Source of the DNA: Bacteroidota bacterium | GTDB taxonomy: Bacteria > Bacteroidota > Bacteroidia > SXHM01 | Length of the DNA: 42,402 nucleotides | Assembly (NCBI GenBank): GCA_947479755.1 | Contig: CANKAM010000031.1 | Coordinates: 1 to 42,402 of the forward strand | Reading direction: 5' to 3' | Shown here: positions 1 to 42,402 of the stretch, in pieces | How positions within the stretch are numbered: position 1 is the stretch's first letter | How the letters are laid out: each line of letters begins with the position of its first letter | Notes under the pieces: generated by a model | What the model saw: only the letters and a program-made list of their open reading frames with translations | What the model was told of the DNA's origin: nothing | Databases searched by the model: none | Position numbers and translations under genes: made by a program

Positions 1-255
1 TGCCTTGCCATTGAGCTGTTGTTTTTCCCAATTAAAATTTACTTCCAGTCTGGTATGCAGCAAATCATTGATGCGTTTATTTGAAGCGCGGTAAGCACTC
101 TTGTCCATTACATCTTCATAGTTTTTCAACCACTCTTCCATGTCAATAGCTGTGGTATCGCTTTCAGAATTTGAATCTGAAAGTTTTTCTTTGGGTTTGC
201 AGGCGCTGAAAAACAGAACTGCAATTAAGATAATAAGAGATAGGATTTTATTCAT
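1..255 (-). CDS. M1-family aminopeptidase lipoprotein (5' part only)
   Basis: This is the first 85 codons of a minus-strand gene that runs off the left edge. The ATG lies at 253-255. The N-terminus is a hydrophobic signal ending in a lipobox (LFFSAC), so the protein should be lipid-anchored at about Cys18. A Ser/Asp/Glu-rich linker follows. The last residues (LHTRLEVNFNWEKQQLNGKA) match the first beta strands of the N-terminal domain of M1 zinc aminopeptidases. The catalytic HExxH region would be outside the window, so the assignment rests on the N-terminal domain alone. The gene is divergent from frr and they share a 137-bp spacer. A possible -7 box (reverse complement of cgaaggta, 277-284, one mismatch to TAnnTTTG) could serve it. 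Confidence 0.65.
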   Translation of the reverse strand, partial: MNKILSLIILIAVLFFSACKPKEKLSDSNSESDTTAIDMEEWLKNYEDVMDKSAYRASNKRINDLLHTRLEVNFNWEKQQLNGKA

Positions 256-392
256 GTCCTTTTTTGATTTAGCGGGCGAAGGTAGGAAAAGAGTCCGTAG
301 TTATTTAGTCCATAGTTCATAGAAAACAATAGCCATCTGACTATGGTTTATTGACTCTTTTCCTATATTCGTGCCTCTTAACTAAAAACACT

Positions 393-956
393 ATGGACGA
401 AGAATTAGAATTGGCGATTGCCACAGCCGAAGAAGAAATGCAAAATGCGATTAACCACTTTGAATCTGAATTAACAAAAATCAGAGCAGGTAAAGCAAAT
501 CCGTTTATGCTGGATGGTATTCAAGTGCCGTATTACGGAACCATGTCACCCTTGAAAAATGTGTCGGGTATCAATACTCCTGACCCTAAGACGTTAGTTA
601 TTCAGCCGTTTGAAAAATCATTGCTGAAAGATATTGAGAAAGCTATTCTGGATGCTAATCTTGGATTTACTCCTTCTAACGATGGTGCTGTTATCCGCAT
701 CAATATTCCGCCACTGACCGAAGAACGCAGAAGAGGTTTGGTGAAAGTGGCAAGAACGGAGATGGAACATTGCAAAGTAAGTATCCGCAGCGCACGTAAA
801 GATGCGAATGAATATATCAAAGGCTTAGTAAAACAAGGCATGCCCGAAGATATGGGTAAAGGCGCTGAAGAAAAAGTTCAGAACCTTACCAACTCGTATA
901 CGGCTAAAACGGATGCGCATCTTGAGTCGAAAGAAAAGGAAATTATGACCGTTTAA
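393..956 (+). CDS. frr: ribosome recycling factor
   Basis: This 187-residue protein matches the usual RRF length of about 185. RRF works with EF-G to split the post-termination 70S ribosome in the cytoplasm. Recognisable family features are the N-terminal helix with the IRAGKANP stretch, the YYGTMSPL segment, the hinge, the PPLTEERRRGLVK motif and the C-terminal helix with VSIRSARKDAN. An upstream TTG at 351 would add 14 residues (MTLFLYSCLLTKNT) that do not belong to the family, so the ATG at 393 is chosen. TATATTCG at 364-371 is a one-mismatch -7 box, which also favours the later start. In many bacteria frr follows pyrH. Here it is instead divergent from a peptidase gene and is followed by a palindromic repeat and recJ. 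Confidence 0.96.
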   Translation: MDEELELAIATAEEEMQNAINHFESELTKIRAGKANPFMLDGIQVPYYGTMSPLKNVSGINTPDPKTLVIQPFEKSLLKDIEKAILDANLGFTPSNDGAVIRINIPPLTEERRRGLVKVARTEMEHCKVSIRSARKDANEYIKGLVKQGMPEDMGKGAEEKVQNLTNSYTAKTDAHLESKEKEIMTV

Positions 957-970
957 TTTGTTGCCAAAGG

Positions 971-1013
971 CTTCGACAGGCTCAGCCTGACAGTCACACT
1001 GAGCTTGTCGAAG
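971..1013. repeat. interspersed inverted repeat, CTTCGACA family
   Basis: Two arms of about 21 bp face each other. The left begins CTTCGACAGGCTCAG (971-985) and the right is the reverse complement of CTTCGACAAGCTCAG (ending at 1013). They could form a long hairpin between frr and recJ. Related arms occur at 27604-27625 and 40699-40759. It may also act as a transcription terminator for frr, but no clean T-tract follows. Confidence 0.75.
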
Positions 1014-1052
1014 TGTTTTCGAAGTGTTTTTCAATTCAATAAGATTATTCTA

Positions 1053-2756
1053 GTGGAAAAGCGCTGGCTCACAAAACCAAAACCTGATTCTAAAATTGTC
1101 AGTTCGCTTGCAACATCATTAAATGTTGACAGCAAACTTGCCTCTCTGCTTGTACAGCGCGGTGTAAGAACGTTTGACGAAGCCAGACATTTCTTTCGTC
1201 CTGAGTTTAGTGACCTGCACAATCCTTTTCTGATGAAGGATATGGATAAGGCAGTAGCACGATTGGAACAAGCCATTGCTTCGGGAGAAAACATTTTAGT
1301 GTATGGCGATTACGATGTGGATGGAACAACTGCTGTTGCATTCTTCTACACCTTTCTTTCCACATTTTATACCCATACCGATTACTATATTCCCGACCGC
1401 TACAAAGAAGGTTACGGTATTTCGTTTGCAGGAATTGACTTTGCAGAGGCAAATAATTTTTCGCTCATCGTTGCTCTTGATTGTGGAATACGCTCTAATG
1501 ATAAAGTGAAATACGCGACCGAGAAGGGAATTGACTTTATCATTTGCGACCATCACTTACCCGGAGAAGAAACTCCTGGTGCTGCTGCTGTGCTTGACCC
1601 CAAGCAACCTGACTGCAATTATCCTTTTAAAGAATTAAGTGGTTGCGGAATTGGTTTTAAGTTGGCACAGGCATATGCACAGAAAAATAACATTGCGTTC
1701 ACGGAAATTGAAAAATACATTGATTTAGTTGCGGTTAGTATTGCTGCCGACATTGTAAGCATTACCGATGAAAACCGTGTGCTTACTTATTACGGTTTAA
1801 AAAAACTGAACGAAAATCCCAGCAACGGATTGAAGTCCATTATTGAACTCAACAACCTGAAACGTGAACTTACGATTAGCGATGTTGTGTTTATCATTGC
1901 TCCACGCATAAATGCCGCAGGGCGTATTGCCAGCGGAAAGCAGGCTGTTGAGTTATTGATTTCTTCTGCAAAAGATAATCATGGTGCCATGGCGCTGGGC
2001 ATTAATCAAACGAATACGGAACGGCAGGTTTTAGATAAAGACATTACCGAACATGCGCTGAGGATGGTAGCTGAGAGCAAGGTGTTACAAAAACGCAAAT
2101 CAACGGTTTTGTTTCACGAAACTTGGCACAAAGGCGTTGTAGGTATTGTTGCTTCGCGCCTGATTGAGACGTATTACAAGCCTACTATTATTCTGGCAGT
2201 GGAAGATGGTTATGCAACAGGCTCGGCACGCTCGGTACGCGATTACAATGTGTATGAAGCCATAGAAGCATGCAGCGATTTATTAGAACAATTTGGCGGG
2301 CATAAATATGCAGCAGGATTGAAAATGAAAGTGGAGAATGTGGCTGCTTTTTCGGAACGCTTTGAACAGGTTGTTTCAAAAACCATCACCGAAGATATGC
2401 TTTTGCCCTGCATTGAAATTGATGATGAACTTAAGTTAGATACCATCAACGAAAAGTTTTTGCGCATACTGAAACAGTTTGCACCCTTTGGTCCGGGAAA
2501 CATGAACCCGGTGTTTATGACCAAAAATCTTTCGTGCAAAAAGGCTCCGTTTGTAATGAAAGAAAAACATCTAAAACTGAGTATTTGTGAAAGCAATAAT
2601 GATAATCACACTATTGAAGCTGTTGCCTTTAATATGGTAAACCATTTTGAAAACCTGAGCAGCAAAATGCCGTTTACTATTTGCTACACCATTGAAGAAA
2701 ATAACTGGAACGGGAAAACGAGTGTACAGCTGAATGTGAAGGATATCAGGTTTTAA
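1053..2756 (+). CDS. recJ: single-stranded-DNA-specific 5'-3' exonuclease RecJ
   Basis: RecJ degrades 5' single-stranded DNA in recombination and mismatch or base-excision repair. The 567-residue product has the full DHH/DHHA1 layout. Motif I is VYGDYDVDG (residues 83-91), followed by DCGIRSNDK, the DHH motif in ICDHHLPG, then INAAGRIASG, HKGVVGIVASRL and the DHHA1 glycine-rich GGHKYAAGL. A C-terminal OB-like region follows. The start is taken as the GTG at 1053 because MEKRW is the typical N-terminus of Bacteroidota RecJ. An in-frame start at 1005 would translate the right arm of the upstream palindromic repeat. Length fits the family. Its downstream neighbour starts 17 bp after the stop and may be co-transcribed. 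Confidence 0.94.
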   Translation: MEKRWLTKPKPDSKIVSSLATSLNVDSKLASLLVQRGVRTFDEARHFFRPEFSDLHNPFLMKDMDKAVARLEQAIASGENILVYGDYDVDGTTAVAFFYTFLSTFYTHTDYYIPDRYKEGYGISFAGIDFAEANNFSLIVALDCGIRSNDKVKYATEKGIDFIICDHHLPGEETPGAAAVLDPKQPDCNYPFKELSGCGIGFKLAQAYAQKNNIAFTEIEKYIDLVAVSIAADIVSITDENRVLTYYGLKKLNENPSNGLKSIIELNNLKRELTISDVVFIIAPRINAAGRIASGKQAVELLISSAKDNHGAMALGINQTNTERQVLDKDITEHALRMVAESKVLQKRKSTVLFHETWHKGVVGIVASRLIETYYKPTIILAVEDGYATGSARSVRDYNVYEAIEACSDLLEQFGGHKYAAGLKMKVENVAAFSERFEQVVSKTITEDMLLPCIEIDDELKLDTINEKFLRILKQFAPFGPGNMNPVFMTKNLSCKKAPFVMKEKHLKLSICESNNDNHTIEAVAFNMVNHFENLSSKMPFTICYTIEENNWNGKTSVQLNVKDIRF

Positions 2757-2773
2757 ATTTAAATTAGAATAAA

Positions 2774-3286
2774 ATGAAAAATACACTACTTGCATTGCTG
2801 TTATTTTCCTTAAACACGTTTGCTCAACCCGGTTGGCAGACATTAAAAGAAAAAGATTATTCCATAAAATATCCTGCTGATTGGACTGCAGATAAAACAG
2901 GACAAATGGGTGCTTCTTTCTTTTTGTTTTCACCTTTAGATTCTGAAAGTGATGCTTTCAGAGAAAATATAAATCTGATAGTACAGGATTTATCGGCCTA
3001 CAATCTTGACCTGAATGGTTTTACAACTTTGTCTGAAACACAAGTAAAAACAATGGTAAAAAACTCAAGTGTTATTGAAAGCCTGCGAGTGAAGACTAAT
3101 GGTAATGAGTTTCACAAAATAATTTATTCAGGCGAACAGAATGATTTGCTTTTAACCTTTGAACAGTATTATTGGGTTAAAAAAAACAAGGCATATATAC
3201 TTACCCTAACCTGCAGCGAAGAAAGTTTTGAACGTTTTAAGAAAACAGGTGAAGAAATTCTGGCATCGTTTGTTTTAAAAAAGTGA
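2774..3286 (+). CDS. secreted PsbP/DcrB-like (Mog1 fold) protein
   Basis: This is a 170-residue protein with a signal peptide (hydrophobic residues 5-15, cleavage probably after TFAQ near residue 18). The mature part begins with WQTLKEKDYSIKYPADW, the typical opening of PsbP-C / DUF1795 / DcrB-like domains. A Phe-rich strand, a central NLIVQDL strand and a terminal amphipathic helix (ESFERFKKTGEEILASF) follow. Such proteins are periplasmic or cell-surface and mostly of unknown function. No catalytic residues are evident. It follows recJ by 17 bp, which may reflect read-through rather than shared function. The fold assignment is by pattern only. Confidence 0.7.
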   Translation: MKNTLLALLLFSLNTFAQPGWQTLKEKDYSIKYPADWTADKTGQMGASFFLFSPLDSESDAFRENINLIVQDLSAYNLDLNGFTTLSETQVKTMVKNSSVIESLRVKTNGNEFHKIIYSGEQNDLLLTFEQYYWVKKNKAYILTLTCSEESFERFKKTGEEILASFVLKK

Positions 3287-3303
3287 ATTGAAATGAGGTG
3301 GTG

Positions 3304-3876
3304 CTAGAATTTCCCCAACTCCTCATACAACTCCTTCAACGGCAAACCCATCACATTGAAATAAGAGCCTTCGATTTTTTCAATGCCGATATAGCCGAGC
3401 CACTCCTGAATACCGTAAGAACCTGCTTTGTCAAAAGGTTTGAAGTTGTCTAAATAGTATGTGATTTCGTTTTCGGTAAGCGGTTTAAAAAACACTTTTG
3501 TGGTAACAAAAAACGAGTGTGATTTATTTTTTGAAGTGAGTGTAACTCCCGTAAACACCTCGTGCATATTTCCCGAAAGTGTTTTCAGCATATTCACCGC
3601 ATCTGCATAATCTTTGGGTTTGCCAATTTCTTTTTCATTAATCCACACGATGGTATCGGCAGTGATGACAACAGTATTATCATCAATTGTATTTTTAAAC
3701 TCTGCGGCTTTCAGTTGCGAGAGGTAAAGTGGAATTTGCTGTGCTTTCAGCTCTTTGGGAGCAGTTTCATCTACGGGTTTTACTTCTACGGTAAAATCAA
3801 TACCCAGTTCTTTCAGCAATTGCTGTCTGCGGGGAGAAGCGGATGCAAGGATGATTTTCTTATTTATCTGAAGCAT
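3304..3876 (-). CDS. maf: Maf-like nucleoside triphosphate pyrophosphatase
   Basis: Maf proteins hydrolyse dTTP/UTP or modified nucleotides to the monophosphate and are linked to septum control. The 190-residue product has the canonical LASASPRR loop at residues 10-17, KPVDE (33-37), the catalytic ADTIVW (73-78), IGKPKD (84-89) and the GSYGIQEW / IEGSYFNVMGLP segments typical of the YhdE/dTTPase subgroup. The ATG at 3874-3876 is chosen because the preceding 18 in-frame codons are Lys-rich and not conserved. The gene overlaps the end of the UbiA-family gene by 17 bp, so the two are probably translated from one message. Confidence 0.92.
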   Translation of the reverse strand: MLQINKKIILASASPRRQQLLKELGIDFTVEVKPVDETAPKELKAQQIPLYLSQLKAAEFKNTIDDNTVVITADTIVWINEKEIGKPKDYADAVNMLKTLSGNMHEVFTGVTLTSKNKSHSFFVTTKVFFKPLTENEITYYLDNFKPFDKAGSYGIQEWLGYIGIEKIEGSYFNVMGLPLKELYEELGKF

Positions 3877-4873
3877 CTTTTTCTTCTTTCGGTAATTCTG
3901 TTCCAATAATTTGTGGAACGGTTTCATCAACCCTCTCCTTTGGAGAGGGAAGGGTGAGGCGAAAAACCAGCATCGACAAAATACCTCCTACCATCACCAC
4001 TTTTGAAAGTGTGCTTGCAAAATGAAAATCACTTTTCTCTTTTGCTCGGGCTGTTTTAATCACTAACCATACTGATGGCAACTGCACCGCAATTAAAAAA
4101 TAAATCATGGAAATATAATCCTGTGCTTCGTATTGGTAATATTGAATGTAGCCAACAGCAGCCATAACCGTTAATGTAAAAACAATAGCCAGTAACTTTG
4201 CGGGAACAATACCTGCAACAATCGGAAAGGTCTTACAACCTGCACTTTTATCACCTTCCAGATCTTCCATGTCTTTAATCAGCTCACGCGAAAAAGTGGT
4301 GAGAAAAGCAAAAGCAAAATAAGCTTTCACAAAAAACAAATTGACAGAAATGGTGTGGTACACTTTTTCTTCTGCCATTGCTTCGTAATAAACCGGAAGC
4401 AAAACAACAATAGCTGAAAGGCCTGATACAACAAGATTTCCAATCAGTATTTGTCGTTTGTAGGAATACGAATAAAACCACAACAAGCCGCCCGAAATAA
4501 CCTGTATCAATACATAATTTACATTCCCTATTTCCCAGGCAGGTAATGCAGCAGCAAGCAATCCTGTAATACTTAAAGCAACATAACTGTTCCACGCAGC
4601 ATTTTTTGAAATCGTATTTCCTACAATGATTTTATCCGATTTATTGACAGCATCAATATCAGTATCCAAATAATCATTCACTACATAACCGCCTGCTGCA
4701 ACAAGTAATGTAGAGAGCACCAACAGCGCAAAACCAAGGTTGGAAAATGCAGGAACAATATTTTCAAAACCAAGAAGTGTATCAATAAGGCACCACTTCA
4801 CCAGAAGCATAGTGAGCGCCATTATTACCAGATTTTGGAAACGGATGAGGCGGAGAAAAGATAGTATTGCCAC
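3860..4873 (-). CDS. UbiA-family prenyltransferase (geranylgeranylglycerol-phosphate geranylgeranyltransferase-like)
   Basis: This is a 337-residue polytopic membrane protein of the UbiA superfamily, which transfers isoprenyl chains to an acceptor using Mg2+. Both Asp-rich motifs are present: NDYLDTDID at residues 66-74 and DMEDLEGD at 201-208. About eight or nine hydrophobic segments follow the usual pattern. Bacteroidota members of this branch are commonly annotated as DGGGP synthase-like, but the substrate cannot be told from sequence. The C-terminal tail after about residue 306 is not part of the fold. It contains a translated palindromic repeat (LPSPKER) and then a charged tail. The gene lies 24 bp after the OmpH-like gene and overlaps maf, suggesting a three-gene operon. 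Confidence 0.85.
   Translation of the reverse strand: MAILSFLRLIRFQNLVIMALTMLLVKWCLIDTLLGFENIVPAFSNLGFALLVLSTLLVAAGGYVVNDYLDTDIDAVNKSDKIIVGNTISKNAAWNSYVALSITGLLAAALPAWEIGNVNYVLIQVISGGLLWFYSYSYKRQILIGNLVVSGLSAIVVLLPVYYEAMAEEKVYHTISVNLFFVKAYFAFAFLTTFSRELIKDMEDLEGDKSAGCKTFPIVAGIVPAKLLAIVFTLTVMAAVGYIQYYQYEAQDYISMIYFLIAVQLPSVWLVIKTARAKEKSDFHFASTLSKVVMVGGILSMLVFRLTLPSPKERVDETVPQIIGTELPKEEKDASDK
3931..3959 (-). repeat. intragenic palindromic repeat (copy 1) inside UbiA-family gene
   Basis: A perfect 8-bp stem CCCTCTCC / GGAGAGGG with a TTT loop (3931-3949) is followed by AAGGGTGAGG. The element is translated as part of the prenyltransferase C-terminus (LTLPSPKERV, residues 307-315). A second copy with the same flank and the same reading frame lies in pbpC at 16259-16294. 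Confidence 0.8.
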
Positions 4874-4897
4874 TGATTACCGTTTACAGATTACCGA

Positions 4898-5581
4898 TTA
4901 CTTTTTCTCCTGAACCTTTTTCTCTTCGTATTCTTTGTTCAGTCCGGCAAGAATTTCGGAAGTGATATCAAGAGCATCGTTTGCCAGTAACACCCCGGCT
5001 CCTGTTCCTTTAGCAAGAACAAACGTGTAGTTATGGTCTTTGTTATATTTTTCAAGATACTCGGTAATTAACTGCTGCACATCTTCGTTAAGATTTGCTT
5101 CTTCCTGCATCAGCTGCGCACCTAATTCCTCTTTTAGTTGCCCGATGGATTGTTGCGCTTCCATGCTTTGTTGCTGCAACGCCTGATCTTCTTCCTGCAA
5201 CTGTTGCATTTTTATTTGTTGTATTGCCTGACTCATCCCTTCTGCTTTTGCTTCAAACTCCTGTGCTTTACGTTGCAATGCTTCTGCTTTACTGCCCAAT
5301 GTGCTTTCAAGCTGACTTGATTTCGAGCTGATTTGCGAGAGCATAGTATTTCGCTTTGCTTCCAGTTGTTTTTCTACATCATCAACATATTCATAATTGG
5401 TTAGCAGGCTATCGATATTTACATACACCATAGTAAGGTTGCGCGAAATGCTGTCGCGGTTGGCAAGTAAATCAGCATCGGTAACCACCTCATCCTTTTC
5501 GCCTGAGAAATGGAAATAATAAAGTACACCAACTGCTACCACCAGAACTGCATTAATTGCAAGGGAGATTTTATTCATCAT
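4898..5581 (-). CDS. OmpH/Skp-family periplasmic coiled-coil protein
   Basis: The 227-residue product has an N-terminal membrane anchor or uncleaved signal (residues 4-25) and a periplasmic domain. A strand (LTMVYVNIDSLLTNYEYV) is followed by a long Gln/Glu/Ala-rich coiled coil (about residues 65-150) and a closing AINxY-like segment (YLEKYNKDHNYTFVLAKG). This is the Skp/OmpH arrangement, in which a trimeric chaperone holds outer-membrane proteins in its coiled-coil tentacles. The membrane anchor instead of a cleavable signal is common in Bacteroidota members. It is the first gene of the group with UbiA and maf. The ATG at 5581 and the next ATG (second codon) are equally possible. Confidence 0.85.
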   Translation of the reverse strand: MMNKISLAINAVLVVAVGVLYYFHFSGEKDEVVTDADLLANRDSISRNLTMVYVNIDSLLTNYEYVDDVEKQLEAKRNTMLSQISSKSSQLESTLGSKAEALQRKAQEFEAKAEGMSQAIQQIKMQQLQEEDQALQQQSMEAQQSIGQLKEELGAQLMQEEANLNEDVQQLITEYLEKYNKDHNYTFVLAKGTGAGVLLANDALDITSEILAGLNKEYEEKKVQEKK

Positions 5582-5668
5582 TTTTATCTTTTTAAAAAAT
5601 CATGCAAATATGGTTAAATCCATTTTACCTGAAATCATTTTGTAATTTTAGACTTAAATAATCCAACC

Positions 5669-6796
5669 ATGAAGAACACTTTTACACTTATTCTTGCGCT
5701 TGTTTCATCTCAATTTGTTTCTGCACAAAACATAAACGGCAGTTTTACTTTTGGCGGTGTTCTGCGTGATTACATTCTGCACGTACCTCCCGGATACAAT
5801 GCATCAGAGCCAACTCCTTTGATTTTAAATCTACACGGATATACTTCTAATGCATCACAACAAATGCTTTACACAGGCTTTAATTCCGATGCTGATACTG
5901 CAGGCTACATTGTGGTTTATCCCAACGGAATTGCCAACGCATGGAATAGTGGTTGGAATAATCCTTACTATTCAGGCGTTGATGATGTCGGATTTTTATC
6001 TGCGTTGATCGACACCATTTCGGAAGGCTATAACATTGATGCCTGTCGTGTATTTTCAACCGGAATGAGTAACGGTGGTTTTATGAGTTACCGCCTTGCC
6101 TGCGAGCTGGAGAATAAAATTGCTGCTGTTGCTTCCGTAACCGGAAGCATGACCGACAGCATGATGTTTTATTGCCAGAATACCCGTGCAGTGGCAGTAA
6201 TGGAACTTCACGGGACAGCAGACAATACAGTTCCCTACAACGGAACAACGGCTTTTACTTCCGTTGATGAAAATTTCAATTTCTGGGCAGCTCGCAATTC
6301 GTGTTTGGGTGCTGCAATTACGCAAGACTTACCCGACACCGATCCGCTTGACGGTGCAACGGTTACCAAAATCCATCATACCACCTGCGATGCTTCAACC
6401 GAACTGATAACGTTTAAAATCAATGGTGGCGCACATACCTGGCCCGGAGCTTCACTAATTATTGGCGTTACCACACAAGACATCAGCGCCAATTCAGAAA
6501 TCCTTCAGTTTTTTAATAATAATCCTAAATGCATTACCTCAACTTCTGTGGAAGAAAATACAGCAGCAACTGGTTTAGTTTTTCCAAATCCTGTTGAAAA
6601 TACACTTACACTGAAAACTGATTTAACAGGAAAGGTAGAACTGTTTATTTTTGACCTGACAAGTAAAATTGTTTATCAGAATACAGATTATAAAAATGCT
6701 TCCTCCATTTCAGTTGATACTTTTTCACCGGGAATTTATTACGTGAAAATGAGTAACAATCACAAAAATGTGATTTCTAAATTCGTGAAAAAATAG
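5669..6796 (+). CDS. T9SS-secreted polyhydroxybutyrate-depolymerase/feruloyl-esterase-like hydrolase
   Basis: The 375-residue secreted enzyme has a signal peptide (1-19, cleavage after SAQ). Residues 30-290 form an alpha/beta-hydrolase of the LpqC/PHB depolymerase/CE1 type: oxyanion region LILNLHGYTS (51-60), nucleophile elbow GMSNGG with Ser134, acid in HGTADNTVP (Asp185) and catalytic His256 in GGAHTWPG. The spacing fits an extracellular ester hydrolase acting on polyesters or plant-wall feruloyl esters; the substrate is not determined. The C-terminal 75 residues are a type A T9SS sorting domain (VFPNPVENTLTL ... GIYYVKM ... ISKFVKK), which directs export across the outer membrane. The gene is divergent from the OmpH-like gene and convergent with the adhesin. 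Confidence 0.88.
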   Translation: MKNTFTLILALVSSQFVSAQNINGSFTFGGVLRDYILHVPPGYNASEPTPLILNLHGYTSNASQQMLYTGFNSDADTAGYIVVYPNGIANAWNSGWNNPYYSGVDDVGFLSALIDTISEGYNIDACRVFSTGMSNGGFMSYRLACELENKIAAVASVTGSMTDSMMFYCQNTRAVAVMELHGTADNTVPYNGTTAFTSVDENFNFWAARNSCLGAAITQDLPDTDPLDGATVTKIHHTTCDASTELITFKINGGAHTWPGASLIIGVTTQDISANSEILQFFNNNPKCITSTSVEENTAATGLVFPNPVENTLTLKTDLTGKVELFIFDLTSKIVYQNTDYKNASSISVDTFSPGIYYVKMSNNHKNVISKFVKK

Positions 6797-6805
6797 AGGT
6801 CAGAA

Positions 6806-9800
6806 CTACCTGCCGTCTCTGATAACGTTAACTCTTCCTACAAGAGTTTTTCCTTTGAAGTCGGCATCGTCTAAATCAATTTCATAGACATACACTCCGT
6901 TAGGCACCACATCGCCAACATTGAATATAGCACCATTCCAGGGCACTGAATTATCCGTAAAATAAATTTCGTTGCCAAGGCGATTGTAAATGCGCATCAC
7001 ATAAGCATGATCCATTGTGCCGTTCATAAAAAAGGTGTCGTTCAGTCCGTCACCGTTTGGAGTAAACGCACTCGGCACCCAAAAAGCCATTACATCTTCA
7101 ACCGTTATAATATACGTTGTAGTCTCAACACAGTCACCCGAAGAAGTAACCGTTAGCGTAACAGTATAATCACCGGGCGAACCAAAATTGTGTACTGGAT
7201 TCATATCCGTACTGGTTGTTCCGTCACCAAAATCCCAGAAATAATCCACACCTCCCTGCGACTGGTTTTCAAAACGCACTTCCGAGTCATTCATATCGGG
7301 TAACTCGGGAGTAAATCCAAAACTTGCTACCGGCTGATTTACTGTAACCGTAACATCATCGCTTGCAGGAGTTGAACCACATTGATCACTTACCGTTACC
7401 GAATAGGTTGTTGTTTGCGGAGGATTAACATTTACTGTACTTCCGTTTCCTGCACCATTATCCCATGTATAACTGTAAATTCCATCACCACCTGTAGCCT
7501 GTGCATCTAAAGAAATAGGTGTGCTTGAACAAACCGTTGTATCATTTGAAGCAACCACCAATATAGGTTGTGCAAGTGTCATAACAATCTGGTTGGATGT
7601 AGCAGGATTTCCGTTGGTGCAAGGCTCGCTGGAAGTAAGTACTACAAAAACAACATCGCCTTCATTAAATGAACTGGAAGAAAAAGTTGTTCCGGTTCCT
7701 ACGTTAACTCCGTTTATCTGCCACTGATAAGCAGCTGCACTACCGCCATTAGTTCCGTTTGCAGTAAAGGTAACCGTTGCTCCTATGCAAACCGGCCCTG
7801 AAGGCGATGCAACAATGGTTACACTTGGTGTAACGTATGTATTTACATCCGCTGAAATCGGTGTTGACGCTGCTGTAGTCGGATTGGCGCAAGGCGAAGA
7901 TGAAGTAAGAGTAACCACCACCACATCACCATCATTTAATGAAGACGATGAAAAGGTAGCACCCGTTCCTGCGTTGGCTCCGTTCACGGTCCATTGATAT
8001 GTTGGATTTGCTCCCGCACTGCTGGGTGTTGCTGTAAATGTTACCTGCTCTCCGAAACAGATTGTTCCGGCAGGAACAGCAGCAACAGTAACGCTTGGAT
8101 TAATAACCTGATCAATGGCGATGGTAATTGAGTTGGATGCAGCGGTAGTTGGTGTTGCACAAACAGCATCAGAAGTCAGAATAACCGAAATCACATCGCC
8201 ATCACTGAATGAAGAAGATGTGAGTAATGCAGTGTTTCCTGAACTTACACCATTTATAAACCATTCATAAACCGGGTTGTTACCTTCATTAACAGGAGTT
8301 GGCGTAATGGTAATGCTTGTTCCTGCACACTGCGCTCCGCTTGGAAAATCTGCAATCGTAACAGAGGGAGTAACCACTTGGTCAACCGTCATCACCACCT
8401 GATTGGATGTAGCCGTTTGCGGACTTGCACACGTGCTGGCAGAAGTCATCACTACTTCAATAACATCGTTGTCGTTGAATGTTGATGATGAAAAAGTTGG
8501 ATTGGTTCCGGCATTAACTCCGTTCAGTGTCCATTGGTAGGTTGGGCCATTACCCCCTCCGCTTGTGGTTGGTGTAAACGTAACGTTGGTTCCGCTGCAA
8601 ATAATATTGGATGGTGCGGCTGCAATAGAAATAGAAGGAACTACTGTTGTGCTTACATCCATTGTAATAGCGGTTGAACCAGCTGTTGGCGGTGAAGCAC
8701 ACGTTGCATTGGAAGTCATTGTAACGGTAACAACATCGTTATCATTCAGTGTAGCAGATGTAAACGTTGCACCTGTTCCTGAATTGGTTCCGTTAACCTG
8801 CCATTGATAGGTTGGCGCTCCACCTCCGTTAGTTGGTGTTGCCGTAAATGTTACGCTGGTTCCTGTGCAGATTTGTCCTGTTGGAACTACTGCAACTGTT
8901 ACAGATGGCGTAACCGTTGGCGTAACCGACATGGTGATTGCAGCTGATGTTGCTGTGGTAGGCGAAACACAGGCTGCAGTTGAAGTCATTATAACGGTTA
9001 CGTTATCTCCGTTATTTAATGTGGTTGAAGTGAATGTTGAACCTGTTCCTGCATTAGCTCCATTTACCTGCCATTGATAAGTCGGCACACCACCATTTGT
9101 TGGAGTTGCAGTAAACGTAACACTTGCTCCTGCACAGATTGCTCCTGCAGGATTTGCTGCAATAGTAACCGTTGGAGCAACAATCGGCAACACCAACATA
9201 TTAATGTTATTTGAGTTTGCTGTGGGTGTAGAAACGCAGGTTGCATTTGAAGTCATTGTCACCGCAACAACATCTGTATTATTTAAGGAAGCAGAAGTGA
9301 ATGTTGACCCTGTTCCTGAATTAGTTCCATTCACCGTCCATTGATACGTTGGTGCATTACCTCCATTAGTAGGTGTTGCTGTAAATGTTACGCTTGTTCC
9401 GGCACATATAATCCCTGATGGATTTGCTGCAATACTTACTGCCGGAACTAAATTGGTTGTAACTACTATTGTTATTGTGTTTGAAGTTGCAGTTGGTGGC
9501 GCAGCACAGGTTGCGTTGGAAGTCATAATCACCGTTACCGCATCATTATTGTTTAATGTTGTTGAAGTAAACGTAGCGCCTGTTCCTGCATTGGTTCCGT
9601 TTACCTGCCATTGATAAGTTGGCGCACCACCTCCATTGGTAGGTGTTGCTGTAAATGTTACGCTTGTTCCTGCACAAATTGGTCCTGCAGGATTTGCTGA
9701 AATACTTACAGACGGAACAGATGCCGGCAAAATGGAAACGGTTATAGTATTGGAGGTGGCTGTTGTCGGTGAAACACAGGTTGCATTAGATGTCATTATT

Positions 9801-12436
9801 ACACGAACCACATCACCATCAGTTAAAGTATTGGTAGTAAACGTTGCACCTCCGCTTCCCGCATTCACACCATTCACCTGCCATTGATATGTTGGTGCTC
9901 CTCCTCCGTTGGTTGGTGTTGCAGTAAACGTAATACTTGTACCAGGACAAACAGGAGTGTTAGGATTTGCAGTGATAGAAACCGATGGAACTACTGGCGG
10001 ATTTACCGTAATTGTAATCGTATTGGATGTTGCTGTAGTTGGCGAAACACAGTTTGCGTTGGAAGTCATGATTACACGCACCACATCACCATTGTTTAAA
10101 CTGTTGGATGTAAAGGTTGCACCTCCACCTCCGGCATTCACACCGTTCACCTGCCATTGATAGGTTGGTGCTCCGCCTCCGTTGGTTGGTGTAGCTGTAA
10201 ATGTAACACTGGCACCTGCACAAATTGCTCCTGCCGGATTTGCTGCAATTGTTACCGAAGGAACAACCGCTGGATTTACTATCATCACAATAGCTGTTGA
10301 AGTTCCCGTAGATGGCGACACGCAGGTCGAACTGGAAGTCATAATTACGGTTACAGCGTCTCCGTTAGTTAATGTTGATGTTGTAAATGTTGCTCCGCCT
10401 GCTCCTGCATTTACACCGTTCACCTGCCATTGATAGGTTGGTGCTCCTCCTCCATTGGTTGGTGTGGCCGTAAACGTTACACTGGTGCCGGCACAAATTG
10501 CTCCCGCAGGATTTGCTGCAACTGTTACAGAAGGTGCACCTCCATTAGGAGTAACATCAATTGTTTGAACCAACGGAAAAATACAAGCACCTTGTGCATA
10601 GTTCAGCGTAATATTATAAGTACCTGCAGTATTGTAGGTAACAGAAGGGACTTTATTGTTATTTACCGTAGGTGTTGTTGAACTTGGAAACAACCAATCA
10701 TAAGCACTGGAAGGACCAGCCCCTAAGCCTGCTATCGCAACAGGTAGCCCGGCACAAACAGGATTAGGAGTAATGGTGAAACCGGGATTAACATTTTGTG
10801 TAACCGTTACTGTAGAAGAAGCAGTAGCAGTTTGACTACATGCATCGGTAATAGTTGCTGTATAAGTTGTTGTAGTTGCAGGAGTAACGGAAATTGATGT
10901 TCCTGTAGCTCCGTTGCTCCAAGCATAAGTATAAGGAGGAACCCCAAAATTTCCGCTGGCGGTTACAGTTGCGCTGTTGCCAACACAAATAGTCTGATTA
11001 CCTGTTATTGTAGGAATTTCAACAGTTTTTCCCTGAATGGTTACCGTCCACGGGCTTCCCGAAGCTATACAGAGATTATTACAAGTATTTCCTCCCGATG
11101 GATTATTCCTGTAAAAATTCATCGACAACGAAAGGTTGTAAGAAGCACATTGAGGATTGGGTATGCAAGGATCAACATCTGTAAAGATTGAAATATTGTT
11201 TCCATTGCATGCTCCGCCTGTTGGGTTGTTACAATACCAGTAAAATCCTGACTGGTCGGGACTGCGACAAGCTCCAAGCTGAAAGTCTACTGCACCCTGA
11301 TTTCTTAAACAGGCTCCTATTGCATTATAATTAAAAGTCCAAAGAACATCAGTAACTGTGCAATTTGCCGGAACCGGAACTGTAATTGGATAAGGACATC
11401 CATTTGTCCAACCTAATCCATCACCGGAGCCTGTAATCGAAGCTTGCGGAAGCGTATTGGACGCAGAAACCAACGGGTCAATTGTTACAGGGTAAACTCT
11501 GTTTTCTGCATTGAGCCAATCAACCGGAACAAAAATTGAAAACTCTTTTTCGTCAGTTAGTTGATAGCTTAGGAAGAAAGGTTCATCGGCATCAGAAGCA
11601 TCGCGCACGAAAGCTCTGCCAATAGTATAGTATTCCTGACCTTGAGTATCATAAAATGAAGCGATGCCATCATAAAGATTTTCACCCGTTTGGGTTGCAA
11701 GAGTCCAATTTACATTCAGATTACCGGCATAATCCAGTTTATCTTTTACAATCAGCGAACCGCCTGTAAAGGGAAGTCTTGCTTTTACAATAAAATTGGT
11801 TTTCACCTGTCCTTGCATAGCCTGAATGGTCATGTCAATTCCCGGCCAAACATCAAATACTTTTATACCATCGTCCCCTGATGAATAGTTGGCCCAGTTG
11901 GCATTACCAAGCGAGGTGAGGTTTCCATCCGTCTCTTTGTGTAAAAGCTCAAGACCCGTATTGAATTTAAACTCATGTCCTGGAGTTTTAATGGAGGCAA
12001 AATGATTTACAGCATCAATTTTTACCGGAAAGTGTTGGTTTTCTGCTGTAAAAATTCCGGGAGTAACACTGGTTAAACGTGCATCAAGACTTACCAGATT
12101 GCCTAAATTATCTGGAACGTGCAGCGGTCCGTACGATTTCTGAAGATAGAACGTCTGGCCGTTTGTTCCATTTTCCACAAAATAACGTTCGTCAATTTTT
12201 CTACGGTCAATCAGTTCTGTACAGTTTTCGCAAGGGGAGTTGTAAGGATTTTTAGCGTATTCCGGGTGATTGCGGTATTCAGGTGCAATCAATTTAGTGG
12301 CTTCCTCTGTAAGCCGTTGTTCAGCCTGTTTAGAGAAGGAATAGAAATCAGGCTGCTTCGCTTCCATCATGTATTGAGCGGAAGCCGAAAGCGATGTTAA
12401 GGCAAGAAGTAAAACTGAAAATAATATTCTAAACAT
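6806..12436 (-). CDS. giant Ig-repeat surface adhesin with PKD and gliding-motility C-terminal domain
   Basis: The protein has about 1,876 residues, read from the ATG at 12434-12436, whose product starts MFRILFSVLLLALTS and has a signal peptide cleaved near SASAQ. An in-frame start 33 bp upstream would place the first codons across the -7 box at 12457-12464, so it is rejected. After an N-terminal region of about 330 residues of beta-rich sequence (an uncharacterised domain also seen in other gliding-type surface proteins) come Cys-containing segments, SprB-like/Ig-like modules and then eleven tandem repeats of about 90 residues. A further Ig-like module, a PKD domain (YFWDFGDGTTS) and a type B T9SS domain (SAFTPNGDGLNDTF ... 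NRLGNEIYF) follow. Such proteins are exported by T9SS, and some are mobile gliding adhesins like SprB. The ligand is unknown. Confidence 0.9.
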   Translation of the reverse strand: MFRILFSVLLLALTSLSASAQYMMEAKQPDFYSFSKQAEQRLTEEATKLIAPEYRNHPEYAKNPYNSPCENCTELIDRRKIDERYFVENGTNGQTFYLQKSYGPLHVPDNLGNLVSLDARLTSVTPGIFTAENQHFPVKIDAVNHFASIKTPGHEFKFNTGLELLHKETDGNLTSLGNANWANYSSGDDGIKVFDVWPGIDMTIQAMQGQVKTNFIVKARLPFTGGSLIVKDKLDYAGNLNVNWTLATQTGENLYDGIASFYDTQGQEYYTIGRAFVRDASDADEPFFLSYQLTDEKEFSIFVPVDWLNAENRVYPVTIDPLVSASNTLPQASITGSGDGLGWTNGCPYPITVPVPANCTVTDVLWTFNYNAIGACLRNQGAVDFQLGACRSPDQSGFYWYCNNPTGGACNGNNISIFTDVDPCIPNPQCASYNLSLSMNFYRNNPSGGNTCNNLCIASGSPWTVTIQGKTVEIPTITGNQTICVGNSATVTASGNFGVPPYTYAWSNGATGTSISVTPATTTTYTATITDACSQTATASSTVTVTQNVNPGFTITPNPVCAGLPVAIAGLGAGPSSAYDWLFPSSTTPTVNNNKVPSVTYNTAGTYNITLNYAQGACIFPLVQTIDVTPNGGAPSVTVAANPAGAICAGTSVTFTATPTNGGGAPTYQWQVNGVNAGAGGATFTTSTLTNGDAVTVIMTSSSTCVSPSTGTSTAIVMIVNPAVVPSVTIAANPAGAICAGASVTFTATPTNGGGAPTYQWQVNGVNAGGGGATFTSNSLNNGDVVRVIMTSNANCVSPTTATSNTITITVNPPVVPSVSITANPNTPVCPGTSITFTATPTNGGGAPTYQWQVNGVNAGSGGATFTTNTLTDGDVVRVIMTSNATCVSPTTATSNTITVSILPASVPSVSISANPAGPICAGTSVTFTATPTNGGGAPTYQWQVNGTNAGTGATFTSTTLNNNDAVTVIMTSNATCAAPPTATSNTITIVVTTNLVPAVSIAANPSGIICAGTSVTFTATPTNGGNAPTYQWTVNGTNSGTGSTFTSASLNNTDVVAVTMTSNATCVSTPTANSNNINMLVLPIVAPTVTIAANPAGAICAGASVTFTATPTNGGVPTYQWQVNGANAGTGSTFTSTTLNNGDNVTVIMTSTAACVSPTTATSAAITMSVTPTVTPSVTVAVVPTGQICTGTSVTFTATPTNGGGAPTYQWQVNGTNSGTGATFTSATLNDNDVVTVTMTSNATCASPPTAGSTAITMDVSTTVVPSISIAAAPSNIICSGTNVTFTPTTSGGGNGPTYQWTLNGVNAGTNPTFSSSTFNDNDVIEVVMTSASTCASPQTATSNQVVMTVDQVVTPSVTIADFPSGAQCAGTSITITPTPVNEGNNPVYEWFINGVSSGNTALLTSSSFSDGDVISVILTSDAVCATPTTAASNSITIAIDQVINPSVTVAAVPAGTICFGEQVTFTATPSSAGANPTYQWTVNGANAGTGATFSSSSLNDGDVVVVTLTSSSPCANPTTAASTPISADVNTYVTPSVTIVASPSGPVCIGATVTFTANGTNGGSAAAYQWQINGVNVGTGTTFSSSSFNEGDVVFVVLTSSEPCTNGNPATSNQIVMTLAQPILVVASNDTTVCSSTPISLDAQATGGDGIYSYTWDNGAGNGSTVNVNPPQTTTYSVTVSDQCGSTPASDDVTVTVNQPVASFGFTPELPDMNDSEVRFENQSQGGVDYFWDFGDGTTSTDMNPVHNFGSPGDYTVTLTVTSSGDCVETTTYIITVEDVMAFWVPSAFTPNGDGLNDTFFMNGTMDHAYVMRIYNRLGNEIYFTDNSVPWNGAIFNVGDVVPNGVYVYEIDLDDADFKGKTLVGRVNVIRDGR
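7567..10541 (-). repeat. eleven tandem ~270-bp repeats coding for Ig-like units
   Basis: Eleven consecutive units of about 90 codons begin PSVTIAANP and contain a Cys near position 14 (ICAGTSVTFTATPTNGG), the YQWQVNG core, a GDxVxVxMTS strand and a second Cys (ATCVSPTTATSN). Units 1-7 (the higher coordinates) are close copies at the DNA level; units 8-11 are more diverged. The two Cys per unit could form a disulfide that staples the Ig fold. The gradient suggests expansion from the N-terminal side. Confidence 0.9.
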
Positions 12437-12456
12437 TAAAAACCTGATTTTCACTA

Positions 12457-12464
12457 CAAAATTA
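12457..12464 (-). promoter_or_regulatory. Bacteroidota -7 box upstream of the adhesin
   Basis: On the minus strand this reads TAATTTTG, a perfect TAnnTTTG. It lies 21 bp upstream of the ATG at 12436. No clear TTTG is seen 19 bp further upstream. It overlaps the alternative upstream start and so decides the start codon. Confidence 0.5.
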
Positions 12465-12568
12465 AGCAATTAGCGTTAAAAACACCTGCATTATTTGAGT
12501 AAATTTCAATACCCGTTTTTAAAAGCCGAAACTGATACGATTAAGAAGCAGAAAAGTTATGAATTATT

Positions 12569-13057
12569 TTAGCTGAGTTTGGCTTCTACCAGACTACAGA
12601 TTTTACCCAACCAGAACTCATCCGTTTGATTGAATGAAGCAAGCTGGAAACTGTCTACATCCAACACCATTTTCACTTCTCCGTTTATTAAAACAGGAAC
12701 CACAATTTCAGATTTAGAATCACTGCTGCAGGCAATATGTCCGGGGAATTTATCCACATCTTCCACCACAATGGTTTTCTTTTCTTTCCATGCAGTTCCG
12801 CAAACTCCTTTGCCGAAGGCAATTCGTGTGCAGGCAATCGGCCCTTGAAATGGACCTAAAACCAACTCATTTTCTTTAACCAGATAAAACCCTACCCACA
12901 AAAAATCAAAACATTGTTTTAGTGTGGCAGAAATATTGGCAAGATTGGCAACCAAATCCTGTTCACCTGAAATCAATGCTTCAATTTGAGGCAACAGATT
13001 TTTGTATTTTTCTTCTTTTGTTGATGAAATATCAAGTGTTGTTAATTGTTCTGACAT
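12569..13057 (-). CDS. msrC: free methionine-(R)-sulfoxide reductase (GAF domain)
   Basis: This 162-residue single GAF-domain protein is of the fRMsr/YebR type, which reduces free Met-R-sulfoxide with thioredoxin and so protects against oxidants. Three cysteines lie at 76 (GPIACTRIA), 86 (GKGVCGTAW) and 110 (GHIACSSDS). Their spacing of 10 and 24 residues is the same as that of the catalytic Cys84/94/118 in the E. coli enzyme, as I recall it. The DFLWVGFYLV and SEIVVPV strands and the DVDS motif are also typical. It is divergent from the thioesterase gene, with a perfect -7 box (TAGCTTTG) at 13091-13098. Confidence 0.9.
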   Translation of the reverse strand: MSEQLTTLDISSTKEEKYKNLLPQIEALISGEQDLVANLANISATLKQCFDFLWVGFYLVKENELVLGPFQGPIACTRIAFGKGVCGTAWKEKKTIVVEDVDKFPGHIACSSDSKSEIVVPVLINGEVKMVLDVDSFQLASFNQTDEFWLGKICSLVEAKLS

Positions 13058-13090
13058 GGTTTAATTCTTTAATTTTCGCCTTTCAAACTA

Positions 13091-13098
13091 CAAAGCTA
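13091..13098 (-). promoter_or_regulatory. -7 box for the methionine sulfoxide reductase gene
   Basis: The minus strand reads TAGCTTTG, a perfect TAnnTTTG, 33 bp upstream of the ATG at 13057. It lies in the 44-bp gap between divergent genes and ends only 3 bp before the thioesterase ATG. No good -33 partner was found. Confidence 0.4.
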
Positions 13099-13101
13099 AC
13101 A

Positions 13102-13557
13102 ATGAGCGACAATCTTTATAAAGCATATTTCAAAACTATTATCGGCAGTAAACCACCCGAAATTGCGCCTCCGCTTTCAAAATGGCTTGGAGGAATTGTG
13201 CGCGAGGTAAATGATGATTCAATGACCGTTGAATTTGAAGTTACGGAGCAAATGACCAACCCGGGTGGCTATTTGCACGGTGGAATGCATGCTGCTATTA
13301 TGGACGAAGTAATCGGAATGACAGTTGCAGCTTTGGATAAAGAATTTCATTTTGTATCGGTGAATTTATCGGTTGATTTTCTGGGAAATGTAAAACTAGG
13401 AAGCAAGGTGGTTGCAAAATCACAGGTAATTCGCCAAGGCAGAAGGATCATAAATATGGCTTGTGAAATTCGCGACATCAATGGAAAATTGCTTTCCCGT
13501 TCTACTTCCAACATGGGCATGACTGAACAGCGAATGGATTTCAAACCACGCTATTAA
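13102..13557 (+). CDS. PaaI-type hotdog-fold thioesterase
   Basis: This 151-residue hotdog protein of the PaaI/4HBT family hydrolyses acyl-CoA or aryl-CoA thioesters. The signature GGYLHGGMHAAIMDEV (residues 55-70) carries the HGG(x)nDE motif at the active-site helix. It is followed by VNLSVDFLGNVKLGSKVVAKSQV and a last strand with RSTSNM. The ATG at 13102 is chosen because the in-frame sequence upstream would overlap the divergent reductase gene and its promoter. The next gene, a glycosyltransferase, begins 2 bp after the stop, so they are co-transcribed. The physiological thioester is unknown. Confidence 0.88.
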   Translation: MSDNLYKAYFKTIIGSKPPEIAPPLSKWLGGIVREVNDDSMTVEFEVTEQMTNPGGYLHGGMHAAIMDEVIGMTVAALDKEFHFVSVNLSVDFLGNVKLGSKVVAKSQVIRQGRRIINMACEIRDINGKLLSRSTSNMGMTEQRMDFKPRY

Positions 13558-13559
13558 CA

Positions 13560-14321
13560 ATGCACAAACTTTCGGCAGTAATCATCACTTACAACGAGGA
13601 GCGCAACATTGCACGTTGTTTAGATTCGCTTGCCGGAATTGCAGATGATATTGTTGTGCTGGATTCTTTTTCAACTGACAAAACGGAAGAAATCTGCAAA
13701 CAAAAAGGTGCGCGATTTTTTCAGCACACATTTGACGGACACATTCAACAGAAAAACCGTGCAATTACATTTGCTCAATTCCCGCACATTTTATCGCTTG
13801 ACGCAGACGAAGCGCTTTCAGAAGAATTAAAAAAATCAATTCTGCAAGTGAAAAATAACTGGACACATAATGGTTATTACATCAATCGCATAACCAATTA
13901 TTGCGGACAGTGGATAAAGCACAGCGGCTGGTATCCCGATAAAAAACTACGTTTGTGGGACAGTCGAAAAGGAGAATGGCGCGGCACCAACCCGCACGAT
14001 AAATATGAATTGTTTGAAGGTGACAAGGGTACTTCACGTTTGAAAGGCGATATTCTGCATTATAGTTTTTATACGATTGATGAGCACGTAAGACAGGTAG
14101 ATTATTTTTCTACCATTGGTGCAAAAGCACGTTTTGAAAAAGGTGAGAAAGTAAATTTTCTTGTACTAAGCAATGCCTTACAGGTAAAGTTTACAAAACA
14201 TTATTTTCTCAAACTCGGTTTCTTAGATGGATTTTACGGCTTTGTGATTGCAATGATTTCGGGTTACGCAGTATTTTTAAAATATGCCAAGCTTAGGGAA
14301 CTTTGGAAAAATAAAAAGTAG
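13560..14321 (+). CDS. family 2 glycosyltransferase (LPS core WaaE/KdtX-like)
   Basis: The 253-residue enzyme has a GT-A fold: SAVIITYNEERNI (5-17), the nucleotide-binding IVVLDSFSTDKT (31-42) and the metal-binding SLDADEA (Asp81/Asp83). The WYPDKKLRLWDSRKG region is shared with WaaE/KdtX-type enzymes that add a beta-linked glucose to the LPS inner core. A C-terminal hydrophobic amphipathic segment (KLGFLDGFYGFVIAMISGY) probably associates with the inner membrane. The acceptor cannot be deduced. It lies 2 bp after the thioesterase gene and 2 bp before the next gene, forming a tight three-gene operon. Confidence 0.88.
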   Translation: MHKLSAVIITYNEERNIARCLDSLAGIADDIVVLDSFSTDKTEEICKQKGARFFQHTFDGHIQQKNRAITFAQFPHILSLDADEALSEELKKSILQVKNNWTHNGYYINRITNYCGQWIKHSGWYPDKKLRLWDSRKGEWRGTNPHDKYELFEGDKGTSRLKGDILHYSFYTIDEHVRQVDYFSTIGAKARFEKGEKVNFLVLSNALQVKFTKHYFLKLGFLDGFYGFVIAMISGYAVFLKYAKLRELWKNKK

Positions 14322-14323
14322 AT

Positions 14324-15361
14324 ATGGATTCACTAACACAATTTATTCTTGGCGCTGCAGTAGGTGAAGCCGTACTAGGAAAAAAGGCAGGCAACAAAGC
14401 AATTCTTTGGGGCGGCATTGCAGGAACTATTCCCGACTTGGATGTTTTCTTTACCATGGGTAGTGCGTTGAAAGAAATAACATTGCATCGCGGTATTTCA
14501 CATTCTCTCATTTTTGCAGTTGTGATGGCGCCTGTCTTGGGGTGGCTGATTAATAAACTATACAAAGACAAAATCGGATTCAAAGGTTGGACATTGCTTT
14601 TTTTCTGGAGCATTGTTACACATCCAATCCTAGACACATTCACAACTTACGGAACGCAATTATTTCTTCCTTTCAGCGATTACAGAGCAGGCATTAACAA
14701 TATTTTCATTATTGATTTTTTTTACACCGTTCCGCTGATGATCTGCACTATTGCTTGTCTTTTCATTAATCGTGAAAATCCGAAACGCAGAAAGTGTAAT
14801 AATTTCGGTTTAATTTTCAGCAGCGCTTATATGTTGCTTTCATTGGTGAATAAAGGCTATGCAAGTCATGTGTTTTCGAATTCATTAGAAGAAAAAGGGA
14901 TTAAAACGGAACACTGTATGACGGGCGTAACTCCGTTGAATATTCTGCTCTGGTATAATGTTGCCGAAGTTGATTCGGGCTATTACGTTGGTTATTATTC
15001 GCTGCTGGATGAAGATAAAAAAATTGACTATGCTTTTTATTACCGACACGAAGAATTACTGGAAGAAATAAAAGACACGTATGAAGTTGACCGTCTGAAA
15101 TGGTTCAGTAATAACTTTTATGCTATTGAAAAAGTGGGTGATGAATTGCGCTTTGTTAATTTAAAATTCGGCACTACCGGAAATGAAGATGAAACGTCCA
15201 TTTCAAATGCTGTTCCGTTTTATATAATTATCAAAAAGCAGACTGACGGAAGTTTGTTATTGGAAAATAATCGCGGAGAAAAAGACCTTGAACTAAAGAA
15301 AGCATTGAAGCAACTCTTCAGCCGTGTCATGGGAAATAAGGCAGCGTTTAAAATGCATTGA
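14324..15361 (+). CDS. YdjM/DUF457-family membrane-bound metal-dependent hydrolase
   Basis: The 345-residue protein has an N-terminal domain of four or five membrane segments with the conserved polar residues of the YdjM (LexA-regulated, predicted metal-dependent hydrolase) family: PDLD (37-40), HRGISHS (55-61) and THPILDTFTTYG (about 102-113). The second half (about residues 180-345) is soluble and mixed alpha/beta, with no motif I recognise. Bacteroidota homologues usually have this longer form. The reaction is unknown. Metal ligands are predicted from the His/Asp pattern only. It is the last gene of the thioesterase-glycosyltransferase operon, 2 bp after its neighbour, and converges on pbpC. 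Confidence 0.8.
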   Translation: MDSLTQFILGAAVGEAVLGKKAGNKAILWGGIAGTIPDLDVFFTMGSALKEITLHRGISHSLIFAVVMAPVLGWLINKLYKDKIGFKGWTLLFFWSIVTHPILDTFTTYGTQLFLPFSDYRAGINNIFIIDFFYTVPLMICTIACLFINRENPKRRKCNNFGLIFSSAYMLLSLVNKGYASHVFSNSLEEKGIKTEHCMTGVTPLNILLWYNVAEVDSGYYVGYYSLLDEDKKIDYAFYYRHEELLEEIKDTYEVDRLKWFSNNFYAIEKVGDELRFVNLKFGTTGNEDETSISNAVPFYIIIKKQTDGSLLLENNRGEKDLELKKALKQLFSRVMGNKAAFKMH

Positions 15362-15367
15362 CCTGCA

Positions 15368-17698
15368 CTACTTCTTCACCACTTCAAAACTTTTGTAAAT
15401 CGTTTCTCCGTTTTCATCAACCAGCGTGAGCAGGTGTTTTCCCTCTTCGGGATTCAAACCGATTTGGTGAATGTTTTTTGTTTGCACAATAAACGTGTTA
15501 TCCAGATGCCAGAAAATTGTTGCCGAACTTCTGCGATGAGCAGCTTCAAAGACGACTTCACTCCTGCTTCCGTCAAGTTTTACAGGCACGTAAACAATAA
15601 TATTCTCGTGCGGATAAATGAGTTCCATATTTTTCACTGGGTTTTCGTCTGTGCAATTTGCACGCATGGGAGGCAAGGTTTTATAAGACGGATTTTTTGA
15701 TTTGTAATACCATTCCATTGCAGGCGGCAACACAAACCAATTTGCATGAATCATATCGTTGGTTGCATAACAACTGCTGTTTACACGCTCTCGCTTATTC
15801 TTATCCAGATGCACCAGACGATGGTACGGACAAGCTTCTGTTTTCAATCCGGATAAAGTAATTCTCACCGAATCAATTTCCTCGCAGTATGAACCCGCGC
15901 GATGTCCGCTTTGGTGGCAGACAGCAACTTTTTCCAGATCATCATAAGGCGGAAGAAAATTCTGTCCTGCGGGTAACAAGCTAAAAACATCAAACATCAA
16001 AGGAGCTGCTGCTCCTATCCCTGTCAAACCCGGACGACCTTCTCCATCTGCATTTCCAACCCAAACTCCAACAACATATTCCGGAGTTGTTCCTATTGCC
16101 CAACCATCACGAAACCCAAAACTGGTTCCTGTCTTCCAAGCAATAAAACCGGAAGAAGCAAATGTTTTCCACCCTGCTTCAATATCCGGACGATTAACTT
16201 CTGCCATTGCTTCATAGGTCTGGTAAATTGCTCCTGCGCTTACAGGGGAATGCTCACTCCCCTCTCCTTTTGGAGAGGGGTTGGGGGTGAGGCTCAACTT
16301 CCTGAACTCATCACCGCGAAAAACCGGATAATGATTTAAGGTGCGCGAAAGCGAAGCATAAATTCCGGTGAGTTCCCACAGTGTTGCTTCAGCTCCTCCC
16401 AGAATAATGGAGAGCCCGTAATGCCGTGCATCCTTTGTTAATGTTGTCATTCCTAGTTTCTTCAACTGGTAATGAAATTTTTCAACACCGTGTTCACGTA
16501 ACATGCGAACTGCAGGAATATTAAGTGATTTAGCAAGTGCCTGTTTTGCAGGAACAGCTCCCTCATAAGTAAGACTAAAATTCTTTGGCGAATAACCTGC
16601 TATTTGAGTAGGAATGTCGGCTATCAAAGTGCCGGGAAGTAGTTCTCCGTCATTCAGCATGGAGGCAAACAGCAAGGGTTTCATCACGCTGCCTGTACTG
16701 CGTGCAGCGGAGACCACATCAACCTGGTTGTTATGCTCTGCATCACAATCCGTATTTCCGATATAGGCTAACACATTCCCTGTTTCCACTTCAATAACCA
16801 ACACAGCAGCATTGTAGATCTCGTTGTGTTTTAATTGCAAATAATGATTATTTACTTTTTCGGAAACACGTTGTTGAAGATTACCATCAATGGTTGTGTT
16901 ACTTTTCTTCCCTTTGCTCTGCTTAAAAAATCGTGTGAGCAGATGAGGTGCTCGTTGCGGAATATCCAACGGCTTTTCGGGCAAGGGCTCTTCGCAGGAA
17001 AGCTCATAAGTTGTTTTATCAATCACACCTTTCTCGTGCAAGCGTTTCAGTAAACGATTTCTTTTCTGCAACAACTTGTCGTGATTCTTTCCGGGATAAA
17101 TCAATGAAGGCGCATTGGGCAAAACGGCAAGCGTAGCAGCTTCAGCCCACGAAAGTTCCGTTGCATTTCTTCCGAAATACCTCCACGAAGCGGCATCGAG
17201 TCCAACCACATTTCCACCGAATGGCGCATTGGAAGCATAGAACGAAAGTATCTCCTCTTTAGAATAAGCCAGTTCAATCCGTGTTGCCAGAATCATTTCA
17301 ATCACCTTGCGAAAAATATTCCGTGAGCCTGCCGGGCGCGAGATCCGTATTACCTGCATGGTAAGTGTACTGCCACCACTCACCCTGTGCAGAGTGGTAA
17401 TATTCTGCCATGCAGCACGCAACATGGAAAAAGGGTTGATGCCCGGATGCTTGTAAAAATGCTTGTCCTCAAACTCAACAAGACAAACACCGAACTTTTC
17501 AGGAACGGAATCATTATGAGGAAAACGCCACTGACCATCATCTGCAATTTTTGCACCGAGCAGGTTTCCTTCCCGATCATTAATAACCGTGCAGGTTGGA
17601 GTCTCAAATAGCTTTTCGGGTAGTGAAAACCAATACCAAATTCCGAGCAGCAGGATTAGCGCAAGAAAATACCAACGATATTTTTTGAGGCATCTCAC
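15368..17698 (-). CDS. pbpC: penicillin-binding protein 1C (bifunctional PBP)
   Basis: The 776-residue inner-membrane protein has an anchor at residues 11-24. The GT51 glycosyltransferase domain has EDKHFYKHPG with catalytic Glu77, GGSTLTMQVIR (108-118), RKVIEMILATRIE and a C-terminal block near YASNAPFGGNVVG. The transpeptidase domain has Ser337-Val-Met-Lys340, Ser391-Leu-Asn393 and Lys522-Thr-Gly524. A BiPBP_C beta domain ends the protein. Start is the GTG at 17696-17698, which shares GTGA with the stop of the alpha-2-macroglobulin gene, so translation is coupled. Residues about 469-485 (TPNPSPKGEGSEHSPV) are a translated palindromic repeat inserted in the transpeptidase domain between the SxN and KTG motifs. 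Both catalytic centres appear intact. Confidence 0.95.
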   Translation of the reverse strand: MRCLKKYRWYFLALILLLGIWYWFSLPEKLFETPTCTVINDREGNLLGAKIADDGQWRFPHNDSVPEKFGVCLVEFEDKHFYKHPGINPFSMLRAAWQNITTLHRVSGGSTLTMQVIRISRPAGSRNIFRKVIEMILATRIELAYSKEEILSFYASNAPFGGNVVGLDAASWRYFGRNATELSWAEAATLAVLPNAPSLIYPGKNHDKLLQKRNRLLKRLHEKGVIDKTTYELSCEEPLPEKPLDIPQRAPHLLTRFFKQSKGKKSNTTIDGNLQQRVSEKVNNHYLQLKHNEIYNAAVLVIEVETGNVLAYIGNTDCDAEHNNQVDVVSAARSTGSVMKPLLFASMLNDGELLPGTLIADIPTQIAGYSPKNFSLTYEGAVPAKQALAKSLNIPAVRMLREHGVEKFHYQLKKLGMTTLTKDARHYGLSIILGGAEATLWELTGIYASLSRTLNHYPVFRGDEFRKLSLTPNPSPKGEGSEHSPVSAGAIYQTYEAMAEVNRPDIEAGWKTFASSGFIAWKTGTSFGFRDGWAIGTTPEYVVGVWVGNADGEGRPGLTGIGAAAPLMFDVFSLLPAGQNFLPPYDDLEKVAVCHQSGHRAGSYCEEIDSVRITLSGLKTEACPYHRLVHLDKNKRERVNSSCYATNDMIHANWFVLPPAMEWYYKSKNPSYKTLPPMRANCTDENPVKNMELIYPHENIIVYVPVKLDGSRSEVVFEAAHRRSSATIFWHLDNTFIVQTKNIHQIGLNPEEGKHLLTLVDENGETIYKSFEVVKK
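16259..16294 (-). repeat. intragenic palindromic repeat (copy 2) inside pbpC
   Basis: A 9-bp perfect stem CCCCTCTCC / GGAGAGGGG with loop TTTT (16259-16280) is followed by TTGGGGGTGAGG. Translated on the minus strand it gives LTPNPSPKGEG. The copy in the UbiA gene at 3931-3959 is read in the same frame (LTxxPSPK). Confidence 0.85.
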
Positions 17699-20600
17699 AA
17701 CGGCTCACCCGCCCTCACAACTTTCACCCATTTACCCGCCTTACGCGCATTGATATGACCATCATACATGGCCTCACAGCTTTGTGCAGGAAGATAGAAC
17801 TCACCAAGGTAGGCAGCATTCAATAACACACGATACGTTACCACTGTTTCCCTGTTCACATTGAAATAAGTGTAAACCCTGTCGTCACGTATGTCCTGAT
17901 AAGTAGGAGTGTTCGTGCCTTTGAGATTTACATTTTCAGCTTCATCCATTCTGGTATTGTGTATTTCCCAACCCGAAGGAAATACCTGCGACAATGCCAT
18001 GTTTTGGTAATACGATGTTATGGACGGATTAGTAATGCTCACCTCTGCCATGAAATCTATTCCCTGTTCAAGGCGGCTGATGTCAAGCACGTCACCATTA
18101 ATTTTCTTATAGGTAATGTTCATCTTCAGATTGTTCTCTGCTGATGTCTCGTTACCCGCAGCCGGAATTCCTTCCAGTGTCATGCGCACATACAAGATAC
18201 CTTCACCCTGGTTAACGACTTTCAGTTTTCCACCGCCATCACCTTTTACCTTCATATCAACCTGCGAAACAGGAAGCTTGGTAGTGATGGTCTCAGAAGA
18301 AGTTCCGTTCAACACATATTGGTATTTCATCTGCGAAGAGGTTCCGTTTGTTCCTGCGAACTTGCTCATCGCGATCAGGCAGTAAGAGGTTTCCTGAGTT
18401 GACATCCAGCGCTGTGCCGACAATGCCGCAGAGATTTTTTTCATCAACGGAATAGCTTCGATCCTGCGGTTTAGTAATACCATCGTTTCTAAGATCATTG
18501 CTTCATCACGTGTTCCGCTTCCATACGAGTAGGACATCTCGTTATAGTCAGGAACATAGATGTTCAGGTCTTTCACCAGCTGTCTCGCCACTTCGGGTTG
18601 ACCTGCAAGAATGTATGCAGCAGCCAGTCTCCAACGTGCCTGTTGCGAAAGCGCAGGTCGTTCGCGCAAACGGTTCATGGCCGAAAGTTCAGGAGCTTTG
18701 GCAAGCGCCAATGTATAGAGACGGTAAGCCTGCACATTGTCATCATAGCGGTAATAATAAGCAGAACGCGAATCAGTAACAGGCGACCAGTTCCGCGCAA
18801 TTTTGCTCTGGTAACTCTTCCATTTAGCTTTCATTCCTTCGGGCCATGAATAACCTTTTGCTTCGGCTTCCAATAAAAAGTGTCCGGCATACGAAGTTCC
18901 CCAGTCGCTTGACTCAGTTCCGTTTGGCCAGTAGCTCAAACCTCCATCGGAATACTGGAAACTTCTCAAACGGTGAATTGCCGCTTTGATGTTTTCTTCG
19001 ATCTTGGGTTTTACTCTGTTATCCAGTTCCATTACATCCGAAAGAAATAACTGAGGGAACGCAGCAGAAGTGGTTTGCTCCACGCAACCGTGCGGGTATC
19101 CGATCAAATCCTGCAGCCTTCTGCCAAGGTCAAGCGGGGGCATGTTCGAGAATTCAATGGCGCCTTTGTTGGTGCCATCCACACCGGGAAGCGCATACGC
19201 GCTTTCCCATTTTTTACCGGCTTCAACAGCGGCTTCCACATAGTCCACCTGTTTCGGATTCGGGTTGCGCACTTCTATCTCAATGTTGTATTCGGCACGT
19301 TCGTTTCCACTGGTAGCAACTACTTTTACTTTGCCCACACCCACCGTTTTAACAACGTCCAGGTCAAACATAATTACCTCATCACCGGGTTCAGCAAAGG
19401 TTACTGTTTGCGTCTTACTTCCGTTGACAATGAACTTCCCGTTCACGGTAACTTCCACCTTCACATTCTTAATGTTTTTCTCCATAGCGAAAACAGTAAC
19501 CGGAAGTTTTACCGACTCACCCGGACCGACAACACGCGGCAAGGTGGCCAGCACCATCAAGGGTTTGCGGACGGGAGTTGTTTTCTCTTGTGTACCGTAA
19601 GCACCATCTTGTCCGGCAATGATCATGGTGCGCACCGAGCCGACATAGTTTGGCATCTTATAGGTATGCGAAGCCGATTTACCTTTCTCCAGTTTAAAAG
19701 GGCCGAGGAATTTAACCACGGACTTGAAACGGTTGGCCGTGTTTTTTCCTTTTCCGTTGATACCTTCGTCACCACCGATGGCGAACGCCTGTTCTATCTT
19801 ACCGCCATAAGCACCCAGCACCAAATCATACATATCCCATGTTCTTACTCCAAGGGCTTCACGCGCGTAGAAGGAACTCCAGGGGTCAGGTGTTTTAAAG
19901 CGGGTTAAGTCTAATAAGCCTTCGTCCACAACGGCAATGGTATAGGTCATTGCTTTGCCGTTCTTCTCTTTCACTTTAATAGTAACATCCTGTTCGGGTG
20001 CCAGTACTTCCGGCATGCTCATTTCAGGATACAGGATGGTGTTCGGGTCTTCCACAAAGATGGGTATAACACCATACATACGTATCGGTAAATCATTTGC
20101 AGTTTGTGAGTGCGGCTGTAACAAGGTTACATGTGCATACACGTTCGGAGCCATCTCCGGTGTAATCTTAAACTGAAATGTGGTCTCGCCTTTCTTAGCC
20201 TCCACCCAATTCATCTGCACTACTTTCTTTCCTGATTCAATACTTACCAGTGCACGGCCCTCTGCACCTGTTGGAATAGTGATCGTAGCCAGTTCACCTA
20301 CATTGTATTTGTCTTTATTGCAGGAGAAGGAAAGGATATTCGCGCCCGAGTTATCCTCATAACTGCGGCTTGCCCAGCCCGGCCAGTCAAGATAAATGTC
20401 TTTACCGGCACTGTGCCCGCCTTTCACATCTCTTACACGAATAATAAATCTTCCCCACTCGGGATAATCAATTTTGAAGTCGACTTTCCCTTTTCCTGCT
20501 GCATCGGTAGTGATGGTATCGCGGTAAAACAGCTTGTTGTTATAATTACCGGCATAGTAGCCATAATAGTTGGCACTCTCCCACCACCAACTCCATTGCA

Positions 20601-23331
20601 CTTTGTAAATTTCAACCTGTACCTGGCGGTTGCCCAAAGGTTTTCCTTCGGGAGAAAGAGAAACAAAGTTGGCGGTGTGTGTTGAGTCAACAAACAACAT
20701 GTTGCGGAACTTGTCACCCTCAGGAACTTTCACGCCAACATAACATTCATACGGTGAGTAAGGAATAGAGAAGCGGTCGATGCTGAAATCACCGCCTTCT
20801 TCAAACACACGGTTCACGAAGCTTGCTCTCAGCATTCCGGGAGCGGCATCATGCAAGGTGAGAGCAGGTTTTATTTTCGCTTCACCTTTCTCATTGATCT
20901 TTGCATCAAAGATGATCTGCTCTTCGGAGCTGAAACTTTTTCCGGGATCAGTAAAAACATATTCTTTGAATTTCTCAAAGGATGTGGATGCCTCAGTAAG
21001 TGTAACGGCAACCGATGCGCGGAGATTACGCGCTGTTGCACCGTGCAGCCATTTCACCAAAAGTGTTCCTTCCTGTTCGGGCTTGCCCACCGAAAGCATT
21101 TCCGTGCCGAAATCCAGTTTAACCTTTAAGCGGTTAGGCTTGATGGCTTCCACGCGCAGGTTCTTCGTGAACAAGGCACCACCCACGCGCACGTTGGCGG
21201 TCCATGTTCCTGTCGGTGCAGTGGCATCGGTGGCGGTGCTCAGGTTGTAAATACCATTCACACCGGTTGATTGGGTGAGGCGCTTCACAATCTGTCCCTG
21301 CGGGTTGATTAAATCCAATGTTACAGGGTGATTTGCAGGCAAGGTTTTCTCTTTGTCTTCGAGGATGAACACAAGGTATAATGAATCGCCGGGGCGCCAT
21401 ACACCGCGCTCACCGTAGATAAATCCTTTCAGGCCTTTCTGCACGGGCTGACCCGAAATATCAAACTTGCTGAGTGAAAGGGATGAACCATCATCCAGTT
21501 TTAAATAGCCGCGCTGACGACCATTTTTCGCGATGAGCAGAAAAGGTTTGCGGGCAACTTCCACATCGGCAGTACCATTGTTGTTGGTTTTTACGGAGGT
21601 GATGAGCTGCTGCTGAAAATCGTAAACCTCCAGCGTAATACCCGGAAGCGGATTAGTGGTGCGCAAATCCGTGATGGCAAAACTCATGGTTTTTGCAGAA
21701 CCGGCTTTGGCAATTATTCCCAGATCGGAAGCCAGAATGTTGCGGCTTACTTTTCTGCTGCTGTTGTAATAAGCAACATTGCAAGGGTTGTCGCGCTGAT
21801 TGTATTCATAATCGCCACTGTAATCATCTTCATAATAATACTCGTCTTCGTAGTAGTCGTTATAGTAGTAATCATCGTAATAATAATCACCGGCATAATC
21901 GTCTTCATCTTCGCCTTGCTCTTCTTCCAGAGGTTGCAGTTCCTTATTCACCTTCTCATCACCTTCGCAGGTGTAGAGCGAGTAATCCTGTTTGAAGCTC
22001 AGTTCTATTTTATAGATAGCGCCCGGCTCGGTTTCAATCAACTCGGCAAGGTCAAGCGAGAAGGCATTCCACTTTCCGTAATCGGTTTTGTTCAGTGTTT
22101 TTAAATCCACTTTCTTTTTGAACACGGTGCGGCCAACACGTTTCAACTGGTTGGTACCGTCAAGGCCATTTACCTGCAGAAATTGTGCAATGTTATTTTC
22201 GTAGATGCGGATTACTTTTACATCCACGGCACTGAGGTTCACCGCTTCAAACGGGAAAATCAATCCGCTGGAGTTGGGAAGTATAACACCTTCCCCTAAC
22301 AAGCGCACAGCGGGTTTCAGTTCTTCGAAACGCAGTTCAATAATATCTTTTACCAGCGTTTTATAATCGGCACTGTTCTTAATTCCGGGTTCAATGATCA
22401 GGTTTTTAACACCGCGCAAACGGGAGGCAGGATAAACACGCGCTTCGTTGTCTTCAATAATAAAGCGCAGGGGACTGTCGTCAGAGAAACGGATGAGACC
22501 ATCTAAGTTTTGGGTAGACAACAGCGGGTCGGAGAAGAGGAGGCGCAGGTATTGTTCGCCATTCTGCTCTACATAATGTTCTACAAAACGGAAATCTTTC
22601 AGGCCGGGAATGGTAACGGTATCGCTGCCCTTGCCTTTGATGTTCATAGCAGCGCCATCCCAGGTAACAATTATCTTCTGCTCATTTTCGGTGCGTTCAA
22701 TGCTGTCTATAACAAAGTCGTGCTTTTTGCGGTCGGCATTGTGGGTCCATTTGATGGAAAGATTTTTACCGTTCTGCTTTGCCGAGAATATCTTTTCAAA
22801 GCTTTCGTTGTCGCTTACATCGGAAGTGGACATAAACCCATAGGCTTTATACCAACGGAGGTCGGCATTATTCAGGGGCTTAAAGCCATCGCGGTAGTAG
22901 CCCGCACTTTGTTCGATAACGGTGAAGTAAAACTCAAAGGTTTCCAAGCCCTGGGGCATTTGCAAAAGTTTTGAAATGTAAAAGCTGGCGGTAAAATCAA
23001 CACCGGAAGGCAAAGGGGCATCGGGCTTGAAACGGAGGGTGCGTTTATCGTCCCAATAGGTTTTGCCGCTGATGCCGGGCGAGAAGTCAAACAGCTCTTC
23101 GCTTACTTCATCACCGGGGGCACCGGCTTGTTCGTAGTCGCTGGCGAGGCGAACGATGATGGAGGATTCGGAAGAGATTAATCCGGAAGTGAAGGCGGAG
23201 ATATAGGGTGCGAACTCAGGATTTACGCGCTGATTTTCTCGTGTTCGTGCATTGTATCCTATAATTATAACAATGAGTAAAGTCAATGCGACTGCGGCAG
23301 CCAGTAGGCGGAAGATTTTGTGGTTTGACAT
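17695..23331 (-). CDS. bacterial alpha-2-macroglobulin, thioester type (YfhM-like)
   Basis: The 1,878-residue protein is a periplasmic protease trap. Attacking proteases cut a bait region and are then covalently caught by a thioester. The N-terminus is a signal anchor (residues 9-27) without a lipobox Cys, unlike the E. coli lipoprotein. The MG-domain array contains GERGVWRPGDSL, GVNGIYNL and the bacterial A2M core (WVEAKKGETTFQFKI). The thioester PHGCVEQTTS carries Cys1416 and Gln1419, followed by the TED alpha-toroid (FQYSDGGLSYW). Residues about 467-512 form a strikingly acidic Asp/Glu/Tyr-rich insert. The gene overlaps pbpC by 4 bp (GTGA), the classic A2M-PBP1C pairing that links protease defence to wall repair. 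Confidence 0.95.
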   Translation of the reverse strand: MSNHKIFRLLAAAVALTLLIVIIIGYNARTRENQRVNPEFAPYISAFTSGLISSESSIIVRLASDYEQAGAPGDEVSEELFDFSPGISGKTYWDDKRTLRFKPDAPLPSGVDFTASFYISKLLQMPQGLETFEFYFTVIEQSAGYYRDGFKPLNNADLRWYKAYGFMSTSDVSDNESFEKIFSAKQNGKNLSIKWTHNADRKKHDFVIDSIERTENEQKIIVTWDGAAMNIKGKGSDTVTIPGLKDFRFVEHYVEQNGEQYLRLLFSDPLLSTQNLDGLIRFSDDSPLRFIIEDNEARVYPASRLRGVKNLIIEPGIKNSADYKTLVKDIIELRFEELKPAVRLLGEGVILPNSSGLIFPFEAVNLSAVDVKVIRIYENNIAQFLQVNGLDGTNQLKRVGRTVFKKKVDLKTLNKTDYGKWNAFSLDLAELIETEPGAIYKIELSFKQDYSLYTCEGDEKVNKELQPLEEEQGEDEDDYAGDYYYDDYYYNDYYEDEYYYEDDYSGDYEYNQRDNPCNVAYYNSSRKVSRNILASDLGIIAKAGSAKTMSFAITDLRTTNPLPGITLEVYDFQQQLITSVKTNNNGTADVEVARKPFLLIAKNGRQRGYLKLDDGSSLSLSKFDISGQPVQKGLKGFIYGERGVWRPGDSLYLVFILEDKEKTLPANHPVTLDLINPQGQIVKRLTQSTGVNGIYNLSTATDATAPTGTWTANVRVGGALFTKNLRVEAIKPNRLKVKLDFGTEMLSVGKPEQEGTLLVKWLHGATARNLRASVAVTLTEASTSFEKFKEYVFTDPGKSFSSEEQIIFDAKINEKGEAKIKPALTLHDAAPGMLRASFVNRVFEEGGDFSIDRFSIPYSPYECYVGVKVPEGDKFRNMLFVDSTHTANFVSLSPEGKPLGNRQVQVEIYKVQWSWWWESANYYGYYAGNYNNKLFYRDTITTDAAGKGKVDFKIDYPEWGRFIIRVRDVKGGHSAGKDIYLDWPGWASRSYEDNSGANILSFSCNKDKYNVGELATITIPTGAEGRALVSIESGKKVVQMNWVEAKKGETTFQFKITPEMAPNVYAHVTLLQPHSQTANDLPIRMYGVIPIFVEDPNTILYPEMSMPEVLAPEQDVTIKVKEKNGKAMTYTIAVVDEGLLDLTRFKTPDPWSSFYAREALGVRTWDMYDLVLGAYGGKIEQAFAIGGDEGINGKGKNTANRFKSVVKFLGPFKLEKGKSASHTYKMPNYVGSVRTMIIAGQDGAYGTQEKTTPVRKPLMVLATLPRVVGPGESVKLPVTVFAMEKNIKNVKVEVTVNGKFIVNGSKTQTVTFAEPGDEVIMFDLDVVKTVGVGKVKVVATSGNERAEYNIEIEVRNPNPKQVDYVEAAVEAGKKWESAYALPGVDGTNKGAIEFSNMPPLDLGRRLQDLIGYPHGCVEQTTSAAFPQLFLSDVMELDNRVKPKIEENIKAAIHRLRSFQYSDGGLSYWPNGTESSDWGTSYAGHFLLEAEAKGYSWPEGMKAKWKSYQSKIARNWSPVTDSRSAYYYRYDDNVQAYRLYTLALAKAPELSAMNRLRERPALSQQARWRLAAAYILAGQPEVARQLVKDLNIYVPDYNEMSYSYGSGTRDEAMILETMVLLNRRIEAIPLMKKISAALSAQRWMSTQETSYCLIAMSKFAGTNGTSSQMKYQYVLNGTSSETITTKLPVSQVDMKVKGDGGGKLKVVNQGEGILYVRMTLEGIPAAGNETSAENNLKMNITYKKINGDVLDISRLEQGIDFMAEVSITNPSITSYYQNMALSQVFPSGWEIHNTRMDEAENVNLKGTNTPTYQDIRDDRVYTYFNVNRETVVTYRVLLNAAYLGEFYLPAQSCEAMYDGHINARKAGKWVKVVRAGEPL

Positions 23332-23365
23332 AGGTTTGAAGAAAAAGGATGAGGGAGCTCTGTTA

Positions 23366-23373
23366 CAAATTTA
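23366..23373 (-). promoter_or_regulatory. -7 box for the A2M-pbpC operon
   Basis: The minus strand reads TAAATTTG, a perfect TAnnTTTG, 34 bp upstream of the A2M ATG. No strong -33 TTG is found at the expected distance. A run of nine C (minus strand) lies about 50 bp further upstream. Confidence 0.45.
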
Positions 23374-23422
23374 ACAGATTGCATGATTGAATAACGGGGA
23401 GGTAGGGAAATTATTTTGTGTG

Positions 23423-23431
23423 GGGGGGGGA
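23423..23431. repeat. homopolymer of nine G in the A2M upstream region
   Basis: Nine consecutive G on the plus strand lie between the M23 peptidase stop (23468) and the A2M start (23331). Such tracts can change length by slippage. This one is upstream of the predicted -7 box rather than in a coding region. Confidence 0.8.
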
Positions 23432-23467
23432 TAATTTACAATCCATATCAAACCATTCACATTGGCT

Positions 23468-24352
23468 CTAAAACACCATATACTCTTGCGGGTTCACCGG
23501 TTTCCCGTTGTGCCAGAGTTCAAAATGCAGGTGCGGCCCCGAAGTCAGTTCGCCTGTATTGCCTACTATGGCAATCACTTCACCGGCTTTCACGTAGGCA
23601 CCCGTCTTTTTCAGCAAAGCAGAGTTGTGCTTATACATAGAAACCAGATTATTCTCATGCTGTATACCGATTACATACCCCGTATCCGAAGTCCAGCTCG
23701 AGAAAAGAATAGTACCGTCCAGTGCAGCTTTAATAGGCTCATTGCTGGGCGAAACAATATCCACCCCAAAATGGCTTTGTATCGGGTTATACTTTTCCGA
23801 GATCATACCTTTCAAAGGCGAAAAGAAAAAAATACTGCTCATCGTGCCGTCCTGCCTGGTAGTTGTGCGTTGCGCAGGCGAAAGATTATAGCGGCTCTCC
23901 TGGTCCACCTCAGCCCTCAGCGTTGAATCCTCTTCCGATATATTCATGTTCAGTTCCTGTTTCTTTAAACTCGTGTCGGGTTTCATCCCAATGCTGTCAA
24001 TAGGCACCTGACCAAGTAAGATTTGGCGCAGGTTATTGATGTAAACATTTTTAAGGTCCAGTTCTTTTTGCAGCGAATCGGCTTTCATTACATTCTGGTG
24101 GTAGAGTTTGCGTGTAGTTCCGTCAGGGTAGCCCGGAATAAATTCGCGCAGGGGCGTGAAGGCAATAATATAGATGGTAAGCGTAACCAGAAAAATAATC
24201 ACCGAACCGAACACCGTAATCACATTCATTGGTGTAAGCGTAAGCGAAGCCTTTTCTTCAAACGTCTCTACGTTCATGATTACCATCCTGTATTTATTGA
24301 TCAGGCGGCTGTATAGTTTCTTCTTGGGTTGTGCTGTTTTATCTTTTGCCAT
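23468..24352 (-). CDS. membrane-anchored M23 (LytM-type) metallopeptidase
   Basis: The 294-residue protein has a basic cytoplasmic N-terminus, one membrane segment (residues 44-65), a coiled-coil linker (about 84-115) and a C-terminal LytM domain. The zinc ligands are present: His194 and Asp198 in HFGVDIV, and His276 of the HLHFELW motif with His274. It therefore probably cleaves peptidoglycan cross-links. The ATG at 24350-24352 is chosen because the 17 preceding in-frame codons cross a perfect -7 box (24370-24377). It lies upstream of A2M-pbpC on the same strand with a 136-bp gap, so it may feed into a cell-wall gene group, although a separate promoter precedes A2M. Confidence 0.92.
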   Translation of the reverse strand: MAKDKTAQPKKKLYSRLINKYRMVIMNVETFEEKASLTLTPMNVITVFGSVIIFLVTLTIYIIAFTPLREFIPGYPDGTTRKLYHQNVMKADSLQKELDLKNVYINNLRQILLGQVPIDSIGMKPDTSLKKQELNMNISEEDSTLRAEVDQESRYNLSPAQRTTTRQDGTMSSIFFFSPLKGMISEKYNPIQSHFGVDIVSPSNEPIKAALDGTILFSSWTSDTGYVIGIQHENNLVSMYKHNSALLKKTGAYVKAGEVIAIVGNTGELTSGPHLHFELWHNGKPVNPQEYMVF

Positions 24353-24369
24353 GCTGCTATGGTTTTGTG

Positions 24370-24377
24370 CAAAGTTA
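24370..24377 (-). promoter_or_regulatory. -7 box for the M23 peptidase gene
   Basis: The minus strand reads TAACTTTG, a perfect TAnnTTTG, 17 bp before the ATG at 24352. A TTG 23 bp upstream (24401-24403) is at the far end of the spacing range. Confidence 0.45.
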
Positions 24378-24437
24378 ACATTCTGCAAAGTGCAATAAAA
24401 CAAGCCCGTGAAAGTGTAAGAAAATTCAGATTTTAGC

Positions 24438-24468
24438 TATGCACATAAACGAATGCTGCCTATATTTG
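24438..24468 (+). promoter_or_regulatory. Bacteroidota promoter for the T9SS cargo gene
   Basis: TATG (24438-24441, one mismatch to TTTG), then exactly 19 bp, then TATATTTG (24461-24468, perfect TAnnTTTG), 22 bp upstream of the ATG at 24491. Confidence 0.6.
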
Positions 24469-24490
24469 GTAAAAATTAAAACACGAACGC

Positions 24491-25177
24491 ATGAAAAAGT
24501 TGGTTTCTCTTTTATCGGCTGCCTTGCTTGCAGCCGTTTTCAGCACTAAAACACAGGCACAGTTTGCAGGAACATTTTCCATCGATCAGGTGGTTGGCCT
24601 GCCCGATACATTGAATGCAAACGGACAATACTCGTTTGGTTTTCTGCTGCGCAATGTTGGCAACAGCTTGTATTCAGGCACTATCAATTTCGACTTTTAT
24701 GTGGACAGCATGGTTCCCGGAACTTCACAGTCTTTCGGTGTAGGGCAGGTTGGAGGTTTTACTCCGGGCGACACCAGTTTAATTCCGGTTACCTACACCT
24801 TCAGCATCAGCAATAACACCTTTAATATTGGTGATAATGTGGTGGTGGTTTGGCCGCGTGCTATTAATCCCAACAGTGCTGCCGACTCGCTTACCTTTCA
24901 TGTTTACATCACTAACCTCAACAGCGTTGAAGAAAGCGGAAAGACATCAGACCTGAAGATATTCCCCAACCCCGCACAAGACTTTGTTAGTTTCACTTCG
25001 GAGAAAAACACAATTGAAGAGGTGCGCTTGTATGATATGTCAGGAAGATTAGTGCTGCAAAGCAAAGAGCACCTGAAAATTTTTACAGGCCATCTTACCG
25101 AAGGGGTTTACATTGCTGAAGCGCACTTTGCAGACGGGATTATTTCGCGCAGGAAGATTATTGCGGGAAGGAATTAA
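24491..25177 (+). CDS. secreted T9SS cargo protein of unknown function
   Basis: The 228-residue protein has a signal peptide (1-23, cleavage after TQAQ). Residues 27-140 form an all-beta domain resembling a CARDB/Ig-like fold (YSFGFLLRNVGNSLYSGTI; a strand-rich pattern for conserved adhesive domains). The C-terminal 75 residues are a type A T9SS domain: LKIFPNPAQDFVSF, EVRLYDMSGRLV, LTEGVYIAEAHF and a basic tail. It should be exported and probably attached to the cell surface. No catalytic motif is visible, so structural or adhesive function is only a guess. It is a single gene with its own promoter, followed by a repeat element. Confidence 0.8.
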   Translation: MKKLVSLLSAALLAAVFSTKTQAQFAGTFSIDQVVGLPDTLNANGQYSFGFLLRNVGNSLYSGTINFDFYVDSMVPGTSQSFGVGQVGGFTPGDTSLIPVTYTFSISNNTFNIGDNVVVVWPRAINPNSAADSLTFHVYITNLNSVEESGKTSDLKIFPNPAQDFVSFTSEKNTIEEVRLYDMSGRLVLQSKEHLKIFTGHLTEGVYIAEAHFADGIISRRKIIAGRN

Positions 25178-25189
25178 TCTTTCCGTTCC

Positions 25190-25269
25190 CGTCATTGCAA
25201 GTCCGCCTCAGGCGGACGAAGCAATCTTTTATTAATAGTGAGATTGCTTCGTTTACCCTCGCAATGACG
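25190..25269. repeat. interspersed nested palindrome, CGTCATTGC family
   Basis: The outer arms CGTCATTGC (25190-25198) and GCAATGACG (25261-25269) are inverted. Inner arms GAAGCAATCT (25218-25227) and AGATTGCTTC (25241-25250) are also inverted, and a third perfect hairpin (GTCCGCC-TCA-GGCGGAC, 25201-25217) sits in the left arm. It fills the gap between two convergent genes and could also act as a bidirectional terminator. Confidence 0.8.
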
Positions 25270-25275
25270 ATATAG

Positions 25276-25917
25276 CTAACTGATAATTTTCCGGAGCATC
25301 TCCGAAACTTCTTTTGCATGTTGAATGGTCATCAGGTGCGTTCCATTAGTTATGCTGAAATCTGCTTTTACAAAACGATGCGGCAAGAGCAAATCTTTTT
25401 TTCCGTGAATGTGAACAACGTTCTCATGCAACATCTTGTTATTCCAGGTTACTACTTTCTCAATCGCCCATTTAAAAAACACGGGGTCGGTTTCGGTGAG
25501 AATGGTATTCATCAGGGTTTTCTCCGATTCGGTTTTGGCGCCCATCATGCGGTAGGCAAGAGCATTGGGCTTCTTGGCAACTCTCATAGCTGCAAGTTTA
25601 TTTAGTTTCAGTTTTCCTACAAAACGAAAATAAGGAGGTATTTCTTTCTGTGTTTTTGCCGAAGAGATAAGCACTATCTTTTCGGTTGCAATGTGTTTGG
25701 CAACTTCCATGGCCATCATACCTCCAAACGAAAGCCCCACCAACACGGGGTTCTCCGCATCAATTTGCGCGGTAAGCCGAGCAGCATAATTTTGCATGGT
25801 TTCGCGCGCAAGCGGCTCCAGCCACTTGATATACGTTACATGAAAACCGCTCAGGTCGAGGAATTGAAAAACCCGATGATCGGCACCAAGACCGCTAAAA
25901 AGAAAAAGATGTTTCAT
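25276..25917 (-). CDS. small alpha/beta hydrolase
   Basis: The 213-residue cytoplasmic protein is an alpha/beta hydrolase without a signal peptide. It has the SGLGADHRVF oxyanion segment (8-17), the nucleophile elbow GLSFGG with Ser63, the acid in HGKKDLLLP (about 174) and a His in NGTHLMT (about 196). The cap is short. The substrate is unknown; esterases with this compact form are frequent in Bacteroidota. It converges on the T9SS cargo gene across the palindrome and follows another T9SS gene by 26 bp, so co-transcription with the latter is possible but no functional link is clear. Confidence 0.8.
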   Translation of the reverse strand: MKHLFLFSGLGADHRVFQFLDLSGFHVTYIKWLEPLARETMQNYAARLTAQIDAENPVLVGLSFGGMMAMEVAKHIATEKIVLISSAKTQKEIPPYFRFVGKLKLNKLAAMRVAKKPNALAYRMMGAKTESEKTLMNTILTETDPVFFKWAIEKVVTWNNKMLHENVVHIHGKKDLLLPHRFVKADFSITNGTHLMTIQHAKEVSEMLRKIIS

Positions 25918-25943
25918 CCTTTCAGAGAATATTAATGAACAGA

Positions 25944-27053
25944 TTAATTACCTGAAATGCTTATCTTCTTTGAGCCGGCAAGTTTTCCGTCAACAGTGAA
26001 AACTTTGCAAACGTAAAGCCCATCAGCAAGAGCAGCAGTGTTTACAAACGTTGTAGTACTGTTTACACTTCCTGCCAATAGCTGTTTGCCTGTTACATCA
26101 AAAACAGCATAAACAAGTTTGTCGTTTGTTTCCATTCTGATAGAAAAGCCATTGCTTGCCGGGTTAGGATAAACCGTAAACGCTTCAGCAATGTTTGTTT
26201 CTTCAACACCTGCACCAAAGCAGCATTGTGATTCATTCGATAAGAAAGTAGCACGATCAATACTGTCATTCAGGTTAGTGGTAAGACTTACGGCATAGTA
26301 ACCGATTTCTTTAATAATGTAATTGTAGCGGTGAATATCACTTACACGTGGATTTTCAAAACCTACTAATTGTCCCGGAAGAAGTCCCCATCCGCCTAAA
26401 AGTGTTGCATAAATCCAGATACTGTCAATGTTATGTTCAACATTGCGCTGACGCAATGCTTCGTAAGTTCCAAGCGGAGTTATTAAATCTCCCCAACCAT
26501 CAATCTCGCTTTGAATTTCAGAATAACGTTTGAAACGGATTGAGTCAATAGGAATTGGAGATTGCGCAACCAATGCCGGGGGTGCTTCCATAGAAACATA
26601 AATAATTGAGGTATCACTATAACTATCTAAATAGGAAGCAGGAAAAATAAAAATGGTTTGCGGGTCAAGAAAAGGAATATCCATGTCTGCTCCCAAACCT
26701 GTAAAGTCACCGGAAAAGCCGGTAATTTCAACGGTATTATTGCTGCTGTCAGCAAATGCCCAACCTCCAAATTGTTCTACTGCCAGAAATGAGTTCGGAA
26801 AATTGCTTCCGCTTGGTAATGTTGTCGGGTCAGTAAAATGAATGGTATTACCTTGTCTGGTTCGTAACTGCGAAAAATCCCAGCTTTGGTCAGCTCCTGC
26901 ACTACCCGGAGTAATTGTCAACGGAATAAGCGTATCAATACCCTGATAAATAGAATCGCCTGCTACCGGAAAATCTACAGCCTCAATAACTATTTGTGAA
27001 AAGCCTGTAAATGCTGATAAAGAGCCAACTGCAAGGAGTAAAAGTTTTTTCAT
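25944..27053 (-). CDS. secreted T9SS cargo protein with uncharacterised beta-rich domain
   Basis: The 369-residue protein has a signal peptide (1-19, cleavage after GFSQ). The body (20-285) is beta-rich with no recognised catalytic motif. It contains the segments GSAGADQSWDFSQL and WGDLITPLGTYEALRQ that recur in Bacteroidota secreted proteins of unknown role. Two adjacent Cys (QCCFGAG) precede the C-terminal T9SS type A domain: FTVYPNPASNGFSI, YAVFDVTGKQLLAG and LADGLYVCKVFTVDG. Export to the surface or medium is therefore expected. It is separated by 26 bp from the downstream alpha/beta hydrolase gene. I do not recognise the function. Confidence 0.8.
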   Translation of the reverse strand: MKKLLLLAVGSLSAFTGFSQIVIEAVDFPVAGDSIYQGIDTLIPLTITPGSAGADQSWDFSQLRTRQGNTIHFTDPTTLPSGSNFPNSFLAVEQFGGWAFADSSNNTVEITGFSGDFTGLGADMDIPFLDPQTIFIFPASYLDSYSDTSIIYVSMEAPPALVAQSPIPIDSIRFKRYSEIQSEIDGWGDLITPLGTYEALRQRNVEHNIDSIWIYATLLGGWGLLPGQLVGFENPRVSDIHRYNYIIKEIGYYAVSLTTNLNDSIDRATFLSNESQCCFGAGVEETNIAEAFTVYPNPASNGFSIRMETNDKLVYAVFDVTGKQLLAGSVNSTTTFVNTAALADGLYVCKVFTVDGKLAGSKKISISGN

Positions 27054-27096
27054 TTGAACTGATTTTAAAATTTATTGAGGTGCGAAGGTAAGATTA

Positions 27097-27127
27097 TTTG
27101 GTATTTCTTTTCTGTTTTATACTTTTG
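27097..27127 (+). promoter_or_regulatory. consensus Bacteroidota promoter of tRNA-Gln
   Basis: TTTG (27097-27100), exactly 19 bp, then TACTTTTG (27120-27127) give a perfect match to TTTG-N19-TAnnTTTG. Transcription would start near 27134, about 14 bp before the mature tRNA. Confidence 0.8.
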
Positions 27128-27147
27128 CACTCCCTTTTCGGGGAAAC

Positions 27148-27220
27148 TGACCTATGGTGTAACTGGCAACACGACTGATTTTGGTTCAGTAGAGTCTAGG
27201 TTCGAGCCCTAGTAGGTCAA
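27148..27220 (+). tRNA. tRNA-Gln, anticodon TTG
   Basis: The 73-nt cloverleaf has acceptor stem TGACCTA / TAGGTCA (27148-27154 / 27213-27219), a D arm with GGCAA, anticodon stem ACTGA / TCAGT enclosing TTTTGGT (anticodon TTG, reading CAA), and a T arm CTAGG-TTCGAGC-CCTAG. The CCA end is not encoded. It has its own promoter and terminator. Confidence 0.95.
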
Positions 27221-27224
27221 CAGA

Positions 27225-27258
27225 AATCCTCTGCAATTGCAGGGGATTTTTTGTTTTT
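27225..27258 (+). terminator. rho-independent terminator of tRNA-Gln
   Basis: A 10-bp stem AATCCTCTGC / GCAGGGGATT (one T-G pair) with loop AATT at 27225-27248 is followed directly by TTTTTGTTTTT. Confidence 0.85.
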
Positions 27259-27279
27259 AAACCAGAATAGTTACTTTAG
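27250..27279 (+). promoter_or_regulatory. possible promoter of the small lipoprotein gene
   Basis: TTTG (27250-27253), 18 bp, then TACTTTAG (27272-27279, one mismatch to TAnnTTTG) lie 10 bp before the ATG. The -33 element lies in the T-tract of the tRNA terminator. Confidence 0.35.
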
Positions 27280-27289
27280 TTGCCTTATT

Positions 27290-27601
27290 ATGAATAGAGC
27301 AATCCTGTTTATTCCCATTTTATTTCTGACGACTCTTTCCTCCTGTGAAAAAAGAGTTTGCGAGGAAAATAATACTGCAACGCTTATCATCACCAACCAA
27401 ACTATAGAACCTATTCAATTCTATTTTGACGGTGTTTACCTGTACGATGTCATAGAACTGACAAAGGAAACTTTAGAAGTTACAACAGGCGCTCACACCT
27501 TTGGGGCAAAAGTAGCAGGCTCAACTTTTTTAGACTCGTTAGATTGGGAACAATACGAAGCTTTTTCGGTTTGCGAGCAGGTGGAATATACGTTTGAGTA
27601 A
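27290..27601 (+). CDS. small lipoprotein of unknown function
   Basis: The 103-residue lipoprotein has signal MNRAILFIPILFLTTLSSC, with the lipobox LSSC placing the lipidated Cys at residue 19. The mature part is about 84 residues of predominantly beta sequence (ATLIITNQTIEPIQFYFDGVY ... EVTTGAHTFGAK, beginning segments only), with two more Cys (CEEN, VCEQ) that may form a disulfide. The pattern suggests a small beta-sandwich. I do not recognise the family. The ATG at 27290 is chosen because it begins the signal peptide and follows a plausible promoter. An in-frame start at 27251 would lie in the terminator T-tract. Confidence 0.75.
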   Translation: MNRAILFIPILFLTTLSSCEKRVCEENNTATLIITNQTIEPIQFYFDGVYLYDVIELTKETLEVTTGAHTFGAKVAGSTFLDSLDWEQYEAFSVCEQVEYTFE

Positions 27602-27603
27602 CC

Positions 27604-27625
27604 CTTCGACAAGCTCAGGGTGACA
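27604..27625. repeat. single arm of the CTTCGACA repeat
   Basis: CTTCGACAAGCTCAGGGTGA begins 2 bp after the lipoprotein stop, between convergent genes. It matches the arms at 971-1013 and 40699-40759. A short hairpin CAGTC-TGCC-GACTG partly overlaps its end. Confidence 0.7.
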
Positions 27626-27645
27626 GTCTGCCGACTGCTTACTGC

Positions 27646-29142
<1,497 letters not shown>

Positions 29143-30363
29143 TTATGATTTTACAAATTGAAGGTTTTGCAATCTTGAATTCCAGAAAAAAAACGCAACG
29201 GAAGATAGAAATGCAATATGAGTAAGCACCAATTGAAGTGAATAGTTAATTGGTAGCAGGTAAATAATTAAGGGGAAAACAAGCAAGCGAATATTTTCAA
29301 GGATGAAAGCCCAACGCTTGTTTTCAAATAATGTTGCCATTATAGTTAAGGTAAGAACTAAATAGGTGGCAGCGCTGAAATTCTTCCAGAACAACATCTT
29401 TTTTTCAACTGCAAGATACGTTACTACAACTGCAGTAAGAATAGAAAATTGCACGAGCACGTATTTATTGATTGCGGGATTGTAAACAAAATCAAATTTC
29501 TTGCACGTGCTGTTACCTACTTTCTGCGGGAACTCCGTTCCACCAAATTCATCTGGTTTCCAACCTGGATGTTTAAAAAACAATTTTACTTTATCGCTAA
29601 AGTGGGGGAATGGATTTCCGATTTTTATCAAATCAAAAAAGTAATGCACGTTTGTCCATGCCGGATTCCAACTTTTTACCGGTGTAGTAATTCCGTAAAC
29701 CACTTCTTCCTGTTCTTCTTCAAATGTTCCGAACATGCGATCCCAGATGATAAACATACCTGCATAATTTTTATCAATGTATTGCGGATTTACTCCATGA
29801 TGCACGCGGTGATGTGAAGGTGTATTCAGAAACAATTCCACAAAACCAAGTTTGCCAATGTATTTGGTATGAATCCAGAACTGGAACAAAATATCAATGC
29901 CGGCAACGATTAAAAGCAACTCAGGTTTGAAACCAAGAAATGCTAAAGGCAGAAACATGAAAAATGTCATCGCAGAGAAAAACCAGGGCTGACGCAAGGC
30001 GACAGTGAGATTATATTCTTCACTGGAATGATGAACAATGTGCCCACCCCATCCTATATTTATTTCATGCCCAAAACGATGTGCCCAATAAAAAATAAAA
30101 TCGAAAGCAAAGAGTAAAACCAATCCTGTAAAGAGATTGGAAGGCATTTCGTAAATACGGTATTTGTAAACAAATGCATATAGCATCAGCATAAACGCTC
30201 GCGTAAACACGCTAATCACCTGCTCACCAATTCCAATATTAAGATTAGCAATGGAATCATTTAAGCGAAATGCATTCCCTTTTTTCTTTTTATCTACCAG
30301 CACCTCAATGCCTATTAGGAGAAGAAAAAATGGAATAGCGAAAATGATGTAGTTGATATTCAT
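29143..30363 (-). CDS. fatty-acid hydroxylase / sterol-desaturase superfamily enzyme, AGMO-like
   Basis: The 406-residue polytopic membrane protein has the di-iron histidine clusters of the superfamily: HRFGH (95-99), HIVHH (108-112), and HHRVHHG (184-190) plus an additional H165 in FWIHTKY. The motif layout AHRxGHExN...HxVHHSSExYN and NTPxHHRVHHG is that of alkylglycerol monooxygenase (TMEM195)-type members, which cleave ether lipids into glycerol and an aldehyde. Bacterial members are mostly untested. The C-terminal third has several further hydrophobic helices. It begins 1 bp after the EEP gene stop and ends 6 bp before glpK, so a lipid role linked to glycerol is plausible but inferred. 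Confidence 0.85.
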   Translation of the reverse strand: MNINYIIFAIPFFLLLIGIEVLVDKKKKGNAFRLNDSIANLNIGIGEQVISVFTRAFMLMLYAFVYKYRIYEMPSNLFTGLVLLFAFDFIFYWAHRFGHEINIGWGGHIVHHSSEEYNLTVALRQPWFFSAMTFFMFLPLAFLGFKPELLLIVAGIDILFQFWIHTKYIGKLGFVELFLNTPSHHRVHHGVNPQYIDKNYAGMFIIWDRMFGTFEEEQEEVVYGITTPVKSWNPAWTNVHYFFDLIKIGNPFPHFSDKVKLFFKHPGWKPDEFGGTEFPQKVGNSTCKKFDFVYNPAINKYVLVQFSILTAVVVTYLAVEKKMLFWKNFSAATYLVLTLTIMATLFENKRWAFILENIRLLVFPLIIYLLPINYSLQLVLTHIAFLSSVAFFFWNSRLQNLQFVKS

Positions 30364-30364
30364 C

Positions 30365-31426
30365 TTACTTTATTTTCACTTGAAGAAACACCGGTTGATG
30401 ATCAGAAAATTTGAATTGCATGTCTATATTTTTAAGCTGCAATACTTCAAGGTTTGGAGAAACAAGATAGTAGTCAATAACTGTTCTATCTGTTTTTTCT
30501 AAGTCCAAAGGAAACAACAAGCTGCGGTTAGTTGGCACAGTGTTATCATAAGCCCATGTCCAGCCTGTAGGCATAAACGCAGCATCCACATTAGAATTTT
30601 CTGCAATATCAACATCTGATTTCCAAAATGTGTTTGCATCAAATCCGGGCGCACATTGATTCCAATCGCCACCAACAACTACATAATTTCCTTTTCCAAA
30701 CTCATTCAGCACAAATTCTTTCAGCATATTCATTTCGCTTTTTTTCAATTCTCCTGTTTTGTCGTATGCTGAATTATGTGTGTTGATTGCAATAAATTCT
30801 TTTCCATTTGCAAGCGCTATGCGGTGAACCAAAAAACATCTGTCTAAAAAATAAATGCTGGTAGGCCATGAGAAATTGGAGTCGTAGCCATAACGCGTTG
30901 CACTTGTTGGTTGGAATTTTGAAAATGATGCAAGTCCTGCAACTACTTTACCCATTGGGTTTGTATAAGGAACCGGAACGAATTTTACATCGTAATTTAC
31001 AGCAAATGAGTAGGTATAATCCGGCAATTGTTTTGAAATTCCCCATAGCTCATTGATCCGGTAACTTCTACGCGCCAGCGTATCCACTTCCTGAAAAAAG
31101 AAAAAATCAACACTGTCATTTGATTTCGCGAAATTGTAAATACCTGCGAGGTAATTGTCCACATCTTCTTCGGCAGAAACTACCATTTTCCCGCCATCAT
31201 AAAAGAAGTCAGCCTTCTCTCCTAGCCCACCGTAACCGATGTTCCAGTTAATGAAACTAAAAATACTGTCGGGCTGCGCTACTGCCTTTCCGCGCACAGC
31301 AAGTTTTATTTCTTTCTCAGGTTTAAAATCGGTGATGGTTCCGAAAAGCAGATTGCCGGCTATCCACATTACGCCCAGCACAACAAACATTAATATAAGC
31401 TTCAGAATTTTTTTCAGGATTTCCAT
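30365..31426 (-). CDS. endonuclease/exonuclease/phosphatase (EEP) family protein, membrane-anchored
   Basis: The 353-residue protein has an N-terminal membrane segment (about residues 9-30) and an EEP (DNase I-like) domain facing the periplasm. Signature pieces are FSFINWNIGYGG, FFFQEVDT (metal-binding Glu), AINTHNS, VVGGDWNQ and FSDHQPVFLQV (catalytic His). The superfamily includes nucleases, inositol phosphatases and sphingomyelinase-like phospholipases; the substrate is not determined. The start is ATG 31424-31426. An in-frame ATG at 31447 would overlap the -7 box TACCTTTG (31445-31452). It is separated by 1 bp from the AGMO-like gene, and a divergent monoacylglycerol lipase lies upstream. 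Confidence 0.82.
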   Translation of the reverse strand: MEILKKILKLILMFVVLGVMWIAGNLLFGTITDFKPEKEIKLAVRGKAVAQPDSIFSFINWNIGYGGLGEKADFFYDGGKMVVSAEEDVDNYLAGIYNFAKSNDSVDFFFFQEVDTLARRSYRINELWGISKQLPDYTYSFAVNYDVKFVPVPYTNPMGKVVAGLASFSKFQPTSATRYGYDSNFSWPTSIYFLDRCFLVHRIALANGKEFIAINTHNSAYDKTGELKKSEMNMLKEFVLNEFGKGNYVVVGGDWNQCAPGFDANTFWKSDVDIAENSNVDAAFMPTGWTWAYDNTVPTNRSLLFPLDLEKTDRTVIDYYLVSPNLEVLQLKNIDMQFKFSDHQPVFLQVKIK

Positions 31427-31444
31427 ACACGGTTTTGTTTCATC

Positions 31445-31452
31445 CAAAGGTA
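31445..31452 (-). promoter_or_regulatory. -7 box for the EEP/AGMO-like/glpK group
   Basis: The minus strand reads TACCTTTG, a perfect TAnnTTTG, 19 bp upstream of ATG 31426. It rules out an upstream in-frame ATG at 31447. Confidence 0.5.
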
Positions 31453-31464
31453 GATATTTTTCAT

Positions 31465-31495
31465 TCTGAATAATGTGCAGGAAAAACTACTTTTG
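31465..31495 (+). promoter_or_regulatory. Bacteroidota promoter for the monoacylglycerol lipase gene
   Basis: TCTG (31465-31468, one mismatch to TTTG), exactly 19 bp, then TACTTTTG (31488-31495) stand 22 bp before ATG 31518. Together with the opposite -7 box it forms a divergent promoter pair in a 91-bp gap. Confidence 0.6.
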
Positions 31496-31517
31496 TTCTT
31501 CCTCAAAAACACAAACT

Positions 31518-32351
31518 ATGAAACATCAGGACTTGAAATGGACAGCATCTGACGGTGTTGAAATTTACGGACAATGCTGGCTAAACGAAGCAAAACCGAA
31601 AGCTGTTATTTGCATTGTGCACGGCATGGGCGAGCACAGCGGACGGTATGCACACGTTGCGAAATATCTGGTTGATGCAGGGTATTCGGTGATTGCTTAT
31701 GACCACAGAGGACATGGAAAATCGGGTGGAAAGCGCGGACATACTCCTTCTTATGATTTGTTGCTGGATGGTGTTTCTGATTTATTAAAACAAGCAGAAA
31801 AAATTGCTCCGGGAAGTAAGAAATTTATTTACGGACACAGTATGGGCGGCAATGTAGTTTTGAATTATGTACTGCGCAGAAAACCTGAGATTGCAGGTGT
31901 TATTGCATCATCGCCCTGGTTGAAGTTAGCGTTTGAGCCACCAAAGTTTGAAGTTACTTTGGGAAGATTTGTGAATAATATTTTCCCGGGCTTTACACAA
32001 AGTACCAAGTTAGATGCAACTGCAATTTCTCGTGATAAAAAGGAAGTGGAGAAATATGTGAATGACCCTTTGGTTCATGATAAAATATCTGCGCGCTTTT
32101 TTGTGGAAACTTATGCTGCCGGGAACTGGGCGCTGGAACACGCTGCTGAAATGAAACTGCCTTTACTTATTTTTCATGGAACAGAAGACAGACTTACTTC
32201 ACCCGAAGGCTCGCGTCAATTTGCTGATAAAGTAAAAGAGAATTGCACATTCAAACTGTGGAACGGACTTTATCACGAAACGCATAACGAGCCTGAAAAA
32301 GAAGACGTGCTGAAATACATTGCAACCTGGCTTGACAGCAGCTTGCAGTAA
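31518..32351 (+). CDS. monoacylglycerol lipase-like alpha/beta hydrolase
   Basis: The 277-residue cytoplasmic hydrolase is of the monoglyceride lipase/lysophospholipase (PldB) family. It has the oxyanion segment VHGMGEHSGRY (34-44), YDHRGHGKSGGKRGH (61-75), nucleophile elbow GHSMGGN with Ser108, Asp224 in HGTEDRLTS and His253 in LYHETHNE. The catalytic triad is complete, and the pattern is close to monoacylglycerol lipases that release glycerol and fatty acid. An in-frame start at 31473 would precede the promoter's -7 box, so ATG 31518 is chosen. It is divergent from the EEP/AGMO-like/glpK operon, which suggests a shared glycerolipid role. Confidence 0.9.
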   Translation: MKHQDLKWTASDGVEIYGQCWLNEAKPKAVICIVHGMGEHSGRYAHVAKYLVDAGYSVIAYDHRGHGKSGGKRGHTPSYDLLLDGVSDLLKQAEKIAPGSKKFIYGHSMGGNVVLNYVLRRKPEIAGVIASSPWLKLAFEPPKFEVTLGRFVNNIFPGFTQSTKLDATAISRDKKEVEKYVNDPLVHDKISARFFVETYAAGNWALEHAAEMKLPLLIFHGTEDRLTSPEGSRQFADKVKENCTFKLWNGLYHETHNEPEKEDVLKYIATWLDSSLQ

Positions 32352-32355
32352 TTTT

Positions 32356-33582
32356 TTACTTCGCCATTAACAACATTCCAACTTCCTTTTCAGAAAGCTG
32401 ACGCCAATATCCGCGTTGTAAATCTTTTTTGGTAAGTCCGGCAAAAGTAACGCGGTCAAGTTTAATAACATTGTAACCGAGCTTCTCAAAAATTCTGCGG
32501 ACAATACGGTTTCTTCCACTGTGAATTTCAATGCCTACTTCTTTACGACCGGCACCTTCCACAAATTCTATGGCATCTACTTCGGCTTTTCCGTCTTCCA
32601 GTTCTATGCCACTTTGTATGCTTTTCATATCGGCCAAACTCAGGTTTTGGTCAATCGTAACGTGATACATTTTTTTTGCGCCATGTGAAGGATGCGTAAG
32701 ACGTTTTGCAACTTCTCCATCGTTGGTGAAGAGCAGCAGACCTGTTGTCATTCTATCTAATCTTCCTACAGGGTAAACGCGTTCTTTACAGGCTCCTTCA
32801 ATAAGGTGCATCACGGTTCTGCGTTCCTGCGGGTCTTTACTGGTGGTGATGTAATCTTTGGGTTTGTTCAATAAAATGTAAACCGATTTTTCTTTGCGCA
32901 GAATAGCTCCACCGAATTTTACTTCATCGCCCGGAGAAATTTTATAGCCCAGTTCGGTAATTACTTTTCCGTTTACTGTTACTACTCCGCTTTCAATCAA
33001 TTTATCTGCTTCGCGCCTTGATGATACGCCTGCATTGGCAAGGTATTTATTGAGACGAATTAAATCGGAAGGTGCTTTTTCAACTTGCTGTCCAAAGTTG
33101 CCTTTGGTGAATTTTTTCTTGCTTTGATATTTCTTTTTGGCATCGTAAGGACGACCGAAAGAAGGTGATGATTTTGAAGGTTTGTCTTCTGCTGCACCAA
33201 AGTCTTCAACATCATCTTTGCGGGGAGCGCGTTTTCTCCACTGATCAGATTCTTTGCCCGGTGAAAAAGGTCTATCGCTTTTGGGTTTGAAATCTCCACT
33301 TCTTTTATCGTCATCGCGCTTGAATGGTCTTTTTCCTGCGGGCTTGTCAAATGATTTTTTGAACGGTTTATCGCCAAAGCGTGATTTAGGTTTGTCTGAT
33401 GATTTACTTTCATCTTTAGGCGCATCTGAATCGGAACGATTTTTCCAGGCATCAAATTCTTTGCGGCTTGTGGGTTTATCGCTTCCGCGACCGGAAGGTT
33501 TTTTATTGAACGGTTTTCCGTCACCGCGTTTTTCGTTACTGCTGTTACCGCCCGGCTTTCCGGGTCTGAAGAATTTTGACAT
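32356..33582 (-). CDS. rluB: 23S rRNA pseudouridine synthase, RluB/RsuA-like, with long basic N-terminal tail
   Basis: The 408-residue protein has an S4 RNA-binding domain (about 174-220, LNKYLANAGVSSRREADK) and an RsuA/RluB-type catalytic domain with Asp276 in GRLDRMTTGLLLFTNDGE. RluB makes pseudouridine at position 2605 of 23S rRNA. The first 170 residues are low-complexity and rich in Lys, Arg, Asp, Ser, Pro and Gly (GRGSDKPTSRKE style). This is common in Bacteroidota RluB-like proteins and probably disordered and RNA-interacting. RluB versus RluE/F cannot be fixed from sequence alone. A -7 box (TATCTTTG) lies at 33602-33609 upstream. Confidence 0.9.
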   Translation of the reverse strand: MSKFFRPGKPGGNSSNEKRGDGKPFNKKPSGRGSDKPTSRKEFDAWKNRSDSDAPKDESKSSDKPKSRFGDKPFKKSFDKPAGKRPFKRDDDKRSGDFKPKSDRPFSPGKESDQWRKRAPRKDDVEDFGAAEDKPSKSSPSFGRPYDAKKKYQSKKKFTKGNFGQQVEKAPSDLIRLNKYLANAGVSSRREADKLIESGVVTVNGKVITELGYKISPGDEVKFGGAILRKEKSVYILLNKPKDYITTSKDPQERRTVMHLIEGACKERVYPVGRLDRMTTGLLLFTNDGEVAKRLTHPSHGAKKMYHVTIDQNLSLADMKSIQSGIELEDGKAEVDAIEFVEGAGRKEVGIEIHSGRNRIVRRIFEKLGYNVIKLDRVTFAGLTKKDLQRGYWRQLSEKEVGMLLMAK

Positions 33583-33601
33583 GGTTTTGTTTTAAGGACG
33601 G

Positions 33602-33609
33602 CAAAGATA
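33602..33609 (-). promoter_or_regulatory. -7 box for rluB
   Basis: The minus strand reads TATCTTTG, a perfect TAnnTTTG, 20 bp before the ATG at 33582. No clear -33 partner was seen. Confidence 0.4.
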
Positions 33610-33633
33610 GGAGAATAATCGGGGCGGGTGAGG

Positions 33634-33665
33634 GTGAGAAGGTGAGAAGGTGAGAGAGTGAGAAG
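33634..33665. repeat. octanucleotide tandem repeat (GTGAGAAG x4)
   Basis: Four 8-bp units (GTGAGAAG, GTGAGAAG, GTGAGAGA, GTGAGAAG) lie directly 3' of the XRE gene and upstream of rluB in a purine-rich stretch. Confidence 0.85.
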
Positions 33666-33679
33666 GTGCGGATGCGGTT

Positions 33680-34051
33680 TTATATTTTTCTTTTTCGGAT
33701 TTCTTCTTCTATTTCTTTGAGTTTATCTAAGGGGAGGTTGCGGACGAGCTCGTTGAAGTTTACGGGTACCTGGGTTTTGATGAGGGTGGTGAGGGGGTTG
33801 TTTTTTAGTTGTTCGATGGGTTGTGTGGGTTTATAATCGAAGAGATCATTGGGGGTGCAATTGAAAATGAGACATAGTTTCTCGATGTAGGCGAGGTTGA
33901 TTTCTTTTACTTCATTATTGACGAGTTGTGTGGCGGTGTTGTGGGTGAACCCATGACTGCGCAGGAAGGTTAAGGGGCGGTCGATGTTTTTTAATGCGCA
34001 GAGATGGGCCACATTTATAAAGAGGTTGGAGGTGTAGGAACGGTTGGCCAT
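33680..34051 (-). CDS. Cro/C1-type (XRE) HTH regulator next to the 21-bp array
   Basis: The 123-residue protein has an N-terminal Cro/C1-type helix-turn-helix (about residues 8-70). It has recognition-helix-like GFTHNTATQLVNNE and the typical INLAYIEKLCLIFNCTPNDLFDY ending of this HTH family. A linker and a C-terminal charged helix (LDKLKEIEEEIRKRKI) may mediate dimerisation. No enzymatic or metabolite-binding domain is present. The ATG is at 34049-34051. The first unit of the 21-bp-period array begins 41 bp upstream, so the array covers the promoter region, and autoregulation or array binding is likely but unproven. No canonical -7 box is seen. The region appears to be an accessory island next to a transposase. 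Confidence 0.88.
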   Translation of the reverse strand: MANRSYTSNLFINVAHLCALKNIDRPLTFLRSHGFTHNTATQLVNNEVKEINLAYIEKLCLIFNCTPNDLFDYKPTQPIEQLKNNPLTTLIKTQVPVNFNELVRNLPLDKLKEIEEEIRKRKI

Positions 34052-34089
34052 TTTATTTTTGATTTAGTGAATTATTTATTTGGTGATTG

Positions 34090-34373
34090 CGTTAATTGCG
34101 ATGGTGACGGTGTTAATTGTGCAACTGATTATATTAATTGTATAGAAATTAGTGCTAATTGTATTTTTTTATTTATTAATTGTTATTTTGTTGCTATTAA
34201 TTGTGGCAAATTTAGTATTAATTTTATAAACTATACTGTTAATTGTAATATTATCAGTGTTAATTATATTAATTACGTTGTTAACTGATAGTATATACAT
34301 ATTAATTGTGTTAGTTACTGTGTTAATTGTATGGATGGTGGTATTAATTGTTTAGGCGCAAGCGTTAATTGCG
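34090..34373. repeat. fourteen-unit array of TTAATTG cores with exact 21-bp period
   Basis: Cores start at 34092, 34113, 34134, 34155, 34176, 34197, 34218, 34239, 34260, 34281, 34302, 34323, 34344 and 34365. Ten are exactly TTAATTG; the other four have one substitution each (CTAATTG at 34155, TTAATTT at 34218, TTAATTA at 34260, TTAACTG at 34281). The base before the core is a purine in all 14 units, the one before that is T in 12, and the base after is T in 11. This gives a wider consensus TRTTAATTGT. The thirteen 14-bp spacers are all different. The first and last units have C instead of T on both sides and share GCGTTAATTGCGA. The period is two helical turns. Confidence 0.95.
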
Positions 34374-34732
34374 AGGGGTGAATTTGGGTGTTTTATGCGG
34401 GGAGAGGAAGATTTGAAGGTGGGTGAGGTGAGTTTTAAATACAAAGGCTGCAAAGAGGGAGGGCAAACGACAGGAAGGATGGTAGGGACTTGAAAAGATT
34501 GTTGGGAATTATTTGGTGTTGGGATGTAATGGTAAAAAACGGATTGAAAATCCTAAAACTCAGCGGTCGGGATTGCAAATCCTGACCAACGCAAACGAAC
34601 ATCCTCACTAACGGGACCAGCATCAACGCATATCCTTACCAACTGAGAAATAATAGGCGACACGAGGCAAAAAGATCCTCGCGTCTGCGGGGAGTTACAC
34701 AGTGATTGTTTAAACCAATTTATTTTATTCAA
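34374..34732. other. non-coding stretch between array and transposase with three hairpins
   Basis: I see no credible gene here. The left part (34374-34500) is G/A-rich with no motif. Hairpins lie at 34541-34553 (GGATT-GAA-AATCC), 34566-34586 (GTCGGGATT-GCA-AATCCTGAC, one G-T pair) and 34659-34685 (GACACGAGG / CCTCGCGTC, one mismatch). The last stands 48 bp before the transposase ATG. They may be transposon-end remnants, terminators or a structured RNA. I could not find terminal inverted repeats or a tRNA. Confidence 0.6.
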
Positions 34733-36289
34733 ATGGCAAATAATATTAGTATCCAAAAAATTAAAACCATCATAGCATATCAAAAATATGAAGCTAATGG
34801 CAGCAAAAGACAACTTGCCAAGACGCTCAGGATTTCAAGAACCACGCTTAAGAGATATATCGAAAAAATTAAAAAACTAGAAATATTACCACAAAGAATA
34901 GAGAGTGGACCAAAAGAAATTTTGCAGATGCTACAATGGCAGAAGAACAAAAGCTTCAAGCAGAAAGATTTGGAAAAAAAGCTACCTAAGATACACGAAC
35001 GAATAGGAAGCGGGGATTCAAATTTGAAATCGGAATGGATTGATTATTTGAAGAAGTACCAAGAAGGGTATAAGTTATCTAATTTTACTCAACTATATGG
35101 CATTTGGTGTAAAGGATTAGGAATAAATAAAAGTAAAACTGGAAAATGGAGAGTTAAAATCATTTCCATTTATGACCTAAAAATTCTTGACAAGTGGCGT
35201 AAATCTTCTGACCGAAGGGAATGGGAAAAGGCCGCTATTCTATTTGGATCCCAGAAGGGATTATCTATAGGAGAAATTGCAAATAAAATTGATCGATCTA
35301 TTGATACGGTAAAGGAATGTATTGAAATTTATAACAGAACAGGATTAGATGAATTATTAAGAAAGAATAGAAAAGTTAACGAGGGGATAAAAGAAAATGT
35401 AAAAAGAAAAAAAAGTAATTTAATTAAACTTATACACGAAACCCCAAGCCTTCATAATATAAACAGAGCCTCTTGGGATTTAAAAAGTCTTGTTAAAGCC
35501 TATAAGAAATTATATAATGAAACAATATCCAAGACAACAATTTCTGCTTATATAAAGGCTGAAGGTTTTACATTCAGGAAGGCGAAAGAAACGTTAACCA
35601 GCCCCGATCCTGATTTCCGCGCAAAATTGGATAAGATTAAAATAATATTGTCGAATTTAAAAGAAGATGAAAAATTCTTTTCTGTTGACGAATACGGACC
35701 ATTCTCTGTAAAAATAAAAGGAGGAAGGTCAATCGTAAAAAAAGGAGAAAGAAAGACGTATCCTCAAAGACAGAAAAGCAAAGGATTTTTAATTTGCACA
35801 GCAGCTTTGGAATTATCTAAAAATCAAATTTCCCATTTTTACTCTCTTAAAAAAAACACAGAGGAAATGATTAAGTTATTAGAATTGCTTCTAAAAGAAT
35901 ACCCAAACGAAAGACGCATTTTCTTTTCTTGGGATGCGGCATCATGGCACGCTTCAAAGGAACTATATGCAAAAATAGAAGAAATAAATAGCGAAGAATA
36001 CAGGAAGATACACAATAATCCTATTGTTGAACTTGCACCATTACCCGCATCTGCTCAATTCCTTAATGTAATTGAATCTGTATTTAGTGGAATGGCTAAA
36101 GGAATTATTCATAACAGTAATTACCAATCAGTTCAGGAATGTAAGCAGGCTATTGATTTATATTTTACTGAGAGGAATGATTATTTTAAGGAAAATCCTA
36201 AAAAGGCTGGGAATAAAATTTGGGGTAAAGAATTAGTAAAGCCCATATTTAGTGATAATCATAACTGTAAAGATCCTAAATGGAGGTAA
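34733..36289 (+). CDS. chimeric transposase: IS21-like N-terminus, IS630-like DDE C-terminus
   Basis: The 518-residue protein has an IstA-like HTH (SKRQLAKTLRISRTTLKRYI, 24-43) followed by a segment like the IS21 W...IHEEL...YxxW region (PKIHERIG ... WIDYLKKYQEGYKLSNFTQLYGIW). A second HTH of IS630 type (LSIGEIANKIDRSIDTVKE) comes next, then a DDE core with Asp319 (FSVDEYGPF), Asp401 (FSWDAASWHASKE) and Glu448 (LNVIESVFSGM). The ATG at 34733 starts MANNISIQK as in IstA. An alternative TTG at 34706 adds nine residues. Codon use is strongly A-rich (AAA, AAT, ATA), unlike the neighbours, so it was probably acquired. No terminal repeats were found, and the ORF appears intact. Confidence 0.82.
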   Translation: MANNISIQKIKTIIAYQKYEANGSKRQLAKTLRISRTTLKRYIEKIKKLEILPQRIESGPKEILQMLQWQKNKSFKQKDLEKKLPKIHERIGSGDSNLKSEWIDYLKKYQEGYKLSNFTQLYGIWCKGLGINKSKTGKWRVKIISIYDLKILDKWRKSSDRREWEKAAILFGSQKGLSIGEIANKIDRSIDTVKECIEIYNRTGLDELLRKNRKVNEGIKENVKRKKSNLIKLIHETPSLHNINRASWDLKSLVKAYKKLYNETISKTTISAYIKAEGFTFRKAKETLTSPDPDFRAKLDKIKIILSNLKEDEKFFSVDEYGPFSVKIKGGRSIVKKGERKTYPQRQKSKGFLICTAALELSKNQISHFYSLKKNTEEMIKLLELLLKEYPNERRIFFSWDAASWHASKELYAKIEEINSEEYRKIHNNPIVELAPLPASAQFLNVIESVFSGMAKGIIHNSNYQSVQECKQAIDLYFTERNDYFKENPKKAGNKIWGKELVKPIFSDNHNCKDPKWR

Positions 36290-36302
36290 TAAAAATAGTA
36301 TG

Positions 36303-36323
36303 ATGCTGAAACAAGTTCAGCAT
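36303..36323. repeat. short palindrome ATGCTGAA/TTCAGCAT at the accC end
   Basis: The perfect 8-bp stem ATGCTGAA (36303-36310) and TTCAGCAT (36316-36323) with a 5-bp loop sits in the 43-bp gap between the convergent transposase and accC stops. It could serve as a terminator for either gene or be another interspersed repeat. Confidence 0.7.
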
Positions 36324-36332
36324 GACGGAAAA

Positions 36333-37697
36333 CTAATCCTCCATGCTAAAATCCTCCAGGAATTTGGTGGTGTAGTTTCCTGAAATATAGCGCTCATCCT
36401 TCATCAATTTTATATGAAAAGGAATTGTGGTATGAATGCCTTCAATCACAAACTCTCCCAGGGCGCGGCTCATTTTTGCAATGGCTTCGTCACGGGTTTG
36501 GGCTACGGTGATGACTTTGGCAATCATTGAATCGTAGTTGGAAGGAATGGTGTAACCGGCATAAACGTGGGTGTCTATGCGGACCCCGTGTCCTCCGGGG
36601 GCATGGAAGTTTATGATTTTACCCGGTGAAGGACGGAAATCTTTGTAAGGGTCTTCGGCATTGATGCGGCACTCGATGGCGTGCAACTGCGGGAAATAAT
36701 TTTTTCCGCTGATGGGTACACCGGCAGCCACCAAAATCTGTTCGCGGATAAGGTCGTAGTTAATTACCTCTTCGGTAATGGGATGCTCCACCTGAATACG
36801 AGTGTTCATCTCCATGAAATAGAAATTGCGGTGCTTGTCAACCAAAAACTCAACCGTTCCAACACCTTCGTATTTTACAGCAAGTGCAGCTTTAATAGCG
36901 GCTTCGCCCATTTTATCACGAAGCTCATCGGTCATAAATGGTGAAGGTGTTTCTTCGGTCAGTTTCTGATGTCTGCGCTGAACGGAGCAATCGCGTTCTG
37001 AGAGGTGGCAGGCTTTTCCGTATTGGTCGCCCACAATCTGAATTTCAATGTGACGGGGTTCTTCAATGTATTTTTCCAGATACATTCCGTCATTACCAAA
37101 AGCAGCACCAGCTTCCTGACGGGCGGAATTCCATTTTTCTTCCAGTTCTTCTTCGTTCAGCACGATACGCATTCCTTTACCACCACCACCGGCAGTAGCT
37201 TTAAGAATAACGGGATATTTTATTTTTTTAGCAATTTTTTTGGCTTCGTCAATACTTTCCAACAAACCATCAGAACCGGGAATGCAAGGCACACCTGCTC
37301 TTTTCATGGTATCTTTTGCGTTTGACTTATCACCCATCTGATCAATTTGCTCGGGCGTAGCACCAATAAATTTGATGTTGTATTTCTGGCAGATAGCTGA
37401 AAACTTTGCGTTCTCAGAAAGAAAACCGTAACCAGGATGGATGGCATCGGCATTGGTAATTTCTGCAGCCGATATAATATTCGGGATACTGAGGTATGAA
37501 TCTTTACTTGCGGGCGGACCTATGCAAACTGCTTCATCAGCAAAGCGCACGTGAAGGCTGTCTTTGTCTGCTGAGGAATAAACCGCAACAGTTTGAATGC
37601 CCATTTCGCGGCAGGTACGGATAACGCGCAGCGCTATTTCGCCACGGTTGGCAATCAGAATTTTTTTGAAAAGTTTTTGTTGTTTTCTCTTAGTCAT
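36333..37697 (-). CDS. accC: acetyl-CoA carboxylase biotin carboxylase subunit
   Basis: The 454-residue ATP-grasp enzyme carboxylates biotin on AccB using bicarbonate and ATP. Features are [23 protein letters not shown] (first 20 read only: [20 protein letters not shown]), [14 protein letters not shown], the Gly-rich ATP loop [14 protein letters not shown], the HIEIQIVGD segment, [19 protein letters not shown] (bicarbonate/biotin catalysis) and [16 protein letters not shown]. Length is normal (about 450). It follows accB by 50 bp in the yceD-rpmF-fabH-accB-accC cluster. Confidence 0.97.
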
Positions 37698-37747
37698 GGA
37701 ATTACACGCAAAGGCGCGAAGAACGCAAAGTTTTTAAGCGAAAGATT

Positions 37748-38224
37748 TTAATAAGGTTCTACCAAAAACAATGGCTGGTCGTATTCAACAGGACTTGAAT
37801 CATCAATCAGGACTTTTACAATTCTTCCGCTAACCTCAGCCTCAATTTCGTTGAAGAGTTTCATGGCTTCAATGATGCAGATAACTGAACCTTGTTTTAT
37901 TTCGTCACCAACATTTACATAAGATGGTTTATCAGGACCAGAAGAGCGATAGAACGTTCCTATCATTGGTGATTTGATGGTGATTGTTTTTCCGTTATCA
38001 GCCGGTTTTTCTGTTGCTGCTTCCGGTTGAGAAGCTACCGGTGCAGCCGCAACCTGAGCAACAGGCTGAGCAACGCTTATCACCTGCGGTGCAGCTGTTA
38101 CGGCACCATGTTCACCATTGGTTGTTTTGATTACTATTTTGAAATCTTTTTGCTGTATTTCTACTTCGCTCACGCCTGCTTTAGAAACAAACTTGATGAG
38201 TTCCTGTATTTCCTTTAAGTTCAT
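37748..38224 (-). CDS. accB: acetyl-CoA carboxylase biotin carboxyl carrier protein
   Basis: The 158-residue carrier is biotinylated at Lys122 in the conserved IEAMKLFNEIEA motif. The C-terminal 80 residues (82-158) are the biotinyl domain (IKSPMIGTFYRSSGP, GDEIKQGSVICIIEAMK). The N-terminal residues 1-35 form the BCCP dimer/association helix and strands (MNLKEIQELIKFVSKAGVSE, first 20). An Ala/Val/Pro/Gln-rich flexible linker (about 41-78) connects them. It is located between fabH and accC, so it delivers biotin to AccC and the carboxyltransferase for malonyl-CoA synthesis. Confidence 0.96.
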   Translation of the reverse strand: MNLKEIQELIKFVSKAGVSEVEIQQKDFKIVIKTTNGEHGAVTAAPQVISVAQPVAQVAAAPVASQPEAATEKPADNGKTITIKSPMIGTFYRSSGPDKPSYVNVGDEIKQGSVICIIEAMKLFNEIEAEVSGRIVKVLIDDSSPVEYDQPLFLVEPY

Positions 38225-38284
38225 ATGGTGTGGAATATCAGTTTTTAATTTGAAGGGTTAAAAGTATAAAAATCCTGATTGGTT

Positions 38285-39268
38285 TTAATACGCCCATTTA
38301 AGGTAAATAGAACCCCAGGTAAATCCTCCGCCAAAAGCGGCTATAATAATATTGTCACCTTTTTTGAGTTTGCTTTCCCATTCCCACAAGCAAAGTGGAA
38401 TGGTTCCGTTGGTGGTGTTACCGAAGTGGTCAATGTTTATCATCACCTTTTCTTCAGCAAGTCCCATGCGTTTTGCTGTGGCATCAATGATGCGCTTGTT
38501 TGCCTGGTGCGGAACAAGCCATGCAATGTCATCACCGGTCAGATTATTTTTCTCCAGAATTTCTGCGCTGATATCGGCCATGCCTTTTACCGCAAATTTA
38601 AAAACGGCCTGCCCTTCCTGGTAAATGTAATGTTCGCGGGCATCTATGGTTTCGTGTGTTGCCGGGCGCATAGAGCCTCCTGCTTTTTGGTGAAGGTGTT
38701 GTGCGCCTGCACCATCTGAACGCAAAATAGAATCAATGATCCCATTTCCGCTTTCATCAGGTTCGAGCAAAACTGCTCCTGCTCCGTCACCAAAAATAAC
38801 ACAGGTCTGGCGGTCGGTATAGTCAACAATGGATGACATTTTATCAGCACCTACCACAATTACTTTTTTGTGGGTGCCTGATTCTATAAATTTGGATGCG
38901 GTAACTAAGGAATAAATAAAGCCTGAGCAGGCTGCGCTTATATCATACCCGAAGGCATTTTTTGCGCCTACTTTATCAGCTATTATATTAGCTGTTGCAG
39001 GAAACTGCATGTCGGGTGTGGTGGTTGCACAAATAATGAGGTCAATCTCCAGCGGTGAAATACCTTTCTTTTGAAGCAACCCATTAATGGCATTAACAGC
39101 CATCACCGATGTGCCCTGATCTTTGCCTTTAAGAATACGTCTTTCACGAATTCCAGTGCGGGATTGAATCCATTCATCGTTGGTATCGACCATCGACTCC
39201 AACTCTTTGTTGGTCAGGATATACTCCGGAACCCAGCCTTGAACGCCTGTTATGGCAGCTCGAATCAC
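38285..39268 (-). CDS. fabH: 3-oxoacyl-ACP synthase III
   Basis: The 327-residue thiolase-fold enzyme condenses acetyl-CoA (or branched acyl-CoA) with malonyl-ACP to begin fatty-acid synthesis. The catalytic triad is present: Cys114 (SAACSGFIYS), His254 (LVPHQANKRI) and Asn284 (FGNTTNGTI). Its early part has TNDEWIQSRTGIRERR. Length and sequence are typical of FabH. It starts 2 bp after rpmF, and accB follows by 60 bp. No plsX gene lies between rpmF and fabH in this window, unlike several other bacteria. Confidence 0.97.
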   Translation of the reverse strand: MIRAAITGVQGWVPEYILTNKELESMVDTNDEWIQSRTGIRERRILKGKDQGTSVMAVNAINGLLQKKGISPLEIDLIICATTTPDMQFPATANIIADKVGAKNAFGYDISAACSGFIYSLVTASKFIESGTHKKVIVVGADKMSSIVDYTDRQTCVIFGDGAGAVLLEPDESGNGIIDSILRSDGAGAQHLHQKAGGSMRPATHETIDAREHYIYQEGQAVFKFAVKGMADISAEILEKNNLTGDDIAWLVPHQANKRIIDATAKRMGLAEEKVMINIDHFGNTTNGTIPLCLWEWESKLKKGDNIIIAAFGGGFTWGSIYLKWAY

Positions 39269-39270
39269 GC

Positions 39271-39453
39271 TTACGCTTTTTCCATTACCACTTTACCTTT
39301 GTAGTAAAGTTTGCCTTCATGCCAGTGCGCACGGTGCATAAGGTGCGCTTCTCCGGTTGTTGGGCAAGTGGCGATGGTAGGAACTACAGCTTTATCGTGT
39401 GTTCTTCTTTTATCTCTGCGTGATTTGGAAATCTTGTGCTTAGGATGTGCCAT
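39271..39453 (-). CDS. rpmF: 50S ribosomal protein L32
   Basis: The 60-residue protein begins [20 protein letters not shown], a clear L32 N-terminus. The sequence continues with the [15 protein letters not shown] segment that replaces a zinc-binding CxxC arrangement. Only one Cys (in ATCPTTGE) is present, so it is a zinc-independent type. It is located in the usual place between yceD and fabH, ending 2 bp before fabH. It follows yceD by 71 bp. Confidence 0.97.
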
Positions 39454-39524
39454 TTGTTGTTATTGTTTTTGATTTATTATTGTTTTTATAGGTATCAAAG
39501 AGACCGCTTCGCTTAGTTGATGAT

Positions 39525-40040
39525 TTAATTTAATGTAATATTCTTCAATCCGTCCCAACGTGGGTCGGTGTTTTTATTTTTATTTGTTTCTTCTTCTAGT
39601 TTCTCAAGACGTTTTAATGTTTCTTTATCGCATTTACCTTCAGGATGAACTCTTTTCTGGGGTAGTGCGAGAATAATGTATTCATAAATAAAGTGCGCTA
39701 CATTTATTTCACTTTCGTTGTGTGGAATAAGTATTACATCTTCTGCTACTTCTGTGGTTTGTTCACCAAACTTTATAATAAGACGCTCTTTAGCACTTAA
39801 TGGCAAAAGAAAATCTTCACCGCAACGGTCGCAGGGGACATTTACATCACCTGCAACTACAAAGTCTAAAACCAGCATATTGGTATGCTTATCCAATGCA
39901 AGGGCAACATTTAGTTTGCCGTCTTGTAGCTCTGAATACTCAATGCTCTCAAAGAACTTCTTGTCTATTTCAAACTCAAAATCGTGTCTTCCGAGCTTAA
40001 GTCCCGAAAACTGAATAGTATACTGATTTAGAGCCTTCAT
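39525..40040 (-). CDS. yceD: YceD/DUF177-family large-subunit rRNA accumulation protein
   Basis: This 171-residue DUF177 protein lies upstream of rpmF as in most bacteria, where its relatives are needed for 23S rRNA accumulation. The two characteristic features are seen: VPCDRCGEDFLLPL (zinc-binding-like CxxC) and the C-terminal KNTDPRWDGLKNITLN. The ATG at 40038-40040 is taken because the preceding 16 in-frame codons cross the -7 box TACCTTTG (40057-40064). It is probably the first gene of the lipid/ribosome operon. Confidence 0.88.
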   Translation of the reverse strand: MKALNQYTIQFSGLKLGRHDFEFEIDKKFFESIEYSELQDGKLNVALALDKHTNMLVLDFVVAGDVNVPCDRCGEDFLLPLSAKERLIIKFGEQTTEVAEDVILIPHNESEINVAHFIYEYIILALPQKRVHPEGKCDKETLKRLEKLEEETNKNKNTDPRWDGLKNITLN

Positions 40041-40056
40041 TTTTAAACAAGGGGTG

Positions 40057-40088
40057 CAAAGGTAGAAAAATATGTAAATGAAAAACAA
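40057..40088 (-). promoter_or_regulatory. promoter of the yceD-rpmF-fabH-accBC cluster
   Basis: On the minus strand TTG (40086-40088), 21 bp, then TACCTTTG (40064-40057) give a perfect -7 box with a plausible -33. The -7 box ends 16 bp upstream of ATG 40040, so it also fixes the start codon. Confidence 0.55.
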
Positions 40089-40121
40089 GAAGATACTATG
40101 ACCTTCTGACAGAGAGTTTTT

Positions 40122-40685
40122 CTATGTAAGAATTTGCCTGCAAATACCTTTCAATTTCTCCAAATCAATAAGCGGTACGTGCTCTTCCTTTGCCGTTTCG
40201 TCCCATTCCCGCATTTTTATGCTTAGTGCAAACAGAGGGTCGTTTTCAAATGCCAGCGCTTCCTCTGCAGTCATTTTTCCACCCTGAAATTCAAGTGTAG
40301 CTTTGCTTGCAACAGACAATTTTTCGAAGTAATCAGGATGTTTGAAGCATAAATATCGCTTTGCTTCCACATGATTTTCAATCAGTTTCGCAATTTTTTC
40401 TAAGAAACCTCTTCTTCTCAGGTAGTTTGCTCCTACTTTTTCGTGGCGCAGCATTCCGTAACCGCCCATGTCGTTTTTAGGATCTTTTTTTGCACAGATA
40501 TGTCCGATGTCGTGAAAGAAAGCAGCAAGAATTACCTCATCATCATAGCCTTCTTTTTCAGCTAATTGTGCTCCTTGCGAGGCATGTTCTATCTGAGAGA
40601 TAGACTCACCGATATAATCATCGTTGCCATGCAACTCATAGAGTTTGAAAACTTCTTCGATTATTTGTTCAGCAGATTGACTCAT
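40122..40685 (-). CDS. PhnZ-like HD-domain phosphonate oxygenase
   Basis: The 187-residue HD protein resembles PhnZ, which oxidatively cleaves 2-amino-1-hydroxyethylphosphonate with a mixed-valent di-iron centre. The residues I recall for PhnZ are all matched: Tyr24 and Glu27 (NDDYIGE), His34, His58-Asp59 and His62 (FFHDIGHI), His81 (RHEKVG), His105 (ENHVEAKRY), Lys109 and Asp162 (REWDETAKEE). After position 62 numbering is shifted by one. Its neighbour upstream is phosphonoacetate hydrolase, which supports phosphonate catabolism. The PhnY* dioxygenase that PhnZ normally needs is not in the window. A relative acting on another substrate remains possible. Confidence 0.78.
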   Translation of the reverse strand: MSQSAEQIIEEVFKLYELHGNDDYIGESISQIEHASQGAQLAEKEGYDDEVILAAFFHDIGHICAKKDPKNDMGGYGMLRHEKVGANYLRRRGFLEKIAKLIENHVEAKRYLCFKHPDYFEKLSVASKATLEFQGGKMTAEEALAFENDPLFALSIKMREWDETAKEEHVPLIDLEKLKGICRQILT

Positions 40686-40698
40686 TTATTGTTTGCAG

Positions 40699-40759
40699 TG
40701 TCAGGCTGAGCTTGTCGAAGACTTTTTTTCAAAGACACTTCGACAAGCTCAGTGTGACA
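40699..40759. repeat. inverted CTTCGACA repeat ending at the phnA stop codon
   Basis: The left arm TGTCAGGCTGAGCTTGTCG (from 40699, ending CGAAG at 40720) and the right arm CTTCGACAAGCTCAGTGTG (40738-40759) are inverted around a T-rich 17-bp loop. The right arm ends at the base before the phnA stop codon. Arm order is the reverse of the copy at 971-1013. It may also terminate phnA. Confidence 0.8.
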
Positions 40760-41977
40760 TTAACTGATTCCGTTACTCAAAAAGTCAAATAAATCAAAAT
40801 TACGGGCGTTGCCACTGTCTAGTTTTTGTTGGTATTCACTGTTCAGTTTCCGGTTGAATATCATCGGAACGATAGATGTATGCAAACTTCCGTGTGAGCG
40901 CAAGCCTTCTTTTATTTTATCCATATCATGCCACTCACGGGCACGGCCAATTGTAGTTCGGGCATCGGAAAGCAATACCAACTCGCCAATTTTATCGGGA
41001 GGAAGATTGAAACGGGAAGCAGCTTCTGCATTAGTCAATACCAGTTCAACACCTTCTAATGAAGCAATAATTTCTTTTGCTTTTTTGATGTCTTTCTGTT
41101 CAAGATAAACCGTTCCGTAACCACCCAATGCTCCGTGATGCACCACATATGGATCAGTAATCGGCAAAATAACACGTGAGGAAATATCACCCACTTCTTT
41201 TAAAATGGTTTCTATAAAAAGTACTTTCGGTGTTCCATCAGGATTGGTTTTTCCCTGCATTCCATGGTCGGCAGTAACGCCAATAATTGCTCCCAGTTTA
41301 TCCAATTCGCCCAACCAGTAATCAATTTTTGAAAGAAAGTTATTTGCTTCTTCAGCGCCCGGAGGGTATTTATGTTGCACATAATCTGTGGTGGTTAGAT
41401 AAAGCAAATCATACTTATCTTTTTTTAGCAAACGCACACCTGCTTCAATCACATAGACAGAAATATCGGGGTCATAAATTCCGGGTTGTTCTTTTTCCAT
41501 GAGCGATGTGGTAACATTTTCAATACCGTTTTCGACAAGATTGGCTTTGTCTGCATACTCCGCAGAAAAGCAAATGCCGTTCAAATCTTTGCTCAGCATT
41601 TTGCGCAATTTGTCTTTTGCAGTTACCACCGCCACTTTTTTATTCTGCTGGCTGAACGATGAAAGAATGGTGGGAACCAATAAATCAGAAGGTTCATTCA
41701 TCATCACTTCTTTATCCGCTTTGCGGTCGTACCAATAGTTACCGCAAATCCCGTTTTTGTCGGGAGTTGTTCCGGTAACAATAGCCATGTTGTTAGGATT
41801 GGTGAAAGCCGGTATCACCGAATGCACCAACCCCATGCTTCCTGTTTTTATAAACCGCTGGAGGTTGGGCATCACCGAAGCTGCAGCTTCATAATAGTTC
41901 ATGGAGGTTCCATCCATGCAAATGGCCACTACAGGTGCGTGTTGTTCTTTATAGCTTCTTCCGTTTACAGTTATCAT
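40760..41977 (-). CDS. phnA: phosphonoacetate hydrolase
   Basis: The 405-residue alkaline-phosphatase-superfamily protein hydrolyses phosphonoacetate to acetate and phosphate using two zinc ions, the last step of one aminoethylphosphonate pathway. Features are Asp22 in CMDGTSMNYYE, the nucleophile Thr59 in AFTNPNNMAIVTG, TTDYVQHKYPPG (metal), TADHGMQGK (metal) and VHHGALGG. These match the PhnA pattern, which separates it from nucleotide pyrophosphatases. Its start ATG at 41977 is preceded by the -7 box TACTTTTG. The next gene on the strand is the PhnZ-like protein, with an inverted repeat in between. No transporter or PhnW/PhnY is visible here. Confidence 0.85.
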   Translation of the reverse strand: MITVNGRSYKEQHAPVVAICMDGTSMNYYEAAASVMPNLQRFIKTGSMGLVHSVIPAFTNPNNMAIVTGTTPDKNGICGNYWYDRKADKEVMMNEPSDLLVPTILSSFSQQNKKVAVVTAKDKLRKMLSKDLNGICFSAEYADKANLVENGIENVTTSLMEKEQPGIYDPDISVYVIEAGVRLLKKDKYDLLYLTTTDYVQHKYPPGAEEANNFLSKIDYWLGELDKLGAIIGVTADHGMQGKTNPDGTPKVLFIETILKEVGDISSRVILPITDPYVVHHGALGGYGTVYLEQKDIKKAKEIIASLEGVELVLTNAEAASRFNLPPDKIGELVLLSDARTTIGRAREWHDMDKIKEGLRSHGSLHTSIVPMIFNRKLNSEYQQKLDSGNARNFDLFDFLSNGIS

Positions 41978-41994
41978 GCTTAAAAATTAAGCCG

Positions 41995-42002
41995 CAAAAG
42001 TA
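41995..42002 (-). promoter_or_regulatory. -7 box for phnA
   Basis: The minus strand reads TACTTTTG, a perfect TAnnTTTG, 18 bp before ATG 41977. No -33 TTTG is found at 19 bp. Confidence 0.4.
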
Positions 42003-42055
42003 ACGTAAAGAATAAAGTACGTGTTAAGAGAAGAATAAATTTTGCCGACAAGAAA

Positions 42056-42229
42056 TCAATCCTTTTTTTCAGGAGTAGATTCTTTGGCTTCACCTTTCGA
42101 AGCTTTTTTGAATTCGTTGATTCCTTCGCCAATTCCTTTCATTAGTCCCGGAATTTTTTTAGCTCCAAAAAGCAAGATTACTATAGCAAGAATGAGAATG
42201 ATTTCCCAGGTTCCGAATTTACCAGCCAT
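42056..42229 (-). CDS. tatA: twin-arginine translocase subunit TatA/TatE
   Basis: The 57-residue protein begins [20 protein letters not shown], a single membrane helix, followed by the [20 protein letters not shown] amphipathic helix and a charged tail ending KKD. The FG motif between helix and tail is the TatA/E signature. TatA oligomers form the pore of the Tat export system for folded proteins. It is a small gene, and a reading frame on the opposite strand covers it entirely but has no family. A -7 box (TACATTTG) stands at 42253-42260. Confidence 0.93.
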
Positions 42230-42252
42230 GATTTTAAAATTTAATTAGTTAG

Positions 42253-42260
42253 CAAATGTA
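42253..42260 (-). promoter_or_regulatory. -7 box for tatA
   Basis: The minus strand reads TACATTTG, a perfect TAnnTTTG, 24 bp before ATG 42229. No convincing -33 partner. Confidence 0.4.
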
Positions 42261-42294
42261 TTACTTTTTAAGCAATATCATTAGCGTTTTGATA

Positions 42295-42402
42295 TTAGTC
42301 CCACATTTTCAATTGATTAGGATTTTGTTCTTTGAAATATTGTAATTGAGTTTCTTGAAACAGTTGGTTTATGGGCGTTTTCTCAAAAATTGAGATGCTC
42401 AA
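42295..42402 (-). CDS. 3' end of an unidentified gene, possibly an IS4-type transposase
   Basis: A minus-strand frame of 35 codons plus TAA (42295-42297) enters from the right edge and is open throughout. The C-terminal peptide ends EQNPNQLKMWD, which is reminiscent of C-termini of some IS4-family transposases of Bacteroidota that end in an FKEQ...NQL pattern. The evidence is only a short C-terminal match from memory. The gene could also be an ordinary protein. It stops 66 bp upstream of tatA. Confidence 0.45.
   Translation of the reverse strand: MSISIFEKTPINQLFQETQLQYFKEQNPNQLKMWD

Follow-up and report, generated by a model that had tools for sequence, protein, structure and literature searches.

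A phase-locked 21-bp array of short cores upstream of a small XRE-type regulator gene: a candidate multi-site operator in Bacteroidota

The window, a stretch of 42,402 nucleotides from a Bacteroidota bacterium, contains an array of 14 units with an exact 21-bp period (positions 34090 to 34372, no strand assigned). The array sits directly upstream of the minus-strand start codon of a small XRE-type regulator gene, 41 bp away, as the earlier note had placed it. It is probably a helically phased multi-site operator, which the adjacent XRE protein would bind cooperatively to control its own gene. We regard the locus as a variant of the multi-operator XRE autoregulator, accompanied by a wider and unexplained set of 21-bp arrays, a view that the data support in part. 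No description of 21-bp arrays upstream of Bacteroidetes XRE genes was found in an open-access literature library.

The array is highly regular. Its cores start at 34092 + 21n (n = 0-13), and the last one ends at 34371. A recount gave the same picture as the earlier note, with TTAATTG exact in ten of the 14 cores and a single change in the other four (CTAATTG at 34155, TTAATTT at 34218, TTAATTA at 34260 and TTAACTG at 34281). Column counts also returned the conserved part proposed there, approximately TRTTAATTGT; the remaining columns are near random and carry little information, so that spacers of ~11-14 bp drift between fixed cores. Autocorrelation for a 21-bp period, which had been suggested as a check, gave at lag 21 of the array the highest self-identity in the window (0.56, over lags 5-79 and all 273-bp stretches), followed by lags 42 and 63 of the same array; the window otherwise reaches 0.44 at most. 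The column-likelihood score is 81 for period 21 and 5-23 for the other periods from 14 to 33. In 100 dinucleotide-preserving shuffles of the array the period-21 score never exceeded 15.6, which bears out the earlier judgement that the pattern is too regular for chance.

The array is non-coding, since stops occur in all six frames (2, 3, 22, 2, 6 and 23). A coding repeat of seven codons was considered and ruled out by the presence of at least two stops per frame. A search of the window for known RNA families returned a tRNA only. Sites of XRE dimers are usually inverted repeats; the core of this array has no clear inverted repeat. Another tandem repeat of the window, with a 273-bp unit in 6.8 copies (8682-10521), probably corresponds to domains that recur within a large surface protein.

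The adjacent gene (33680 to 34051, minus strand) encodes a protein of 123 aa, consisting of an HTH_26 domain (Pfam PF13443, matched at 1.5e-10) and a helical C-terminal tail of ~45 aa. A single-sequence AlphaFold2 model was poor, and the model built with 34 aligned homologues was usable (pLDDT 83): it has a Cro/CI-like fold in which the HTH core is confident and the tail less certain. The nearest solved folds are the HTH domains of the Cro/CI-type regulators SaPI2 Stl, VanUg, CylR2 and SinR; none matches at E < 0.001 over the whole chain. Searches of NCBIfam and PADLOC gave no match to the family of this gene, and its matches in PHROGs are generic or of unknown function only.

Between array and start codon lies a leader (34052 to 34089, minus strand), the length of which varies in homologues by whole units. 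From the nearest core to the ATG there are 40, 61, 61 and 40 bp in four homologues; two further ones have 102 and 123 bp, and in all six the distance modulo 21 is 19 or 18; in a seventh, more diverged homologue it falls off these 21-bp steps. Either a phase requirement or the decay of units on the promoter side would explain the steps. The distal end of the array is followed by a conserved flank of 27 bp (34379 to 34405, no strand; TGAATTTGGGTGTTTTATGCGGGGAGA, read on the gene strand as ..CACACAAAACACCCAATTTCA..), which is common to six homologous loci, mostly at different genome sites (alignments A2 and A3). Just beyond the array, at 34706-36289, is an insertion-sequence transposase of the DDE_3 type. 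A possible Bacteroidota -7 promoter element, TAAATTTG, is located mid-array (34207 to 34214, minus strand); its retention in three homologues tentatively suggests such a role. Within 400 bp upstream of 40 family members, TANNTTTG was seen 21 times against 9.1 expected, at no fixed position, an approximately twofold enrichment relative to a simple mononucleotide shuffle.

Homologues of the XRE gene are present in five genomes of the same genus. The genome of the window itself has a second copy on another contig, 90% identical and also preceded by 14 units. The array of the window (contig C31), the one on C2 and the one at G004:C115 can be aligned free of gaps over 294 bp. Identity in these comparisons is 91-95% for the TTAATTG columns and 48-58% for the spacers, from which it follows that the cores and their spacing are under selection and that the spacers drift. 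This difference also bears on the idea of a neutral minisatellite, in which slippage would have amplified a 21-bp unit that later decayed. Amplification does occur, as some arrays elsewhere have near-identical units (e.g., L282 and L280). Decay, however, would be even along the unit, whereas this array has 7-10 conserved columns among others that are near random. A minisatellite would also leave unexplained the location upstream of the same gene families and the exclusive 21-bp period. We therefore disfavour this explanation and consider it highly improbable.

The survey was extended by running a profile of the XRE family on two samples of 395 genomes each, one at the level of the class and one of the phylum. 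Full-length members (E < 1e-14) are clearly apart from generic HTH_26 genes, and control upstream regions comprised the 600 bp before each match. The family is sparse in Bacteroidota, with 41 member loci in 12 families and as many as four or five chromosomal copies in one genome. An absence of arrays beside XRE homologues, which would have spoken against the earlier note, was looked for: in 40 of the 41 loci the gene is preceded by an array with a 21-bp period, made up of 7-18 units and with its best lag at 21, 42 or 63, compared with 0 of 27 generic HTH_26 control genes. The one member that has no array is a 68-aa fragment, so all 40 full-length members have one. Array scores are 24-246 for members (the weakest is L267) and 8-15 for generic HTH_26 genes. 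Some members (L244, L247, L260 and L261; ~220-235 aa) consist of two HTH_26 units fused in tandem, and they too are preceded by one 21-bp array only. Viral contigs yielded no member of the family, and the plasmid and phage sets gave nothing beyond partial generic HTH matches; among 72,556 plasmids, no relative covered 80% of the XRE protein.

The cores themselves are family-specific. The earlier note had proposed to look for TTAATTG at 21-bp steps beside homologues; the 21-bp architecture proved general, whereas TTAATTG is restricted to close relatives of the window and other cores are found elsewhere. A global scan for three TTAATTG cores at 21-bp spacing yielded mostly other repeats, either ordinary tandem repeats with a 7-bp unit or coding repeats in an open frame, in which the spacers are nearly identical. 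The general feature is thus the period and the position, not the core sequence. Paralogues that are more than 70% identical have cores in common, with a mean similarity of 0.75; the cores of distant ones are unlike each other (0.31-0.33). Beyond relatedness, no correlation was detected between recognition-helix identity and core similarity among 29 non-redundant members (partial r 0.03, p 0.27), and because of this negative result the case for recognition of the core by the protein is one of association.

A second small XRE family provides the strongest argument that the array and the HTH protein belong together. This family, found via the loci of a neighbouring gene family, carries a coiled-coil tail (A6), and a 21-bp array is located before the gene in all 13 of its strong members (E < 1e-17; 295 genomes); two weaker matches have no convincing 21-bp array. 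The same array architecture is thus common to two XRE families that differ in their tails, each with the sites before its own gene.

Arrays of this kind are nevertheless not confined to HTH genes. In 842 kb (22%) of the genome of the window, 21 arrays of period 21 or 42 were counted and a further three of period 41, 24 in all, compared with seven arrays for all other periods from 15 to 45. The 21-bp arrays, each with a private core, are the dominant tandem repeat of this genome at about one per 40 kb, and extrapolation gives ~100 in the whole genome. Examples among loci L319-L358 are L332:10661-10975, L339:17515-17808, L347:11522-11815 and L349:8231-8545. Many of them lack an HTH neighbour, so an array can exist without an adjacent HTH gene. 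Many adjoin unannotated helical proteins whose tails are of the Ig, CarboxypepD_reg or Fn3 type: in the A5/SNYHD group, six of eight sampled members have an array within 350 bp and a seventh has one at 378 bp, and in a small Fn3-type group all three members are beside one. The A5 family is found next to arrays in other genera too.

Several observations describe these neighbours. A5 ('MTDxQSN') is an unannotated multi-copy family of ~310 aa with a helical N-terminal part and a variable Ig/CarboxypepD_reg tail. It lies beside 21-bp arrays at L237, L330, L302-L305, L314, L306, L316 and other loci, where the array is often between the A5 gene and a small HTH gene. The SNYHD group was seen at L326, L327, L334 and L341, the Fn3-tailed group ('ILAGF-Fn3') at L335, L345 and L355, and further small unannotated helical proteins at L350:14289 and L353:625. 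In one orphan array (L010:4430-4815, on G000:C51), cores of the GTTGCTGCCTCTTGCAGCG type change to TTAATTG within the same 21-bp register; an orphan array on contig C79 also contains TTAATTG units.

This wider set suggests another explanation, in which the arrays would be cis elements of general use, recognised by a different, shared machinery or by other proteins. Small HTH genes would then be just one of several gene types under such arrays, and the array before an HTH gene would not be bound by the product of that gene. It is favoured by the density of arrays, many of them beside the Ig/Fn3-tailed families or ordinary genes, and by the lack of covariation between recognition helix and core. 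However, cores vary between arrays, which speaks against a single sequence-specific reader for all of them, and the link to the HTH gene is near-complete for two families. In the complete genome G674, which has a single HTH member, no array was seen in the 400 kb sampled except the one at the HTH gene. Two genomes that lack the XRE family showed no arrays in 200 kb sampled from each, and 435 kb around HTH loci contained only three other arrays, all in one locus. We consider this explanation rather unlikely.

The locus is also subject to turnover. In two genomes of the genus, accC and rluB are separated by 80 bp and 55 bp; in G000 and G001, the gap contains the HTH gene, the array and an insertion sequence. 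In G006 (C36, locus L401), this site, where the window has the HTH gene and the TTAATTG array, is occupied by another 21-bp array, the core of which is CCTATTGCTTCT and which lacks an HTH gene, even though the flanking genes are 99% identical. These differences between same-genus genomes indicate that gene and array are gained or lost as units. It could be argued from the empty, occupied or otherwise filled gap, and from the paralogues of the XRE gene and its array at unrelated sites, that gene and array form a self-propagating or laterally moving cassette, inserted together between genes, with the array serving its spread. Yet no recombinase recurs beside the loci, and a gene related to the DDE_3 transposase of the window is found at only one other HTH locus, G004:C115. 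Close relatives are missing from the phage, plasmid and viral sets, and gain by recombination or loss by deletion would produce the same pattern. A mobile cassette is therefore very unlikely.

The preferred explanation remains the phased operator, and its mechanism can be outlined as follows. Protein units would bind the cores, one per 21 bp. As 21 bp corresponds to two helical turns of DNA, the cores lie on one face, where contact between neighbours is possible and binding could be cooperative. The proximal end of the array is a median of 58 bp (5-235) from the start codon, so the promoter must usually overlap or abut it; the bound protein would then cover ~300 bp before the gene, including the promoter or adjoining it. 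For this reason, autorepression is favoured: the outcome would be a steep autoregulation, most likely negative. At some loci, the array may control a divergent neighbour as well. With a private core for each family member, gene and array would travel as a matched pair.

A broader and more tentative proposal is that phase-locked 21-bp arrays constitute an undescribed class of chromosomal element in Bacteroidota, with private cores matched both to private small HTH proteins and to the helical Ig/Fn3-tailed families. They might be assembly platforms for oligomers that silence genes, fold DNA or switch genes, numbering ~100 per genome in some lineages and turning over between close strains. We consider this possible and less likely than the operator. 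If the operator reading is right, a very small protein matched to a long phase-locked array of a private motif is a widespread architecture. It would offer dozens of distinct natural protein-array pairs in which to follow the co-evolution of specificity and cooperativity, and ready-made steep switches for Bacteroidota genetics. The arrays would also offer a starting point for work on several unannotated protein families repeatedly seen next to them.

The array resembles several known systems. Its repeat-spacer appearance recalls a CRISPR array, which has repeats of ~21-50 bp, acquired spacers and cas genes. CRISPR was rejected: the core of 7-10 bp is too short, as the earlier note had argued, and the spacers of 11-14 bp are inherited, being alignable by substitution between paralogous arrays, in a fixed 21-bp phase. 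Plasmid iterons are direct repeats spaced near two helical turns. Here the spacers are divergent, the adjacent genes encode no Rep initiator domain, and copies are several and chromosomal, with no plasmid relative that covers 80% of the protein, so that an iteron origin was also dismissed. The earlier note had offered an operator, an iteron or a partition-like site bound by the XRE protein; the data support the phased array tied to the XRE gene and lend no support to the iteron or the partition site.

A centromere-like or nucleoid-organising site, with the array mainly as an assembly platform, would resemble ParR/parC, in which a direct-repeat array with family-specific repeats lies beside the gene of its binding protein (PMC9426499). 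The length and repetition of the array are similar to those of parC, and paralogues with different cores recall the orthogonal ParR/parC families (PMC9426499). That system, however, uses a ribbon-helix-helix protein, the ParM NTPase and repeats of 8-20 bp on plasmids, none of which is present here. The protein is of the HTH_26 type with a Cro/CI fold, no NTPase neighbour recurs in the 41 loci, genomes hold up to four or five chromosomal copies, and the locus is absent from relatives and was not seen on plasmids. A partition system was thus rejected, and a centromere-like or nucleoid-organising role is very unlikely.

Closer parallels come from regulators. In the Bordetella virulence promoters, up to six BvgA dimers bind every 22 bp on one helix face beside the core promoter (PMC7250471). 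The two-turn spacing and the sites on one face of the DNA are shared; BvgA differs in being a response regulator at target promoters, with fewer and weakly similar sites and no private array per paralogue. The XRE autoregulator HipB acts at four cooperative operators in hipBA, an operator being 21 bp (PMC3376134). Like HipB, the protein described here is a small XRE HTH protein with sites before its own gene. It differs from HipB in having 7-18 evenly phased sites, a short non-palindromic core that changes with each paralogue, and no toxin partner.
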